Source: a virus. From it: 56,809 nucleotides of DNA. The DNA is taken from positions 1 to 56,809 of IMG/VR virus record IMGVR_UViG_3300047495_000028; one strand, written 5' to 3'. The number at the start of each line of letters is the position of its first letter. The stretch's first letter is position 1. The notes below the pieces were generated by a model. It saw only the letters and a program-made list of their open reading frames with translations. It was not told the DNA's origin and made no database searches. This document shows positions 1-56,809 of this stretch, piece by piece. The translations under genes were made by a program, and so were the position numbers.

Positions 1-42
1 CTGGCGGTGACCGCGGCGGCGAAACAAGGGGCGAGCACATGA
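1..42 (+). CDS. 3' end of endolysin gene (duplicate of 56683-56724)
   Basis: These bases are the last 14 codons of the GH108-like endolysin, seen whole at 56164-56724. The gene is split only because the circle was opened here. Its TGA overlaps the ATG at 39 as ATGA, showing that lysis genes continue without a break across the contig ends. Confidence 0.9.
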   Translation: MAVTAAAKQGAST

Positions 43-127
43 GCACAAGCATCAACTGGGCACCGATCAAAACCAGCCTAATTGCGTTGGCGGGCGCGGC
101 GCTGCCGATTATCGGGCACGCAATCCA
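1..127. repeat. Terminal direct repeat, left copy
   Basis: Bases 1-127 are identical to 56683-56809. The repeat covers the end of the endolysin gene and the start of the next gene, with no special structure. A repeat of exactly 127 bases is what an assembler with k=127 leaves on a circular or circularly permuted genome, so this is read as an assembly overlap rather than a biological terminal repeat. Confidence 0.95.
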
Positions 128-275
128 GACCAACAGCCTGCCCACGACCTGGGCCGGGTGGCTGCAAGTGCTCATCTCGGCCGCCGGGGCGGCCGGTCTC
201 TACCACGTTCCGAGCCCTAGCACGCAGCCCGGGGCGCAGGGCTTGGTCGGGACGCCGAGCCCGGTGAAGCCATGA
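39..275 (+). CDS. Small hydrophobic protein, candidate holin
   Basis: This 78-residue protein follows the endolysin gene directly, overlapping its stop as ATGA. It has two hydrophobic stretches, about residues 11-28 and 38-55, each long enough to span the inner membrane, and a Pro/Ser/Gly-rich tail. Position after an endolysin, small size and two membrane segments fit a class II holin, which would form the membrane lesion that triggers lysis. I do not recognise a specific holin family, and the neighbour at 272 is an equally good candidate, so the role is inferred from context. Confidence 0.6.
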   Translation: MSTSINWAPIKTSLIALAGAALPIIGHAIQTNSLPTTWAGWLQVLISAAGAAGLYHVPSPSTQPGAQGLVGTPSPVKP

Positions 276-424
276 ACCCCATCGTCATCATCCTGCTGCT
301 GATCCTGCTGTTCGGCGGCGGATACGGATTCTACGGCGGCTCGCCCTACGGCATGGCTGGCGGAGGGATTGTCGGGGTGATTCTGCTGGTGGTGATCGTG
401 CTGGCGTTGATGGGGCGGTTGTGA
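272..424 (+). CDS. DUF3309-like small membrane protein
   Basis: A 50-residue protein beginning ATG-AAC at 272 and overlapping the previous stop as ATGA. It has a hydrophobic N-terminal helix (MNPIVIILLLILLFGGG), a Gly/Tyr-rich linker and a second hydrophobic helix ending in MGRL. That pattern closely resembles the DUF3309 family of very short bacterial membrane proteins, whose function is unknown. In a lysis block it could be a holin or antiholin, but that is inference. Confidence 0.6.
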   Translation: MNPIVIILLLILLFGGGYGFYGGSPYGMAGGGIVGVILLVVIVLALMGRL

Positions 425-561
425 GCGACCATCCCAACGATATGTATGTCCGCGCCAATGCGGAAAGTGTCGCGGCATTCGAGCGCGACAACCGGCGCTC
501 CGATGACATCTCCAATCCGTGCCAGCATTGCCACGGACGTGGCTGGATCGTTGCGGCGTGA
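421..561 (+). CDS. 46-aa protein with CxxC zinc-like motif
   Basis: Starts at GTG 421, overlapping the previous TGA as GTGA. The product is polar and ends with CQHCHGRGWIVAA, a CxxCxGxGW motif like the zinc-binding turns of DnaJ-type proteins. One CxxC pair cannot bind a structural zinc alone, so it may dimerise or be only a remnant. No function can be assigned. The coupling at both ends (GTGA at the start and again at 558) supports real translation. Confidence 0.55.
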   Translation: MSDHPNDMYVRANAESVAAFERDNRRSDDISNPCQHCHGRGWIVAA

Positions 562-866
562 ACGTTGCATTACAGACCGACGAATCGCCATTTATGCGCG
601 TGATGACACGCTATGTGTCCGGCACTGTGCTGACCGACGATACGGCACTTGTCGCGGAATTTATTGCCATCGGCGCGGATCATCTACGGGGACAAAATAC
701 CAGTAGGAGGTTTCAGAACCTTTTTGCTCGCATCGAAGCGCGACTGGATCAAGAGCAACCTTCAATGCCGGTTCCGTCCGCGTCTCAGTTTTTGCCTCCT
801 AAGCAGCGCACTGTTAGGACCATGCAACCTGTTAGACCTTCTATTGTTGATAGGCTTGAGAAATAG
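558..866 (+). CDS. Hypothetical protein, 102 aa
   Basis: The chosen start is GTG 558, which overlaps the previous stop as GTGA; an in-frame ATG at 519 would overlap the upstream gene by 43 bases. The protein is soluble with no membrane segment; the N-terminal half looks alpha/beta (MTRYVSGTVLTDDTALVAEF) and the C-terminal half is basic and Pro/Gln-rich. I do not recognise a family. The lower GC near its 3' end differs from its neighbours. Confidence 0.5.
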   Translation: MNVALQTDESPFMRVMTRYVSGTVLTDDTALVAEFIAIGADHLRGQNTSRRFQNLFARIEARLDQEQPSMPVPSASQFLPPKQRTVRTMQPVRPSIVDRLEK

Positions 867-952
867 AAATTATTTGCACTTAGCCAAGGACAAGAGCCCT
901 CCATAGGTTGTCATCCGCACGCCGCATCCTGCGGTAACGTCGGAGAAAACAG

Positions 953-1171
953 ATGCAGGAACAGGACACTTATGTCGATGAGGCCGGCGCCGCCCATCGT
1001 TTGGGCATGTGCGTTCGGAGCCTCCAGAAGTTGCGCGCTGCTGGCGGCGGTCCCGCCTATACCCGGATTGGCATGCGCCGGATCGGCTACTCGTTGGCCG
1101 AACTGGACCGCTGGCAGGCCTCCCGGACTTTTCGGAGCCGGGCGCACGAACTGGTTTTGAAGAGAGCCTAA
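953..1171 (+). CDS. Helix-turn-helix DNA-binding protein (AlpA/excisionase-like), copy 1
   Basis: A 72-residue protein with a GGAG site upstream. Its layout is that of the small HTH_17/AlpA family: an N-terminal acidic strand (YVDEAGAAHRLG), the recognition helix region, then a wing (RIGMRRIGYSLAELDRWQ) and a short C-terminal helix. Members bind DNA as excisionases or transcription regulators. It is a paralogue of the protein at 1784: both share the wing, the 'R-TF-SRA-E' motif, and even the bases after the stop (CTAAACGAAA). With no integrase in the window, a regulatory role is more likely than excision. Confidence 0.75.
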   Translation: MQEQDTYVDEAGAAHRLGMCVRSLQKLRAAGGGPAYTRIGMRRIGYSLAELDRWQASRTFRSRAHELVLKRA

Positions 1172-1299
1172 ACGAAAACCCCGGCGCGGGCAGCACCGGG
1201 GCGGTCGTTTGGGTATGCGGCTTCGACAACCGACAGATACCCGCCGCCGTCCCGAATTTCAAGGCTGTTTGCGCCGATCTTGAAAAGATTGGCACACAG

Positions 1300-1548
1300 A
1301 TGGACCAAATCCTTGCCGCTGAGGTGGCGGCCCTGCGGGTGCTGCTGAGCGACCCTGAAATTGCCGAACGGGTGCTGCCGATCCTGCGCTTTTTGGTGGA
1401 TCAAGCCGGCCCGACGTGCGCCGGCAGCACTGTTTTGCTTCCCCCCGGCTGCGAGCTGTTTGTCTCCCGCGACGCGGCAAAGTCGTCATATCCACGAGTC
1501 CGCAGCCGAGCGAAACCTAGCAAAAACAGGCTAGACACTGCGAGCTAA
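1300..1548 (+). CDS. Hypothetical protein, 82 aa
   Basis: An open frame from ATG 1300 gives a helical N-terminal half (MDQILAAEVAALRVLLSDPE) and a basic, disordered C-terminal half. The ribosome binding site is weak and the frame is open further upstream without a plausible start. It lies between two paralogous HTH genes. No family recognised; the acidic helical part looks more protein-like than the basic tail. Confidence 0.4.
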   Translation: MDQILAAEVAALRVLLSDPEIAERVLPILRFLVDQAGPTCAGSTVLLPPGCELFVSRDAAKSSYPRVRSRAKPSKNRLDTAS

Positions 1549-1593
1549 TCGGATAAACTCGCATCCCGTCGCATATAAAAGGACGAGCGCGCA

Positions 1594-1677
1594 ATGCGCA
1601 AGCGCCTCGCCGAATTCAAAAAAGTCTTTGCCGGAACCGCCGAGGCATCCCCTAAGTCGCGCAGACGCGCAACCTGA
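1594..1677 (+). CDS. Possible 27-aa basic peptide
   Basis: ATG 1594 is preceded by AAAGGA about 12 bases upstream and encodes a Lys/Arg-rich peptide (MRKRLAEFKKVFAG...). It occupies an otherwise empty 235-base stretch between 1549 and 1783. Length is too short for composition to prove coding, so this is tentative. Confidence 0.25.
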   Translation: MRKRLAEFKKVFAGTAEASPKSRRRAT

Positions 1678-1783
1678 TATTGGTCCGAACTCGCCCCCGA
1701 CCTTGGGCATTATGTCGAAACTCCGCCTACGCTTAGCTGCATCCCGCTACGACGCAATCCGCGTCTGTATCGAGGGATGCAAC

Positions 1784-1999
1784 ATGCCGGACACCTATTT
1801 GACCGAAAAAGAGTTTGCCGAGCGATACAGGATTTCGCTGCATACCGCACGCAGTTGGCGCTACTCCGGGCAGCACGGCCCCAAGTGGGTGCGCCTTGGC
1901 GGCAACCGTGTGGGCTATAGGCTTTCCGATTGCGAGGCTTGGGCTGCGGCCCGCACGTTCGGCAGCCGGGCCGAAGAAATGGTTAGCAAAGCCGCCTAA
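1784..1999 (+). CDS. Helix-turn-helix DNA-binding protein (AlpA/excisionase-like), copy 2
   Basis: Starts at ATG 1784 with GAGGG ten bases upstream; the frame is open further upstream but lacks a better start. The 71-residue product has the HTH_17 pattern: YLTEKEFAERYRIS, a recognition helix, then the wing GGNRVGYRLSDCEAW and the C-terminal motif RTFGSRAEEM. It aligns end to end with the protein at 953, so the two arose by tandem duplication. The family includes AlpA-type activators and excisionases. Likely binds a phage operator; the target is unknown. Confidence 0.75.
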   Translation: MPDTYLTEKEFAERYRISLHTARSWRYSGQHGPKWVRLGGNRVGYRLSDCEAWAAARTFGSRAEEMVSKAA

Positions 2000-2136
2000 A
2001 CGAAACCGCCCCGACGCGCTGGCGCCGAGGCGGCTGGAGAATCGCAAACTATAGGACGTGCCCGGCAAAGGCGTCTTCTAGATAGCGGTTTAAGGCGGCT
2101 TTGCAACCTGCGTTTCGCGGCTTCGGAGATTCGCCG

Positions 2137-2325
2137 ATGCCCGCAACCGACCACAGTAACCGCCTGCCGGCACTGGCAGAGTTGATCGACTTACCCGCCC
2201 CCAACCGATGCCGCATCCGTGCATTGCGCCATGCCGCCGCCGGTAGCATATACCGTACGGCGCGCCGCCCGGAGGCTGACCGATGCACTGCTGCGACGAT
2301 ATCCGGCGTCACCTTGACGCGCTGA
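2137..2325 (+). CDS. Hypothetical basic protein, 62 aa
   Basis: ATG 2137 has GGAG eight bases upstream. The product is Arg/Ala-rich (LPALAELIDLPAPNRCRIRA...). Its 3' end overlaps the start of the next gene by 43 bases in another frame. No family recognised. The good ribosome binding site is the main support. Confidence 0.4.
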   Translation: MPATDHSNRLPALAELIDLPAPNRCRIRALRHAAAGSIYRTARRPEADRCTAATISGVTLTR

Positions 2326-2873
2326 CCGACAATCTCAACGCGCTGCATGAGAAAATGGACTGCGTTGAGGGGCAGATTGCGGCAATCCTTCGCGCGCTGC
2401 GACCGCACCAACCCGCGATACGCCTCATTGAAGGCGTTGTTTTCAAAATTGAATCAGGAGAAATCGTCATGTCTGGCACAACCTCGACCACCTACACGCT
2501 GACCAATGCCGCCAATCCCGCCGCCGCCACGCGCTTCCTGGGCGTCGAGGATATTGTCGGCGGCACCACGGTGCCCACGATCACGTCCAGCGACCCGACC
2601 AAGCTCGCCATCGTCGTGGGCACCCTGTCGGCCGCGAGCGCGACCGGCACGTCGTTGCTGAATTGGGGCGCCTATCCGCTTGATGCGGCAGCCGAGACCA
2701 ATGACGCCGTGACCGTGACGCTCGCGCTGCCAGGCGGCGAGACCGAGGTCATTGATTTTGTGATCAGCGGCGCCCCGGTTCCGCCGCCGGCGCCGGAGAC
2801 GTTTGCGGACGATCCGACCTCGGCTATTGGCGCGTGGGCTGGGGCGCCGGCTGTTCCCGCAACGCCGGTTTGA
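2283..2873 (+). CDS. Hypothetical protein with coiled-coil N-terminus and beta-rich C-terminus, 196 aa
   Basis: ATG 2283 is preceded by a strong GGAGG. Residues 1-45 form an amphipathic helix (HLDALTDNLNALHEKMDCVE) likely to be a short coiled coil; residues 63-196 are Thr/Val/Gly-rich and beta-like, resembling phage decoration or immunoglobulin-like domains. A second in-frame ATG at 2469 also has AGGAG at the proper distance, so the beta domain may be made separately. No exact family recognised. It sits among lysis genes, upstream of a lipoprotein. Confidence 0.6.
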   Translation: MHCCDDIRRHLDALTDNLNALHEKMDCVEGQIAAILRALRPHQPAIRLIEGVVFKIESGEIVMSGTTSTTYTLTNAANPAAATRFLGVEDIVGGTTVPTITSSDPTKLAIVVGTLSAASATGTSLLNWGAYPLDAAAETNDAVTVTLALPGGETEVIDFVISGAPVPPPAPETFADDPTSAIGAWAGAPAVPATPV

Positions 2874-2884
2874 GGAGCCCGTCC

Positions 2885-3262
2885 ATGCGCACCCTCATCC
2901 CCACCCTCGCCGCCGCACTCGCGCTCACCGGATGCGCCTCGACCTCGACCGGCAGCTACCAGTCTCAACTCACCGCGCTCGCCGCCGGGGTGCCCGTGCT
3001 AGAGGCCGCGCTAGCCACCTATCCGGGGCTGGTGACGCCCGCTGTCGCCAAGGCCGAGGGCAACCTCAACGCCGCCCTGGCCGCGCTCCAAGCCTCGCCC
3101 GCACCCACGTCCGCCGCGGCTGTGCTGACGGATATCCGCGCCGTGGCCTCTGCCATGCCGGCGAGCGTGCTATCCCCAGCGCACCAGGCCGAGCTATCCG
3201 CGGCGCTGGCGCTGGCTCAGGTGATCGCTGGGGCGCTTGCGGGGACGCCTGCCGCGTCGTAG
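2885..3262 (+). CDS. Lipoprotein of the lysis block (possible outer-membrane spanin)
   Basis: ATG 2885 follows GAGGAG. The N-terminus has a basic start, a hydrophobic helix and a lipobox, LTGC at residues 15-18 (cleavage before Cys18), so the mature protein is a periplasmic lipoprotein. The rest is Ala-rich helical with conserved small residues, about 108 residues. In Gram-negative phages a small lipoprotein near the endolysin is often the o-spanin that fuses inner and outer membranes, but o-spanins usually are Pro-rich and paired with a nested i-spanin, which I do not see here. Last gene before the terminator at 3291. Confidence 0.65.
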   Translation: MRTLIPTLAAALALTGCASTSTGSYQSQLTALAAGVPVLEAALATYPGLVTPAVAKAEGNLNAALAALQASPAPTSAAAVLTDIRAVASAMPASVLSPAHQAELSAALALAQVIAGALAGTPAAS

Positions 3263-3284
3263 GCTAGTCAACACACTAGGCCGC

Positions 3285-3683
3285 TCAGTCAACGCCTTGG
3301 CCTTCGGGCTGGGGCGTTTTTTGTTGCGCGTCAAAATCCGCCTCCGTAAATCGGTTGCGTTCCTCCACGAATTTCAGGTTTTCAATCGCCGAGAATGGCC
3401 AGCCCATCGCGCGCGCCAATTCTGCTGCTCTGCCGCGCGATATTGAGCCGTAGAGCCACGCGCTGGCGATGCACAGTTTGAGCCCGGCCTCGTTTTCCGG
3501 CGTGAGGACCGGGCGGTCACGTGGGCGGGCCTCGACTTCCCGCGTTGTTGCCGCGCGCCACAGCCCGCAGTGGCACGATAGATAGCCGGTAACCAGGTCA
3601 ATATCCGCCTCGGCGTGATCGCACTCGTCGGCGGGCTCGTAGGGGTCGTAATCGTGCCAGTCGTCGGTTTCATCGTCGGTCAT
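3285..3683 (-). CDS. Hypothetical acidic protein, 132 aa
   Basis: The start at 3683 overlaps the upstream stop as ATGA; a longer frame from 3722 has no such junction. The N-terminus is very acidic (MTDDETDDWHDYDPYEPADE), followed by a CHC motif near residue 36 and a helical C-terminal domain (GRAAELARAMGWPFSAIENL). I do not recognise a family. It is the last gene of the leftward operon, and its final codons contain the hairpin that terminates the opposing operon. Confidence 0.65.
   Translation of the reverse strand: MTDDETDDWHDYDPYEPADECDHAEADIDLVTGYLSCHCGLWRAATTREVEARPRDRPVLTPENEAGLKLCIASAWLYGSISRGRAAELARAMGWPFSAIENLKFVEERNRFTEADFDAQQKTPQPEGQGVD
3291..3322 (+). terminator. Rho-independent terminator of the rightward lysis operon
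   Basis: AACGCCTTGGCC and GGCTGGGGCGTT pair as a 12-base-pair stem (with G-U pairs) closed by a UUCG tetraloop, followed by a T-run at 3317-3322. It lies 29 bases after the lipoprotein stop and within the last codons of the convergent leftward gene, where the early and late transcripts meet. Confidence 0.85.
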
Positions 3684-4372
3684 GTCGCCAATTCCATCTG
3701 TTGGACATTTCGCACGATCCACTTACCGGGGCACTGCATCGCATCCCAGCGATCCGCCATTTTGCGCGGTGTGTTCTGGTCGCGATTGTGGTTTTGTGCA
3801 ATGTCCGTGCTGTCCGCTGAAGCGAACGGCCAGCGCAGCCCTGAGCACTGCATCCCCCGCAGCATGTGGATGGGTGGCAGCCGGCCGAACGTCCGCGCAA
3901 GATCGTTCCATACCTCATCCATGCGTGCCTCCCATGCAGGGCTGAGCGGCAGCGCGTATTCCGCCGTGCTGCCTATACAAACGCGGTTCCATCCCGCCTC
4001 GCACAGCCGCAGCAAGCGGCCCATCGGCTCGTCCATGTGCCAGACAGGACCGGCTTGGCGCTTGCCGTGGGGCCACTCATTGAGCAAACCGTCCTGCTCC
4101 TGGCTCGGCGCATCAATCACGTCGGGCGGGACTGCCCATGTGGTCGGGTAATCCAGCCAGCGGTCGCACCATGCGTAGTAGGCAGGCCAGTCGGTTTTTG
4201 CGCCGCGCTTCCATTTTGAGAACGCACCATTATCCAGCATGACGGATTGACCGATTGCGTGGCACCTGGTCACGTCCTGCGGGCTGATGTGCGACACGCA
4301 AAAATGCCTGCCAGCCAATTCGTAAAGCGCTGTCATCGGCGAAATGGGAGTCCCGTGATAATGGATCGTCAC
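3680..4372 (-). CDS. tRNA-guanine-transglycosylase-like protein (possible DpdA-type DNA base exchange enzyme)
   Basis: A 230-residue protein starting at GTG 4372, which overlaps the QueD-like stop as GTGA. Motifs seen in order: LDNGAF (46-51), PDVIDAP (83-89), IGSTAEY (133-139), HMLRG (169-173) and FASADSTD (183-190). Asp and Gly-Ser/Thr motifs at the ends of strands in this order resemble the TIM-barrel of TGT-like enzymes, including the phage DpdA group that swaps guanine in DNA for a 7-deazaguanine. The neighbour is QueD-like, which strengthens the reading. The protein is shorter than TGT and lacks its C-terminal zinc domain. The family call is from memory of motifs, not a search. Confidence 0.5.
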   Translation of the reverse strand: MTIHYHGTPISPMTALYELAGRHFCVSHISPQDVTRCHAIGQSVMLDNGAFSKWKRGAKTDWPAYYAWCDRWLDYPTTWAVPPDVIDAPSQEQDGLLNEWPHGKRQAGPVWHMDEPMGRLLRLCEAGWNRVCIGSTAEYALPLSPAWEARMDEVWNDLARTFGRLPPIHMLRGMQCSGLRWPFASADSTDIAQNHNRDQNTPRKMADRWDAMQCPGKWIVRNVQQMELAT

Positions 4373-4710
4373 AGGCAAACCTCGCAAGCAAACCCCAGCG
4401 TTGGGCGGCGCACCGTGACCTTGACCACGCGAATGTCAGCGGTGCCGATAATTGCCGCTCGTTGCAATAGCCATGTCGCCAGCAGTTCCATCGTTGCTCC
4501 GCCAACGCTTTCTTCAAGTTGCGTGTGATCCACCAGTCCGCAAATCATATCCCAGCACACCTTCATTGTCGGAAGGTCGGGACCAGCCTCGAACCACATT
4601 TCGGCAACGTAGCTGTGACCGTGCAGCGTCTGCTTTTGCGTTCGAGTGTCGAACGACGCATGTGCCGCCTCAATGTTGCTGGTGACGCAGCAAATTATTT
4701 GGCTGGTCAC
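4369..4710 (-). CDS. QueD / 6-pyruvoyl-tetrahydropterin synthase-like protein
   Basis: GTG 4710 lies after GGAGGG and overlaps the upstream TGA. The 113-residue product shows the QueD/PTPS zinc site: AAH (His17) and HGH (His30, His32), plus the Asp-His pair (VDH, 61-62) and Glu75 in GATMELLATWL. QueD makes 6-carboxy-tetrahydropterin on the way to preQ0. Oddities: the catalytic Cys normally four residues before LHGH is Lys here, and the C-terminal substrate-binding Glu appears replaced (VRRPTLG). It is therefore a divergent homologue, perhaps with altered activity. It is translated just before the transglycosylase-like gene, suggesting a shared deazaguanine role. Confidence 0.6.
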   Translation of the reverse strand: MTSQIICCVTSNIEAAHASFDTRTQKQTLHGHSYVAEMWFEAGPDLPTMKVCWDMICGLVDHTQLEESVGGATMELLATWLLQRAAIIGTADIRVVKVTVRRPTLGFACEVCL

Positions 4711-4895
4711 ATCGCCCTCCGTATCTCGTCTTCGCGCTGTTTGTCGGTCAGCGACCGCCAAAACTCGAACGCGAATTGATCCGCGTCATCACCATCCGCC
4801 TCGCACTCATGCGCGCAATCCGCCGGCGCTTCCTGGCCGTGATCCTCGCCGTCGCAGTAGCATTCCTGGCCGCAGGTCGGGCATTCGTGGCTCAT
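4707..4895 (-). CDS. Cys-rich acidic protein, 62 aa
   Basis: Start 4895 overlaps the upstream stop as ATGA. The N-terminal half has two Cys pairs (CPTCGQECYC) typical of a small zinc ribbon, then an acidic linker and a C-terminal helix (FAFEFWRSLTDKQREDEIRR). Stop and the QueD-like GTG overlap. No known family; probably a protein- or nucleic-acid-binding accessory of the early operon. Confidence 0.6.
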   Translation of the reverse strand: MSHECPTCGQECYCDGEDHGQEAPADCAHECEADGDDADQFAFEFWRSLTDKQREDEIRRAM

Positions 4896-5155
4896 GGCAA
4901 CACCATCCCTCCGACCAACTCGAATCGCGGCACGCCATCACCACGCGGCTCGGCGAACCAGTCCTCCACACTGCGACACCACACCTCGCCGCCGTTGCGA
5001 TCAAGCGTGTAGAGCACCGCCGGGCAATCTTCGGCCTCCAGGCGGCAAATGCCGAGAACCACATACCGCGCACCGGAAGATACGTGCTTGAAAACGTCGC
5101 CACGATGCGGGCCGCGCGGGTCTCCGGTTGGTGTTGGGCGGACGATTAGGGTCAT
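4892..5155 (-). CDS. DUF1653-like protein, 87 aa
   Basis: The ATG at 5155 is preferred to a TTG at 5164. The central segment (FKHVSSGARYVVLG ... VLYT ... VWCRSVEDWFAE) follows the pattern of DUF1653, a small beta-barrel-like domain found in bacteria and phages, with the conserved 'H-x-G-x-Y-V-V-L' and 'V-x-x-R-x-x-x-x-F' features. Function of the family is unknown. Cotranscribed with small genes on both sides. Confidence 0.6.
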   Translation of the reverse strand: MTLIVRPTPTGDPRGPHRGDVFKHVSSGARYVVLGICRLEAEDCPAVLYTLDRNGGEVWCRSVEDWFAEPRGDGVPRFELVGGMVLP

Positions 5156-5157
5156 GG

Positions 5158-5598
5158 TCAGCAATCCCTATTTTCATCAGCAACAGCACTGTGAGACCCT
5201 GACACGTAATCGCGCCATGGGACAAAGCGACCGCCAGGCCAAAAGCCCCACATGCGCTTTGGTTTGCCAACTATTACGATTGTCCAGCACGTTCCCCATG
5301 GCGTGGTTAGCCTGTGTTTGTGTTCTGCTGGAAACGTTCTAATCCACGGGGCATTGTATTTTTTCTTTGCGGTCGGAGTTTCTTCCATGTATGCGCCCCA
5401 TATGCCAATGCTAACAAAACGCTTCGGGTGATCATGCAAGTCTCTAGACCAATCGCTCCCAACGAATTTGTGCAGATACACTTTGGTCTCACCAACAGAC
5501 GCAAGAACCCAGCGATAAAGATATGTTGGGCACCTGTTTGCGCCGTTTATTTCTTCTGCTTTTCCGAAAAAGTGGTTTAGAGCAGCATGCAAATTCAT
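5158..5598 (-). CDS. Cupin-like phage protein, 146 aa
   Basis: ATG 5598 overlaps the upstream stop as ATGA. The protein shows a cupin-type first motif, DLHDHPKRFVSIGIWGAYME, and a later HRL...W..V segment that could complete a metal-binding double-stranded beta helix. Similar 'HDHP' proteins are common in phages of Proteobacteria and remain uncharacterised. A metal-dependent enzyme or sugar/nucleotide binding role is possible. The DNA here is less GC-rich than its neighbours, suggesting later acquisition. Confidence 0.6.
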   Translation of the reverse strand: MNLHAALNHFFGKAEEINGANRCPTYLYRWVLASVGETKVYLHKFVGSDWSRDLHDHPKRFVSIGIWGAYMEETPTAKKKYNAPWIRTFPAEHKHRLTTPWGTCWTIVIVGKPKRMWGFWPGGRFVPWRDYVSGSHSAVADENRDC

Positions 5599-5789
5599 GG
5601 CGTCACTTCCTCCAAAGCCCGCGACCAAGCGGCAATTTCTTCCTCGATCTGCTCGGCCCGGCGCATCATCGTTTGCGCATCACGCCGTAGTCCATCGGCG
5701 ACTGCGCGGCGCTCTAATACAAACCCCGCCTTGTCAACATTTGACCAGCGGAAGCGGTAGGTTGGCAGGATTTCGTTGTCATCTGTCAT
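5595..5789 (-). CDS. Hypothetical helical protein, 64 aa
   Basis: Start at 5789 overlaps the upstream 50-codon gene as ATGA, and AAAGGAG lies upstream. The C-terminal two thirds form a charged helix (DAQTMMRRAEQIEEEIAAWS) likely to be a coiled coil. No family recognised. Confidence 0.6.
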   Translation of the reverse strand: MTDDNEILPTYRFRWSNVDKAGFVLERRAVADGLRRDAQTMMRRAEQIEEEIAAWSRALEEVTP

Positions 5790-5938
5790 TTAGACTTCTC
5801 CTTTAACAACTCGCCCTGCTTCGGCGGCAACTTCAGCCCGCCGTGCCCATATATGCACGAGGTGAAACGGCACGACATGAGCGTGTGGCATGGCTTGAGC
5901 GTGCTGGGGCAGATGGTGCGCTCGGGGTCAATGCTCAT
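5786..5938 (-). CDS. Small Cys-containing protein, 50 aa
   Basis: Reading leftward from ATG 5938, the frame shares TGATG with the stop of the upstream gene and ends in an ATGA overlap with the downstream gene. The peptide has four cysteines (residues 10, 17, 23 and 28) and one Gly-His pair, spaced as in a possible small zinc knuckle, and a Lys-rich tail. It fills exactly the space between two coupled genes. No function assigned. Confidence 0.6.
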   Translation of the reverse strand: MSIDPERTICPSTLKPCHTLMSCRFTSCIYGHGGLKLPPKQGELLKEKSK

Positions 5939-6177
5939 CACGCAGGCCCCTCAATCCGCCAGCCATTGTTACCGTGTTTGCATGCCAGAATCGGCTCCAT
6001 CCGTTGCAATCCCTGCCGCTCGCCAGTTATCCAGGCGTCTTTGCCGTTCCATCGGAATGCGCCCCTGATGTCCGGCAGCCCCAGGTCGTAGCCTGGCGCG
6101 GAGTCGGCGCTTCGGCGCGTGAGCCAGTAGTCGGCGACTAGGGTTTTGTCCTGCGGCTCTATCCACTCGTGTTTCAT
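5938..6177 (-). CDS. Hypothetical protein, 79 aa
   Basis: Starts at 6177, overlapping the upstream stop as ATGA. The sequence is mixed alpha/beta with Trp-rich ends (MKHEWIEPQDK ... NNGWRIEGPA). No family recognised. Part of an unbroken series of small coupled genes between the Gp37/Gp68 protein and the cupin-like protein. Confidence 0.6.
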   Translation of the reverse strand: MKHEWIEPQDKTLVADYWLTRRSADSAPGYDLGLPDIRGAFRWNGKDAWITGERQGLQRMEPILACKHGNNGWRIEGPA

Positions 6178-6383
6178 TTTTCCTCCACAATCCTGACGCG
6201 AAACGCCATCGCTCCTTGTTTTTTGGCAAACGCGATTTCGTCATCATCCGGCCATCCGAGCGCATGACGCCACACTGTGGCTTCGTCTGCGCAGTATTCG
6301 ACGTGCAGTGGCCTGCCTGGATAGTCCACGGCCCAGCCCAACCACGATATTTCGCTCATCGTTTGGCGGACGGTTACGGTCAT
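6174..6383 (-). CDS. Hypothetical protein, 69 aa
   Basis: The ATG at 6383 overlaps the stop of the Gp37/Gp68 gene. The product begins with a beta strand (MTVTVRQTMSEISWLGW) and ends with a beta-strand-like AMAFRVRIVEEK, with an acidic loop between. No known family. Confidence 0.6.
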   Translation of the reverse strand: MTVTVRQTMSEISWLGWAVDYPGRPLHVEYCADEATVWRHALGWPDDDEIAFAKKQGAMAFRVRIVEEK

Positions 6384-7138
6384 GGGTTTACCTCCGGGAA
6401 AGCCGTGTGGCGCACGCCATCAAGTTTCGGCAGCGATACCACCCGACCGTCGCGCATGTCCTGCTTGAGAAAGAACGCAACGCCCTGCGCGGCGCACGCA
6501 TCGCGAATGTGGCGCATCGCAGTGGCCGGCGTCTCGCGTGCGTGCGGCCCGCTCTCGCAGCCTGCAATCAGCCAGTGGATGCCGGACAGGTCTACGTCGC
6601 CCAGGTGCGACAGGGCAGGCTCGTAGCTGACAAATCGCACGGCGGCCGGCGTCTGCCGAAGATCGTCAATGCGGTCTTTGCGCTGGCGGTCCTCGACGGA
6701 AACGCCAAGCCAAAGATTGCGTGGCGGATCAGTGCAGTTCTTTGCAAACCAATCGCGCATCCCTTCCGACCGCTTCGTGAGCACCTGAAACGTGTGATGC
6801 GGTAGTTTGCAGGCGGCGACCACGACCGCCCATCGCGCTTTCTCGCTGGCGTCCGGATGAAACAGGTCCGACATGCTGTTGACGAAGATACGCCGGCCTT
6901 TGCGCCATCCGTATGGCTTGCGCATAATGTGCTCGGGAGCGTCCCGGACTTCACCAGTCCATATCGGACCGGCTTTGCTGCCATCGGTCAGCCCTTCATA
7001 GCCTGGAACACTCATTCGCTCCAATCGCCGCGTCATTATCATCGCGTAGCAGTTGGTGCAGCCTGGCGATATGAGGCGGCACCCGCGTGTCGGATTCCAC
7101 GTCGCGTCTGTCCACTCGATGCCGGTTTTAGCGCTCAT
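6380..7138 (-). CDS. Phage Gp37/Gp68 family protein (DUF5131, radical-SAM-like)
   Basis: ATG 7138 overlaps the previous stop as ATGA; the 30 extra upstream codons are shadow. The protein opens with IEWTDATWNPTRGC, the hallmark of the Gp37/Gp68 family, followed by a three-Cys motif (Cys20, Cys27, Cys30: GCRLISPGCTNCYA) that resembles a radical-SAM iron-sulphur site. Further conserved blocks are NSMSDLFHPD, QVLTKR, LWLGVSVE and the WLIAGCESG segment. The family is found in phages and mycobacterial phages; its substrate is unknown, though a nucleotide- or RNA-modifying role is often suspected. Its place in the operon carrying QueD-like and transglycosylase-like genes is notable. Confidence 0.8.
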   Translation of the reverse strand: MSAKTGIEWTDATWNPTRGCRLISPGCTNCYAMIMTRRLERMSVPGYEGLTDGSKAGPIWTGEVRDAPEHIMRKPYGWRKGRRIFVNSMSDLFHPDASEKARWAVVVAACKLPHHTFQVLTKRSEGMRDWFAKNCTDPPRNLWLGVSVEDRQRKDRIDDLRQTPAAVRFVSYEPALSHLGDVDLSGIHWLIAGCESGPHARETPATAMRHIRDACAAQGVAFFLKQDMRDGRVVSLPKLDGVRHTAFPEVNP

Positions 7139-7437
7139 GGCAGCAGCGCCTCCAGCGCCCGAACGTGCGCCGTGCGTGCCGCCCGCTCCTGGTTGAGCCA
7201 GTCGAGCTTTTCCTGTAGCGCGCCGCACAAACGGGCGGCGTTGTTGCGCTTGTGCTCCTGCTCATGGATTTCCTCCATGATTTCATGAACGCGGTGCTCG
7301 GCATCGGTCAGTGCGCGGCGCAGTTCTCTTGCGCGGATCGTGAAAGTTTTGCCGCTCCCGTCGTTGTAATCGGGGTTCGGGCCACTCGCTGTAGCTTGCA
7401 TGACCGGGGCATTGTCATAGCCTTTTTCGTCGCTCAA
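7135..7437 (-). CDS. Coiled-coil protein, 100 aa
   Basis: The start chosen is TTG 7437, with AAGGAG eight bases upstream and an overlap with the stop of the gene at 7434. Residues 30-95 form one long charged helix (ALTDAEHRVHEIMEEIHEQE ...), a clear coiled coil. The frame is open back to 7677 but that part is Arg-rich and looks like out-of-frame sequence. Function unknown. Confidence 0.6.
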   Translation of the reverse strand: MSDEKGYDNAPVMQATASGPNPDYNDGSGKTFTIRARELRRALTDAEHRVHEIMEEIHEQEHKRNNAARLCGALQEKLDWLNQERAARTAHVRALEALLP

Positions 7438-7574
7438 TTCCGTATCTCCTTGATTTTCGCCAGCGCCTTGCGCGCCAGCAGTTCCCATGTGATTGCGCGT
7501 AGCTCGGGCTGCGCTTGCATCGCGTCGAGGTAGTCTGCGATCTCCACGATAGCAGCGTCGGTTAATGATTGCAT
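7434..7574 (-). CDS. Small acidic helical protein, 46 aa
   Basis: From ATG 7574 the frame encodes MQSLTDAAIVEIADYLDAMQ... and ends at a TGA overlapping the TTG start of the next gene. Composition is protein-like while the overlapping long frame is Arg-rich. The same frame stays open and protein-like for about 16 codons upstream without a start, so a longer ancestral protein may have been cut by a frameshift near 7575-7630. Confidence 0.5.
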   Translation of the reverse strand: MQSLTDAAIVEIADYLDAMQAQPELRAITWELLARKALAKIKEIRN

Positions 7575-7686
7575 GCTGCTGAGCCAGACGGTCGGCGCGG
7601 GCTTTGTCGGCTGGGGTGATGTCGCTCATCCCATCACGTCCGGCGCATCGTCCGCGTCCGGGCTTATTCTGGCTCAAGGCATTTTC

Positions 7687-7929
7687 TCACGTGCAATCGG
7701 TGTCTGATGGGCAATCTACAGTATGACTGCTGTCAGGTCCGCCGCAGTCTGGGCACAGGTATTTGGCCTCCGCCGCTCGCCTAACCCAATACGCGGTAAT
7801 TTTCTTCGCGTCCCTCCGGGCAATCTCCTGCGCTAGGTCGTTATCCGACAATAGCGCAAGCGCGTCCGCAACCTTGCAACATTCAGCGTCGCAATCGCAG
7901 TCCGGCACGAGTCTGGGGCATGCAGCCAT
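7687..7929 (-). CDS. Cys-rich hypothetical protein, 80 aa
   Basis: Start at 7929 overlaps the stop of the Sak4-like gene. The N-terminus has four cysteines (CPRLVPDCDCDAECC), a central helix (LAQEIARRDAKKITAYWVRR) and a C-terminal CPDCGG pair plus two more cysteines, suggesting a zinc ribbon. No family recognised. The 112 bases downstream, 7575-7686, hold no gene I can defend. Confidence 0.55.
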   Translation of the reverse strand: MAACPRLVPDCDCDAECCKVADALALLSDNDLAQEIARRDAKKITAYWVRRAAEAKYLCPDCGGPDSSHTVDCPSDTDCT

Positions 7930-9011
7930 TACCCCGCGTCCGTCATGCCAGCCCCCGCGCCGCGCATGATGGCGTCGAGTTCTGCGTCGTTGTCGCGGGT
8001 GACTGCGTGCGGCCTGCCATTGGGCCGCTGGACGCCACCAGAAAGCGCCGCGTTTTCACTAAACGGGTCGGACAAGTCCGTATCGGCATCGGCCTTATCC
8101 ATGGCGGCGCGCTTTGCCTCTTCGTCGGCCGCGTTTGCGATGGACAAGAAATTGTCCAGGCGAGCGTGTAAAAACTTCTTATCTTCCTTCGAAAGCCCGC
8201 TGTAATAGACGCGGAACAGATTGACGCCCTTGCCGGCCTCTTCCGTCGCTTTCATGGTCAGCGCGCGTTGGTAAGGCGTCGTCAAATCTTTGCCACCGAG
8301 CCATGCCGCAAGTCTCCGGCCGGTTTCTTCGGTGATGTATTCTTGCCCCTCAAAAATTGGCGCAAGCACACCTGGGCACTTACCACCGCGCGCCGGATCG
8401 GTAGTCCATCGTCCCATGCCGAGCATGTGCACCATAATTGTCATGTCGTAGCGGATGGCCTTTTCTTGCACGGGCACCGTATCGCCTAGCACGTAAGACT
8501 TTTTGCCCTTCTCATCGATCTGCTCAATATATGGCTGCTTGCCGCGCGCGCATACCAGCACATGAATTCCGCACTGTTTCCAGTCGCCTGTCATCTTCCC
8601 CAAACGGCGTTTGGGCTGGCTCCATTTCGCCAACTGATTCGGGTTCTTGCTGTCGGTGTTCTCCACAATTTCGAGAATTCCACCGTCCGCATCCCACACG
8701 TGACTGCCGCTATCCACGACAACGACGGTGCACCCGGCTTCGATAAACTCACGGAGCGCAATGCGATACCGCTCGGGGGTGAATGGCGGCGTTAGCTGAC
8801 CATACATATAGCCGCCTGGCACGCGGTCCATATACATCCGGCCGCGCTGGCCGCCCTCGGTGTCCAGCAAGCCGCGCTTGTTCGGATCGGGCTCAAGCCC
8901 GGACGCCATCAGAAGTGCGGATAGCGTTTTTCCGGTCTCTGACATGCCGAAGAACGTGACAATGAATTTCATGCCCTCGCGCGTAACCGGAGCAATTTGC
9001 AAAATACCCAT
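7929..9011 (-). CDS. Sak4-like RecA-family ATPase
   Basis: A 360-residue AAA_24/RecA-fold protein. Walker A is GMSETGKT at 22-29 and Walker B ends at Asp100 (TVVVVDS), followed by a Trp-rich loop and a conserved 'KWSQPKRRLGKM' region. This is the layout of Sak4-type phage recombinases, single-strand annealing ATPases that work with a nuclease. The exonuclease gene lies immediately upstream in the operon, four bases away, so the two form a recombination module. The C-terminal 80 residues are charged and probably disordered. The stop overlaps the next gene. Confidence 0.75.
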   Translation of the reverse strand: MGILQIAPVTREGMKFIVTFFGMSETGKTLSALLMASGLEPDPNKRGLLDTEGGQRGRMYMDRVPGGYMYGQLTPPFTPERYRIALREFIEAGCTVVVVDSGSHVWDADGGILEIVENTDSKNPNQLAKWSQPKRRLGKMTGDWKQCGIHVLVCARGKQPYIEQIDEKGKKSYVLGDTVPVQEKAIRYDMTIMVHMLGMGRWTTDPARGGKCPGVLAPIFEGQEYITEETGRRLAAWLGGKDLTTPYQRALTMKATEEAGKGVNLFRVYYSGLSKEDKKFLHARLDNFLSIANAADEEAKRAAMDKADADTDLSDPFSENAALSGGVQRPNGRPHAVTRDNDAELDAIMRGAGAGMTDAG

Positions 9012-9014
9012 GGT

Positions 9015-9887
9015 CTAAAGCCTTTCGTCGATTTGGGCATACGCCCACGATGGAATGTCGCACTGAAACGCCAGATCGTGATCAGGCTTGTCGGGATGCC
9101 GATATCCGGGCCAATCACGCCGTTCCAGGCATCGCGCGAACCGCTCGGCGGCGCGGTCGTTTTCTTCCTGACCAGATTGAATTGCTTGTAACGTCAGTTC
9201 GCACACCGAAACCAGATACGGCGCTTTAATCTCCTGGTTGATGAACCAGTAATGATCGGGACGCTTGCCGAATACAGCCTCGTAGCCTTCGAGATACCAC
9301 GCGGCACGACGATGATAGCCTAGATCGTAGGCGTGTTTACCAAAAAATTGCGGATTGGCGTTCGACGTGGTTTTATAATCGTTGATGTGCGCGCCGCTAT
9401 CGTGGATGAAGTCGGGGCGAGCCCGGCACCATATGCCGGTCCCTGCGTGTTTCCAGAATAGCGATTGCTCGGTCTTTCCGCCCTGGAAAGCATTAGCTGC
9501 GAACTGATGCGAGGTAAATGCGCTTTGCGCGGCGATAATTTGATCCATCTGCTTCATCAAGATCGGCGTTTTTCCTGATGCGCGCGCCGTATCGCGGGCC
9601 AGTTTGGCCGCTCCGGTGCGATAGTCGTCGTGCTCTATGATTTTGACCTTGGCCGCAAACTGATCGGGTTCCAAAAAAAGAACGTGGGCGACAGCCCCGA
9701 TGGTAAACCTGTCCTCACCTCCAGGTTCCGACCATTCCGGGTTCAGGCGCTTTGAATTCTGGAAGCACTTTGCTGGCGCTACCAAAATATCGTTGATCAT
9801 TCCGGCGGACAAGCTGGGCGTCTCGCACGGGTCGGCGTGGTAGCGTTCACTGCTCATTTCGTAGCAGCCGGGTGTGTTGATCTTCAT
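9015..9887 (-). CDS. PD-(D/E)XK exonuclease (RecE/RecB-like)
   Basis: This 290-residue protein carries the PD-(D/E)XK core: Glu140 in GGKTEQSLFW, Pro158-Asp159 in ARPDF, and Asp170-Tyr-Lys172 in NDYKTT, with a downstream QxxxY-like region (LGYHRRAAWYLEGY). Such proteins resect double-stranded DNA ends in phage recombination, leaving single strands for the annealing protein, here the Sak4-like ATPase just downstream. Length and N-terminal 'YHADP...LSAG' pattern match the DUF3799-type exonucleases. Confidence 0.8.
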   Translation of the reverse strand: MKINTPGCYEMSSERYHADPCETPSLSAGMINDILVAPAKCFQNSKRLNPEWSEPGGEDRFTIGAVAHVLFLEPDQFAAKVKIIEHDDYRTGAAKLARDTARASGKTPILMKQMDQIIAAQSAFTSHQFAANAFQGGKTEQSLFWKHAGTGIWCRARPDFIHDSGAHINDYKTTSNANPQFFGKHAYDLGYHRRAAWYLEGYEAVFGKRPDHYWFINQEIKAPYLVSVCELTLQAIQSGQEENDRAAERFARCLERRDWPGYRHPDKPDHDLAFQCDIPSWAYAQIDERL

Positions 9888-9899
9888 GTCAGCAATGCC

Positions 9900-11069
9900 T
9901 CAGTATTTGATTTCGACGGCGGGAATATCCCCACGCGCCACAGCCACCACGACCGCTTTCGCCTGATCCTCAGTCAGCCCGCACAAGATCAGCGCGCGCA
10001 TGGCCGCTTGGTTGATCCGCGCCCGGTGCGCTTTGTTTTCGGCGCGCTTACGGTCTTCGAGTTCCTGCTTGCGCTTTGCCTCCGCAGCCTCGTATTCGGC
10101 CTTTGCGCGCTCGCGTTCGATCCGCAGGCGTTCGGCCTCGACTGCGGCGGCCTGGCGGCGCTCGGCCTCCTCGGCGGCCTGCTTGGCCTGTTCCTCGGCG
10201 GCGATGCGCAACCGCTCGGCGCGCTGTTCTGCGGCGAGTTTGTCCGCCTCAGCCTGCCGCGCCTGGGCGGCCGCTTTTTCCTCGGCCTCCCGCGCCTGTT
10301 GCTGGGCTTTGGCGGTGGCATGGGCGGCTTCGTCCAGCTTGCGCTGGGCCTCCTGTTCAGCCGCCACACGCGCTGCCTCAGCGGCCTTGCGCGCAAGCTC
10401 GGCCTCTCGGTGCCGCTGCTGCTCTTCGGCAGCCTGGCGCTCGCGCTCCGCCTGCTCGGCGCGGAGTTTGGCGAGTTCCGCCGCCTCGGCTTCGCGGCGC
10501 TCGGCTTGGGCGAGCATGTCGCGGAGCTTGTCACTTACTTCGGCGGCAAGATTGCATGCTCGGGCGCGGAAGTCGATTTGCCAATCACGCGAGCCGACGA
10601 AAACAAGCATTTGATCGCGGCGGGCGCGGATTGCCTCCGACGACGGAAGTTCGCCAAATATCAGCATGGCCTCAATCCTGGCGAGCGCATCGGTGTGGCT
10701 CTTGACGCGTTCTGCCTCGGCAGCCTCGTAAGCGTCGCGCTCTGCGGTTACTTCGGCTTGCAGCGCCTCCATGGCACTGCGCCATTTTCGGCGTTCCGCG
10801 TCCACCTGGTCAATCTCGGCGCGCTTGGTGGAATTTAGCTGCTTGCCCAGTTCGTCGATCTTGCGTTTGCGGCTCGCCAGTTCGCGGTCCAGCCGACCGA
10901 TGGCGGCGCGACCTTCTGGCGTGGATATGTCCCGCTTGATGGAGCGGACTTCGCGCTGGATGCGTTCGATCAGGCTATCCACTGACTTCGGCGCAAAGAT
11001 TTGAACCGCCGTCATCGTTTCGATGATAGCGAGCGCCGATCCGGTGGGCTGCTCTATGGTGTCGCTCAT
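9900..11069 (-). CDS. Long coiled-coil protein, 389 aa
   Basis: Residues 1-160 are helical and moderately charged, containing IERIQREVRSIKRDISTPEG and GRLDRELASRKRKIDELGKQ; residues 175-345 are an extreme Ala/Glu/Arg/Lys coiled coil. A globular end follows (AALILCGL-like segment with TEDQAKAVVVAVARGDIPAV). Proteins of this shape commonly sit beside phage recombination nucleases, probably as a partner or scaffold of end processing. The high GC strand asymmetry also produces long but meaningless frames on the other strand. Confidence 0.65.
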   Translation of the reverse strand: MSDTIEQPTGSALAIIETMTAVQIFAPKSVDSLIERIQREVRSIKRDISTPEGRAAIGRLDRELASRKRKIDELGKQLNSTKRAEIDQVDAERRKWRSAMEALQAEVTAERDAYEAAEAERVKSHTDALARIEAMLIFGELPSSEAIRARRDQMLVFVGSRDWQIDFRARACNLAAEVSDKLRDMLAQAERREAEAAELAKLRAEQAERERQAAEEQQRHREAELARKAAEAARVAAEQEAQRKLDEAAHATAKAQQQAREAEEKAAAQARQAEADKLAAEQRAERLRIAAEEQAKQAAEEAERRQAAAVEAERLRIERERAKAEYEAAEAKRKQELEDRKRAENKAHRARINQAAMRALILCGLTEDQAKAVVVAVARGDIPAVEIKY

Positions 11070-11188
11070 GCAACGTGCTCCGCATTGCGCGCCGCGATCA
11101 GAGCGCGACGCATCCGATTAACCAGCGTGCAATGAGTGATCATCTGACGGCGGGTAACGTCGGAAAAATCTGCCGCGCGCATGCTCAT
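11066..11188 (-). CDS. Small basic protein, 40 aa
   Basis: ATG 11188 overlaps the upstream stop and its own TGA overlaps the next start, both as ATGA. The peptide is helical and Arg-rich (MSMRAADFSDVTRRQMITHC ...). It fits perfectly in a gap that would otherwise be the only untranslated stretch here. Function unknown. Confidence 0.6.
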   Translation of the reverse strand: MSMRAADFSDVTRRQMITHCTLVNRMRRALIAARNAEHVA

Positions 11189-11457
11189 GCCGCACCGTCC
11201 GGCCCGCGCCCTGTCACGTTGCGCAGCACGTCGCCCATTGTCGCGCGGCGCCGGCTGGCGAGCGGAATAACCTCAGCGGGCAGCGCCATCACCGCAGACT
11301 GCGCCCGGCCCTCGGCCTGATCCGCGCGGCTGACCATCTCGGCAATGACGCGACCGAGAATGTCTGATCGCTCGCGCTCGGGAAGCCAGGTAAAGCGTGC
11401 GCGCGCGAGGTTGATGGCCCACATGCGCAGTTCGTTGGGGTCGATTGGTTCGGTCAT
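11185..11457 (-). CDS. Hypothetical protein, 90 aa
   Basis: ATG 11457 overlaps the upstream stop as ATGA. The sequence is mostly helical (MTEPIDPNELRMWAINLARA) and charged, with a Gly-rich, probably flexible C-terminus. No family recognised. Confidence 0.6.
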   Translation of the reverse strand: MTEPIDPNELRMWAINLARARFTWLPERERSDILGRVIAEMVSRADQAEGRAQSAVMALPAEVIPLASRRRATMGDVLRNVTGRGPDGAA

Positions 11458-11696
11458 GGCGTGCATCCCACGTAAAACTCGATGGCCGGTGGCAGCGTGA
11501 AAATCAGCGCGGAGGCAATCGCCATCCAGACAATAGTAACGCGCATTTCGTGGCAGCGGGCATCAAGCTGCATCTTCGACATGCGCTCTGCGGCCTCCCA
11601 CTGGAGACGGCGCGCGGCGGCCTCTTCGCCGGCCTGGGTTTGGGCTTGGCTTATAAGCAATCCACCAATGTGTGCGTCGCGCCTAACGTCGTTCAT
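11454..11696 (-). CDS. Small membrane protein, 80 aa
   Basis: ATG 11696 shares a base with the upstream stop (TGATG). An amphipathic helix (about 15-50) precedes one hydrophobic segment, VTIVWMAIASALIFTLPPAI, at about 53-72, giving a single-pass inner-membrane protein with a short C-terminal end. No family recognised. An early membrane protein could act in superinfection control, but there is no direct evidence. Confidence 0.6.
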   Translation of the reverse strand: MNDVRRDAHIGGLLISQAQTQAGEEAAARRLQWEAAERMSKMQLDARCHEMRVTIVWMAIASALIFTLPPAIEFYVGCTP

Positions 11697-11896
11697 CACG
11701 CAACCTCGGCAAGCGGTTCTTGGAGCGAAGAAAATGCCGCAATGCGCGCCTCGTCCGCGTTTTTCTCGATCAAGAATCCGACGCGGTTCGACACCCACTC
11801 GAACACGCGCTCACGCTCCTCGTGGGTCAGGTGCTCCACCGCTTTGAGCACCGCGTGCATGGCCTCAAGCTCGGCGTCGTAAACGTAACAGGACAT
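11696..11896 (-). CDS. Hypothetical helical protein, 66 aa
   Basis: Short acidic protein (MSCYVYDAELEAMHAVLKAV ...) predicted to be mainly helical. Its stop is coupled to the next start as TGATG. A 29-base gap separates it from the upstream gene. Function unknown. Confidence 0.6.
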   Translation of the reverse strand: MSCYVYDAELEAMHAVLKAVEHLTHEERERVFEWVSNRVGFLIEKNADEARIAAFSSLQEPLAEVA

Positions 11897-11925
11897 GGCT
11901 TATTCCTTTGTGTTAGGTGGGTTGT

Positions 11926-12108
11926 TTACTTTGCGACTAGCGCCGCATAGCCCGCGATCACGACCGCGCTGAGTGAGTTAATTTCCTCAGCGATCCACGC
12001 GGGCGAATCGCCATCGGGGTATTTGTCCAGCAGATCGTCCAGATCACGGATGCGGCGGCTGGCGCTGCGCAGGTCATGCGGGACTGCGGGGACGTTGTGG
12101 ATGTGCAT
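11926..12108 (-). CDS. Hypothetical protein, 60 aa
   Basis: Begins two bases after the pentapeptide-repeat gene. It encodes MHIHNVPAVPHDLRSASRRI followed by an acidic helix and a short hydrophobic C-terminal stretch (LSAVVIAGYAALVA) that is borderline for membrane insertion. No family recognised. Confidence 0.55.
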   Translation of the reverse strand: MHIHNVPAVPHDLRSASRRIRDLDDLLDKYPDGDSPAWIAEEINSLSAVVIAGYAALVAK

Positions 12109-12110
12109 GA

Positions 12111-12869
12111 TTATAGTTGCCTTTTGTCAACAGACGGCGCTGTGGCGCGGATCATATCGCGGATGGCGATAGCTTCGTTGGTCCAGGCAAGCGCGATGGC
12201 TGATGCACCATTGTTCTCGGGCGTGTCGCCGGGGCGGATCGCGGTGAAAAATACTTCGCGCGGGCTATGACTCGACGTGTGAAAAATTACTCCCGGCGCA
12301 ACGTCAATCGGATATCCGTCATACTTGTGATTAGGATATCGTGATTTGGCTAGCGTCCCAGCCAAGCAAGCGCAATCACCGCTATACGTCGAGCCGTCAA
12401 TGCGACCCTCAACAATAGCCGACCGCAAAAATTCTAGTTCGTTTGCCAAGCGCAAAACTTCTGCAAGAAAATCTTGTTTGACGTCACGCAGGTCCGCGCC
12501 ACGCAGGTCCGCGCCACCCAGGTCCGCGTCACGCAGGTCCGCGTCACCCAGGTCCGCGCCACGCAGGTCCGCGCCACGCAGGTTCGCGTCACGCAGGTTC
12601 GCGTCACCCAGGTCCGCGCCACCCAGGTCCGCGCCACGCAGGTCCGCGCCACGCAGGTTCGCGCCACGCAGGTTCGCGCCACGCAGGTCCGCGCCACGCA
12701 GGTCCGCGCCACGCAGGTCCGCGCCACGCAGGTTCGCGCCACCGGCAATAGCCGATTTTACGGCAAACCCCAATTGCACGCTCGCGCTCCATCCCGCAGC
12801 TTCTGCGGTCAGTTCGCATGTGTATTGGACCGCGCCAGTCCAGTAGTTTTTGATGCTGATTGTCGTCAT
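12111..12869 (-). CDS. Pentapeptide-repeat protein, 252 aa
   Basis: Residues 45-129 are seventeen uninterrupted A(D/N)L(R/G)x pentapeptides, which fold as a right-handed quadrilateral beta helix. The flanks differ: an N-terminal domain ([20 protein letters not shown]) and a C-terminal domain of about 120 residues with no repeats ([26 protein letters not shown]). Some pentapeptide proteins such as MfpA and Qnr mimic DNA and bind gyrase; others have unknown roles. Phage copies usually are structural or modulatory unknowns. It is near the start of the early leftward operon, so it is probably made early. The repeats are unusually regular at DNA level. Confidence 0.8.
12483..12737. repeat. Seventeen 15-bp tandem repeats coding pentapeptides
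   Basis: The + strand reads as near-identical 15-mers of the form CGCAGGTCCGCGCCA for 255 bases, differing only at a few positions. Variation is confined to codons that change D/N, R/G and G/D. The near identity of synonymous positions implies recent expansion or continuing homogenisation by slippage or recombination. Confidence 0.9.
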
Positions 12870-12872
12870 CGC

Positions 12873-13073
12873 TCAGCCCTCCGCCACGCACGCGGGCACC
12901 CGCTGCGCCGATGCGATGGTGCGTGCCCCGAGAATGTGCGCCGCGGCGTCAAATGCGCGCTCGGCCTGGCACGCGGCGAGTTCGGTGAGCGTCGCTGGGC
13001 GCGCGGGGTGTAGCCAGTGGTTTACGTCGTCTAGCCAGGAGTCCGGCTCAGTGGCGGCGGGGTGCGGGTGCAT
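12873..13073 (-). CDS. Hypothetical protein, first gene of the leftward operon, 66 aa
   Basis: ATG 13073 is preceded by GGAG; the longer frame from 13127 would read through the promoter. The product is His/Pro-rich at the start (MHPHPAATEPDSWLDDVNHW) and helical later (AACQAERAFDAAAHILG). As the first gene behind the early promoter it may be made in large amounts. No family recognised. Confidence 0.55.
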   Translation of the reverse strand: MHPHPAATEPDSWLDDVNHWLHPARPATLTELAACQAERAFDAAAHILGARTIASAQRVPACVAEG

Positions 13074-13097
13074 TGGGGTGCTCCGGTGTTGATGCCC

Positions 13098-13127
13098 ATA
13101 CTTTAACCGGATCGGTGAATTGAGCAA
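13098..13127 (-). promoter_or_regulatory. Candidate leftward early promoter
   Basis: On the minus strand TTGCTC (13127-13122) and AAGTAT (13103-13098) are separated by 18 bases. A start near 13091 would leave a leader of about 18 bases carrying GGAG before ATG 13073. The match is moderate, but it sits in the only divergent gap ahead of the long leftward operon. Confidence 0.45.
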
Positions 13128-13162
13128 GGGGGTATTCTGAATTATTTTTGCGCCATCGCCTC

Positions 13163-13191
13163 TTGACGAATATCACCGATGTGGCGACTAT
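13163..13191 (+). promoter_or_regulatory. Candidate rightward early promoter
   Basis: TTGACG (13163-13168) and GACTAT (13186-13191) are 17 bases apart. The expected transcript start falls at about 13198, essentially on the ATG at 13199, so the message of the XRE gene may be leaderless. It faces the leftward promoter across some 35 bases, a usual arrangement for a repressor-controlled switch. Confidence 0.5.
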
Positions 13192-13198
13192 CCGAGGT

Positions 13199-13396
13199 AT
13201 GACACTCGCAGATTACATAGATACCCGAGGCGTAGCCGTGGCAGATTTCGCGGATGCCATTGAGGTGACGCCGCAGACCGTCTATCGATATCTGAGCGGC
13301 GAGCGCACACCTCGGGGGAAAATGCTGCGGCGGATTATAGCGGCGACTGAGGGTGCGGTGCAGCCGGTGGATTTCCTCGAACAGGACGCGGCGTGA
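13199..13396 (+). CDS. XRE-family helix-turn-helix regulator, 65 aa
   Basis: A compact Cro/CI-type DNA-binding domain: LADYIDTRGVAVADFADAIE then the recognition helix TPQTVYRYLSGERTPRG. Length, position between divergent promoters, and lack of a dimerisation domain fit a Cro-like repressor that controls the leftward and rightward early operons. ATG 13199 is chosen because the promoter overlaps any upstream start; GTG 13181 is the alternative. The stop overlaps the next ATG (TGATG). Confidence 0.8.
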   Translation: MTLADYIDTRGVAVADFADAIEVTPQTVYRYLSGERTPRGKMLRRIIAATEGAVQPVDFLEQDAA

Positions 13397-13536
13397 TGCC
13401 CTTTGACGGCCTCGACCCGGATCGTTATCGCCCGACACGTCCGCCGTATGGCGTAGCCTGGTGGTTGGTGTGGCCGGTCGCTTACTGCGCGGCGCTGGGC
13501 TATTGCGCCTGTGCTTGGTGGGGAGGACGGGGATGA
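13396..13536 (+). CDS. Small Trp/Cys-rich membrane protein, 46 aa
   Basis: ATG 13396 overlaps the regulator stop and the TGA overlaps the next ATG. The peptide has an N-terminal polar part (MPFDGLDPDRYRPTRPPYG) and a hydrophobic C-terminal helix rich in Trp, Cys and Ala (AWWLVWPVAYCAALGYC), so it likely inserts in the inner membrane. Early phage membrane micro-proteins of this kind often affect superinfection or host physiology; there is no direct evidence here. Confidence 0.6.
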   Translation: MPFDGLDPDRYRPTRPPYGVAWWLVWPVAYCAALGYCACAWWGGRG

Positions 13537-13835
13537 CCGCGAAAAAAGACGTTCCCGGCACACCAAGGCGGTTTGCGCACTGGTCCGCCGACGAGCTTGC
13601 GCTGATCCAAAAACTCTCTGCGGATGGCTGGACCGACGAGCAGATCGCAACGTTGCAGGGGCGGAGCGTGTTGGCGATTGCGAAAAAGCTCGGCCACGAG
13701 AAATACCCGCGCAATGCGTGCGAGGGGCGAAACGAACAGCGACGTTTTGAAAACGAAGTGCGCGAGGCGTCGGCGCAGTTTGCGGCGGATGCGGCGCGCA
13801 TTCTGGCCCCACGGTATGCGAGGAGAACGGCATGA
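13533..13835 (+). CDS. HTH/SANT-like DNA-binding protein, 100 aa
   Basis: ATG 13533 follows GGGAGG and overlaps the previous stop. The core, FAHWSADELALIQKLSADGW TDEQIATLQGRS-VLAIAKKL, is a Myb/SANT-like or GcrA-like helix-turn-helix, where a Trp-rich first helix precedes a DNA recognition helix. The C-terminal part is charged and helical. Probably a DNA-binding regulator of the early region. Confidence 0.6.
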   Translation: MTAKKDVPGTPRRFAHWSADELALIQKLSADGWTDEQIATLQGRSVLAIAKKLGHEKYPRNACEGRNEQRRFENEVREASAQFAADAARILAPRYARRTA

Positions 13836-14263
13836 TACGCAAGAACTCGCCCGCCGAAGGCCCGGCATTTCTGCGCGAACCGCCGCATAGTTATGTGGTG
13901 GGAACCCGCACTATCCAGGCGTCACCGCAGGGGCATTTTGTTGATTTGGTGGACGAATCTGGCAGGCTCCTGCTGCGCGTCGATTGGCACACCAACATCA
14001 ACACGCTGGGCTTTGCGGATCCCGACTCCGATGCGCAGATCGTGTGTGCCGAGCATGTGGTGCTGGCCGAGCGCCGCGAGCGCGAATTGTTGCGCGCGCA
14101 ACTGCATAATGAGGCGGCGGATTGCTGGCGGCGGTTCTTTGGCAATTTCGCGCCAACCGATACGGCTGCGCTTGTCGATACAAATCCAGCGCCGACGATC
14201 AATTGGCATTTTGCTGACAAGGCGCGTGAGTTCGAGGCTGCGGCGGCGGGAGTTGTGGTGTGA
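13832..14263 (+). CDS. Hypothetical protein, 143 aa
   Basis: Starts with ATGA overlap. The first half is beta-rich (SYVVGTRTIQASPQGHFVDL), the second helical (ERRERELLRAQLHNEAADCW). I do not recognise a family. It is coupled to the GcrA-like gene by GTGA. Confidence 0.6.
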   Translation: MIRKNSPAEGPAFLREPPHSYVVGTRTIQASPQGHFVDLVDESGRLLLRVDWHTNINTLGFADPDSDAQIVCAEHVVLAERRERELLRAQLHNEAADCWRRFFGNFAPTDTAALVDTNPAPTINWHFADKAREFEAAAAGVVV

Positions 14264-14742
14264 GGCACGCATTCGACTGGACCGCTGAGCGTATCGAATT
14301 GCTGCGCGAGCGGTGGGCTGATGGCGTCCCGACAGCAGCGATTGGGCGGGAGCTTGGTGTGTTAAAAAACGCCGTTGTGTCCAAGTCTCGGCGCATCGGC
14401 TGCGAGCCCCGCCCATCGCCACTCCGCGCGCCGGCTGGTAGCCCGCAGGCGCAGCGACCGAAACGTGCGCCTTTGGTGACGCTGGCGCTTGATAATTCCG
14501 GCGCGGGGCTTGATGAAGCAAGTAGATCCTCGCGTGTGGCCCCGAGCGTACGCGCTCCGGAATCGGGGCAACCTTTTCTGGCGCTGGAGCACGTTGCGTT
14601 GCAATCGAGGCAATGCGGTTGGATGGATGGCACTCGGGGTTCTTACCGCCAGTGCGACAAACCAGCCGCGAGACCGCGGGTTTTTTGTGTGGAGCACTGC
14701 AAGGTTGGGTATGTTTCGCGCAGAAACGTTGCCGCCGAGTGA
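14260..14742 (+). CDS. gcrA: GcrA-family cell-cycle regulator
   Basis: GTG 14260 overlaps the previous stop. The N-terminus FDWTAERIELLRERWADG ... AIGRELG is the GcrA DNA-binding domain; the C-terminus carries the family's Cys motifs (QCGWMDG, QCDKP, FCVEH). In alphaproteobacteria GcrA is a sigma70 cofactor that activates promoters containing methylated GANTC. A phage copy could redirect host transcription or exploit CcrM-type methylation, and the window also encodes a DNA methyltransferase at 17825. Length (160 residues) is close to the host protein. The central linker is Pro/Ala-rich. Confidence 0.8.
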   Translation: MRHAFDWTAERIELLRERWADGVPTAAIGRELGVLKNAVVSKSRRIGCEPRPSPLRAPAGSPQAQRPKRAPLVTLALDNSGAGLDEASRSSRVAPSVRAPESGQPFLALEHVALQSRQCGWMDGTRGSYRQCDKPAARPRVFCVEHCKVGYVSRRNVAAE

Positions 14743-15116
14743 GCGCGCGCTTCGAGCCTGATCAGTCTAGACGCGCGTGCGACATCTGCCCGTTTGCGCA
14801 GATGGCTGATCCGGTGACGACTGTGCTGCTGGACGGATCAGTCGTCGAAGTCGGCAACCGCGTGTGCTGGTTTATTTTACCGAATGGCGACAAAGCCCAT
14901 ATCAAGCGGACATATGCTTTGATTCTGGCTTTTCTTGCGGGTGGAGAGGTATTCTCGCGGGAGGAAATCCTGATCGCGGCTGGCAGTAAGGGGCAACCGA
15001 GAACAGCCGAGGTGCAAGTTTGTTATCTTAACAAGCTGCTGCGCGAAATCCGGCCGGAATTGCGCATAAGAAATGTGTATTCCTTTGGATGGCGGCTTGA
15101 GTATAGGCCGAAATAG
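14739..15116 (+). CDS. Winged-helix (OmpR/PhoB-type) DNA-binding protein, 125 aa
   Basis: GTG 14739 overlaps the GcrA-like stop as GTGA; an internal ATG at 14802 is the alternative start. After a short Cys pair (CDIC) the protein matches the OmpR/PhoB C-terminal domain: TYALILAFLAGGEVFSREEI, then helix AEVQVCYLNKLLREI and the wing RIRNVYSFGWRLEYRP. No receiver domain is present, so activity is not controlled by phosphorylation. Likely a transcription factor acting with the GcrA-like protein. Confidence 0.7.
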   Translation: MSARFEPDQSRRACDICPFAQMADPVTTVLLDGSVVEVGNRVCWFILPNGDKAHIKRTYALILAFLAGGEVFSREEILIAAGSKGQPRTAEVQVCYLNKLLREIRPELRIRNVYSFGWRLEYRPK

Positions 15117-15172
15117 TGCTTTAACTAATCGTGCGCGGCAATGATGCTGCGCGGATCATCGGAGATGCAGAC

Positions 15173-15628
15173 ATGGCACGACATAGCGCAGCGTTGAAGA
15201 CGGTTGAGCCGCCGGTTGAAACCGGCGTGGTGGACGATCCGCGGCAGGCTGATATTGAGGCGGCAGTGGCCGGGGTGCGCGAGCACGATGCGGCACCCGC
15301 TTCCGATGTGCCCGCGGCTGATGTGGTGCCGACGCCGGCGAAACGCGGGCGCAAGCCTCGTGCGGTTGCGGTGGATGCGATCATGAAGCTGGTGCCGGCG
15401 CCTGTTCCGGTCGGCACTGTGCCCACGCCGCCGATGACCGTCGCGAATGCGCTGGCGTTGATCGAGCCCGGCACCGAGATGACGATCCTGGGCGCGACGT
15501 GGGGCGATGTGAATGCCGCAGCGGATGAGCTTGGTATCCGGGCGTATATCTTCACGCGGCAGACTGCGCACGGGGTGGACGTGGATCATCGGTCGCATGG
15601 GGGCGACGAGGCATCGGATACGGAATAA
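15173..15628 (+). CDS. Hypothetical protein with AT-hook-like motif, 151 aa
   Basis: GGAG lies ten bases before ATG 15173. The N-terminal 70 residues are acidic and Ala/Val/Pro-rich, ending in KRGRKPRA, an AT-hook-like DNA-contact motif; the C-terminal part (MTVANALALIEPGTEMTILG) looks folded. No family recognised. A DNA-binding accessory role is possible. Confidence 0.55.
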   Translation: MARHSAALKTVEPPVETGVVDDPRQADIEAAVAGVREHDAAPASDVPAADVVPTPAKRGRKPRAVAVDAIMKLVPAPVPVGTVPTPPMTVANALALIEPGTEMTILGATWGDVNAAADELGIRAYIFTRQTAHGVDVDHRSHGGDEASDTE

Positions 15629-15809
15629 CGGGGTCTTCTGGTGCGGACGACCCGTCTTGCAAGGACAGAAACCAGGCAGAATCGGAATGGCAACCCGCAC
15701 GCAGCCATCCGGGGTAACCGGCACTCACTGAGGACTGACCGCACGTTCCAATAGCCGGGTAGCGGTGACAGCCGGAGAGACGGCAACCAAATCTCGAAAG
15801 GAGAACAGT
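15629..15809 (+). other. Noncoding 181-base stretch, possible structured RNA
   Basis: In an operon where almost all genes overlap, this stretch has no convincing frame. It contains several short self-complementary segments, for example ACCGC...GCGGT at about 15740-15772 and GCCGGAGAGACGGC near 15771, and ends in AAAGGAG before the GTG start at 15810. I see no promoter match or terminator T-run. It may fold as a leader or small RNA. Confidence 0.35.
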
Positions 15810-15938
15810 GTGCGCAGGGATGAAATGGAAGTTGCTTTAGACAAAGTAATTGCTGATGCAATGAATTCCGGCGTCACTTTGGACGAAGTTATTGACACGT
15901 TGGATTCGATGAAGGACCGCTACGGCGAAGAGGAATGA
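15810..15938 (+). CDS. Small acidic protein, 42 aa
   Basis: GTG 15810 has AAAGGAG seven to eight bases upstream, and the TGA overlaps the rusA ATG. The peptide is a strongly acidic helix (MRRDEMEVALDKVIADAMNS ...). No family recognised. Coupling to rusA suggests it is translated with the resolvase. Confidence 0.6.
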   Translation: MRRDEMEVALDKVIADAMNSGVTLDEVIDTLDSMKDRYGEEE

Positions 15939-16408
15939 CCCGCGGCTACCCCGGCGACTCGCCGCTAAGCCAGGCAAAAATTGGTGCGGCGATACGCCCT
16001 ATAGTCGTGACAATACCGGGTGAAATGCGCGGCAAAGGGAGGCCACGGTTTTCGCGTCGGGGTGGATTTGTCAAAGTGCACACCGACGAAAAAACAGCCA
16101 GTGCCGAGACGTGGATTAAAGCCTGCGCGATTGACCAGGTGGGAATGTTGCTTCTCTCCGGCCCCCTCCGTGTTCAAATTTCGGTGGGGGTTGGGGTTGC
16201 TGATAGTTGGAGCAAAAAACGAAAGGAGCGCGCATTAATGCAACTGGATCACCCTACCGGGAAGCCCGATTTCGACAATGTTGCGAAACTCATTTGCGAT
16301 GCGCTCAACGGCATACTCTGGAAAGACGATTCGCAGATCGTGGCTTGCTCATTCCTGAAATACTACTCCGCAAGGCCCGCAGCCGAGTTGTGTGTGTGGG
16401 ACCTGTGA
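15935..16408 (+). CDS. rusA: RusA-like Holliday junction resolvase
   Basis: 157 residues with the RusA signature: TIPGEMRGKGRPRFS near the N-terminus, then the metal-binding acidic cluster HPTGKPDFDNVAKLICDALN and WKDDSQI. RusA-type enzymes cut four-way junctions formed in recombination and replication before packaging. ATG 15935 overlaps the previous stop. It works naturally with the Sak4/exonuclease pair encoded leftward. Confidence 0.85.
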   Translation: MTRGYPGDSPLSQAKIGAAIRPIVVTIPGEMRGKGRPRFSRRGGFVKVHTDEKTASAETWIKACAIDQVGMLLLSGPLRVQISVGVGVADSWSKKRKERALMQLDHPTGKPDFDNVAKLICDALNGILWKDDSQIVACSFLKYYSARPAAELCVWDL

Positions 16409-16473
16409 GCGGAGAGCTGGAGCGCACGCTGCGCGAGTGGGGCGTGCCGATGATGGGGAGGACTGCGGCGTGA
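16405..16473 (+). CDS. Possible 22-aa coupled peptide
   Basis: GTG 16405 overlaps the rusA stop and the TGA (16471-16473) overlaps the GTG of the helicase, so the ribosome could translate this short frame on the way. It encodes a helix (MSGELERTLREWGVPMMGRT). Its 3' end also supplies GGGGAGG for the helicase. It may act only to couple translation. Confidence 0.35.
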   Translation: MSGELERTLREWGVPMMGRTAA

Positions 16474-17843
16474 GCGACGACTATGCTGACTTTTTGGCGA
16501 GCAAGGTGCCAAGGGCTCATTCATATGGCTTCGAGGCAGGCGCCATGCCGGCGCACATGCAAAACTTTCGGGGAAACGTGGCACAATTTGCCATTCGCCA
16601 GGGACGGTGCGGCATATTCCTCGACACTGGGCTAGGAAAGACCAGCATAGAACTGGAATGGTCTAGGCAGTGCGCTGAAGCGAGTAACGGACGCGCGTTG
16701 TTGCTGACGCCATTGGCGGTTGCGCGGCAAATCGAGAAAGAGGCGATACGCTGGGGATACGAGGCTCGCGTCATAAGGGCGCAAAAAGACGCTGGTAATG
16801 GGATCAATATCTGCAATTACGACCGCCTTGATTTGTTGGAGCCGGAGTATTTCGGCGCCGTTTGTTTGGACGAGTCCAGCGTCCTTAAGTCATTTACTGG
16901 CGCCACTACGCGCGCTCTTATGGAGGCTTTTGGTTCACATCGTTTTCGCCTTTGCGCGACTGCAACGCCAGCGCCTAACGATCATATGGAACTCGGCCAA
17001 CACGCTCAATTCCTTGGCGTCATGGCGAGCAATGAAATGCTTGCCCGGTGGTTTACTTCCGACCAGACGGAGATGGGGCGATACCGCCTGAAAAAACACG
17101 GCGAGGAAGCGTTTTGGGACTGGATGGCGTCATGGTCACGATGCGCCGAGACGCCGGCAGACCTTGGGTTTGACGCTTCCGGGTTTGATCTGCCGCCAAT
17201 GACGCTGCATCGACATCGCGTGGCTGGCGATGTTCGCGCTCCCGCTGGGGCGCTGTTTTTGCAGGAATTGAGTGCCACCAATATCCACACGATTAAGCGG
17301 CAGACAGCGGAGTCGCGGGCCGATGGTGTGGCCGAACTGATAGCTCAAGAGCCGTATGAGACCTGGGTTATCTGGTGCGACACGGACTACGAAAGCGGCG
17401 CGCTCGCCAAACGACTGCCTGACGCTTTGGAGTTGCGCGGCAGCTTTACGATAGAGCGCAAGGAGTCAATTCTTGAGCAATTCGCGTCTGGCGCGGTGCG
17501 TCATATTATCACTAAGCCGTCGCTATCGTCTCAGGGCTTGAATTGGCAACACACGGCGCGGATGGTATTCGTAGGGCGCAGCTTTTCCTATGAACAATGG
17601 TATCAGGCAGTACGGCGCTGCTGGCGATACGGCCAGGCGCGCGCTGTGCATGTCCACCTGATGGTAGCCGAGGGCGAGGATCAAATTGGTCGCGTGATTG
17701 ACCGCAAGGCTAGCGATCACGTTGCGATGAAGCGCGCCATGGCGGCAGCAATGCTGCGGTCTCGCGAACGGCACAGTGGCTTAAAGGTCGCCTATAATCC
17801 CACATACCGAATGGATATACCGGAATGGCTGCACTCTCTCTAG
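16470..17843 (+). CDS. SF2 (SNF2-like) helicase / ATPase
   Basis: GTG 16470 follows GGGGAGG. The 457-residue protein has the SF2 motifs in order: Walker A LDTGLGKTS (51-59), DESS box (134-137), motif III TATPAP (about 164-169) and motif VI QAVRRCWRYGQ near residue 375. It is the phage type often annotated as DEAD-like or SNF2 helicase, shorter than chromatin remodelers and without a nuclease domain. The next gene, a DNA methyltransferase, overlaps its 3' end by 19 bases; the pairing recurs in phages and suggests a shared job in DNA modification or replication. Confidence 0.8.
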   Translation: MSDDYADFLASKVPRAHSYGFEAGAMPAHMQNFRGNVAQFAIRQGRCGIFLDTGLGKTSIELEWSRQCAEASNGRALLLTPLAVARQIEKEAIRWGYEARVIRAQKDAGNGINICNYDRLDLLEPEYFGAVCLDESSVLKSFTGATTRALMEAFGSHRFRLCATATPAPNDHMELGQHAQFLGVMASNEMLARWFTSDQTEMGRYRLKKHGEEAFWDWMASWSRCAETPADLGFDASGFDLPPMTLHRHRVAGDVRAPAGALFLQELSATNIHTIKRQTAESRADGVAELIAQEPYETWVIWCDTDYESGALAKRLPDALELRGSFTIERKESILEQFASGAVRHIITKPSLSSQGLNWQHTARMVFVGRSFSYEQWYQAVRRCWRYGQARAVHVHLMVAEGEDQIGRVIDRKASDHVAMKRAMAAAMLRSRERHSGLKVAYNPTYRMDIPEWLHSL

Positions 17844-18820
17844 ACGCCCTCGGCGACACGCGCGGCGACAACTGGGCGCTCGCTCATGGCGACTGCGTGT
17901 CAGTCATGGGCCAGCTTCCGGACAATTGCATTGATTTCTCTGTGTTTAGTCCACCGTTTAGCGGGCTTTACATTTACAACGACTCGGTTGCTGACTTCGG
18001 CAATGTCGCCAATGACGAGGAATTTTTCCGTGGTTACAAGTTCTTTGCCGAACAACTGTTTCGTGTTATGCGACCGGGCCGAATAGTCGCGGTGCACTGC
18101 AAGGATTTGGTGTTTTACCGCAACCAAGGAGGTCGAGCAGGGCTGCGGGACTTCCCTGGCATGCTAATCCGCGCGCACGAGGCGGCTGGATTTGCGTTCC
18201 ACAGCCGCGTGACAATCTGGCGCTGCCCGGTTCGGGAAATGACCAAGACAAAAGCTCACGGATTACTCTACAAACAACTTCGCGCCGACTCCAGCTTCAG
18301 CCGGCAGGGCTTGCCTGAGTATTTTGTCGTCTTCCGCAAATGGGCGATGGACGAGGCGCAGGAAAGTGACGTGATTCCTGTCGAACACGTCAAGCCGGGG
18401 GATATAAAGGGCGCCATCGCGCTTGCTCGAAAATATGGCGCCGAGGGTGACGATGCGCTGGCTGATATCTTGGGCGGTTTGCAACTGCCGCTGGAATGGT
18501 GGCAGGAAACAGCATCGCCGGTCTGGATGAACAATCGGGAAACCGACGTTCTCAACGCAAAGCGGGAGCCGACCGACGAGCGGCATATCTGCCCAATGCC
18601 GTTGGATATTACACAGCGAGCCACGATGTTATGGAGCAATCCCGGAGATGTGGTTTTGTCTCCGTTCGCCGGTATCGGATCCGAAGGGTATGTCGCGCTC
18701 AAAACGCGACGCAAGTTCTTCGGCATTGAATTAAAAGAATCCTATTACCGGCAGGCGGCCCGGCATCTCGCAAATGCGGAAAGCAATGCGGTTGATCTTT
18801 TCGACGCCGCCGCCGAATGA
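17825..18820 (+). CDS. DNA methyltransferase (beta-class, N4-cytosine or N6-adenine type)
   Basis: 331 residues. The catalytic motif SPPF (42-45, VFSPPFSGLY) comes before the AdoMet-binding FAGIGSEGY near 283-291, the order typical of beta-class enzymes. SPP(F/Y) is more common in N4-cytosine enzymes, DPPY in N6-adenine, so N4C is slightly favoured. A target-recognition region lies between. No restriction partner is seen, so it is an orphan enzyme that likely protects phage DNA or marks it for regulation. It overlaps the helicase end and the next ATG. Confidence 0.85.
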   Translation: MAALSLDALGDTRGDNWALAHGDCVSVMGQLPDNCIDFSVFSPPFSGLYIYNDSVADFGNVANDEEFFRGYKFFAEQLFRVMRPGRIVAVHCKDLVFYRNQGGRAGLRDFPGMLIRAHEAAGFAFHSRVTIWRCPVREMTKTKAHGLLYKQLRADSSFSRQGLPEYFVVFRKWAMDEAQESDVIPVEHVKPGDIKGAIALARKYGAEGDDALADILGGLQLPLEWWQETASPVWMNNRETDVLNAKREPTDERHICPMPLDITQRATMLWSNPGDVVLSPFAGIGSEGYVALKTRRKFFGIELKESYYRQAARHLANAESNAVDLFDAAAE

Positions 18821-19191
18821 AGGTTGCCCCGGCACTTCCACCGCTGCAACCGCGTCCATGCGAGACTTGCGGCAAAACGGCGCTGCCGGTGGCGATTGCG
18901 CCGGGCGATGAGGGCGATGCGTGTGACCTACTCACGCCGTGTTTGAAAGCAAATAAGTCCCACGATTATTGCGTAGGCCATCGTTGTATCTCCTGGTTGC
19001 CGCGTATTCTACGCGATGCGCATAACCCATCCGTGCGCGGCCGCATTGGCGCGCTTGGCCTGCTCAGGCGTGTTGAGGACAGGGTCGTATGGGACGCGGA
19101 AATCAGTGATGCGCTCCACGCCGATTACGCCGGAAATTTCTCGCTCTTTCGCGTACCGGAGCACAATTCTCAACGCTCCGCGGAGCGTTGA
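18817..19191 (+). CDS. Cys-containing hypothetical protein, 124 aa
   Basis: ATG 18817 overlaps the methyltransferase stop as ATGA, which supports the N-terminal half, with two Cys pairs and CVGHRC that may bind zinc. The second half overlaps the convergent gene at 19009-19251 by 183 bases, an unusually long overlap, and reads less naturally. Either the gene truly runs through, or an insertion of the leftward pair removed its original 3' end and the frame now runs into antisense sequence. Confidence 0.45.
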   Translation: MKVAPALPPLQPRPCETCGKTALPVAIAPGDEGDACDLLTPCLKANKSHDYCVGHRCISWLPRILRDAHNPSVRGRIGALGLLRRVEDRVVWDAEISDALHADYAGNFSLFRVPEHNSQRSAER

Positions 19192-19251
19192 GGCAAACCC
19201 GAGCACCATCGCCTGATCGGTGTCTTCGTCAATCACTGGGTATGTGGCCAT
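19009..19251 (-). CDS. Hypothetical protein, 80 aa
   Basis: ATG 19251 has GGAGAG at the right distance. The product (MATYPVIDEDTDQAMVLGFA ...) is well composed with a helical middle and Val-rich strands. It follows the gene at 19308 on the same strand, with a GCCGGGC/GCCCGGC hairpin between them. It may be a small regulator but no family is recognised. Confidence 0.65.
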   Translation of the reverse strand: MATYPVIDEDTDQAMVLGFASTLRGALRIVLRYAKEREISGVIGVERITDFRVPYDPVLNTPEQAKRANAAAHGWVMRIA

Positions 19252-19270
19252 ATCGTCTCTCCGGTTGATT

Positions 19271-19291
19271 GCCGGGCACCATCGCCCGGCG
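19271..19291 (-). promoter_or_regulatory. Hairpin in the leader between two leftward genes
   Basis: GCCGGGC and GCCCGGC form a 7-base-pair stem with a six-base loop just upstream of the GGAG of the 19251 gene. No T-run follows, so it is more likely an RNA-stabilising or translation-modulating element than a terminator. A similar GCCCGGC-plus-GGAGA leader precedes the gene at 19505. Confidence 0.45.
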
Positions 19292-19307
19292 TGTGTTGTT
19301 TAAGGAC

Positions 19308-19505
19308 TCAGGCGTGTGCGGCGATGCCGCTGCGGCGGTAGGCACGGTAGGCTGCGGCGAGATCAGCGACGGTGTAGGTGTCGCCGATCATTTCTGCGTT
19401 GGCGCGAAGGTTGAGGTAGCGGAGGATCACGTCATAGGCGGGGACGCCGATGCGGCCGGCGAGGCGGATGAGTGCGAGGCGGGTGCGGTCGCTGAGGTGG
19501 TCCAT
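19308..19505 (-). CDS. Hypothetical helical protein, 65 aa
   Basis: ATG 19505 is preceded by GGAG; longer starts would run into the promoter. The sequence (MDHLSDRTRLALIRLAGRIG ...) is helical with a 'TYTVADLAAAYRAYRRSG' C-terminal region that could hold a helix-turn-helix. First gene behind the leftward promoter at 19551. Confidence 0.6.
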   Translation of the reverse strand: MDHLSDRTRLALIRLAGRIGVPAYDVILRYLNLRANAEMIGDTYTVADLAAAYRAYRRSGIAAHA

Positions 19506-19550
19506 CGTGTGTCTCCGTGTTGGCCGGGCATCATCGCTCCGGTGACACCA

Positions 19551-19579
19551 GACATAAGCCCGCCCGCATCCCACGTCAA
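19551..19579 (-). promoter_or_regulatory. Leftward sigma70-type promoter
   Basis: On the minus strand TTGACG (19579-19574), 17 bases, TATGTC (19556-19551). Transcription would begin near 19543 and read the two small leftward genes. It is back to back with an almost matching rightward promoter, 34 bases apart. Confidence 0.65.
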
Positions 19580-19613
19580 CCATAATTATTGTCCGATGCG
19601 CGATTATTTTCGC

Positions 19614-19642
19614 TTGACACTGGCGGGGCTGCGGGCTATGTG
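19614..19642 (+). promoter_or_regulatory. Rightward sigma70-type promoter
   Basis: TTGACA (19614-19619), 17 bases, TATGTG (19637-19642). Start near 19649, leading to ATG 19693. The region between this and the leftward promoter (19580-19613) repeats ATTATT twice, a possible operator. Confidence 0.65.
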
Positions 19643-19692
19643 TTGGGCATCGGCGGCGAGTGGCGCGGCCTGGGTGGACGGGGAGACTAAAA

Positions 19693-19893
19693 ATGTTTGA
19701 TTTTGAGGATGTCGGTCACATCAACTCGCATGATTGGGCTGCAATCGACAGCTTGCTGGTCAAGGTGGGCGCGCAAAAAACTTGCATAAATGAGTTGCTT
19801 GAGGCGCTGCCAATGCCACGGTCCGGCTACGTCGGAATGGCGCGAAAAATCGTGCGTTTGCGTAAATCCAATGCTCGCGTTGAGGTGGCGTAA
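19693..19893 (+). CDS. Hypothetical helix-turn-helix-like protein, 66 aa
   Basis: ATG 19693 follows GGGGAGACT. The product (MFDFEDVGHINSHDWAAIDS ...) is a helical protein with a basic C-terminus (ARKIVRLRKSNARVEVA), compatible with DNA binding. First gene after the rightward promoter, and its stop overlaps the next ATG (TAATG). Confidence 0.6.
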   Translation: MFDFEDVGHINSHDWAAIDSLLVKVGAQKTCINELLEALPMPRSGYVGMARKIVRLRKSNARVEVA

Positions 19894-20117
19894 TGCCTAA
19901 CGCAGCGCAAAACGCTCAAAGGTGGGCGATCACGCAACGACGCAAGGCGCGCTCGGCTGCTGCGGCGCAAATTAAGCGCGTTGACGATGAGAGGCGCGAT
20001 GAAATCGCTCGTCTCCAGCAAATTGCTGCGATGATGGAGCGGAGGCCGGCGATGGCTGGGACGCGCGCCGCTGTGCTTGATCGGATCGCCTGGCTTCAAG
20101 AAACTTTCAGCGCGTGA
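19893..20117 (+). CDS. Hypothetical basic coiled-coil protein, 74 aa
   Basis: A Lys/Arg-rich helical protein (AQRWAITQRRKARSAAAAQI, then DERRDEIARLQQIAAMM). It is coupled at both ends (TAATG, GTGA). No family recognised; a nucleic-acid-binding role is possible from its charge. Confidence 0.6.
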   Translation: MPNAAQNAQRWAITQRRKARSAAAAQIKRVDDERRDEIARLQQIAAMMERRPAMAGTRAAVLDRIAWLQETFSA

Positions 20118-20482
20118 TCGGCCCGCAGATCCGCGCCTGGCGCATCGCCCATGGTTGGACGCAGGCCTACGCAGCCGGCCGCCTGGGCGTGTCGCGATCG
20201 ACGCTACATTTGATCGAGCGCGGCGACACTATCAGCACCCTTGCAGCCGGCCACGTAGCTAGCGTGATCCGTGAATGGGGCGACATGCCGCCGCCAGCCG
20301 ATACTCCACTCCCCCCGCCGCGGAGGCGGGGCCGGACACGTAATCATGTGCCGCCGCCCAGCGTCGATCGTGTCCGCGAGGAGATGAGGCTCAACCCGCG
20401 TCTGACAGACGCCGATCTGGCGCGACGCGTGGGCGTGACGCGGCAGGCTGTGGGGCAGATGCGGAGACGGTGGCGGTTTTGA
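20114..20482 (+). CDS. Double helix-turn-helix regulator (XRE-like), 122 aa
   Basis: GTG 20114 overlaps the previous stop. An N-terminal XRE domain (IAHGWTQAYAAGRLGVSRST, LHLIERGDTI) is followed by a Pro/Arg-rich linker and a second HTH (LTDADLARRVGVTRQAVGQM). Two DNA-binding units in one small protein suggest recognition of a long or bent operator, perhaps the divergent promoter at 19551-19642. Ends the operon; the next 181 bases are noncoding. Confidence 0.7.
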   Translation: MIGPQIRAWRIAHGWTQAYAAGRLGVSRSTLHLIERGDTISTLAAGHVASVIREWGDMPPPADTPLPPPRRRGRTRNHVPPPSVDRVREEMRLNPRLTDADLARRVGVTRQAVGQMRRRWRF

Positions 20483-20663
20483 GCGGGCGGTGATCGTTGC
20501 CGGGGCGGTGATTCCGCCGTTGCGCGCGAGCGCGGGGTGGCGCTAGGATGGCGCTTTCGGGCCGAGCGGCGCTGGTCACGCCTGCCCGGCCCTGACACAC
20601 GCGGAAGGGCCTCCGTCGCATGGTTATGTCATTTGTAGGGATTTTTGCGCGCGCTGTCATCCT
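20483..20663 (+). other. Noncoding gap before the replication genes
   Basis: No convincing frame. The stretch is GC-rich to about 20600 with a self-complementary GGGCCGAGCGGCG...CGCCTGCCCGGCCC near 20560-20592 and then AT-richer sequence (GGTTATGTCATTTGTAGGGA) before ATG 20664. The first part may terminate the regulator operon and the second part start the helicase operon; I cannot identify a clear -35/-10 pair. Confidence 0.4.
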
Positions 20664-22010
20664 ATGACTGCGCAAGAGCAGCCAGAATTTGCGCTCACTG
20701 CCGATCAAACCCGCGCGCTGAAAGAAATCGAAGCGGCGCGGCTATCTGGCGAAAGTCGGCATCTGCTGACCGGATACGCGGGGTCCGGTAAAACAACCCT
20801 CATGCAGCACGTGGTGCGACATCTGTTAGCATTACGGCGAGACGTTGCCGTGACCGCTCCGACGCACAAGGCCGTTAGCGTGCTGCGTGCGAAACTTTGT
20901 GCAGCGGGAATCGAAGCGAACTGTCTTACAACCCATAGCCTGCTGAGTTTGCAGCCCGTTCCGGACGGCGCGAAAACCAAATTGAAGCGCCGCAAGGGCG
21001 CGAAGCACGTGTCTGCGCATGTCGTCATTATCGACGAGTGCTCTATGCTGGATACCGACATGATGGGCCATATCAGGATGCACCTGGGCCATGCGTTCGT
21101 GCTGTTCGTCGGTGATCCCGCGCAACTTCCTCCGGTCGGCGAGAAAGAAAGCCAGTCTTTCGCGACCAGGAGCCGGTCTCATCTGGAAACCATTGTGAGG
21201 CAGGCGGTTGGAAATCCCGTTTTGCAGGCAGCGCACATCATTCGTGCGTCGCAGGGCGGTGCTATGGATATGTCGTGGACCAAGCGCAATCCCGCCCCAC
21301 CCGCTGGGGTGTTTACGCCGAACGGGCGCGCCGATGAATGGATGAAAAAGGCCTTCACGTCTGACGATTTCAAGCGTGATAACGACACGTTTCGATATCT
21401 TTGTTGGACTAATCAGAGAGTGGCAGATGTCAATGCTTGCATCAGGCAATGGATATATGGAGATACCATAGAACCGTTTTCCGTTGGCGAGCGCGTCTTG
21501 ATAAGACAGCCTGTGTTTTCTCCATTAAACCCAAATATGCCAAACGAAGATCGTAAAATTCTGTTTAACACAAACGAAGAGGCTGAGGTTACGGCAATTG
21601 CAGAGAGTGAAATAGAGGCGTATTTTAAGGCCGCCGGAGACTTTTCGTCGTGGGGAAAAGAAATTTCCGCTTGGTGCGTTGCGTTGCGCCATTCTGACGG
21701 CACAGACGTGCTTGTCAAAATTCCGCGATATCAAGTCGATTATGATGCAATTAACGAAAGATTGGTCTTCGAAGCAAAACATTGGCGAGAGAGGTGGCAG
21801 CATCGGCACGATTTTCAGAGCGATGTAGCGCGGCTTCAATCCGTTTACGCCATGACTGTTCACACGTCACAGGGATCTACGTTTAGAAACTGCTTCGTTG
21901 ATGTAGGAGATATTCGAAATCGCGCGAAATCGAACGTGTTGGAAACTCAACAACTCTTTTATGTTGCAGCAACTCGGCCGACGACTGCGTTGATTCTGGT
22001 TGGAGTGTAG
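20664..22010 (+). CDS. SF1B helicase (RecD/Dda-like)
   Basis: 448 residues with Walker A GYAGSGKT (37-44), the IIDECSMLD motif II near 120, GDPAQLPPV motif III near 152, and the C-terminal UvrD-like motifs (TVHTSQGSTF, YVAATRP). This is the order seen in T4 Dda and phage RecD2-like 5'-3' helicases, which act in origin opening, recombination or fork repair. The second half of the gene has distinctly lower GC than the first, suggesting a mosaic origin. Confidence 0.85.
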   Translation: MTAQEQPEFALTADQTRALKEIEAARLSGESRHLLTGYAGSGKTTLMQHVVRHLLALRRDVAVTAPTHKAVSVLRAKLCAAGIEANCLTTHSLLSLQPVPDGAKTKLKRRKGAKHVSAHVVIIDECSMLDTDMMGHIRMHLGHAFVLFVGDPAQLPPVGEKESQSFATRSRSHLETIVRQAVGNPVLQAAHIIRASQGGAMDMSWTKRNPAPPAGVFTPNGRADEWMKKAFTSDDFKRDNDTFRYLCWTNQRVADVNACIRQWIYGDTIEPFSVGERVLIRQPVFSPLNPNMPNEDRKILFNTNEEAEVTAIAESEIEAYFKAAGDFSSWGKEISAWCVALRHSDGTDVLVKIPRYQVDYDAINERLVFEAKHWRERWQHRHDFQSDVARLQSVYAMTVHTSQGSTFRNCFVDVGDIRNRAKSNVLETQQLFYVAATRPTTALILVGV

Positions 22011-22014
22011 ATCA

Positions 22015-22206
22015 GTGGAGGAAGCACCATTAATCCGCGCATGGGAGTGCGCTTACGTGCTGTCGGAAGATTGCGCGGATGAACTGACTCTTGACCAGTT
22101 CGTGTTTATCGAAACCGTGATGCTGGCCGGACCTGAATGCCTTGACTTAAATCAGGCGAATGATCTTCTTGCCATATACCAATCAGTGCGTGGCAACCGC
22201 ACATGA
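22015..22206 (+). CDS. Hypothetical acidic protein, 63 aa
   Basis: GTG 22015 is four bases after the helicase stop; a TTG at 22000 is possible. The product (MEEAPLIRAWECAYVLSEDC) is acidic and helical. Its TGA overlaps the primase start. Function unknown. Confidence 0.5.
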   Translation: MEEAPLIRAWECAYVLSEDCADELTLDQFVFIETVMLAGPECLDLNQANDLLAIYQSVRGNRT

Positions 22207-24428
22207 CAGGCACTGCATACCCCGAATTGCAATCATGTATGTTGGCCGTCGCCATAAAAGTGCTTGGCTCGGAACCAAATGAAAGCCAATCCACGAAAGA
22301 AGAAAAACGATGGGGAACGCACGGATCATTCTCCGTCGATATCAAGAAGGGCACGTGGTATTCTCACGAGGAAGGTGAGGGCGGAGGCGTCCTTGACCTG
22401 CTTCGCGTTCGGCAAGGTCTCGACGTAAAGTCTGCATGGGCGTGGCTGCGCGAGCATAGATTCGTTGAGCCAGAACCGGAATACCAAGGTCCGCCACGCA
22501 TTGTTACCACATACGATTACTTATATCCATCAGGTGATCTCGTTTGTCAGGTTTGCAGATTCGAGCCTAAAAAGTTCGTCCAGCGCAGGCCTAATTTAGA
22601 AAAACCCGGACAATGGATTTGGAAAACGGCAGGATTACAAATCCCGGTTTACCGATTACCAGAAGTTATTGAGGCAATTCGCGCAAACGCGACAATCTAC
22701 ATTGCAGAGGGCGAAAAGGGCGTCGAAGCTCTGCGAACGCTCGGCGTAACGGCGACATGCTCGCCCGGCGGCGCGGGGAAATGGCGTCCCCACCACAGCG
22801 GATATCTGACCGGCGCAGACGTGGTGATCCTACCGGATAACGACGGACCTGGCCGCGAGCATGCCAATAAGGTGGCGAAGGCTATCAAAGCCCTCGCGCG
22901 GCGCGTGCGGATCGTGGAGCTTCCTTGCCTACCGGAAAAGGGTGATCCGCACGATTGGGTAGCGTCCGGCGGCTCGGCGGAGCAGTTGACCAAACTCGCC
23001 GATGCGACCCCGGCGATTGGCGCACGGAAAACCAAACCAACACCCGACCCGGATGCGCCCCCGCTGACCATTGATGGATTCCCATTTACCGAGGACGGCA
23101 TTGCGCTGGCGTTCGCGGCATCGCACCAGGAAACACTGCGCTACGATCACACGCGCGGGTCATGGTATGTCTGGACCGGTCGGGCATGGCGGCAGGACGA
23201 AACCCGCATCGCATTTTCCTGGGCGCGCAAAATCTGCCGGGAAATGGGGCAGAAGGCGGCGAAAGAGGGCACGCCAAAAATTTCCACGTCCAAGGCCGCT
23301 ACGGCCGGCGCAGTGGAGCGATTCGCGATATCGGACCCGTCGCTGGCCGTGACCTCGGTCATATGGGATGCGGATATCTACCTGCTGGGCACGCCAGACG
23401 GCACGGTTGACCTGCGCACCGGCTTGATCCGCGCCCCCGACCCCCACGACTATATCACACGCCTAACAGCCGTCTCACCCGCACCAGTGCCCGAGTGCCC
23501 GTTGTGGCTGGCGTTTCTTAGTCAGGTGACGGACCACGATAGCGGCCTGATCGAATTCCTGCGCCAGTGGTTCGGCTATTGCCTGACCGGCGACACGCGG
23601 GAGCAGGCGCTTGTTTTTGCCCACGGTCTCGGCGGCAATGGCAAGGGTGTACTGCTCAATACCGTCTCAAAAATCATGGGCGACTACTGCCGCAACGCGG
23701 CGATGGAGACATTCACGGCTTCGACGGGCGACAAACACCCCACCGACCTCGCCATGCTCCGCGGCGCGCGAATGGTCACGGCGAGCGAAACTGAAGAAGG
23801 GCGCGCGTGGGCAGAATCCAGAATCAAGCAATTGACGGGCGGCGACAAAATTACGGCCAGGTTCATGCGCCAGGACTTTTTTGAGTATTTTCCGCAATTT
23901 AAGCTGACGATGATCGGCAACCACAAGCCGATTTTAAGAAACGTCGGCGATGCCGAGCGTCGGCGATTCAACATGGTGCCATTCGACTTCAAACCCCACC
24001 CGCCAGACCATGAACTAGAGCAAAAACTGGTCGCAGAATGGCCTGCCATCCTGCGCTGGATGATCGAGGGATGCCTGTCATGGAGAAAGAATGGGCTTCA
24101 AAGACCTAAAGTATTGCTTGATGCGACAGCAGAATACTTTTCTGACCAGGATATCATCTCTCAATGGATTGAACAAAACTGCGATTTAGGAGAGAAAACA
24201 TTTTGCGAGACTACTGCCGACTTATTTAAGAACTGGTCAGCTTTTGCGCTATCAAACGGGGAACAGACCAGAACTACAAAGTGGCTTACTCAAATTATAC
24301 TTCGTCAGCCAGGATGTAAGTCAACAAAAGACGTGCCAGGAAATAGGGGAAAACGCGGTTTTTTCGGCATCCAACTGCGGCGACCGGACATCCGCGACAT
24401 CACCGAGCTGGGCGATTATGACCGGTGA
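22203..24428 (+). CDS. Primase-helicase (TOPRIM + D5/SF3 type)
   Basis: 741 residues. The N-terminal third has a CHC2-like start, then a TOPRIM unit: YIAEGEKGVEALRTLG (about 165-181) and the DxD-like ILPDNDGPG near 215. The middle carries a D5_N domain and the C-terminal half an SF3 helicase with Walker A HGLGGNGKG near 478-486, followed by a D5-type 'ITARFMRQDFFEYFPQFK'. This is the P4-alpha-like enzyme that primes and unwinds phage DNA. No DNA polymerase is encoded, so host replication is presumably used. The inverted-repeat region directly downstream may be its origin. Confidence 0.85.
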   Translation: MTGTAYPELQSCMLAVAIKVLGSEPNESQSTKEEKRWGTHGSFSVDIKKGTWYSHEEGEGGGVLDLLRVRQGLDVKSAWAWLREHRFVEPEPEYQGPPRIVTTYDYLYPSGDLVCQVCRFEPKKFVQRRPNLEKPGQWIWKTAGLQIPVYRLPEVIEAIRANATIYIAEGEKGVEALRTLGVTATCSPGGAGKWRPHHSGYLTGADVVILPDNDGPGREHANKVAKAIKALARRVRIVELPCLPEKGDPHDWVASGGSAEQLTKLADATPAIGARKTKPTPDPDAPPLTIDGFPFTEDGIALAFAASHQETLRYDHTRGSWYVWTGRAWRQDETRIAFSWARKICREMGQKAAKEGTPKISTSKAATAGAVERFAISDPSLAVTSVIWDADIYLLGTPDGTVDLRTGLIRAPDPHDYITRLTAVSPAPVPECPLWLAFLSQVTDHDSGLIEFLRQWFGYCLTGDTREQALVFAHGLGGNGKGVLLNTVSKIMGDYCRNAAMETFTASTGDKHPTDLAMLRGARMVTASETEEGRAWAESRIKQLTGGDKITARFMRQDFFEYFPQFKLTMIGNHKPILRNVGDAERRRFNMVPFDFKPHPPDHELEQKLVAEWPAILRWMIEGCLSWRKNGLQRPKVLLDATAEYFSDQDIISQWIEQNCDLGEKTFCETTADLFKNWSAFALSNGEQTRTTKWLTQIILRQPGCKSTKDVPGNRGKRGFFGIQLRRPDIRDITELGDYDR

Positions 24429-24688
24429 AAACATACAATCGCGTGGCGGCACATGTGGCGGATGCGGCACGATTTTCCTCATTCCCGGAAATATCTCTTA
24501 CGCGGACATGTGTGCGCGCACACATATCAGCTACATACCGATTCTCGTGCCGCATCCGCCACATCCGCCGCAAGGTGGTTTTTTCCGATCCACGCCCCAA
24601 CCCCGGCTCGCACCCGCACGCCGGCCGAAAAGAGCAACCCGCGCGCATCGCTAGCCCCCGCGCACTCAACAGGAGCACAATGGTATGA
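24425..24688 (+). CDS. Possible 87-aa protein across the inverted repeat
   Basis: GTG 24425 overlaps the primase stop (GTGA) and the TGA overlaps ATG 24685 (ATGA), the same coupling used elsewhere in this phage. The product is basic (MKTYNRVAAHVADAARFSSF ...). Against it: the frame runs through a 20-base inverted repeat, a perfect palindrome and a terminator-like hairpin, and its composition is not typical. Either a small basic protein or a chance frame over a regulatory region. Confidence 0.3.
   Translation: MKTYNRVAAHVADAARFSSFPEISLTRTCVRAHISATYRFSCRIRHIRRKVVFSDPRPNPGSHPHAGRKEQPARIASPRALNRSTMV
24453..24564. repeat. Inverted repeat, 20-base perfect arms
   Basis: The arms at 24453-24472 (ATGTGGCGGATGCGGCACGA) and 24545-24564 are exact reverse complements, separated by 72 bases that contain a second perfect palindrome. 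In single-stranded form this could be a large stem-loop or cruciform. It lies just after the primase-helicase gene and could be an origin or a regulator-binding region. Confidence 0.8.
24508..24525. repeat. Perfect 18-bp palindrome
   Basis: ATGTGTGCGCGCACACAT reads identically on both strands, and extends to 24 bases with one mismatched pair. Located in the loop of the larger inverted repeat. Alternating purine-pyrimidine sequence of this kind could adopt Z-DNA or extrude, and a dimeric protein could bind it. Confidence 0.9.
24565..24584 (+). terminator. Candidate rho-independent terminator after primase
   Basis: CCGCC and GGTGG pair as a short stem closed by a GCAA tetraloop, followed by six T. 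The stem is short (one G-U pair) so strength is uncertain. The preceding 20-base arm may add structure upstream. Confidence 0.5.
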
Positions 24689-25125
24689 TTACGCTGCTGA
24701 TCGTTTACGGTCTGAACAATGTGCTGGTGGCCGCGGTGAGCGGCTGGCTCTGGCACGCCAAGGGCTGGCAATCCGGCTACCACGAAGGCGCGCACGACGG
24801 TGTAAGGCAGATCATGGCACAACGGCCTATCAAACGCCCTGCGGAGCCCGCTGATCCGGGGACAGGCGTCGCCCGCTCTACCGGAGCGGGCGACGTGCTA
24901 CGGGGCACCGCTGGGCAGCCGGAGCGCGGCGCTGGGGCTGATGACGCAAGGGCACCGAACGCGGTGTCTGTCTCGGATGTTGAGTTGGTCTCGAGGGGCA
25001 TTGATCCGGTCAAATACGGGGTTTTGCGGCAAAGTCATCTACGAGTGCAGGACGACGGGAGTTTGACTGGTTGGACAACAGAGATGCTGTTCGAGCGAGA
25101 ATTCTCCCCGAAAGAAATTCAGTAA
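24685..25125 (+). CDS. Membrane-anchored hypothetical protein, 146 aa
   Basis: AGGAG precedes ATG 24685. Residues 2-22 are hydrophobic (ITLLIVYGLNNVLVAAVSGW), probably a membrane anchor, then a Pro/Ala/Gly-rich linker to about residue 95 and a small conserved-looking end (VSVSDVELVSRGIDPVKYGV ... GWTTEMLFEREFSPKEIQ). No family recognised. It precedes the late transcription control gene. Confidence 0.6.
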   Translation: MITLLIVYGLNNVLVAAVSGWLWHAKGWQSGYHEGAHDGVRQIMAQRPIKRPAEPADPGTGVARSTGAGDVLRGTAGQPERGAGADDARAPNAVSVSDVELVSRGIDPVKYGVLRQSHLRVQDDGSLTGWTTEMLFEREFSPKEIQ

Positions 25126-25300
25126 CACAACCCGTGGGGGGGTTGACTTTGAGGGTTTTTTGTGTTGTGGACCGGCATCCCACCAAAAAAACCCCTATGC
25201 GGATGAACGGTTTGCGGCTAACGTAGCTTTCCGCCACAATCTCACGCCGCAAATGGGTAAAAAGCACTTGACGCACGCCGCAGCCGTAGTGCAGACCGAA
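25126..25300 (+). promoter_or_regulatory. Leader of the late region with candidate promoter
   Basis: This gap has G- and T-runs (GGGGGGGTTGACTTTGAGGG, then a T-run), including TTGACT at 25143-25148 followed 17 bases later by TGTGGA, a weak promoter match. AAACCC and GGGGTT segments could pair. It precedes the NusG-like gene and the late genes, so I suspect late promoter and antiterminator-loading sequences, but the evidence is thin. Confidence 0.3.
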
Positions 25301-25861
25301 ATGCAGACTACATCGAACGAAGATCATCGGGACAACCCCGATGGCGGCCGCATGGAAACGGCCGATTGGTTCGTCGCGCACACGCGCTACGGTCACGAGC
25401 GCGCGGTTGTCCATGAATTCTCGGAGCGCAATTTGCCGCATTACCTGCCGATGCAGGTCATTCAGAGGCGCGTCAAAGGATGCTGGGCCAAGGTGCAAGC
25501 GCCCATGTTCCCGCAGTATCTGTTTTTTCAGGTTCCACTCGGTCGCGTCTCCGCCGACGCGCGGTATGTGCCAGGCGTGCGCGAGATATTCTCGACGGCC
25601 GATTTTCGGCCAATTGCTGTGCGGCCTAGGGGATTTGTGGAGCGGCTCATTGCCGACGCCGGGAGCCGATTGAGCCTGCCAGACATCGAAGTGCCGCCAA
25701 TCCCCCGCGGCTCCCTGGTGCGGTGCATCGCCGGCCCGATGAAAGGCTATAGTGGCATCTCTGCCGAGTGCGAGCGCGGGGTGGTGACGGTGGAATTTCT
25801 GGTCTTCGGCGGGCGCGCGGCAAAGGTGCGGATACGGGCTGCGGATGTGGTGGTGAATTAG
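25301..25861 (+). CDS. NusG-family transcription elongation/antitermination protein
   Basis: ATG 25301 gives 186 residues; 25253 and 25352 are alternative in-frame starts. The NGN domain (about 21-115) begins METADWFVAHTRYGHERAVV and contains the FPQYLFFQV and VPGVREIFST blocks typical of NusG/RfaH. A C-terminal KOW domain (about 137-182) reads IPRGSLVRCIAGPMKGYSG ... RAAKVRIRAADVV. NusG paralogues bind RNA polymerase and can prevent early termination. Placed as the first gene before HNH, terminase and 28 kb of structural genes, it likely acts as a processivity factor for the late operon. No host-type operon surrounds it. Confidence 0.8.
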   Translation: MQTTSNEDHRDNPDGGRMETADWFVAHTRYGHERAVVHEFSERNLPHYLPMQVIQRRVKGCWAKVQAPMFPQYLFFQVPLGRVSADARYVPGVREIFSTADFRPIAVRPRGFVERLIADAGSRLSLPDIEVPPIPRGSLVRCIAGPMKGYSGISAECERGVVTVEFLVFGGRAAKVRIRAADVVVN

Positions 25862-25862
25862 C

Positions 25863-25976
25863 ATGAGCTTGCCCCCGCACGAACCAGAAGGCGCGCAGGT
25901 GTCAACCTGGCTTGCGGTCGTGCTTTGCGTTTCATCGTTTTTCGCTGGCCTTGTAATTGGCGTGGCGCTGCGCTGA
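25863..25976 (+). CDS. Small single-pass membrane protein, 37 aa
   Basis: ATG 25863 comes right after the NusG-like stop. A polar N-terminus (MSLPPHEPEGAQ) precedes a 22-residue hydrophobic helix (WLAVVLCVSSFFAGLVIGVA). Could be a membrane-active protein or a late accessory; too short to assign. Confidence 0.5.
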   Translation: MSLPPHEPEGAQVSTWLAVVLCVSSFFAGLVIGVALR

Positions 25977-25980
25977 TCCG

Positions 25981-26265
25981 GTGCCCACGCGCCCACCTAT
26001 TCTGCGCCAGCCGTTCGCGACATCGCCTACTGATCGCGAGCGCGACAGGGGAAGCGCCGCATCCCGTGGTTACGGGCGCCGCTGGCAAAAACTTCGCGCG
26101 GCGTTCCTGATTCAGCATCCGCAATGCGCCGCGTGTCACGATCCCGCAAATGAAGTTGATCACATCATCCCGCACCGCGGCAATCAAGCAAAACTCTACG
26201 ATTGGGATAATCTCCAATCGCTTTGCAAGCCGTGCCACTCGAAGAAGACCGCGCGCGGTCAGTAA
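25981..26265 (+). CDS. HNH endonuclease
   Basis: Start GTG 25981 is assumed; no ATG is available. The HNH fold is clear: CAAC (zinc pair), then EVDHIIPHRGN with the catalytic His, NLQSLCKPCHSKKTA. In HK97-like phages an HNH protein next to the terminase genes is required for specific cos or pac cutting together with the terminase and portal. Gene order here (HNH, then small and large terminase) fits, with one signal-peptide gene inserted between. Confidence 0.8.
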   Translation: MPTRPPILRQPFATSPTDRERDRGSAASRGYGRRWQKLRAAFLIQHPQCAACHDPANEVDHIIPHRGNQAKLYDWDNLQSLCKPCHSKKTARGQ

Positions 26266-26279
26266 CCAGGAGCTACACC

Positions 26280-27089
26280 ATGAAGCGTTACTTGCTTGCA
26301 TCCCTTGCGTTGTTTGGTTTGACGCGTGCGGCAGAAGCGCACTTCATCGACGGATACATTGCCGAGTGCACCGCCGTCACCACGACTTCTTGCACCGAGC
26401 CGAGCTACACCAATTACGGCCGGCAGCCGGTGTATTTCAACACGCCGGCCAATAACGGATATCTGGCGAGCGCACTTCGGTTCCAGTTCGCGAGCCCTTC
26501 CGCTGGGCTGACGTTCACCGGACGCGCCATCTTTGACGCACCGACAGGCGGCCGGTTGCTCATGGTCATTCCAGCCACATTCACGCCGCCTTACCCCGGC
26601 GATGTCGGCGAAACTGGCTCCGTGTCTTTCACGCTATCGAATTCGACCGGTTTGCTCGGCGACGCAATCTCGGCGACTTACGCTACCGGCGCCACGCTGG
26701 GCACGATGTCGTCCGGATCACTGGTAACGACGGGAACCAACGTCTCGGTGTCGCGCGGCGTGCTCCAGGGCGCTGTAATCCCGAGCGACCCGTTTTACGT
26801 GCAGACCGCTGCGCAAACCGCCGGATTCAGCTACAGCGCCCCGACCGGCACGCAAACGCTTCAAATCAACGGCGCGGCCACGTTGGCGACTGGCACTGTT
26901 GTTCTTCCGACCCCACTTGCTGATGGACAGATTTTTCGCCTGACCTGCGCCATCACTGTGACCGCGCTCACGCTGACGCCACCGAGCGGCTATACGTGGA
27001 CCGGAACCGCCCCAGCGTCTTGCGGCGCAAACGCGACTCATGAGTGGCTGTATTTTGCCGCCAGCCACACCGTTGTGAACCTGTTCTAA
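26280..27089 (+). CDS. Secreted hypothetical protein with Sec signal peptide, 269 aa
   Basis: ATG 26280 has CCAGGAG upstream. MKRYLLASLALFGLTRAAEA is a clear signal peptide with a likely cleavage after Ala20. The mature part is beta-rich with repeated Thr/Ser/Gly (tail-fibre or adhesin-like), two Cys near residues 30 and 38 (mature-side), and a C-terminal domain. A secreted gene between HNH and terminase is unusual: virion proteins assemble in the cytoplasm and normally lack signal peptides. It may be a periplasmic/outer-membrane protein made during infection, for instance for superinfection exclusion, or a moron gene. Confidence 0.7.
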   Translation: MKRYLLASLALFGLTRAAEAHFIDGYIAECTAVTTTSCTEPSYTNYGRQPVYFNTPANNGYLASALRFQFASPSAGLTFTGRAIFDAPTGGRLLMVIPATFTPPYPGDVGETGSVSFTLSNSTGLLGDAISATYATGATLGTMSSGSLVTTGTNVSVSRGVLQGAVIPSDPFYVQTAAQTAGFSYSAPTGTQTLQINGAATLATGTVVLPTPLADGQIFRLTCAITVTALTLTPPSGYTWTGTAPASCGANATHEWLYFAASHTVVNLF

Positions 27090-27532
27090 TGCCGGCGCGC
27101 CGCGGCCGGCCGCCGGCGAAACTCCCCAGCCAGCATATTGCCGATGGCACGTTTCAGGCGTGTCGTCACGGAGACCTCACAGAGACCTTGCCGAATAGCT
27201 TGGTTGTTTCCCCGAGCGATCTTCCGATTCCGCCGGAATGGCTGACCGAGGCCGGGCGCGAGGTTTGGGATGAAGATATCGGCAGAGTGTCATCAATCCG
27301 CATGGTGACGGAACTCGACTCCACGATGTTCGCGCAATACTGCAATCTTCAAGGTGCCACTGTTGCGTGCTGGCGCTCAGGGGAAGTTCCGCCCGCAGCT
27401 CACCTGAATGTCCTACGCCTCATGTCCGATGCTTTTGGATTGTACGGACGTAAATCTCGGGTTATGCAGAAAGGATCAGCCTCTGATACGATCAAGCAAA
27501 ACCCGTTCCTCAAAAACCGCGGACCAGAGTAG
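27089..27532 (+). CDS. Terminase small subunit (P27-like)
   Basis: ATG 27089 overlaps the previous stop as TAATG. The 147-residue protein has a basic start (ARRGRPPAKLPS), the PPEWLTEAGREVWDEDIGR motif of the P27 small terminase family, and a helical C-terminal part (YGRKSRVMQKGSASDTIKQN). It recognises the packaging site and hands DNA to the large subunit encoded downstream. Confidence 0.8.
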   Translation: MPARRGRPPAKLPSQHIADGTFQACRHGDLTETLPNSLVVSPSDLPIPPEWLTEAGREVWDEDIGRVSSIRMVTELDSTMFAQYCNLQGATVACWRSGEVPPAAHLNVLRLMSDAFGLYGRKSRVMQKGSASDTIKQNPFLKNRGPE

Positions 27533-29252
27533 CGCATTCGCACGCCCCTATCTGGAGATATCGGCGCAATACGCCAATGATATCATCAACGGTCGGATCA
27601 CTGCCTGTCGATGGGTGAAACTGGCGTGCGAGCGCCATGTCAAAGACCTTGTTATATACGATACCGGCGGAGAATACCGCTTTGATGCGTGGCAAGCAGG
27701 AAACGTATGTGACTTTGCTGAGAAACTGCACCACGTCGAAGGCAAATGGGAAACCCCAACAATTCGCTTGGAACCGTGGCAAGTATTCAGTCTAGCGGTA
27801 ATATTCGGATGGCGCCGTAGAGTGGACGGCGGGCGTAGGTTCAGCAAGGTTTATTTCGAGGTTGCGCGTAAAAACGCCAAAAGTACGCTCGCCGCGATCG
27901 TCGCGCTTTACTGCTTTACCTGCGAAAACGAACCTGCGCCATACATATTCATCGGCGCAACGACGGGAGCACAGGCGCAGAAGGTATTCCATCCTTGCAA
28001 AAAGATGGTGGAAAAAGCCCCTGAATTGGCAGAAGCGTTCGGAATTAAAGTTTGGGCGCGCAGCATAACAGAACAAAGTGGCGGCTATATCCAGCCGATC
28101 AATGCAAAAGGCTCGACACAAGACGGACACAACCCGCACGTCGGAATTCTGGACGAACTACACGCTCACACCGACCGCGCACTATACGATGTGATCGACA
28201 GCGCGTTCGGTGCCAGGCGCAATCCCCTCTTGTGGGTTATTACCACCGCCGGATTCGACGTAGAGGGAGTCTGCTTCGAACAAAGGACGTTTGTCACAAA
28301 AATTCTAGAAGGCGTGGTTCACGCGGAATTCTATTTCGGGATCATCTACACACTGGACACACAAAACGAGGCGGAATGCCTCAAAGGCGATGATCCTTAT
28401 GACCCAAACGTTTGGATCAAAGCAAACCCGAATCTAGGGGTATCCGTTCAACTTGCTAATATGGAACACGCCTCTATAGAGGCGCAGGCACAACCCGGAA
28501 AGGCCGGGGAGTTTCTGACCAAGCGGCTAAATGTTTGGACCAGCGCGAAGAATGGCCACATTAATGTGGCGAAATGGCGCGCCTGTAATGGCCCAGTTGA
28601 TCTAATCGCCTTGCGTGGCGTGCCTTGCTGGGGAGGATACGACCTCGGTTCCACATCCGACCTGACCAGCTTCAGGTTGATCTGGTGGCACGAAGGGAGG
28701 TTGAAAACTTGGGGCACGCGGTATCTTCCCGCCGCAGCGGTGGAGAGTGCGACCAAAAAAAGCAACCGGCCATACAAACGCTGGTCGCAACAGACCTTGT
28801 GCGGATATCCGCTACTGATCGTCACCGAAGGCAATGTTACCGATTATGCCCGAATTGAACAAACGATCTGCTGGGCACTTGATGTGTTCAATGTGCAGGC
28901 CATTGGGTTTGATCGCTGGAACAGCCAGGACTTGAACAACCGCCTAGCAGAGCGCGGTGCGCCGTTGATTGAGGTGAGGCAAGGCGTCGTTTCTCTGTCC
29001 GGTGCGATGAAAGAGGTAGACCGCTGCTATCTTGGCGGACTGCTGGATCATGGTGGTGACGAAGCGTTGACGTGGTGTGCATCAAATGTTGTCAGCCGGC
29101 CCGACGATAACGGAAATCTGGCGCCGTCAAAAAAGCGCAGCGCTGACAAAATCGACGATTACGCCGCACTTCTAAATGCCGTTGCCGTGTCTCTGAAAGA
29201 GCGTCCGGCTGGGCCATCGCTATATGAAACTAGGGGGATCACGTTTATCTGA
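27408..29252 (+). CDS. terL: Terminase large subunit
   Basis: Large terminase with ATPase motifs: Walker A ARKNAKST near residue 160 and Walker B VGILDEL near 245, then a nuclease domain with conserved Asp residues (GGYDLGSTSDLTSF, VIGFDRWN-like, and KIDDYAALLNA). HK97/Terminase_1 type. The start is uncertain: no good ATG follows the end of the small-subunit gene in this frame, and the frame overlaps it by 125 bases; ATG 27408 or 27429 are the available starts, and their first codons look like shadow. A noncanonical start or programmed mechanism is possible. Confidence 0.9.
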   Translation: MSYASCPMLLDCTDVNLGLCRKDQPLIRSSKTRSSKTADQSSAFARPYLEISAQYANDIINGRITACRWVKLACERHVKDLVIYDTGGEYRFDAWQAGNVCDFAEKLHHVEGKWETPTIRLEPWQVFSLAVIFGWRRRVDGGRRFSKVYFEVARKNAKSTLAAIVALYCFTCENEPAPYIFIGATTGAQAQKVFHPCKKMVEKAPELAEAFGIKVWARSITEQSGGYIQPINAKGSTQDGHNPHVGILDELHAHTDRALYDVIDSAFGARRNPLLWVITTAGFDVEGVCFEQRTFVTKILEGVVHAEFYFGIIYTLDTQNEAECLKGDDPYDPNVWIKANPNLGVSVQLANMEHASIEAQAQPGKAGEFLTKRLNVWTSAKNGHINVAKWRACNGPVDLIALRGVPCWGGYDLGSTSDLTSFRLIWWHEGRLKTWGTRYLPAAAVESATKKSNRPYKRWSQQTLCGYPLLIVTEGNVTDYARIEQTICWALDVFNVQAIGFDRWNSQDLNNRLAERGAPLIEVRQGVVSLSGAMKEVDRCYLGGLLDHGGDEALTWCASNVVSRPDDNGNLAPSKKRSADKIDDYAALLNAVAVSLKERPAGPSLYETRGITFI

Positions 29253-30568
29253 TGCCGCCGTCCCGCCTGGTTGCCACAGCCCGAGAACCACGGTTTGACA
29301 GCGCTCCTCCCGCGCGGAAGGACAGCGGCGGTTCGTTTGCCTATAGCGGGCCTGGATTGGCTTATGGCCTAGGTATTTTCCCGGGCAGTACAGGAACGCC
29401 GGTTACGCCGATCACGGCCATGCAGGCCGCTACCGTCTACGCCTGCGTTCGCCGTCTTGCAGAGGACGTGGGCAAACTGCCTGTCAAGATCGCCCGCAAG
29501 CAGCGCCGGGGCGGCTGGAAAGAAGACAGCAATCACCCGCTGAACAAAGTATTTGCAAACCCCAACAGGTTGCAAACTCCGGCGCAATGCTGGGCCTATT
29601 ACGTGTCATCCCTTGCGCTGCGGGGTAACGGCTACCTCGCCACGATGCGCGGGCGCTCTGGCGAACCCATCGGTATCGTGCCGGTGAACCCTGATCGCGT
29701 TTATGTCATGCTCGGCCGCAGCGGCGAGCTTTATTACAAAGTCACAAACGGATTGCTAGGCCCTGAAACAGTCACGCTCAGTCTTGACAATGTGTGTCAC
29801 GTCAAAGGCTTTTCCTACGACGGTTATATGGGCGTTTCCCCGATATCCCTGGCGCAAGACGTGTTCGGCCTTTCGCTCGCAGCGCAACAGCACGGTGCGG
29901 TATTGTTCCGACAGGGCGCGCAGATGAACGGCTTTATTGAACACCCAGGGCGCTTAAGCCCAGAAGCTAAAGAATATCTTACAACATCGTTTGATAAGAG
30001 ATATGCAGGCGTGCAAAATGCGCACAGAACTGCTGTTCTCGAAGAAGGGATGAAGTTTGAGAAAGTTACTATGACCAACGAAGACGCGCAATTCGTAGCA
30101 TCAAGACAATTCAGCGTGGTCGAAATTTGCCGCATGTTCGGCGTTCCGCCACACAAGGTCATGGACCTGGACAACGCGCACCTCCAAAATGTGGAGCAGG
30201 GAGAGCAGCAATACATCAACGATGCGCTTGATCCGATATGCAACCAGATTGGGGAATTACTAGAAAAGCGCCTATTGTTCGATGATGAATTTGGCGAGTA
30301 TAGAATCCGTCACGACTTCAGCGCATTACTGCGCGGCGACCGAAAGACGCGCGCGGCCTACTATCATTTTGGGATTCTTGACGGTTGGTTGACTCCAAAT
30401 CAAGCACGACTTGACGATGGCAGAGAGGCCGCCGACGAAACGCTTGACGTGTATCTAAGGCCGCTAAATATGGCGACCGCCGAACAGCAAGACGCGCTCA
30501 CAGAGCAACTATTGCGCGAAAATGAAAAACAGGACGCGCCAGCCGCGAAGCCAAAAGAGGATGAGTGA
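29252..30568 (+). CDS. Portal protein (HK97 family)
   Basis: 438 residues with the phage_portal features: TAMQAATVYACVRRLAEDVG, NPNRLQTPAQ..., VCHVKGFSYDG, the GVPPHKVMDL motif and a disordered C-terminus. It forms the dodecameric ring through which DNA is packaged. ATG 29252 overlaps the terminase stop; the next gene starts at its stop. Confidence 0.9.
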   Translation: MPPSRLVATAREPRFDSAPPARKDSGGSFAYSGPGLAYGLGIFPGSTGTPVTPITAMQAATVYACVRRLAEDVGKLPVKIARKQRRGGWKEDSNHPLNKVFANPNRLQTPAQCWAYYVSSLALRGNGYLATMRGRSGEPIGIVPVNPDRVYVMLGRSGELYYKVTNGLLGPETVTLSLDNVCHVKGFSYDGYMGVSPISLAQDVFGLSLAAQQHGAVLFRQGAQMNGFIEHPGRLSPEAKEYLTTSFDKRYAGVQNAHRTAVLEEGMKFEKVTMTNEDAQFVASRQFSVVEICRMFGVPPHKVMDLDNAHLQNVEQGEQQYINDALDPICNQIGELLEKRLLFDDEFGEYRIRHDFSALLRGDRKTRAAYYHFGILDGWLTPNQARLDDGREAADETLDVYLRPLNMATAEQQDALTEQLLRENEKQDAPAAKPKEDE

Positions 30569-31275
30569 TGCTGGTCAGCAATAAAGCATTCAAGTCGGCT
30601 TGTCGGCAAAAAGCGTCAGGAAATGTGCTTCCGGCGGCAGCAGCGAAAGCGCTGGAATCTCCCGTTCTTCGAAAAGCACTCATCAATAAGGCCGCGCCTG
30701 CGGGTGATAGGACGGCAAAATTCACGATCAGCACGAGCGCCGTCGATCTTGACAACGACACCGTAGATCAGAACGGCTGGGACTTGTCCGTTTATCAGAC
30801 GAACGGCGTGGTTCTCTGGATGCACGACAGCATGAGCCTACCTATTGGCCGGTGCGTTTCCATTGGCGTCGAAGGCGGCGCGTTGAAAGCAACGGTGGAA
30901 TTCCTGCCTGCGGACATGCCTGAGCGCGGCGCGTTCGCCGATGCAGTATATCAGATGTGCATGACTGGTTTCCTGTCTGCAACATCGGTGGGCTTCACGC
31001 CACTGGACTACGAGATTGCCAACGACAGAGACGATGACGACTCGTGGTGCCCGCCTGTTGATTTCAAGCGGCAAAAACTGCTGGAATTCAGCATCGTGAC
31101 AATACCGGCAAACAGCGAAGCACTGATTGATCCGGAAGAACGCGCTTCAGCGCCAAGAACGTCGCCTGAAATTAAACCCGACGAAGCGTCGTTGGCGGTT
31201 GCAGACATCAGCGAAAAAGCCAACGCCGTGGCCGCCATGTTTGCAAGGCACAAGCTACTCGCCCGTATCCTTTGA
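30568..31275 (+). CDS. Prohead protease (HK97 / S78 family)
   Basis: 235 residues. The protease core shows the His and Ser motifs: VVLWMHD (His of the catalytic dyad) and TGFLSATSVGFTP with the catalytic Ser, then ELLEFSIVTIPAN-like FSIVTIPANSEAL. It matures the prohead by cleaving scaffold parts of the capsid protein. GTG 30565 is an alternative start. The capsid gene follows after 107 noncoding bases. Confidence 0.85.
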   Translation: MLVSNKAFKSACRQKASGNVLPAAAAKALESPVLRKALINKAAPAGDRTAKFTISTSAVDLDNDTVDQNGWDLSVYQTNGVVLWMHDSMSLPIGRCVSIGVEGGALKATVEFLPADMPERGAFADAVYQMCMTGFLSATSVGFTPLDYEIANDRDDDDSWCPPVDFKRQKLLEFSIVTIPANSEALIDPEERASAPRTSPEIKPDEASLAVADISEKANAVAAMFARHKLLARIL

Positions 31276-31382
31276 CCTAACGCGCACCGAGCCCCGGCGC
31301 GCGCCTGACGTAATCCGCTGCTTGGGCAACAGCGTCGCAACGCCGTGATGGCGTCGTATCCCCCAGACGGAGCCCGAAACAG

Positions 31383-32933
31383 ATGGCGACGATTCGCGAA
31401 AAGAAGCACGAACTACAGCGCTCCAAGGCCGCTCTCGTGGCGCAATACAAGGCCCTAGCCATGAAGGCCGAGGATGAGCAGAAGCCCGAAGATGCAACGC
31501 GCTTCGACGAGCTCGAGCGGTCCATCAAAGATCACGAAGAGCGGATCACGCGCTGCGAACGCGCCATGGAAATGGACGGCGGCGGCTCGGATGGCGAAGG
31601 CGGCGGCGAAAGCGATCCGGTCACCATGGGATTTAACGGCGACGGAACGCCGCGTAAATTCGCCAGCCCGAAACCAGCGCCGAGGCAGGGCAAAGGCCTC
31701 CAGGCCTCGCGATTCGCTGTCGGCATCATGCTTGCACGAACCAACGGTTTTCAGAAAGCCGCAGAGTTCGTCAGCAACGCATTCAAGGACGATGACGTTG
31801 CCAAGGCACTCAACAGCACGGGCGTCTCGACCGGCGGCGCGCTGATTCCGCAGGCCTTTTCAAGCGAGATCATCGAACTGTTGCGCGCCGAGACGGTTAT
31901 CCGCAGTTCCGAGCCGACAACCTACGAAATGCCGATGGGCAACCTGACCATTCCGCGCCTGGCTGGCGGCGCCACGGCAGCATACCAGGGCGAGCTTGAC
32001 GATATCGTGGCCAGCCAAGAGACGTTCGACGATATTCAGCTGAACGCCAAGAAATTGACCGCACTCGTGCCAGTCAGCAACGACCTGATTCGCCGAGCGC
32101 CAGGCAATATCGAAGCCATTGTTCGCGACGATATGGTGCAAAGTCTGAAACGCCGCGAAGACCTAGCGTTCCTCCTGGGCGACGGATCGGCTGGGCAAAC
32201 TGTCGGATTGCTGAACCAGTGTGCGGCGTCGGCAAAGTTCATCGTCACCCCGTTCACTGCGTTTGACAACGCCACGATATTGACTGCGGTTGTCGGCACG
32301 CTGCTCGGCGCCCGGTTGCAACTCGTGAACAACTTTTCGCGCCTGATCCGTCCGCATTGGTTCATGACGCCGACCACCGAAAACTTCCTGATGGGGCTTC
32401 GCGACCAAGTCGGAAATTTCGTCTATCGCGACGAAATGAAGAACAACAAAACACTCGACGGAATCCCGTATAAATACACCCAACAGCTTCCGACGAATCT
32501 GACGGTGTATGTTTCTGGAACCAGCGGCGCCACTCAGAACGCGGGCGCGTATATGTTCCTGGTCGATATGGCCGATGTGATCTTGGCCGAGACGATGAAT
32601 ATGTATGTCGATGCCAGCGACGTCGCCAGTTACAAGGATAGCGGCGGCAACATGGTGTCGGCATTTACGCGCGACCAGATTGCGTTTCGCATCATCGAGG
32701 AGCACGACCTGGCACTCCGGCATCAGGCATCGGTTTGCGTTCTGGTCCTGCCGGCGTGGGCGCCAAGCGGCTTTACGAATTATGGGCCAGGTGGCGCATT
32801 CTACGTGCAAGCTCCGTCGAACGATATGTCCGCCGCGCCAAGCACATGGGGCGTTGCAAGCCCGACGGGCTCTAACAACCCCGGCAACATCGGGGCAAAC
32901 GTGCCTGGCGGTCTCCTGCCTGGCCGCCCGTAA
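31383..32933 (+). CDS. Major capsid protein (HK97 fold)
   Basis: 516 residues. Residues 1-70 are a charged helix (KKHELQRSKAALVAQYKALA) that acts as scaffold domain and would be cleaved by the protease. The rest shows phage_capsid motifs: STGVSTGGALIPQAFSSEII, NLTIPRLAGGA, and the N-arm/E-loop region. A Ser/Gly/Pro-rich extension of about 60 residues follows the fold. Confidence 0.9.
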   Translation: MATIREKKHELQRSKAALVAQYKALAMKAEDEQKPEDATRFDELERSIKDHEERITRCERAMEMDGGGSDGEGGGESDPVTMGFNGDGTPRKFASPKPAPRQGKGLQASRFAVGIMLARTNGFQKAAEFVSNAFKDDDVAKALNSTGVSTGGALIPQAFSSEIIELLRAETVIRSSEPTTYEMPMGNLTIPRLAGGATAAYQGELDDIVASQETFDDIQLNAKKLTALVPVSNDLIRRAPGNIEAIVRDDMVQSLKRREDLAFLLGDGSAGQTVGLLNQCAASAKFIVTPFTAFDNATILTAVVGTLLGARLQLVNNFSRLIRPHWFMTPTTENFLMGLRDQVGNFVYRDEMKNNKTLDGIPYKYTQQLPTNLTVYVSGTSGATQNAGAYMFLVDMADVILAETMNMYVDASDVASYKDSGGNMVSAFTRDQIAFRIIEEHDLALRHQASVCVLVLPAWAPSGFTNYGPGGAFYVQAPSNDMSAAPSTWGVASPTGSNNPGNIGANVPGGLLPGRP

Positions 32934-32963
32934 TCGGAATAGTAACAAAAACAGGAAATCGTT

Positions 32964-33227
32964 ATGCCAGAACAACCCGCCTTCCCCGGCGTGCCGATTC
33001 CACAAACCCCCGTCGCACGCCCGTATCGCCATCCGCAGGAAGTCACCGTGCAGTTTCGGCGATGGACGCAGGTGGGGATGACTGCCTACCAGAAAGGGCA
33101 GTGCGCCGGTTTCCTGCGGCCCCAAGCCGAGGAGATGCAGCGCAAGGGCATGTGCATCATCCTCAATATGGCCGAGCCCCCCGCACCCGCTGCGGACGGC
33201 GCCAAAACCAAGGCCGCAGCAGCGTGA
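32964..33227 (+). CDS. Head accessory hypothetical protein, 87 aa
   Basis: A small protein with ACAGGAA upstream, Pro-rich at both ends and beta-like in the middle (EVTVQFRRWTQVGMTAYQKG ... GMCIILNMAEPP). Position just after the capsid gene suggests a head-associated part, but no family is recognised. Confidence 0.6.
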   Translation: MPEQPAFPGVPIPQTPVARPYRHPQEVTVQFRRWTQVGMTAYQKGQCAGFLRPQAEEMQRKGMCIILNMAEPPAPAADGAKTKAAAA

Positions 33228-33367
33228 GCGATACCCCGGCGGCCGCCCCGCCCGCACCGCAATCACCCAAAGCGAGCGACACCGAGCGCCTCCAGCGCCG
33301 CGGCATCGAAGGCGCTGCGCCGCCAAAAACCGGCGCGCCAGTGACCGATAAAATGGTCAAGAAGTAG
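33224..33367 (+). CDS. Short Pro/Ala-rich protein, 47 aa
   Basis: GTG 33224 overlaps the previous stop (GTGA). The product is disordered (MSDTPAAAPPAPQSPKASDT ...). Function unknown; part of the small head-accessory series. Confidence 0.5.
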   Translation: MSDTPAAAPPAPQSPKASDTERLQRRGIEGAAPPKTGAPVTDKMVKK

Positions 33368-33375
33368 GAGCCATC

Positions 33376-33783
33376 ATGCCCGAAACCGAACACAGTCCCG
33401 AAAAGCCGGTTCCGCTCTACACAACCGCCGCCGACATCGTTGATCATCCTGCGTTCCGCCCGCAGACGGCGCGCATTGAAGGTCGCAGTGTATCGCCTGG
33501 CCTGCGCCCGATCAGCGGCAGCTTGGCGCAGCCAACATCCAAGGGCGAGGCGGTCGAGCACGTGTTCGGGCCGCAGCAGTCCGCCGTTGATCCGCACGCC
33601 GCCGGTCTACAGGTTGACCACGATCCGGTGACACGCAACGACAGCCGCGTCATCACCCGCGCCGATGGCGCGATGGAACTGCCGCAGATGGATGCCGAAT
33701 CGGGAACCGCGCCCGGCCCGAGTGGCGCACCAAGCACGGCCGCCGCGCCCGCCGCGCCAAAAAGCGAAACGCCCAAGGCTTGA
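33376..33783 (+). CDS. Head accessory hypothetical protein, 135 aa
   Basis: AGGAG precedes ATG 33376. Acidic, with an Ala/Pro-rich tail (PSTAAAPAAPKSETPKA). Likely a head-associated phage protein of unknown role. Its stop codon lies at the left border of the TnpB element, so the element did not interrupt it. Confidence 0.6.
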   Translation: MPETEHSPEKPVPLYTTAADIVDHPAFRPQTARIEGRSVSPGLRPISGSLAQPTSKGEAVEHVFGPQQSAVDPHAAGLQVDHDPVTRNDSRVITRADGAMELPQMDAESGTAPGPSGAPSTAAAPAAPKSETPKA

Positions 33784-33815
33784 GCAACTTTAAGCGCAAC
33801 CCCCTCCCTTTAGGC

Positions 33816-35096
33816 ATGGTCGTTCGCAAAGGCATGAAATACCGCGCCTACCCAACCCCGGAGCAGGAGGCATTCCTCCCGCGCATCTCCGGGTGCGTGC
33901 GGCTGGTTTTCAACCTCGCACTCAAACAACGGGAGATGTTCGGCAGGCCCGGACGGTCAATCCGGTATGAAGGCCAGCGGGCCGAATTGAAGGAACTGAA
34001 GGCTCACGCCGACTTCCTTCGGGACATCCCGCATCATTGTCTGCAAGAAGGTTTGGTAGATCTGCAAACCGCCTTCGACCGCTTCTTCAAAGGTATCTCA
34101 GGCTATCCGCAACCGCGCCTGAAAGGTCAGGACGACGGTTTCCGGTTCCCCGACCCGAAGCAGTTCTACGTCGCGACGACCGACGACCCGAAATTCGTGA
34201 TGCTCCATCTTCCCAAGATGGGGAAGAAAAAGGGCGACTACGGCGCGCTTCGGTTACGGCTGCATCGTCCCCTTCAAGGCAAGATCAGGTCGGTCACGTT
34301 GAGCCACGAAGCTGGCATCTGGCACGCATCCTTCCTGTGCGAAGTCGAGGTTGCCGAACCGGCACAACCGTTCGGTGAAGCCGTTGGCGTGGATCGCGGT
34401 GTAGCGGTGCCGATCATGGTTTCGGACGGCACGACGCCGCATGTGCCGCTTCCGACAGAGCGCCAAAGGCTCCGCGAGCGGCGGTTGCACAAGGCCATTT
34501 CCCGTCGCAAGCGGGGATCGAATAACCGGCGCGCGGCTGTTCGTGCGCTTGGCAGGTACAAGGCAAAGGAGGCAAGGCGGAGGCGGGACGCGCTGCACAA
34601 GGCCACCACACATCTGGCGAAAAACCACAGCCTGATCGTGATCGAGGATTTGCGCGTCAAAAACATGACTGCATCGGCGGCTGGGACCACCGAAGAACCC
34701 GGTGTCAATGTGGCGCAGAAGTCCGGTCTGAACCGCGCGATCCTATCGGTTGGATGGGGCGCATCGGCGGTGATGCTGGGATACAAGACGATTTGGTATG
34801 GCTCAGAGTTGCGGCGGGTGCCTCCTATGGGCACCAGTCAGGAATGCTCCGTGTGCCACCAGATCGACGTGGCATCCCGGATCAGCCGCGACGTGTTCCG
34901 CTGCACGGCATGTGGTCACACCAAGCACGCAGACCTGAATGCGTCGGAGACAATCCTCTATCGCGGATTGCAATTGCCTACCCCGAAGGACACTCGTTCG
35001 GAGTCAGCCTGTGGAGTCCTCTGCGCTAAGCAAGACATGGAAGCAGGAAACAAAAGCCGCAAGGCCCGAAGCCCCGTCATTCATGACGGGGAGTAG
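33816..35096 (+). CDS. tnpB: TnpB RNA-guided nuclease
   Basis: Start at ATG 33816 or 33834; the frame is open from TTG 33780. Residues are counted from 33816. The N-terminal KYRAYPTPEQEAFL and the central region match OrfB. RuvC-like residues are intact: Asp193 in GVDRG, Glu277 in LIVIEDL and Asp373 in HADLNASE; the zinc finger is Cys344, Cys347, Cys363, Cys366. TnpB uses an RNA from its own 3' end to cut DNA next to a short motif, which preserves the element after transposition. With no TnpA here it may depend on a partner elsewhere or serve the phage, for instance against rival phages lacking the element. Confidence 0.9.
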   Translation: MVVRKGMKYRAYPTPEQEAFLPRISGCVRLVFNLALKQREMFGRPGRSIRYEGQRAELKELKAHADFLRDIPHHCLQEGLVDLQTAFDRFFKGISGYPQPRLKGQDDGFRFPDPKQFYVATTDDPKFVMLHLPKMGKKKGDYGALRLRLHRPLQGKIRSVTLSHEAGIWHASFLCEVEVAEPAQPFGEAVGVDRGVAVPIMVSDGTTPHVPLPTERQRLRERRLHKAISRRKRGSNNRRAAVRALGRYKAKEARRRRDALHKATTHLAKNHSLIVIEDLRVKNMTASAAGTTEEPGVNVAQKSGLNRAILSVGWGASAVMLGYKTIWYGSELRRVPPMGTSQECSVCHQIDVASRISRDVFRCTACGHTKHADLNASETILYRGLQLPTPKDTRSESACGVLCAKQDMEAGNKSRKARSPVIHDGE

Positions 35097-35116
35097 TCAC
35101 ACGTGTATTCCTCGCT
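34950..35116 (+). ncRNA. Predicted omegaRNA region of TnpB, with guide entering the connector gene
   Basis: In known TnpB systems the guide RNA comes from the 3' end of tnpB plus the right end, and the guide is the flanking DNA. By analogy, the guide here would be the bases immediately after 35100, that is the first codons of the head-tail connector gene. The boundaries are inference. Confidence 0.35.
35072..35091 (+). repeat. Right-end hairpin of TnpB element
   Basis: CCCCGTCA-TTCA-TGACGGGG forms a perfect 8-base-pair stem and 4-base loop directly before the tnpB stop (TAG 35094-35096). Such subterminal hairpins are recognised by TnpA and form part of the omegaRNA. The GGGGAG that ends it also provides the Shine-Dalgarno for GTG 35103. 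Confidence 0.85.
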
Positions 35117-35738
35117 CAGTGTCATCACGCCCCCAGCCATTGAACCGGTAACGGTAGCACAGGCCGCGCAGCACTGCCGGATTGATTCGCCGACAGAAGA
35201 CCCGATGCTGACGACATACATCACCACGGCGCGCGAACTGGTTGAGCAATACCTCAACCGCGCGCTGATCACGCAAACACTTCAAGTCGTATTCGCTCAA
35301 CGGCCCGCACCGCCGGGTCTATGGCCCTACGTCGCCGCCGGGCCGATTTTCGTTTTGCCGCTGTGGTTTAACTGGGCAGACGTGATTACGCACTGGCTTG
35401 ATTTGCCACGCGCGCCGGCCCAAGCCGTGAACTCCGTGTCTGTTGGCACCTGGGGGCAGGCCGATATGCCTCTCGTGCTCAATCAAAGCTACCAGACGGA
35501 TTTGACCATGCAGCCAGGTCGCATCCGTTCATGGGGATTTGGCGTCGGCAACCAAGACCACCTCACGGTGCAATACGCGGCTGGCTATGGTGATACAGCG
35601 GATTTCGTCCCGGCACGGATCAAGCTGGCAGTTTTGTGGCTTGTCGCTTGGCTCTATGAGCACCGTGGCGATGTTGGTCCGGATTGGCCGCCTGGTGTAA
35701 TTGCGTTACTCTCTGATCGCTTGGTGACATTTGGTTGA
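35103..35738 (+). CDS. Head-tail connector protein (gp6-like)
   Basis: GTG 35103 follows GGGGAG contributed by the TnpB right end. 211 residues with the gp6/phiE125-gp8 pattern: VTVAQAAQHCRIDSPTEDPM, ITTARELVEQYLNRALITQT, then beta-rich middle and a helical end (RIKLAVLWLVAWLYEHRGD). It attaches beneath the portal and starts the neck. Confidence 0.8.
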   Translation: MYSSLSVITPPAIEPVTVAQAAQHCRIDSPTEDPMLTTYITTARELVEQYLNRALITQTLQVVFAQRPAPPGLWPYVAAGPIFVLPLWFNWADVITHWLDLPRAPAQAVNSVSVGTWGQADMPLVLNQSYQTDLTMQPGRIRSWGFGVGNQDHLTVQYAAGYGDTADFVPARIKLAVLWLVAWLYEHRGDVGPDWPPGVIALLSDRLVTFG

Positions 35739-36108
35739 CGCTGCGGGCGGCGGTATTCCCATCGGACGGCTCCGATGGCAAGTGACGTTTGCGCAGCGCC
35801 AACAGACGCCAGACCCGCTTTCGATGGGTATCCAAGAGCAAGCGGTGCAGCCGCAATACGTCCACGCCGATATTCAAAGCGTGTCTGATCAAACATTTTG
35901 GGGTGCGGTCCAAACAGATGCGCCGGTGACACATGCCATCACGATGCGGTTGCAGGATTATCCAGACAACACCAAAGTGATCTACCGCAGTACAAAACTC
36001 CCGGACGGCAGCACTAGAACTGAGACGTTCCGAGTGCGCAAAGCGGGGGAAATAGGCGGGCGCAAGCGGTTTATCCGACTTTTATGTCAACTTGAACAGG
36101 CGATCTAA
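35731..36108 (+). CDS. Head closure / head-tail joining protein
   Basis: TTG 35731 is the only plausible start and overlaps the previous gene by eight bases. 125 residues, beta-rich, resembling the SPP1 gp16 / phage head-tail joining family (GRLRWQVTFAQRQQTPDPLS ... YVHADIQSVSDQTFWGAVQT). It would seal the portal after packaging. The stop overlaps the next ATG. Confidence 0.7.
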   Translation: MVDAAGGGIPIGRLRWQVTFAQRQQTPDPLSMGIQEQAVQPQYVHADIQSVSDQTFWGAVQTDAPVTHAITMRLQDYPDNTKVIYRSTKLPDGSTRTETFRVRKAGEIGGRKRFIRLLCQLEQAI

Positions 36109-36647
36109 TGTCAGGATCAGTCAGTCTTTCGATTCACGTTCCGCAATATGTAATAGTGTTCGAAAAAAAACGACTGAAAGCTATTTTGCGCCGTGCTGGC
36201 GCGGAAGTCGCTAGCATCGCAAGAAGCAAGATCAAGAGCGCTGCGGGCGGCGGGGTCATGTATCGTGGGCCGGGTGGGTCGGCAGCAAAATACCGCGGCG
36301 GCTACATTCCTGGCGCATATCAAGCCAGTTCGCCAAACCAAACGCCGGTCAGTGTCACCGGAACGCTGGCGCGCTCCATCAAAGTTCGCCCCTTCAAATC
36401 CGGAGAGGGTATAGCGATCCGCGATGGCATGTTTTACGCGCTATTTTTGGAGAAAGGCGCGAAAGGCGGGGGGCGCAAAAGCCGAGGCGGCGTGCGTGTG
36501 CGAGGCAAGGGTGGCATCGGAATGGTGCGCGTGCTGCAACCCAGACCGTTCCTGACGGCGGCTCTCGAATCCCGGCAAAACTCCATCGCGTCGCGCATTC
36601 AAGAGGCGGTTTTGCAAGACATCAAATTCAGGCGCCTGAAGCCGTGA
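36108..36647 (+). CDS. HK97 gp10-like tail completion protein
   Basis: 179 residues: a helix (KKRLKAILRRAGAEVASIAR) is followed by a Gly/Arg-rich basic loop region and RPFLTAALESRQNSIASRIQ, matching HK97-gp10-type neck/tail completion proteins that interact with tail components. GTGA coupling to the next gene. Confidence 0.65.
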   Translation: MSGSVSLSIHVPQYVIVFEKKRLKAILRRAGAEVASIARSKIKSAAGGGVMYRGPGGSAAKYRGGYIPGAYQASSPNQTPVSVTGTLARSIKVRPFKSGEGIAIRDGMFYALFLEKGAKGGGRKSRGGVRVRGKGGIGMVRVLQPRPFLTAALESRQNSIASRIQEAVLQDIKFRRLKP

Positions 36648-37243
36648 ATATCGACCTCGTCATTGCTCAACTTCGCACGCACCCCGCGACATCGGCCTAT
36701 GCTGGAAACATCGCAGGGGCGGCTCAATACGAGCGGGCAGTTCAGGACCAGACATGGATGGCGTTGCCTTCCATTTATGTCATACCCTTGGAAACCGAAG
36801 CGGGCGAGGTCAAAAGTCAGACCGGATACTGGCAAACCAATACAGAGCGCATCGGCGTCATTGTCGTTCTGGACAATTCCGTGCCAACATCAAGCGGGGA
36901 CAGGCGCGGGCAGACTGTAATAGCCACGGTGGATCAAGTGCAAAAGTCCATCAACGCCGCAATCCTGAATTGGCGCCCGGACAGCTCGTCGGACAATCCT
37001 GGTGCGCCAGGCAATCCATCGGGGGCCGACAGCGTGTATCAGGACCAGGAAAGCCGCGGCTTGTTCTTTGGCGGCGCGTCATTGCGCGGGTGGGACTTGG
37101 CGCGTCTGTTTTGGGAAATCGACTACGGATTAGACGTGACGTTATCAGCAGCAGACTGCTGGCAACCCGCAACCCAGCCCTTGGCAATCACCGCCAATGT
37201 CACCAGCAACCAGGCAACGCTCACGGCGAGCGCAAAAGTCTAA
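36644..37243 (+). CDS. Tail terminator-like protein
   Basis: GTG 36644 overlaps the previous stop. 199 residues with the tail terminator style: DLVIAQLRTHPATSAYAGNI, MALPSIYVIPLETEAGEVKS, beta-rich centre, and RLFWEIDYGLDVTLS. It caps the tail tube where it meets the neck. Not a close match to Mu gp37 that I can verify. Confidence 0.65.
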   Translation: MNIDLVIAQLRTHPATSAYAGNIAGAAQYERAVQDQTWMALPSIYVIPLETEAGEVKSQTGYWQTNTERIGVIVVLDNSVPTSSGDRRGQTVIATVDQVQKSINAAILNWRPDSSSDNPGAPGNPSGADSVYQDQESRGLFFGGASLRGWDLARLFWEIDYGLDVTLSAADCWQPATQPLAITANVTSNQATLTASAKV

Positions 37244-37289
37244 AGCCTACCTGTCCGCCGCGTCGTGAGACGCCGCTTAGGAGACTGCC

Positions 37290-37529
37290 ATGTGGGTAAA
37301 GCCTGCCGAGGGCATGAAAGTGCGCCGGCCTCCGTTTTCCGGCCGCGTCGGAACGCTCTTGCCCGATGAAGGCGCAGAGGTGCCTGACCACGATCACTAC
37401 TGGCACCGCCGCGTGCAGTTCGGTGATGTGGTCGTTGTGCCGCCCGAGAAAGCCCCCCGTGGCAGCCTGGACGGTATGGTCAAGGAACCCGCGTCCTCAC
37501 CCGCCGAGCACGAGGATAACCAGCCATGA
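37290..37529 (+). CDS. DUF2635 protein (Mu gp38-like)
   Basis: 79 residues: the opening MWVKPAEGMKVRRPPFSGRV and EGAEVPDHDHYWHRRVQFGD-type core match DUF2635, a small protein coded before the tail sheath in Mu-like phages. Its function in Mu is not known. The stop overlaps the sheath start. Confidence 0.8.
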   Translation: MWVKPAEGMKVRRPPFSGRVGTLLPDEGAEVPDHDHYWHRRVQFGDVVVVPPEKAPRGSLDGMVKEPASSPAEHEDNQP

Positions 37530-39019
37530 GCGGCAGCACGGGCGTTGGGCAGATCGTTGTCCCCGGCTATCCATCCGGCAATCTGGTCCCCGGATTCTAT
37601 GCCGCATTTGACCCGAGCAAGGCGAATACCGGGCAGGTCAATCAGCAAACGCTGATTATCGGGCAAGTGACGGCGGCGAGCGTCTACACCCCCAATGTGC
37701 CGGTGATCATGTCGTCTGTATCCGCGGTGCAATCCGCCTCCGGAGACGCCGGCAGTATGCTTGCGCTCATGGCGCGGCGGTATCGCATGAGCGATCCTTA
37801 CGGCACGGTGTATCTGCTACCCATTGCAGATGCGGCTGGCGCGACTGCTACCACGATCGTCGTGACGATCACCGTCACTACCGCAATTGCCGGCACGATC
37901 TCGGCTTATATCGGCGGCCAGCGCGCTCAGGTCGGCGTTAACAACGGCGATACGGCTGCCACCATCGCCACCAATTTCGCGGCCGCTGTCAACGCCATCA
38001 ATACGATGCCAGTCATCGCCACCGTGGCGACGAATGTCGTCACTCTAACGGCCGTCAACAAGGGTGCTGACGCCGGGGCATTGAATTTCCGCTTGAACTA
38101 TCTCGGCACCGCAGGCGGCGAGGCGACCCCGGCTGGCGTCACCGTCGCGGCAGCAACAACGGCAGGCGTGACAAATCCGACTCTGACCGCCGCGCTCGCT
38201 AATCTTGGCACAATGAATTTCGACTTTATGGTGTTTCCTTATACGGACACCGCGTCCATTACCGCGCTTGATGGGCTGCTCAGCCAGCAATCGGGCCGCT
38301 GGTCCTTGTTCCAGCAAATATATGGCGTAGGTTGGGGGTGTTACCCAGGAACGCTCTCCGCACGCACTACATTCGGGCTGTCGCGCGACGATCAGTTTCT
38401 CGGAATGCTCGGCGTGCAAAATCCGCCCAACCCAGGCTTCGAATGGGCGGCGGACTACTGCGCCGCAGGAGCCGCAGCAATCAGAAATGCTCCTGAACTA
38501 CCCTTGCAAACGTTGGCGATGACGGTTCTCCCGCCAGCAATACCGGATCAGGATACGATCAGCGAACAACAAACGCTTCTCGCGGACGGAATCTCGACGT
38601 ATACCGTGGACAGCGGCGGCACAGTGCGCATTCAGCGTGCCATATCGCTCTACACCCTGAACGCATCCGGCCAGCCCGACAATTCCTGGCGAGACATCCC
38701 CAAGACATACACGCTGATGGCAGGTGTGCGTGCAATGATATCCAGCCTATCGTCGCAGTTTGCGCGCAAGTCTCTTGTTGTGGACGGAACAAACATCGCC
38801 GGCGGAACGTCGCAGGTCACAAGCAAGATTATTCTCGCGGCAGCCCAAGCAATTTACCAGACTTTGTGCACGCAGGGCCTGATGCAAAACCCAACGCTGT
38901 TCATCCAGAACAGCCAATCGCAGAACCAGGGCAACGGCACCGTGGCATTGCTTCTGCCGTTCTATCTGGCAGATCAGCTTTTCGTTGTTGCACTCGACGT
39001 GCAATTCTCAACACCATAG
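37526..39019 (+). CDS. Tail sheath protein (Mu gpL-like)
   Basis: 497 residues in the position of Mu gpL, between DUF2635 and the tube gene. It begins VGQIVVPGYPSGNLVPGFYA, has a Thr/Ala-rich insertion, VMSSVSAVQSASGDAGSMLA, and a conserved C-terminal domain ending in LPFYLADQLFVVALDVQF. The contractile sheath makes this phage a myovirus. RBS AACCAGCC is weak, coupled to gp38 by ATGA. Confidence 0.9.
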   Translation: MSGSTGVGQIVVPGYPSGNLVPGFYAAFDPSKANTGQVNQQTLIIGQVTAASVYTPNVPVIMSSVSAVQSASGDAGSMLALMARRYRMSDPYGTVYLLPIADAAGATATTIVVTITVTTAIAGTISAYIGGQRAQVGVNNGDTAATIATNFAAAVNAINTMPVIATVATNVVTLTAVNKGADAGALNFRLNYLGTAGGEATPAGVTVAAATTAGVTNPTLTAALANLGTMNFDFMVFPYTDTASITALDGLLSQQSGRWSLFQQIYGVGWGCYPGTLSARTTFGLSRDDQFLGMLGVQNPPNPGFEWAADYCAAGAAAIRNAPELPLQTLAMTVLPPAIPDQDTISEQQTLLADGISTYTVDSGGTVRIQRAISLYTLNASGQPDNSWRDIPKTYTLMAGVRAMISSLSSQFARKSLVVDGTNIAGGTSQVTSKIILAAAQAIYQTLCTQGLMQNPTLFIQNSQSQNQGNGTVALLLPFYLADQLFVVALDVQFSTP

Positions 39020-39045
39020 CCGTTCGCGCATAAGGGGATACACGC

Positions 39046-39456
39046 ATGAGCGGAAGTCTTTTATCGGTGTATACTGGATCGCAGGTCGGAAGCGGAGCGG
39101 CGCGCGCCGGTATCGCAAGTTTGGCAATCGACGGCGAGGTGTTCGACTTGGCGGCAGATGGCACTTACGATGCAACACCGCTGACGCGAGAAACGATGCT
39201 AGGTCAAAGCGGTGTTCAGGGTTTCAGCGAAATGCCCAAAGCCGGAACAATAGGAGGCCGCATTCGTGATGCTGGCAACATGACGGTTTCGCAGTTCAAG
39301 GCAAAAACCAACAGCACAGTCGTGTTGCGAATGGCCAATGGAAAGACGGTCCAGGGCGACGGCATGTGGTGCACAGAATGCTCGGAAGTCGCAACCCAGG
39401 AAGCGACATTTACCATAAAATTTGAGGGAACGACTGTAACCGAGGTTCCTCTGTGA
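39046..39456 (+). CDS. Tail tube protein (Mu gpM-like)
   Basis: 136 residues in the Mu gpM family: GIASLAIDGEVFDLAADGTY, LGQSGVQGFSEMPKAGTIGG, and the end ATFTIKFEGTTVTEVPL. Forms the rigid inner tube. GTGA overlap with the chaperone gene. Confidence 0.85.
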   Translation: MSGSLLSVYTGSQVGSGAARAGIASLAIDGEVFDLAADGTYDATPLTRETMLGQSGVQGFSEMPKAGTIGGRIRDAGNMTVSQFKAKTNSTVVLRMANGKTVQGDGMWCTECSEVATQEATFTIKFEGTTVTEVPL

Positions 39457-40064
39457 CAACGCAGGAATTTACCTACACGGCGCCGGAGCCGTTCGTCATT
39501 GATTTCGCGCCGCCATTAAAAGACGGCGCCGGAACACTCGACCGCCTCGTTTTGCGCGAACCGACATCAGGCGAAGTCTGGCTTGCCGAACAGCATCTGG
39601 ACAAGCGCGACAACACAAAAAGCAAGCGCAACTATCAGCGCATGCTTATGTCAAAGGTCTCCGGCGTTCCGGAAAGCGCTTTGCTTGCCATGCAAATCGG
39701 ACAATTCGCCAAGGCTGCAAGATATTTGCAAGACTTGGTGGAAAGCAACCTCGACAGCATGCAAACCGACGACGCTGACCCCGCCACAATGCTCAGTGTG
39801 ACATTTTCCGAACCAATGACAGTATCTGGCGTTTCGTATCCTGGATTTACCGTGTCGGAGCCGACGCAATCTCAGATGGAGAAGGCGGAAAGTGCTCTCG
39901 GGAATATGTCAAACCAGCGCATGCGGCTTTTCCAGCAAACCATCGTGATTTCAGCATCCGGATTGCCGGCCGCAGTCGTCTCCAAACTGCCCATCAGCGT
40001 TTTGAATGTGGCGGCGACGTTCATCATCGGTTTTTTGGGCGAAGACCGGAAAACATCGGGCTGA
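39453..40064 (+). CDS. Tail assembly chaperone, short form (Mu gp41-like)
   Basis: GTG 39453 overlaps the tube stop. 203 residues starting TTQEFTYTAPEPFVIDFAPP, of the Mu gp41/G type. The short form ends at TGA 40062-40064. A slippery site near its end makes part of the ribosomes continue in the -1 frame. Such chaperone pairs, analogous to lambda G/GT, coat the tape measure and set tube assembly. Confidence 0.85.
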   Translation: MTTQEFTYTAPEPFVIDFAPPLKDGAGTLDRLVLREPTSGEVWLAEQHLDKRDNTKSKRNYQRMLMSKVSGVPESALLAMQIGQFAKAARYLQDLVESNLDSMQTDDADPATMLSVTFSEPMTVSGVSYPGFTVSEPTQSQMEKAESALGNMSNQRMRLFQQTIVISASGLPAAVVSKLPISVLNVAATFIIGFLGEDRKTSG

Positions 40065-40192
40065 TCATAGCGGAATTGACACGCCTCTATCATTGGCCGG
40101 CGTGCGGACCGGGATCGGCGTTCGAACTCACCACTACTCAGGTTCTCTGGTGGGTAAAAATGACAAATGCCACTCATCCGAAAGCAAAATAA
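39453..40192 (+). CDS. Tail assembly chaperone, -1 frameshift fusion (246 aa)
   Basis: Ribosomes slipping back one base at U UUU UUG (40031-40037) read 51 more codons in the -1 frame to TAA 40190-40192. The extension contains ELTRLYHWPACGPGSAFELT and LWWVKM, a pattern found in the GT/E-type extensions of tail chaperones. The TAA ends immediately before the tape-measure GTG (40193). The extra part binds the tape measure in other phages. Confidence 0.8.
40031..40037 (+). promoter_or_regulatory. Slippery heptamer T TTT TTG for programmed -1 frameshift
   Basis: The zero-frame codons are GGT TTT TTG GGC. T TTT TTG matches the X XXY YYZ rule and allows both tRNAs to re-pair on TTT TTT. The -1 frame then stays open to 40192 and encodes a chaperone-like end. 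A downstream stimulatory structure was not determined. Confidence 0.85.
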
Positions 40193-42256
40193 GTGGCAAA
40201 CGGCTTTTCCATTGCGATCACCGCCACTGACAATGCCAGCAAGATCATTGGCAACGTCAATAAAAACCTCATGATCATGCAGGCGCCGTTCAAGAAGCTC
40301 GGCGGCCAGATATCAACATTCACCAAACTCTCCGGCCTGGATAACGTCGGAAAAGGCTTCGCGTCTATCGGCAAAACTGCCATGAACGCGGCTCAGGGTG
40401 TGGCGCGGATTATTGAGCCACTTGCGGCCATCACCGGCATAGCATCCGTGGCCGGTATGGTGCGTCTTTCGCAGACGTGGGCTGTGTTCGGTTCGCAACT
40501 CGGTTTTACGGCGCAGCGCATAGGCGTCGCGGCGGGCGATTTGCAAACACTCCAGGGCGCCGCAGTTCTGGCGGGCGCGTCCGCCGGGTCAATGACTAGC
40601 GGTTTGCAAAACCTTGGCCAGACTATGTATGACGCAATTGGCGGACGCGCCCCCGAGGCAACCGCTCTATTCAACCAACTCGGCATCGCATTCGACGACG
40701 GCACGCGCCACGCACGCAAAGTTACCGACGTGCTTCCAGAGGTGGCCGACAAGATAGCGGGCATTAAAGACCCGTTCACCCAAGCCCGCGTTGCAACAGC
40801 CCTTTTCGGTGGAGCGGCAGAAGACTTGCTTCCATTCCTGCGTAAGGGCTCCGCGGGGATCAAAGAATACACCGACAAAGCGCGTTCTTATGGTGTATTC
40901 AGCCAGGGCGCTATTGACGCTTCAAACAAACTCAGAGAGTCGTTCTCAAGCGTATCGCTGGCCGTTACTGGGCTTACAAACAGCATTGCAGAAAAACTCG
41001 CCCCAATAGTCGGCCCGCTACTAGATCAAATGGCGGACTGGATTGGAAAAAACCGAGAATTTATCGCAACGCAGATCGGTCAATATGTTGGTGAATTTGC
41101 CGATTTTGTAAAGTCCATAGACTTTCACCAGGTTGTTACCCAAGTCACCGACCTGATCAAAGGCGCTAACAATCTTGCACAGGACTTTGGTGGTTGGAAG
41201 ACGGCTTTGGAAGCCATCGTCGCCATCAAAATTGCGTCTTGGGCGCTGCCCGTCGCCGCCAATCTGTTTACCGTTGGTCGCGCGGTTGCTGGCTTACTGT
41301 CCGCCTTCCCTCTGCTTAATGCCGCACTTGCCGCAGCCGGCGCAACGTATCTGGCTTATATTCGCACGAAAGAAGCCTACGACGAATACCAGCAGCGATC
41401 TGCGGATAACAAGGCGGCGCTCGACAGCACCCAGTCGGCATCCGCTCCCCAGGCCCGATTTGATGCGCGCGGCGCTGCTCGCACTCTACCGCCCGATCTT
41501 CAGGCCCATTACGACGAGACGCACAGAAACGCCCGCAGCGGCGGCACAGGTGCCTTTTTTCCCGGCACAAACAAGACAGGTCGCGGCCCTTCTGACCTAA
41601 GTCAGTATCGTGGCGCTCCGGCGCTCCCCACGCTTGGGCCAGGCGGCGCCACCACGAACGCGCTCGGCTATTTTCAGTCTGGGGCGGGCGGCGGATGGAC
41701 GAAAGCGCAGGCTGCCGGGTTGGCGTCAAACATCCAGACCGAAAGCGGTTTCAACCCGTTTGCCAAGGGCGATAGCGGTCACGCATTCGGTCTCGGTCAA
41801 TGGCACGAGGACCGGCAAGCGGAATACGCCAAACTGTTCGGGCATACGATGCAGTCGGTAAAAAGCAAGGACGACGCCCTTAAAGAGCAACTCTCATTCT
41901 ACAATTACGAGCTGACAAAAGGAAACGAGCAAGGCGCTGGAAAGAAACTCCGCGGCGCGTCATCGGCTTACGAGGCCGGTGCAATTGTCAGCAAATACGA
42001 CGAACGCCCCCGCGACAGGGACTTGAATCAACAAATCCGCGGAGACTTGGCGAACCGAATTTACGCAGAAGCGCCGGCACCAGCCCCATCTGTGGCGATG
42101 CCGAACACCGCCGCCGAACCAGCGCACAAAGGCAAAGTTGAGGTGGCGATCAACGTGCGCTCGGCCCCCGGCACATCGGCAAAAACAACAGCCAGCAGCA
42201 CCGGACCAGCCATCGCTGGCCCCGCAAAAATCGACAGCGCAATGGCGATGGCATGA
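40193..42256 (+). CDS. Tape measure protein with tail lysozyme domain
   Basis: GTG 40193 follows the frameshift stop directly. 687 residues: an N-terminal helical part (ITATDNASKIIGNVNKNLMI), hydrophobic segments near 350-390, a spacer, and from about residue 495 a phage tail lysozyme domain (GGWTKAQAAGLASNIQTESG ... SGHAFGLGQWHEDRQAEYA), where the Glu in QTESG is the likely catalytic residue. It sets tail length and degrades peptidoglycan on entry. It is short for a tape measure, implying a short tail. Confidence 0.9.
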   Translation: MANGFSIAITATDNASKIIGNVNKNLMIMQAPFKKLGGQISTFTKLSGLDNVGKGFASIGKTAMNAAQGVARIIEPLAAITGIASVAGMVRLSQTWAVFGSQLGFTAQRIGVAAGDLQTLQGAAVLAGASAGSMTSGLQNLGQTMYDAIGGRAPEATALFNQLGIAFDDGTRHARKVTDVLPEVADKIAGIKDPFTQARVATALFGGAAEDLLPFLRKGSAGIKEYTDKARSYGVFSQGAIDASNKLRESFSSVSLAVTGLTNSIAEKLAPIVGPLLDQMADWIGKNREFIATQIGQYVGEFADFVKSIDFHQVVTQVTDLIKGANNLAQDFGGWKTALEAIVAIKIASWALPVAANLFTVGRAVAGLLSAFPLLNAALAAAGATYLAYIRTKEAYDEYQQRSADNKAALDSTQSASAPQARFDARGAARTLPPDLQAHYDETHRNARSGGTGAFFPGTNKTGRGPSDLSQYRGAPALPTLGPGGATTNALGYFQSGAGGGWTKAQAAGLASNIQTESGFNPFAKGDSGHAFGLGQWHEDRQAEYAKLFGHTMQSVKSKDDALKEQLSFYNYELTKGNEQGAGKKLRGASSAYEAGAIVSKYDERPRDRDLNQQIRGDLANRIYAEAPAPAPSVAMPNTAAEPAHKGKVEVAINVRSAPGTSAKTTASSTGPAIAGPAKIDSAMAMA

Positions 42257-42837
42257 GCGGCACCCAAGACGACACGCAAACACCATCATGGCTTGACCAG
42301 TTACAACCGGCATCGTGGCGCGGCGTGCCGTTCAACGTTTTGACGGACGATAACCCCACAGGTCGCAGCAATGCGGTGCATAAATATCCGTTCCGTGACT
42401 TGCCTTGGGCGGAAGACATGAACCGCGCCGAAAGGCGATATCAGATCAGCGGCTTTCTTGTGGGAGACGACTGCTACGCGCAGGAAGACGACTTGCGCGC
42501 GGCAACGGAAACCCCCGGACCAGGTGAATTGATTCATCCAGTGTTCGGTTCAAAAACCGTCAGCTTGCTAGACTTTTCCACCGGCCATAATTTCGCGCGC
42601 GGCAGAACGGTATCGGTAAACTTCACGTTTATTGAGGGCGGAAGTCCTATTTACCCCAGCACCGCGATATCGACGCAGGACCAAACAAGATCGGCGGCGT
42701 CAGCGGCTCAATCAGCCCCATCAATTGATTACGCGGGAGACGTTACAAGCGCGGTCCCGGCTGGAGCTCCAATTACTCTATCCAACCCACCGACCGCCGC
42801 AGCGGCCGCGACATACGGACCCATTTTCCAGCAATGA
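42253..42837 (+). CDS. Baseplate/DNA-circularisation N-terminal domain protein (Mu gpN N-part)
   Basis: 194 residues matching DNA_circ_N: WLDQLQPASWRGVPFNVLTD, RKY-like region NAVHKYPFRDLPWAEDM and ISGFLVGDDCYAQEDDL. In Mu, gpN is a single protein of about twice this size. Here it stops after the domain and a Ser/Ala/Pro-rich tail. ATGA couples it to the next gene, which appears to be the other half. Confidence 0.8.
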   Translation: MSGTQDDTQTPSWLDQLQPASWRGVPFNVLTDDNPTGRSNAVHKYPFRDLPWAEDMNRAERRYQISGFLVGDDCYAQEDDLRAATETPGPGELIHPVFGSKTVSLLDFSTGHNFARGRTVSVNFTFIEGGSPIYPSTAISTQDQTRSAASAAQSAPSIDYAGDVTSAVPAGAPITLSNPPTAAAAATYGPIFQQ

Positions 42838-43652
42838 CGACGATTGCAACGCAACCTGGCTTTGCACAGGCCACCGTATCTGCCGTCCAGGGTTTTGCGA
42901 ACGCTGCTATTGCAGCAGCGTCCGATCCCGGCCTCATCATGTCCGCCGCCACCGGCCTTGTGCCGCCATCCGGTTATACCTATGGGCGTTACGCCAATGG
43001 CGCGCTCGGCGTGCCGCTCAGCGCCAACACTACGGTTGCTCAAGCCCTATCCGCAGCCATTACGGCCCGCACAACGGTAGAAGTGGCCGCCGCCGCCGCA
43101 GTGTCCGCCGCCGCCGCCAGCACCCTCCCTGCCTTCGTCCCGGCGATCCAAGTCCTGACCGAAGCGGTGCGCAGTATCAGTGCGGACCCGTCATCTGCCG
43201 TCCGGTTGCTCTCCGGATTGGCTGGATACCTAGCCCCTGCCGGAACCGGCTTCCCGGGCCTCTACGCTACCCTGGTGTGCCGCCGATGCAGCCTGATATC
43301 CTTGGCCCTTGCGACGGCGGATTATGCGCCATCGTCCTATCAGGATGGCGCGTCCGTTCTATCCTCGGTCACGATGCTCTTGGACGCAGAAATACAGACA
43401 GCCGCCGATCTGTTCGACGTGACTACCTACCAAGCGTTTCGGGCGATGAGAACCGCCGTCGTCAATGACCTTACGACGCGCTCCGCCGCAGTCCCTAGTC
43501 TCATGACGATCACAACTCCGGCGCCAATGCCGGCGCTCGCGCTCGCCTATCAACTTTACGGCGACGCATCCCGCTGCGACGAACTCGTGACCAAAGCTGA
43601 TCCGGTATCGCCGCTGTTTCTACCAACGCAGTTGACGGTGCTTAGCGCGTGA
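42834..43652 (+). CDS. C-terminal half of gpN-like protein
   Basis: 272 residues, starting with an Ala-rich helical region, then a folded C-terminal part whose last 40 residues (LALAYQLYGDASRCDELVTK, then FLPTQLTVLSA) look like the conserved C-terminus of Mu-gp43-type proteins. With the preceding gene it reconstitutes gpN, so the ancestral gene has been split by an overlapped stop/start. Assignment is by position and the C-terminal motif. Confidence 0.6.
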   Translation: MTTIATQPGFAQATVSAVQGFANAAIAAASDPGLIMSAATGLVPPSGYTYGRYANGALGVPLSANTTVAQALSAAITARTTVEVAAAAAVSAAAASTLPAFVPAIQVLTEAVRSISADPSSAVRLLSGLAGYLAPAGTGFPGLYATLVCRRCSLISLALATADYAPSSYQDGASVLSSVTMLLDAEIQTAADLFDVTTYQAFRAMRTAVVNDLTTRSAAVPSLMTITTPAPMPALALAYQLYGDASRCDELVTKADPVSPLFLPTQLTVLSA

Positions 43653-44800
43653 CAGTGAGCGATACCGTATCTATCATATCCGACGGCCAAGCACTATCCG
43701 GCTGGCAGAATGTCCGTGTCACGCGCGGAATTGAGCGGTGCCCTTCGGATTTTGAGCTTACACTGACCGAACTATACCCCAACCAAGCCAGCAAAATCAG
43801 CATAACACCAGGCGACCCGATTACGGTAAAACTCGGCAGGGACTTGATTTTGACTGGTTATGTAGATCGATACTCCGCATCAATATCGTCTGAAAATCAC
43901 TCAGTCACTATATCTGGCCGCAGCATGGTGCAAGATCTAATAGATTGCTCGGCTAAATTCCAAACATACCAGATCAGCAACACAACCATCGTCGGACTCG
44001 CTAACACGCTATGCAAGCCCTTCGGCGTAGGCGTCACAGCGCCAGACGGAGACAGCGCCATTATCCCACAATTCAACGTGACCCTGACAGAAACTCCATA
44101 CGAGATCATTGAGCGCGTAGCGCGCTGGGCAAATTTTATCGTCTTCGACGGCACTAATGGCAATCTTGTTATCGAAACCGTAGGCGATACCGATATGGCG
44201 AGCGGATTTAGCCAGGGCGTCAATATCCAAGCCGCAAGCGTGTCGTATTCTGCAGACGGTCTCTATACCGAAATTGATCCGGTCTACCTTTCGACCTCAT
44301 TTCTGACAAACGGGGCACCAGCGTTGAATTCGGCGGCCATTCCATACATCCCGAACGCCATGGCGACGTATAGCAGATTTCCAAAACGCGCGGACGGCAA
44401 CGCACGATACCGACCCCTACTGATCGTGTCCGAGCAAAGCCAAGCCGCTCCGCAACTTGCCGCGCAGCGCGCACAATGGGAAATGGCCCGGCGCGTCGGC
44501 CGATCGCAGGCGTTGCACGTGACTTGTGACACATGGCGGGACAGCGCAGGAACACTTTGGACCCCGAACGCCATGGTGCAAATCAACCTGCCATCTTGCA
44601 AGCTGGCGAACGCCAAATGGCTGATTTCGGAAGTGACGTTCAATCGCGGCGAGGAGGGCACAACGGCTGAGCTTGTTCTTATGCCGAAAACAGCTTTCAT
44701 ACCGCAGCCTGAAGTCCTTATTCCGTTTGACTGGCAGGTCGGCCAGGATGTTTCCGCACAAGGCGGCGGCGCAGCTCCCGCCCCGCGTAGCTATAACTGA
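43649..44800 (+). CDS. Baseplate hub protein (Mu gpP / gp44-like)
   Basis: 383 residues, GTGA coupled. Begins VSIISDGQALSGWQNVRVTR and contains the typical gpP blocks: RDLILTGYVDRYSASISSEN, SGRSMVQDLIDCSA and AQWEMARRVGRSQALHVTC. Beta-rich hub protein similar in fold to T4 gp27. Confidence 0.85.
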   Translation: MTVSDTVSIISDGQALSGWQNVRVTRGIERCPSDFELTLTELYPNQASKISITPGDPITVKLGRDLILTGYVDRYSASISSENHSVTISGRSMVQDLIDCSAKFQTYQISNTTIVGLANTLCKPFGVGVTAPDGDSAIIPQFNVTLTETPYEIIERVARWANFIVFDGTNGNLVIETVGDTDMASGFSQGVNIQAASVSYSADGLYTEIDPVYLSTSFLTNGAPALNSAAIPYIPNAMATYSRFPKRADGNARYRPLLIVSEQSQAAPQLAAQRAQWEMARRVGRSQALHVTCDTWRDSAGTLWTPNAMVQINLPSCKLANAKWLISEVTFNRGEEGTTAELVLMPKTAFIPQPEVLIPFDWQVGQDVSAQGGGAAPAPRSYN

Positions 44801-45363
44801 TGGACACCGACAGGCTCTCCCGCAAAGCGCTTAACAACGTAGGGTTGACCCGCAGCAGCGCACCAGCCAACGAAAATGGCCCATGCCAATTGCTTCAGTT
44901 GCAACACACTGGCACTGGCGAGGTGCACGACTCTATTCCGAGCGTGCAGATTTACGGCTTTGCGTCATCCCCCATGCCTGGCTGCGATCACGTCACTATC
45001 TACGCGGAAGGGGACCGCAGCAAAGGCATTACCATTGGCAGCAACGATCAGAGATTGCGTCCGAAAGGCATGATATCCGGCGAAAGCCAGATTCACGACG
45101 CCAGCGGGCAGTTTTTATACTTGCAAGCCGGATCAAAGATTGTAGTTAATGCCGTCTCTGAGATTGATGTGCAAATCAATGGGTCGCTCGTTCTGAAAGT
45201 GACATCAACAGGAATCGCAGTGACGGGCAGCATTACGGCAACCGGCGACATCACGGGCGGTTTTGGTGGAGGCGATGCTGTGGAAATGCAACATCACACG
45301 CACACATACATCCCCGGTAGCGGTTCGGCCACGCAAACATCTGGCCCGGTAGCAGGCACGTGA
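44800..45363 (+). CDS. Baseplate spike protein (Mu gp45 / gpV-like)
   Basis: 187 residues: an OB-fold-like start, VQIYGFASSPMPGCDHVTIY and then a beta-helical tail of repeated 'VTSTGIAVTGSITATGDITG' motifs, ending with MQHHTHTYIPGSGSATQTSG, whose His-x-His may bind iron at the spike tip as in P2/Mu spikes. Pierces the outer membrane on contraction. Confidence 0.85.
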   Translation: MDTDRLSRKALNNVGLTRSSAPANENGPCQLLQLQHTGTGEVHDSIPSVQIYGFASSPMPGCDHVTIYAEGDRSKGITIGSNDQRLRPKGMISGESQIHDASGQFLYLQAGSKIVVNAVSEIDVQINGSLVLKVTSTGIAVTGSITATGDITGGFGGGDAVEMQHHTHTYIPGSGSATQTSGPVAGT

Positions 45364-45821
45364 CAGACATATCGCTCACGTTTGATCCGACCACAGCAAC
45401 GTGTGATTGGACGATCACAAGCGGCCAGATTACCGAGGGCAACGACCTGGAAACCGCGGTCCTAATATCGCTATTCACCGACGCACGCGCCGCCCCCGGT
45501 TATGTCTCTGCTGACGGAACGAACGATCTGCACGGCTTCTGGGGAGACACGTATTCACAAACAAATTGGGGCTCCCGCCTTTGGCAACTCGACCGAGCTT
45601 CAATAAGCAACAGACCTGCCATTCTGCAAGCGGCGCAGAACTACGCAACCGAAGCGCTGCAATGGCTGATAGATGACGGGGTTGCTGCAACTATCTCCGC
45701 GACAGCGTCATTCCTGACGCCAAACACAATCAGTCTGAGCGTTACTATCACCGAGCCGTCAAAGGGAAACCCAAGCACGTTCGCTTGGGCGTGGGACATT
45801 CTATCGGCAGCGGGGCAATGA
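45360..45821 (+). CDS. Baseplate protein (Mu gp46-like)
   Basis: 153 residues: GTG start overlapped. DISLTFDPTTATCDWTITSG, DLETAVLISLFTDARAAPGY and GFWGDTYSQTNWGSRLWQLD are the signature of the gp46 family (GpW/gp25-like fold), with WLIDDGVAATI in the C-part. Sheath-initiation element of the baseplate. Confidence 0.85.
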   Translation: MTDISLTFDPTTATCDWTITSGQITEGNDLETAVLISLFTDARAAPGYVSADGTNDLHGFWGDTYSQTNWGSRLWQLDRASISNRPAILQAAQNYATEALQWLIDDGVAATISATASFLTPNTISLSVTITEPSKGNPSTFAWAWDILSAAGQ

Positions 45822-46985
45822 ATGCCGTATCCAACCCCGACCTTGACCACGCTACAACAACAGGCGGTTCAGGACGTTCAGGCCGCGCAGATCACGGATG
45901 CCAGCGGCAACCGGGTCGTTGGACTGTTCCAAAAGTCTTTGATGCGCGTGCTCGCGCTTGTGCAGGCCGGTTTTGCATACGGTTTGTACGGAACATTGCA
46001 ATACATCGCGCAGCAATCTACGCCGTGGACCGCAACTGACGAATACGCGGCGGGATGGGCCGCGCTGAAGAAGATTACCCAAAAAGATGCCACCGCCGCC
46101 ACAGGCACATGGACATCTGGAGGCACCAGCACGAATGGCGTAACCTTGCCGCTCGGCACTGTGATCAACCGCGGTAGTGACGGCACAGGATACACCACTA
46201 CGGCGGTAGCAACGGTATCTGGCGGCGTGGTTTCCGCCCCAGTGTCATGCAACATTGCTGGATCGGCGGGAACGATCACGGCGGGCCAAGCGGCTTCCGT
46301 CGCCACGCCTGTCGTTGGCATAATCGGGACTGGATCATTCACCGCTGCGGGCGAGGCCGGGGCTGACCAGGAGACGTTTGCGGCGTTCAAAACGCGATAC
46401 CTCGACGCATTTGCATCGCCCCCTCAGGGCGGCTCGCAGAGCGATTACGTCAACTGGGCGCTTGGTGTGTCAATCGTCACCCGCGCTTGGTGCATACCGA
46501 ATGGCGCTGGCGCAGGCACGGTGCAGGTCTATTTCATGGCGGACATCGCCGAGGCGGCTTACGGTGGGTTTCCGCAAGGATCGAACGGCGTGGCGGCAGC
46601 CGAAAGCCGCGCCGCATCTGCGACCGGCGATCAACTGGCCGTGGCAAACTACATCTACCCTCTACGCCCCGTGTGTGCATTGGTTTATGCGCTGGCTCCG
46701 ACAGCCAACACAGTGAATTTCACCATCTCTGGCCTAGTGCCCGCTACCACTGCCGTGCGTAATGCCGTAACGGCCGCGCTCGCGACAATGTTCCTTCAGG
46801 TCGCATCCCCCGGAGGCACCACGCGTCCCGATGGAGGAACGGGCGGTGAAATCTATCCGTCAGACTGGAATGGCGCAATTGAAAGCGCGGCTGGCGTGCT
46901 GTATTTCAACGTGACATCTCCGTCTTCGCCGGTAACGTCATCGACGGGCGCAATACCTACGATCGGCACGGTGACATTCACATAA
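45822..46985 (+). CDS. Baseplate wedge protein J (Mu gp47-like)
   Basis: 387 residues beginning PYPTPTLTTLQQQAVQDVQA, with the family motifs ETFAAFKTRYLDAFASPPQG and VNWALGVSIVTRAWCIPNGA, GTVQVYFM. Baseplate_J family; builds the wedge arms together with gp46 and gp48. Stop overlaps the next ATG. Confidence 0.9.
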   Translation: MPYPTPTLTTLQQQAVQDVQAAQITDASGNRVVGLFQKSLMRVLALVQAGFAYGLYGTLQYIAQQSTPWTATDEYAAGWAALKKITQKDATAATGTWTSGGTSTNGVTLPLGTVINRGSDGTGYTTTAVATVSGGVVSAPVSCNIAGSAGTITAGQAASVATPVVGIIGTGSFTAAGEAGADQETFAAFKTRYLDAFASPPQGGSQSDYVNWALGVSIVTRAWCIPNGAGAGTVQVYFMADIAEAAYGGFPQGSNGVAAAESRAASATGDQLAVANYIYPLRPVCALVYALAPTANTVNFTISGLVPATTAVRNAVTAALATMFLQVASPGGTTRPDGGTGGEIYPSDWNGAIESAAGVLYFNVTSPSSPVTSSTGAIPTIGTVTFT

Positions 46986-47542
46986 TGGCATATATTCCAG
47001 CGTGGTCCGCTCAAGACTTCCTCGGGCAATTCTTAAAAATGATCCCGACAGGTCGCGCATGGCGCCGGGACGGTTTTGCCGTGTCAGTGCAAGGGTATCT
47101 TGCTTTGATGCAAACGATAGAGCGTGTTTGGAACACCTCACTCGCACTATTGATTGACATCTTCCCTGCGACCTCTGTATTTTTGCTGCCGGATTGGGAA
47201 TCCTCCCTCGGTCTACCCGATCCATGCGCCGGAGAGGCGCCAACGATTGCGGCCAGGCAGGCGCAGGTGGTTGCTCGGCTCGCCAACTCAGGAGGCCAAA
47301 GCGTCCCCTATTTTATCGCGTTTGCCGAAGCCTTGGGTTTTACAATCACCATTACCGAGGGCTCGGCCGCATCACGCACATGGACGATCAACACGGCCGC
47401 CATAGCGCCTCCGACCGTATTTCGTGCTGGACTTAGCAGAGCCGGTGACTTACTCGAAAGTATACCGACCAACAACGTGCTTGTTTGCGAGATGAACCGC
47501 ATAAAGCCTGCCGACACAATTCTGATCTTCAACTACACGTAA
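46985..47542 (+). CDS. Tail protein DUF2313 (Mu gp48-like)
   Basis: 185 residues with the YmfQ/DUF2313 signature: FLGQFLKMIPTGRAWRRDGF, DIFPATSVFLLPDWESSLGL PDPC near the centre, and a His/Cys-containing end with KPADTILIFNY. Part of the baseplate that links to tail fibres. Confidence 0.85.
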   Translation: MAYIPAWSAQDFLGQFLKMIPTGRAWRRDGFAVSVQGYLALMQTIERVWNTSLALLIDIFPATSVFLLPDWESSLGLPDPCAGEAPTIAARQAQVVARLANSGGQSVPYFIAFAEALGFTITITEGSAASRTWTINTAAIAPPTVFRAGLSRAGDLLESIPTNNVLVCEMNRIKPADTILIFNYT

Positions 47543-47552
47543 GGCGCGCACT

Positions 47553-48938
47553 ATGATGAAACGCCTGTTGCTATGCACCACAATCCTGGTTCCAATAGTC
47601 GCCGCCGGCCCCGCCGCCATGATTTTTGGCACAGATGCGGTCTCGACGCCGGATGCGGTCTCGCTACCGACAGGCAACGACTACTGGTTCACCACTGGCA
47701 ACGGCACAAGCATTCCGGGCACTCAGGTGCCGAGCTATTGGGTGAACAAGGTCGGCGGCGAGATAGACCACGCCATCCAATCCAGCGGCCAAACGCTCAG
47801 CATGAGCAACTACACCCAGCTTTGGTCCGCGCTAAACGGTTTTGTGACACAAGGCGGCGGCCCGAGCCAGACGACCACGAAAATCAACCTTGGCGCCGAT
47901 TCGAGCACCGGCGTTCTGCGCGCAGCCATCGGCGGCACGGATTACGGCGTGATTCCGAGTCTCGCGACAAACAACTCGTGGACCGGCTCAAATGGCTTCA
48001 ACCAGACGGTCAGCTTCGGCGGCGGCGTGATAGCGCAAGGGACGGACTCGGGCGGGGCGCAAGTCCGGATCGTCAACGGCAGTTATGGCGCTTTCTGGCA
48101 GCACAACGGAACGTCTCTGCAACTGCTGGTAACGGCCAGCGGAACGCCCTACGGCTCCTACAATTCCCTGCGTCCATTCTACGTCAACCTTGCAACTGGC
48201 GCGCTGAATATCGACGGTACCGGCGCCGGAGTCGCTTTCGGCGGGGCAGTCACTGTCAATGGAGCGATGACAGCGACATCAGCAGGCAATAACATAAACA
48301 TTTCACACGGAAACCAGACTTTTCCCACTGCCGGAAGCATATCGTTCACCGTTCCGGCAGGTGTGTATTCGATTAAAGAAACAGTCACCGGCGGCGGCGG
48401 CGGTGGCGCGTTTTGCGATTCCAGCGGCGGCAATTACGTCTCCGGCGGCGGCGGCGGCGCGGGCGCGACGGTCATCGTCTATAGCTCTGTGACGCCGGGG
48501 CAGGTCATTACCGGCACCGTGGGTGCCGCTGGCCTACCCGGAGGCAGTGGATCAGGGACTTCGGGGACATCCGCCGGCACGGTGGGTGGCACGACGTCTT
48601 TTGGCAGCTATTCGGCCACGGGCGGCGGCGCCGGCTACTATAACACATCCACGAGCAGCCCTGGTGGTGTCGGCGGCAGCGGTAACGGCGGCACCGGGGT
48701 TCTGCTCATCAAGGGCGGCGACGGCGGTTCTGGTATGACTGGCGCGTTCGTATTCGCGGGCAATGGCGGGGCAAGTTTTTGGGGCGGCGGCGGCGAGGCG
48801 GGCACATTATCAGGCAGCGGCGGCTATGCCGGTCAAGCGCCCGGCTCAGGCGGCGGCGGTGTGCTCGACGCACTCAATTCTGCGGCGATAGCGAATGGCG
48901 GCGCCGGCGCAGGCGGCATCGTCCAGGTGGAGTGGTAA
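47553..48938 (+). CDS. Tail fibre-like protein with N-terminal signal-like sequence
   Basis: 461 residues following gp48, where Mu has its fibre gene. Residues 1-22 (MMKRLLLCTTILVPIVAAGPAA) look like a Sec signal peptide, unusual for a virion part. A fibre-type region follows (VNKVGGEIDHAIQSSGQTLS, LWSALNGFVTQGG), then from about residue 280 a Gly-rich domain (GGGGGGAFCDSSGGNYVSGG) similar to glycine-rich phage adhesin tips. Likely receptor-binding; export is unexplained. Confidence 0.65.
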   Translation: MMKRLLLCTTILVPIVAAGPAAMIFGTDAVSTPDAVSLPTGNDYWFTTGNGTSIPGTQVPSYWVNKVGGEIDHAIQSSGQTLSMSNYTQLWSALNGFVTQGGGPSQTTTKINLGADSSTGVLRAAIGGTDYGVIPSLATNNSWTGSNGFNQTVSFGGGVIAQGTDSGGAQVRIVNGSYGAFWQHNGTSLQLLVTASGTPYGSYNSLRPFYVNLATGALNIDGTGAGVAFGGAVTVNGAMTATSAGNNINISHGNQTFPTAGSISFTVPAGVYSIKETVTGGGGGGAFCDSSGGNYVSGGGGGAGATVIVYSSVTPGQVITGTVGAAGLPGGSGSGTSGTSAGTVGGTTSFGSYSATGGGAGYYNTSTSSPGGVGGSGNGGTGVLLIKGGDGGSGMTGAFVFAGNGGASFWGGGGEAGTLSGSGGYAGQAPGSGGGGVLDALNSAAIANGGAGAGGIVQVEW

Positions 48939-48940
48939 GA

Positions 48941-49495
48941 ATGTCGGGTTACGCAAATCCGTATGGAATCACGATACCGATTGGTAATACCCCAGTCACG
49001 CTTATGCTTGCTTTCTACGCGAAACATCCTGACGACACTCAAACGTTCCAGATCAACGCCGCGCGCTACCTTGCAGTGGTCGGGCGCAGCATAGTCGGAA
49101 CTCCTACAGTCACCGTCAACTCTTCCGATGTGACTATTGCAAATATCGTTACAGCCCAGAACGTCACGACGTTTCAGGCGAGCGGGGGTGACGACGGCTT
49201 GGCTTACATGATTACCTATTCGGCCAAACTCGACGATGGCAGCACCCTGACGCGCGTCGTTCAAATGCCCGTGCTTTCTCTATATGGAAACACGACAACC
49301 CCAACGATTATTGCTCAAGGGCCACCAGGGCCGAGCGGGCTCTTGGCTGCGGAGCCGGCGAGCGACGGATACCCCGATGGTGGTTTCTGGCTTTTGCGCA
49401 ACGGAACTGTGGTCATGGCGCCTATTGCCGATCTGGAATATCCGACCGATGCAAATCTTTGCATGACGCTTGCCGGCTCATTCGGCGCTTTTTGA
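48941..49495 (+). CDS. Tail/fibre accessory protein with collagen-like motif, 184 aa
   Basis: GGAG lies upstream of ATG 48941. Beta-rich N-terminal half with short collagen-like GPPGPSG at about 142-148 and a C-terminal segment (EPASDGYPDGGFWLLRNGTV). Its place between two fibre-like genes suggests a fibre or adaptor. No exact family. Confidence 0.55.
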   Translation: MSGYANPYGITIPIGNTPVTLMLAFYAKHPDDTQTFQINAARYLAVVGRSIVGTPTVTVNSSDVTIANIVTAQNVTTFQASGGDDGLAYMITYSAKLDDGSTLTRVVQMPVLSLYGNTTTPTIIAQGPPGPSGLLAAEPASDGYPDGGFWLLRNGTVVMAPIADLEYPTDANLCMTLAGSFGAF

Positions 49496-49508
49496 AGGAA
49501 CACCCAAA

Positions 49509-49904
49509 ATGGCCGTCCTGCCGTGTCAAATTCAATACAGCAACGGAACCCTCGCGACACCTTCGACATTCGATAACGTAGCTCAGGTATTCAACCCTGA
49601 ATATGCCGGAATCGGCACTGATGCCAGCGCGAACCCTCCCGCCGCACTCGCCACTTTAGCGAGCGGGATCGTAACGCACGCCGGTCAGCTATACGTTCAA
49701 AACCAGAGTTCAGCGACTATTCAGCTTATCCTCAACCCGAATGCAATAGCGCCTGCAAAGTCCACTATTATTTTGATCGATCCGGGCGCAGGCGTAAACC
49801 GCCAGGGCGGCGACTGGCAGGCGTCCTCGAACATGCCGTGGTTTACAGGACCATTCATCATCGCCGGACCTTATGGTTCGCAGGTAGCAGGAAACGTTAA
49901 TTAG
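49509..49904 (+). CDS. Hypothetical structural protein, 131 aa
   Basis: AAGGA precedes ATG 49509. The product is beta-rich (MAVLPCQIQYSNGTLATPST ... QLYVQNQSSATIQLILNPNA) and looks like a small virion protein. No family recognised. It precedes the large fibre gene. Confidence 0.55.
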   Translation: MAVLPCQIQYSNGTLATPSTFDNVAQVFNPEYAGIGTDASANPPAALATLASGIVTHAGQLYVQNQSSATIQLILNPNAIAPAKSTIILIDPGAGVNRQGGDWQASSNMPWFTGPFIIAGPYGSQVAGNVN

Positions 49905-49915
49905 GCAACGCCAAC

Positions 49916-52654
49916 ATGAACCGCATTCAATACATGGCGACAACCGCGCTAATCTGCATCCCCTCGCGCCTGTTCGCTGATCCGCCACCGGTTCCGCCCG
50001 CCACGAATACTGTGCGGGGAACTGTGGTTTGCGATGGCACGACAACGAATTGCGTCAACGGAACGATCAGCGCGATTGGCGGCGGGGCTACCGTTCCTCT
50101 TGCGACCACTAGCGTGCCGGGCAAAGTGCAACCCAACGGCACCAGCATCGGGGTCAATGGTGCCGGCGTTATCGGCACGATCTTCGGGACCATTACGGGA
50201 AGCGTTGCCGATGGTGGGCTGCTTGCCGCAGCGAGTGCCACCGCTAACGCCGCTTTACCATCGTCGGGCGGTCCGATCACGGGATCGTTGTCCATCGGCG
50301 GCTCACTTTTGGTCGGCGGGCTAAGCCCCGCGCTGCTAACAGGCGGCCTTCTGCCTGCCTCGGAACTGCCCGCCGCCACAACCAGCGTGCAGGGTGCCGT
50401 CAAACCGGACGGAAGCACATGCACGATCAGCACCGGCCTTCTCGTCTGCGCCGGCACTGCGGCGAATGTGGGCGTGTCTCCAACAGCCGCCGCGCCGCAC
50501 GTCTCGGGCGATCCGACCACTGGCTTCTACTCTGCCGGCACCGGTCTCATGGACGTGGCGGCTGGCGGAACACAACTTGTGGAGTTTTCCAAATACGGTT
50601 TGAACCTGACGAACCAGAACACCAGCATTCTGTTCAACGGCTCACCTTTTATCCATCTTGGCCCAACTGCGCTATACAAAGAAGGCAACTATGTCGGCCC
50701 ACGGGCTGGCGTTACTTTGATCGGTAGCCCGAACAGCGGTAACGGGCTCTATGGGGCGGGTCCTGATAGTCTGCGCTTTTTGGTCAATGCCTACGCCGAG
50801 ACTGTCGCGGTCGGTGCTTATACCGGGGAGTTCCAGAACCAAGGTAACGCCAACTCGCTGTTTGGCGAGCATGTCATGGGATTTGATGACGGCTCCTACA
50901 ATTCGCTGTTCGGACAAGACTGCGAGCGCAATGCGATGGGCACTCAGATGGTTGAGTGTTTTGGTGCACAGACTGTTGAAGATGGGGCAAATGTCAGTGA
51001 TGTTATTGCTGTAGGTTCTGGAGTTCTTGCGGGATCAGCAGGGTATTTGAGCTTTACAGGAACCTTTCACCAGGGCGACACTTACACGGTTACTTATTCA
51101 ACCACCAATCCTCAGGTGCTTTCCGGCAACGGTTTTTCACACTCTCGTGTAGTGCAGGCTGGTGACACGCCAGCGACAATTGCAGCGGCGATTGCATCCA
51201 CTTCGCCTCATATCAATGCTTATGTGACTGCTTATGATCCGCTCGGGGCTATCCAAGTTGATAGCACATTCTATGGCAGCTTGACGGCCGGTGACACGCT
51301 TACGCTATCATGCACTGGAACATGTCCTGCTTATGGACCAGTAGCGATTACCGGATCGCAAACTTTCTACGCGATCAAGCCGGTTTATACCAATACAAAT
51401 GGCACGCTGACAGTGGTTGCAAACGCAATCAACCTTGCACCAACACAGGCTCAGGCAATCGCTGTTCCTCCAGTGCCTTATTATCTCACTACAAGCAACA
51501 GCGGCAGTTTTCAGGTAATAGACACGAGCAATACAACAACAAGCGTTGCAGCCAGCACAGCAGTCATCCCGAACTATATTGTCAATTACATCAATGGTTC
51601 TTACGATCTAAATCCGCTGTCTGCTGAGAACAACACGCAGCTTTTGGAGTCGGCTGGGTATAATGCTTTTCCAGGAGTGGTAAAGATTCATGTTCCAGGT
51701 GCAGGAACGACAGATCATTATGTTACCAGCACAGGACCGGGGACGCTAAGCGGTGCTGGAACAAATACTGCGCTTGGTTGGGGTTTGACTCCATCAATAT
51801 CTTGCAGCGGGTCATGCACAGGAACCGTTGGTATTGGACCAGCTTTTCAAGGTTCTAACTTAGTAGCCATTGGAGATAGTGTGTTAAGCCAGCCAAATTT
51901 GATTGCGCCAACCCTGGACATTTTCGAAGGAACTACCGCAGGTCTTTACGTTTCTGGAAGCCCTTCTTACATCGTGTGTTTGGCACCAAGTGGTTGCCAG
52001 AACATGACCTCTAGCAGCTTACATGAAATTATTCTCGGTTATGGAGCAGATAACACTGATACCGGAGGCGGTGGAAACATCTTAATCGGTGACAGAGAGT
52101 ATGGGATAACGACCGGTCAAAACAACATAATACTTCGCACTCAAACCACAAATTCAAATGACGGGTGCATAACAACGGGCGTGCAAAACATTGAGATAGG
52201 CCGCCAAGCGTGCGTTCCTTCATCAACCGGCACAAATCAAATTGATATTCAAGGCGTGTTCTGGGCAACGGGCGCGAGTGCGGTTCAAAGTACACCAGTT
52301 TCGGCGCACGCTGGGATAAATTATAATGCGCCCGATGAAATCCTGTCCATCGGCGCTCCAACTGGTGGCGCTCACATCGACTTCAAGCAAACCACTGCGC
52401 CGACATTCACGTGCACCGGCACCGGAACGGTGGGGCTCGGCGCGAACAATGCCGATGCTGCATCCTCGATCACCGCAGGGACAGCCTCGACCGGGTGCAC
52501 GGAGACATTCGCCGGCACATACAGTGTGGCACCGGTTTGCAACGTCACCAGCCCCAACGGCGCGCTCGGGTTCTCATGGACTTGGAACAGCGCGGGGGTG
52601 ACGATTACAAACACGTCGGCGACTGGTGATCAGTTCAATATTGAATGTTTGTGA
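49916..52654 (+). CDS. Large tail fibre-like protein with signal-like N-terminus, 912 aa
   Basis: The first 21 residues (MNRIQYMATTALICIPSRLFA) resemble a short Sec signal peptide before a Pro-rich start (DPPPVPPATN). Fibre features: repeats of the type TTSVPGKVQPNGTSIGVNGA and TTSVQGAVKPDGS, then a large region with SLFGEHVMGFDDGSYNSLFG resembling trimeric head-repeat adhesins, and a C-terminal end typical of chaperone domains. The middle third is AT-richer than the flanks, consistent with module exchange. Probably receptor binding. Confidence 0.7.
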   Translation: MNRIQYMATTALICIPSRLFADPPPVPPATNTVRGTVVCDGTTTNCVNGTISAIGGGATVPLATTSVPGKVQPNGTSIGVNGAGVIGTIFGTITGSVADGGLLAAASATANAALPSSGGPITGSLSIGGSLLVGGLSPALLTGGLLPASELPAATTSVQGAVKPDGSTCTISTGLLVCAGTAANVGVSPTAAAPHVSGDPTTGFYSAGTGLMDVAAGGTQLVEFSKYGLNLTNQNTSILFNGSPFIHLGPTALYKEGNYVGPRAGVTLIGSPNSGNGLYGAGPDSLRFLVNAYAETVAVGAYTGEFQNQGNANSLFGEHVMGFDDGSYNSLFGQDCERNAMGTQMVECFGAQTVEDGANVSDVIAVGSGVLAGSAGYLSFTGTFHQGDTYTVTYSTTNPQVLSGNGFSHSRVVQAGDTPATIAAAIASTSPHINAYVTAYDPLGAIQVDSTFYGSLTAGDTLTLSCTGTCPAYGPVAITGSQTFYAIKPVYTNTNGTLTVVANAINLAPTQAQAIAVPPVPYYLTTSNSGSFQVIDTSNTTTSVAASTAVIPNYIVNYINGSYDLNPLSAENNTQLLESAGYNAFPGVVKIHVPGAGTTDHYVTSTGPGTLSGAGTNTALGWGLTPSISCSGSCTGTVGIGPAFQGSNLVAIGDSVLSQPNLIAPTLDIFEGTTAGLYVSGSPSYIVCLAPSGCQNMTSSSLHEIILGYGADNTDTGGGGNILIGDREYGITTGQNNIILRTQTTNSNDGCITTGVQNIEIGRQACVPSSTGTNQIDIQGVFWATGASAVQSTPVSAHAGINYNAPDEILSIGAPTGGAHIDFKQTTAPTFTCTGTGTVGLGANNADAASSITAGTASTGCTETFAGTYSVAPVCNVTSPNGALGFSWTWNSAGVTITNTSATGDQFNIECL

Positions 52655-52661
52655 GGGTCAG

Positions 52662-54638
52662 ATGAAGTTTCTTGCAATATCTTTGTGCTTGTTCTCCTTT
52701 GCGGCAATGGCGCAAAATAACCCGCTCGGTCCCAATGGCCAGGGTGCGCAGAGCGGGGCGTTTGGAGTAATTGCTGCGGCGACGGGAACTTCTGCGAGCA
52801 TAGATGCGGTATCGGCGGCTGGTCTCGCTCCCAAACGCACTCGTATGACGGTCGGCATTGGCGGGATGAGCCCTGGATACGATACCTACGGAACTGGGAG
52901 CCTTTTCACATTTCTTGAAGTGGTCCCAATCCAAGCACCTGCATACGCATCTCGCGTTGTGTTGTTCAACGGTAATAGCGGAAACTATTCTGTTAATTCA
53001 GTGTCGGTTTACTTTTCCGACAGCTATAGTGGCTTTCTTCTCAACGGACCAGGAACTGCACAACTGGGCAACAATACGACAATACCCACCGCGAACTCTG
53101 TGTATGCGACTTGCAGCACGACCTCTGGCAGCACGACAGTAACGTGTCCATCAACAGCAGGGTTTCCCACGACTACGACAATGTATGCCATCGGACTGGG
53201 TATGCCGGTTAACGTAACGGCCACAGTAACCAACTCGACGACAGTGACCTTAAGTAGTAATGCCACTGTGACGAATAGCGCAGCAGCCTTGCAGTTCGCC
53301 AACATTGCTACCGATTGCAAAATGTATTGGGATAATGCGGGCGCAGACTCCGATACTATAAACACGTCTGGTTCAACACGAGCGTTTCAAATCGCTGCAA
53401 ACCCATCAAGTAGCGCGACAGGAGTAAATGTATTTACGGCCGCCGCATCGGACTTTGTTCCCTGCACATCAGTAGCTCGCACTGACGGTGGGTCGCTTCC
53501 TTTAGCGTTTATCTACGTGACGCTTTCGGCGAGCGCGACGGAATACGGTAAAGGATTTAGCACGTTTCTGAGTAATGTCGCAAACACCCCCAGTTATGAC
53601 TTAAACATAGCGCCGACATTGCAGTCGGGCCGATATGTTTTTGTGATGCGCCCGTGGAACAACGGAGGCTCTGATTACGCGGACAATCCTGGGGGCACTG
53701 GATACACCAGTGCCCCCGTATGGCCGCTGGTCACATTGCAGTATCTCACTGATGCAAGAGGGTTTAATGTTCTGTCTACTGGAGACAGTATATCCGCAGC
53801 GCCACCAGATGATGTTTATAGTAATGTTGTCATGAGGGCTTGCTATAGGCTATCAACACCTCAACTTCCTTGCGAATATAGCAGTTTTGCGTATGGAGGA
53901 CAGGCATCACCAATTTATATGGAAAATTTTCGTAACTATGTCAGTCTCATTCAGCCATCTGCAATAGTCGGTCAGCCTATATCCCGAAACGATATCGGCG
54001 GTTTACAGCTTTCTCAGCTGCAAACCTTGTTGGCTAAATATGAGAGCTATGCCCAAAATGTAGGCGCCAGGTTGGGTTTTCTTGGTGCTTTCCCGATGAC
54101 TACAACTGCGGATGGCAACGCTACGTATCAAAACTCAATCTCAACCATGAGAGCAAGACTCGCCGCAATTAGCCAAACTTGTCAGCCATCGACCGGCGGT
54201 CAGTCGTGTCCTCTTGTGCCAGTCCTCGATCCGGTTCCGATAATCAGCCGCGCCGCCCTTGGCGGCAATTTTTGGGACTATCTTGGCTTGTATCAGACTG
54301 CGAATGGTGCGACCGCAGCAGGTGCTACATCTATTCCTGTCAGCCAGACTTCTGGGATAGTCGGTTGTTACTCCGGTGACGTGCTCACTGACACCACCAC
54401 GCCTTCGGCGATCTCTTCAAACGCTTCCGTAACCTCAGCAACCGCTACGTCGCTAACGGTTCCGAGTTCTACTGTCGTAGGCAGCGGTATTGTCACTGGT
54501 GACGTTCTCGTGTGTAGCTATCCTGGGTGGACGGGTGGATATTTGACGAAAGACAATACCCACCCTTGGTATCCTGCAATCACTCTACTCCAATCGGCTG
54601 GAGATACTTTCCTGAAACAACTTTTGGGGTTACTATAA
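52662..54638 (+). CDS. Secreted SGNH/GDSL-type hydrolase, 658 aa
   Basis: ATG 52662 has GAGGG upstream. MKFLAISLCLFSFAAMA followed by QNN is a clear signal peptide. The N-terminal 370 residues are beta-rich. The hydrolase part starts with STGDSISAAP (block I, Ser of the GDS motif) near residue 380 and has KDNTHPWYPA near the C-terminus (block V Asp and His). Members deacetylate or cleave esters of polysaccharides, so this may modify capsule or O-antigen. A signal peptide suggests action in the periplasm or outside the infected cell instead of, or in addition to, in the virion. Confidence 0.7.
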   Translation: MKFLAISLCLFSFAAMAQNNPLGPNGQGAQSGAFGVIAAATGTSASIDAVSAAGLAPKRTRMTVGIGGMSPGYDTYGTGSLFTFLEVVPIQAPAYASRVVLFNGNSGNYSVNSVSVYFSDSYSGFLLNGPGTAQLGNNTTIPTANSVYATCSTTSGSTTVTCPSTAGFPTTTTMYAIGLGMPVNVTATVTNSTTVTLSSNATVTNSAAALQFANIATDCKMYWDNAGADSDTINTSGSTRAFQIAANPSSSATGVNVFTAAASDFVPCTSVARTDGGSLPLAFIYVTLSASATEYGKGFSTFLSNVANTPSYDLNIAPTLQSGRYVFVMRPWNNGGSDYADNPGGTGYTSAPVWPLVTLQYLTDARGFNVLSTGDSISAAPPDDVYSNVVMRACYRLSTPQLPCEYSSFAYGGQASPIYMENFRNYVSLIQPSAIVGQPISRNDIGGLQLSQLQTLLAKYESYAQNVGARLGFLGAFPMTTTADGNATYQNSISTMRARLAAISQTCQPSTGGQSCPLVPVLDPVPIISRAALGGNFWDYLGLYQTANGATAAGATSIPVSQTSGIVGCYSGDVLTDTTTPSAISSNASVTSATATSLTVPSSTVVGSGIVTGDVLVCSYPGWTGGYLTKDNTHPWYPAITLLQSAGDTFLKQLLGLL

Positions 54639-55183
54639 TGATGAGGTTTCTTATTCTTCTCGCGTCTTTTCTTTGTAGTTCGGCTTACGCCGCTCCGGGA
54701 TGTTATTCTTGGCAGTCAACAAATCCTGCCGGGACAACAAAAGCAAACCCATTGGCTTGGCCAAACTGCTCTGTTCCGGTCTCACAAGCCTATGCGCAGG
54801 TAGGCCATCTTGCGTTGCTCAAAGGCGCCAAGATGAGCGTCACCACTGACCAGCTTACACAGATGTTTTTTTTCTTGATGCCCGCGCTATACCAAGTTAC
54901 TGCGGTCTATGTGACAAACTGCACGTCAACCCCTGCCGGGTCGGTAGGGGGAATTTACACCGCGCCATCCAAGGGAGGGACTGCTATCGTTGGCGCATCG
55001 CAAACCTACACGTCTCTGGCAAGCAATACATCCTTGGAGTCGCTGACAGTGGCTTCCTCGGCAAATGCCTTGGTAAATTCGTCAACGCCATCGACCGTTC
55101 AGTTTTATTTTTCCCTGACTACGGCGGCTAGCTCAGGCACGCCGACATGCGACATCTACGTGGATGGTGAGGGTTTGCAATGA
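54638..55183 (+). CDS. Secreted hypothetical protein, 181 aa
   Basis: ATG 54638 overlaps the hydrolase stop (TAATG). MMRFLILLASFLCSSAYA then APG is a strong signal peptide. The mature protein is beta-rich with Cys pairs at mature positions that could form disulphides in the periplasm (PGCYSW, NCTSTPAG, PTCDIYVD). No family recognised. Coupled translation with the SGNH gene suggests a joint role. Confidence 0.65.
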   Translation: MMRFLILLASFLCSSAYAAPGCYSWQSTNPAGTTKANPLAWPNCSVPVSQAYAQVGHLALLKGAKMSVTTDQLTQMFFFLMPALYQVTAVYVTNCTSTPAGSVGGIYTAPSKGGTAIVGASQTYTSLASNTSLESLTVASSANALVNSSTPSTVQFYFSLTTAASSGTPTCDIYVDGEGLQ

Positions 55184-55207
55184 GCAGCCGATTTTTGGAG
55201 AAATGAA

Positions 55208-55483
55208 ATGAAACGCCTGACTATCGCCGCCCTGCTGCTACTAGCAACCCCCGCGCTCGCGCAGCCAACCGCGCCGCAAGGCCCATCCGACCGCGCCATG
55301 GCCGCCGCTGGCAACCAGATGCTTTTGCAGGCGCTCGACGGCCAGGAGAAAGCGACGGCGGCACTCCTGGACGCCAAGCAGCAGGTGCAGCAGGCCCAGG
55401 CGCAGCTTGCCCAGGTGACGCGCGAGCGGGATGAGGCGCGGGCAGAACTGGCGAAGGTCAAAGCCGTTCCGAAAAAGCCGTGA
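55208..55483 (+). CDS. Periplasmic coiled-coil protein, 91 aa
   Basis: MKRLTIAALLLLATPALA is a signal peptide cleaved before Gln. Residues 30-85 are a charged coiled coil (EKATAALLDAKQQVQQAQAQ ...) ending in Lys/Pro. Near lysis genes this could be an unusual spanin subunit or a periplasmic chaperone, but the N-terminus looks cleavable rather than a membrane anchor. No family recognised. Confidence 0.6.
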   Translation: MKRLTIAALLLLATPALAQPTAPQGPSDRAMAAAGNQMLLQALDGQEKATAALLDAKQQVQQAQAQLAQVTRERDEARAELAKVKAVPKKP

Positions 55484-55502
55484 CGCGCTACAGGAGTCTG
55501 AA

Positions 55503-56018
55503 ATGAGTGCGAGCCTGAAAATCTTTGCCGCGGACACACCGCGAAACACGGCGGCGGTATCACATGTGTATGATGCGGGGCGCACAGAAAGGGGACGGTT
55601 CGCCGTGGTCGAAAAAAATGGCGAGCGGGCGTTTCTGACAGACCGCGCCATGGTGGCGCTCATCGGGGGATGGCTGGGCATCGCCGTCCCGGTGGGCACG
55701 CTGCTGTGGAACGCGAGCGCGGATCATCGCGAACAGGCCGACAACAACGCGCAAGCGATTGTGGCCGCCCGAGAGGCCAAGGACGCGGCCACCCGGAACG
55801 CCGGGCTGATCGTGGATATGATGAAGCAGTTAGACGCGAAAACCCAGGCGGACGAAGCTCGGATGCGGACCATGGAGGACAACATCGTCGGCCTCGGCGC
55901 AATCGTCCAGAAGCTCGCCGCGAAAGTGCACGTGCAACCCTACGTCTCATGTTGTATGGCTGGAACGCCCTGCCGATACGGCGAGGTGCATTGCAACCGA
56001 CCGGATGGAGGACAGTGA
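55503..56018 (+). CDS. Membrane protein with periplasmic coiled coil (possible inner-membrane spanin-like)
   Basis: AGGAG precedes ATG 55503. 171 residues: a cytoplasmic head of about 45 residues, one membrane segment (MVALIGGWLGIAVPVGTLLW at 44-63), a coiled coil (about 68-140) and a Cys-rich end (VSCCMAGTPCRYGEVHC). Similar layout to phage i-spanins, though longer at the N-terminus. With an endolysin downstream it probably belongs to lysis. Confidence 0.6.
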   Translation: MSASLKIFAADTPRNTAAVSHVYDAGRTERGRFAVVEKNGERAFLTDRAMVALIGGWLGIAVPVGTLLWNASADHREQADNNAQAIVAAREAKDAATRNAGLIVDMMKQLDAKTQADEARMRTMEDNIVGLGAIVQKLAAKVHVQPYVSCCMAGTPCRYGEVHCNRPDGGQ

Positions 56019-56020
56019 CC

Positions 56021-56161
56021 ATGTGCGAGCAACCCGAGCCTGCGCCGAATCCGCCTGGCCCGCCGCTTGATCCGCCGCCTACGCCAGTGCCTCATCCTGC
56101 GCCGGAGCCTGTGGTGGAGGCCGATGGGATCGGATCAATCAACAACCAGTTCCCGCACTGA
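56021..56161 (+). CDS. Pro-rich small protein, 46 aa
   Basis: ATG 56021 is preceded by GGAGG. The peptide is almost entirely Pro/Glu/Ala (MCEQPEPAPNPPGPPLDPPP ...) and ends GIGSINNQFPH. Pro-rich segments are typical of o-spanins and flexible linkers, but no lipobox is seen. Function unknown. Confidence 0.5.
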   Translation: MCEQPEPAPNPPGPPLDPPPTPVPHPAPEPVVEADGIGSINNQFPH

Positions 56162-56163
56162 CC

Positions 56164-56724
56164 ATGGCGATCGCGAATTTTCCCGCATTCCTCGTCAACG
56201 TGCTCGCGCCGGACAATGACGGCCAGGCGCTGCACGACACGCTCGGTGACCCCGGCGGTGCGACGGCCTACGGGGTGACGTTGACGGCCTTGAGCGACTA
56301 CCTCAAGCGCCCCGCGACGATCCAGGATTTGCGCGCGCTGACGCCGGACAGTGCCATTCTGACGGCTGTGTATCAGATGGATTTTTGGAACGCGGTGCGC
56401 GGTGACGATCTTCCGGCGGGCGTGGACGTGCTCGTGGCGGATTTCGCCGTGGTTGATGGGCCAGGCGCATCGATCCGCGTCATGCAGCGCGTGGTCGGCG
56501 CGGTGGAGGATGGTGCGTTCGGGCCGGCCACGCTCGCCGCAGTGCGCGCGATGGAGCCGCTGCGGTTGATCGCCCGCCTGGCAGTGGCGCAGGGGCTCTA
56601 TGATGGCACAATGCGCGACGAGGCCGAATTTGGCGGCGGGTGGTCTCGGCGGATCGCGGACACGGCGTATGTGGCGGTAGGGCTGGCGGTGACCGCGGCG
56701 GCGAAACAAGGGGCGAGCACATGA
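56164..56724 (+). CDS. Endolysin, GH108-like muramidase with C-terminal hydrophobic segment
   Basis: 186 residues similar to glycosyl hydrolase family 108: the DPGGATAYGVT motif (about 28-38), FAVVDGPGASIRVMQRVVGA (peptidoglycan-binding-3-like) and FGPATLAAVR. Family members carry a catalytic Glu in an EGGY motif just before DPGG; here the equivalent place reads APDNDGQALHDTLGDPGG, lacking that Glu. The enzyme may use another acid or be impaired. No signal peptide, so it needs a holin; its stop overlaps the gene at 56721 (=39). Confidence 0.75.
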   Translation: MAIANFPAFLVNVLAPDNDGQALHDTLGDPGGATAYGVTLTALSDYLKRPATIQDLRALTPDSAILTAVYQMDFWNAVRGDDLPAGVDVLVADFAVVDGPGASIRVMQRVVGAVEDGAFGPATLAAVRAMEPLRLIARLAVAQGLYDGTMRDEAEFGGGWSRRIADTAYVAVGLAVTAAAKQGAST

Positions 56725-56809
56725 GCACAAGCATCAACTGGGCACCGATCAAAACCAGCCTAATTGCGTTGGCGGGCGCGGCGCTGCCGATTATCGGGCA
56801 CGCAATCCA
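56683..56809. repeat. Terminal direct repeat, right copy
   Basis: Exact second copy of bases 1-127. It contains the last codons of the endolysin gene (stop at 56722-56724) and the first codons of the gene annotated at 39. Removing one copy gives a circular map of 56,682 bp. Confidence 0.95.

What the first reader, a model, noticed from the sequence alone, without database searches (positions are those of the whole stretch)
33784..35103. Standalone, apparently active TnpB inserted in the head module and supplying the next gene's ribosome binding site
The tnpB gene keeps all three RuvC acidic residues and both zinc-finger Cys pairs, but no tnpA is present. It lies exactly between the stop of a head accessory gene and the start of the head-tail connector. 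Its right-end hairpin ends in GGGGAG, placed nine bases before the connector's GTG start. If TnpB is guided by flanking DNA as in known systems, its guide would be the connector gene itself, so it could cut related phages that lack the insertion and spread the element or exclude rivals. The exclusion role is inference.
Basis: partly seen in the sequence, partly recalled or inferred. Interest (0 to 1): 0.7.

Follow-up and report, generated by a model that had tools for sequence, protein, structure and literature searches.

The report
Transposase-less TnpB stranded in phage
A jumping gene in the capsid-gene cluster of a bacterial virus has lost everything it needs to jump but kept, under selection, its RNA-guided DNA cutter and guide RNA, so it most likely persists or spreads by cutting sister viruses that lack it; a tidy new example of a known kind of selfish element rather than a new kind.

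Summary
Window 33794-35100 is an IS200/IS605-type element with a full-length TnpB (33816-35096; RuvC D193/E277/D373 and four zinc Cys intact). A 96%-identical copy in another phage contig (L003) still has tnpA. It shows that the window copy lost 471 bp: tnpA, the 3' arm of the left-end hairpin and the tnpB promoter. TnpB and the right end survived. TnpB is under purifying selection (dN/dS 0.12; 8 nonsynonymous versus 22 synonymous changes on the window branch). The last ~150 nt carry the double signature of an overlapping guide RNA: synonymous sites nearly frozen, and compensatory pairs. The guide would be ACGTGTATTCCTCGCTCAGT, the connector gene's start codon and first codons, with TTTAA in TAM position. 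So "transposition-dead, nuclease-ready" is well supported. Homing or exclusion remains inference: about 30 relatives have the uninterrupted head module, but none examined has the TAM plus a matching target, so only near-identical phages could be cut. The donated ribosome-binding site is real in sequence, but its G's lie in the right-end hairpin; translational coupling from tnpB's stop, 6 nt upstream of the connector start, is likelier. RNA-guided homing and gene drive by TnpB are already proposed or shown.

The parts
33781..33783 (+). TGA stop of the upstream head accessory gene (33376-33783)
33788..33793 (+). CTTTAA abutting the left end; putative TAM (TTTAA, 33789-33793)
   Evidence: shared by window and L003 right at the element boundary; L004 has GCTAA. 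TTTAA is rare: 29 on both strands of the window. TTTAA is the TAM of ISAam1 TnpB (PMC11224200)
33794..33815 (+). truncated left end: GCGCAACCCCCTCCC kept, 3' arm of hairpin deleted; 471-bp deletion junction near 33813-33815
   Evidence: DNA hairpin z -4.2 in L003, +0.57 in window
33816..35096 (+). tnpB, 426 aa, RNA-guided endonuclease; D193, E277, D373; Cys 344, 347, 363, 366
   Evidence: AF2 model matches TnpB-omegaRNA complexes 8h1j and 8exa, E 9e-23 and 1e-19
34951..35100 (+). putative omegaRNA (reRNA) scaffold overlapping the tnpB 3' end
   Evidence: third-position divergence 0.067 versus 0.37 elsewhere; consensus fold, 97.8% of pair cells kept, 4 compensatory pairs
35072..35091 (+). right-end hairpin CCCCGTCA-TTCA-TGACGGGG
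   Evidence: DNA fold z -4.0; C-G to T-A compensatory change in L004
35088..35093 (+). GGGGAG, Shine-Dalgarno-like, nine bases before GTG; GGGG paired in the hairpin
   Evidence: duplex -9.5 versus -4.2 kcal/mol for the joined flanks; unpaired probability about 0 for GGGG
35101..35120 (+). predicted guide ACGTGTATTCCTCGCTCAGT = connector start codon and first codons
   Evidence: all three copies share sequence up to GTCAC (35100) and diverge right after it
35103..35738 (+). head-tail connector (gp6/gp8-like), predicted guide target
   Evidence: TIGR02215 E 1.6e-21, PF05135

Best explanation
An IS200/IS605-family element inserted after a TTTAA between two head genes of an HK97-capsid phage with a contractile tail, probably infecting a member of the acetic-acid-bacteria family such as Acidiphilium. 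A 471-bp deletion then removed tnpA, half of the left-end hairpin and the tnpB promoter, so it can no longer transpose alone and probably not with TnpA supplied in trans. TnpB and its 3'-overlapping guide RNA stayed intact and under selection, presumably now transcribed with the phage head genes. It most likely works as an RNA-guided homing nuclease: the guide RNA reads the first codons of the connector gene, TnpB cuts TTTAA-flanked copies of that sequence in nearly identical phage genomes lacking the insertion, and recombination copies the element in. The insertion protects its own genome because it separates TAM from target. The connector is translated by coupling to tnpB termination, helped by the GGGGAG once the hairpin is melted. 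Shown by sequence: anatomy, deletion, selection, RNA conservation. Inferred: expression, cleavage, homing, coupling.
For: Element ends and the 471-bp deletion from alignment with two tnpA-bearing copies. TnpB full length with intact active site and the fold of known TnpB-omegaRNA complexes. Purifying selection: window branch 8 nonsynonymous and 22 synonymous, P at most 3e-6 against neutrality. Omega-RNA signature: in the last 45 codons only 2 synonymous but 14 nonsynonymous codon differences from L004, against 119 and 63 elsewhere; 4 compensated pairs; the encoded C-terminus is predicted disordered, pLDDT 32-40. Both window-specific changes in that stretch (35052, 35067) fall in unpaired columns of the fold. 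Capsid and connector are 300-940 bp apart in nearly all relatives with both genes; none has tnpB there. The phage carries an exonuclease VIII-like PD-(D/E)XK gene, an AAA_24 ATPase and a RusA resolvase that could support recombination. Literature: homing proposed by Karvelis 2021 (PMC8612924); TnpB gene drive shown on plasmids (PMC11870625).
Against: No near-identical empty-site phage was found. None of 13 uninterrupted relatives has the TAM or more than 9 of 12 matches to the proximal guide. The deletion could be recent, in which case the selection seen predates it. The TAM rests on two copies, with GCTAA in the third. tnpB has lost its own promoter and has no obvious ribosome-binding site, so expression is assumed. 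No expression or cleavage data.
Confidence: 0.6

Rival explanations
1. Recent, functionless relic: the element hopped in, lost tnpA shortly before sampling, and TnpB simply has not decayed yet. The insertion is tolerated because it lies between genes and leaves the connector translatable.
For: Isolated tnpB genes are a recognised configuration of these elements (PMC8612924). No sister phage shares the insertion in available data. The left end is broken. The age of the deletion on the branch is unknown.
Against: TnpB and the omegaRNA are constrained on the window branch at least as strongly as on the tnpA-bearing branch (8:22 versus 8:14). The deletion spared the tnpB ATG and all guide-RNA parts.
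Confidence: 0.28
2. Exclusion or competition function: TnpB is kept because it destroys co-infecting or superinfecting phages that lack the insertion, benefiting the phage rather than only the element.
For: The guide targets a structural gene's 5' end; TnpB interference against plasmids is known (PMC8612924); polyploid intracellular setting as in the plasmid gene drive (PMC11870625).
Against: TTTAA plus the 12 nt nearest to it are not found in any relative examined, so the target range is at most near-identical phages; a position among head genes suggests late expression.
Confidence: 0.15
3. Domesticated regulator: TnpB binding or processing its own mRNA 3' end tunes translation of the connector, whose start codon lies inside the guide segment.
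For: Guide and connector start codon overlap; TnpB processes its own mRNA (PMC10278001); the SD-like motif is inside the RE hairpin.
Against: The processing shown is 5' of the omegaRNA, not 3'; RuvC is intact, unlike nuclease-dead TnpB-derived regulators; no comparative support.
Confidence: 0.06

Closest known systems
IS200/IS605 elements with tnpA and tnpB (e.g. ISDra2); here L003 and the Acidiphilium multivorum plasmid copy L004
   Same: Same TnpB (96% and 82% aa), same right end, same left-end sequence GCGCAACCCCCTCCCTT
   Different: Window copy lacks tnpA, the left-end hairpin and the tnpB promoter; it sits in a phage head operon
TnpB gene drive of insertion sequences on plasmids (PMC11870625)
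   Same: RNA-guided cutting of insertion-free copies would bias inheritance in a polyploid replicon
   Different: Phage genome, no TnpA, not demonstrated experimentally here
Free-standing or intron homing endonucleases of phages (from own knowledge)
   Same: Nuclease gene inserted where it would cut the empty allele; the insertion protects its carrier
   Different: Specificity would come from an RNA copied from the flanking gene, not from protein-DNA contacts
tnpA-less TnpB in Komagataeibacter phages phiKX1 and phiKX2 (L165, L166)
   Same: TnpB without an annotated tnpA in isolated phages of related hosts
   Different: 41.5% aa identity; not in the head module; a left-end hairpin-like sequence is still visible

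Membership tests
TnpB (RNA-guided endonuclease, NF040570) | Full-length match with RuvC DED and zinc finger | tested here: met
TnpB (RNA-guided endonuclease, NF040570) | omegaRNA overlapping the tnpB 3' end, ending at RE, guide outside the element | tested here: met
   comparative evidence only; no RNA data
TnpB (RNA-guided endonuclease, NF040570) | TAM-dependent DNA cleavage | not testable with these tools
   needs a bench assay; active-site residues intact
IS200/IS605 element, autonomous | Y1 transposase TnpA in the element | tested here: not met
   absent from the whole window; deleted relative to L003 and L004
IS200/IS605 element, autonomous | Left-end subterminal hairpin | tested here: not met
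   z +0.57 versus -4.2 and -4.0 in relatives
IS200/IS605 element, autonomous | Right-end subterminal hairpin | tested here: met
   compensatory pair
IS200/IS605 element, autonomous | Insertion 3' of a fixed short target (TAM) | tested here: inconclusive
   TTTAA in window and L003, GCTAA in L004
Homing endonuclease-like element | Insertion interrupts its own recognition site; empty alleles exist | tested here: inconclusive
   TAM and guide target are separated by the element; empty loci found only in distant relatives, without a matching target
TldR (nuclease-dead TnpB-derived regulator; from own knowledge) | Loss of RuvC catalytic residues | tested here: not met
   D193, E277, D373 intact

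The most novel reading that the evidence does not exclude
A phage has retained a transposition-dead TnpB as a freestanding RNA-guided homing or marker-exclusion nuclease, programmed by its insertion site against an essential head gene and expressed with the head genes, with the connector gene's translation wired to tnpB through the right-end hairpin.
Probability: 0.35. Interest if true: 0.65.

Novelty: new member of a known kind. Interest (0 to 1): 0.42.

Why it matters
It separates cleanly, by a natural deletion, the two halves of an IS605 element: the jumping half is gone and the RNA-guided cutting half is kept under selection. That lets one test whether TnpB alone can sustain an element, as the homing and gene-drive model predicts, and phages, with co-infection and recombination, are a natural arena. 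Isolated phages with a similar arrangement (phiKX1 and phiKX2) make the test practical.

Tried and rejected
Single-protein scans for close relatives of the connector in viral contigs and of TnpB in genome contigs found none. The exact empty-site pattern TTTAAACGTGTATTCCTC gave one contig, L142, which is an unrelated phage and a chance match. Acetobacteraceae genomes (299-397 per search) held no prophage close enough for a base-level empty site and no copy of the left end; only 13 genomes of the Acidiphilium MAG's genus were available. No Rfam family matched the omegaRNA region. A TldR-like dead regulator was rejected because RuvC is intact. 'Strong free RBS' was rejected as stated because the motif is paired. 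A specific tie between this element type and start codons was not accepted: three phage insertions (window, L003, L061/L062) abut a start codon, but the plasmid copy does not, and phage intergenic gaps are short anyway. In L003 the joined flanks already carry an equally good SD.

Full report
WHAT IS THERE. The window is a virus record with an HK97-type head module followed by a contractile-tail module. Between a 135-aa head accessory gene (33376-33783) and the head-tail connector (35103-35738; TIGR02215 E 1.6e-21) lies a tnpB gene. Its native start is the ATG at 33816 (426 aa), not the upstream TTG that opens the ORF: the relatives align from that ATG. TnpB matches NCBI's guided_TnpB model over its whole length (E 3.4e-72). 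D193, E277, D373 and Cys 344, 347, 363, 366 are invariant in 17-19 aligned TnpBs. An AlphaFold2 model (pLDDT 78.5) finds TnpB-omegaRNA complexes first in the PDB (8h1j E 9e-23, 8exa E 1e-19).

EXACT ENDS AND THE DELETION. Two close relatives fix the boundaries: L003, an IMG/VR contig of a different phage with 96% identical TnpB, and L004, an Acidiphilium multivorum plasmid with 82% identical TnpB. Both keep a divergent tnpA upstream and an intact left-end hairpin CCCCTCCC-TTCA-GGGAGGGG. All three share sequence from GCGCAACCCCC to the right-end GTAGTCAC and diverge outside. The window copy is 33794-35100. Relative to L003 it lacks 471 bp, from the loop of the left-end hairpin to the bases just before the tnpB ATG: tnpA, the hairpin's 3' arm and the tnpB promoter region are gone. 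Folded as DNA, the left end has z -4.2 in L003, -4.0 in L004 and +0.57 in the window; the right end keeps z -4.0. Y1 transposases recognise both subterminal hairpins (established knowledge), so transposition in trans is unlikely too (inference).

STILL SELECTED. Pairwise dN/dS against L003 is 0.12. Polarised with L004, the window branch has 8 nonsynonymous and 22 synonymous changes (L003 branch 8 and 14). Under neutrality about 70-75% should be nonsynonymous; P is at most 3e-6 over kappa 1-6. Caveat: the branch includes time before the deletion.

GUIDE RNA. In the last 45 codons, third-position divergence from L004 drops to 0.067 from 0.37, while amino-acid changes do not drop: 2 synonymous and 14 nonsynonymous codon differences, against 119 and 63 elsewhere. 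This is the mark of an RNA under the coding sequence, and the encoded C-terminus is predicted disordered. The consensus fold of the last 150 nt keeps 97.8% of pair cells, with 4 pairs changed on both sides in only 3 sequences (10 of 500 shuffles reach this; slid controls pair 24-42%). The two changes specific to the window in that stretch (35052, 35067) lie in unpaired columns of the fold. No Rfam family matches. The guide should start at 35101: ACGTGTATTCCTCGCTCAGT, the connector's start codon and first codons. Its first 13 bases occur exactly once in the window, at the insertion itself, where the element separates them from the TAM, as expected for a protected locus.

TAM. TTTAA directly precedes the element in the window and L003, GCTAA in L004. 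TTTAA is rare here (29 on both strands of 56.8 kb) and is the known TAM of ISAam1 TnpB (PMC11224200). I treat it as likely, not proven.

EMPTY SITES. About 30 loci with homologous capsid and connector genes have no TnpB between them; where both genes are present, the distance is 300-940 bp in nearly all. Removing the element from the window leaves about 0.86 kb, close to the 845 bp of the nearest relative, L005 (capsid 76-77%, connector 55% identity). So the insertion is clean and derived. But none of 13 such loci checked base by base has TTTAA or more than 9 of 12 matches to the proximal guide, and no near-identical phage was found.

RIBOSOME BINDING SITE. GGGGAG ends nine bases before GTG. 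Its duplex with the anti-SD is -9.5 kcal/mol, against -4.2 for the joined flanks. However GGGG is the 3' arm of the -14.8 kcal/mol right-end hairpin and is predicted fully paired. tnpB's TAG lies 6 nt before GTG, so a terminating ribosome would melt the hairpin and could reinitiate; coupling is the more likely route (inference). Most uninterrupted relatives also start the connector within a few bases of the preceding stop with weak SDs, so coupling is probably ancestral. L003 (GTG directly after the RE) and L061/L062 (47% identical TnpB; AGGAGTAGTCACA-ATG) repeat the layout, but L004 does not, and L003's empty junction already has a strong SD, so a general rule is not shown.

HOW IT MOST LIKELY WORKS. 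Transposition-dead, nuclease-competent: an RNA-guided homing element. TnpB homing was proposed with ISDra2 (PMC8612924), and TnpB-driven gene drive was shown on plasmids, where inactivating TnpA did not remove the advantage but inactivating TnpB's RuvC did (PMC11870625). The phage has recombination genes that could complete the copying: an exonuclease VIII-like PD-(D/E)XK gene, an AAA_24 ATPase and a RusA resolvase. Exclusion of rivals would follow only for near-identical phages. The main rival is a recent relic.

NOVELTY. New member of a known kind: tnpA-less TnpBs are a recognised configuration, and isolated Komagataeibacter phages phiKX1 and phiKX2 also carry one. What is unusual is the clarity of the dissection: a deletion removed only transposition parts while cutter and guide stayed constrained.

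Noticed in passing
L165 and L166 (phiKX1 and phiKX2), 2492-3676: Isolated Komagataeibacter phages carry a TnpB without annotated tnpA, with only about 80 nt between a left-end hairpin-like sequence and the tnpB start; a practical test system.
   Followed up: partly
L061 and L062, 3430-5260: A 47%-identical TnpB element with tnpA in two phage contigs (identical over the fetched stretch) also ends in GGAGTAGTCAC and abuts an ATG by one base.
   Followed up: partly
L002 6978-8240: phiKM1 has an annotated transposase inserted in reverse orientation just after the same head genes.
   Followed up: no
window 7929-11069 (-) and 15935-16408 (+): Recombination genes: AAA_24 ATPase, exonuclease VIII-like PD-(D/E)XK protein and an unknown gene in one cluster; RusA-like resolvase elsewhere.
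   Followed up: partly
window 12111-12869 (-): Pentapeptide-repeat protein.
   Followed up: no
window 6380-7228 (-): DUF5131 / phrog_2045 protein of unknown function.
   Followed up: no
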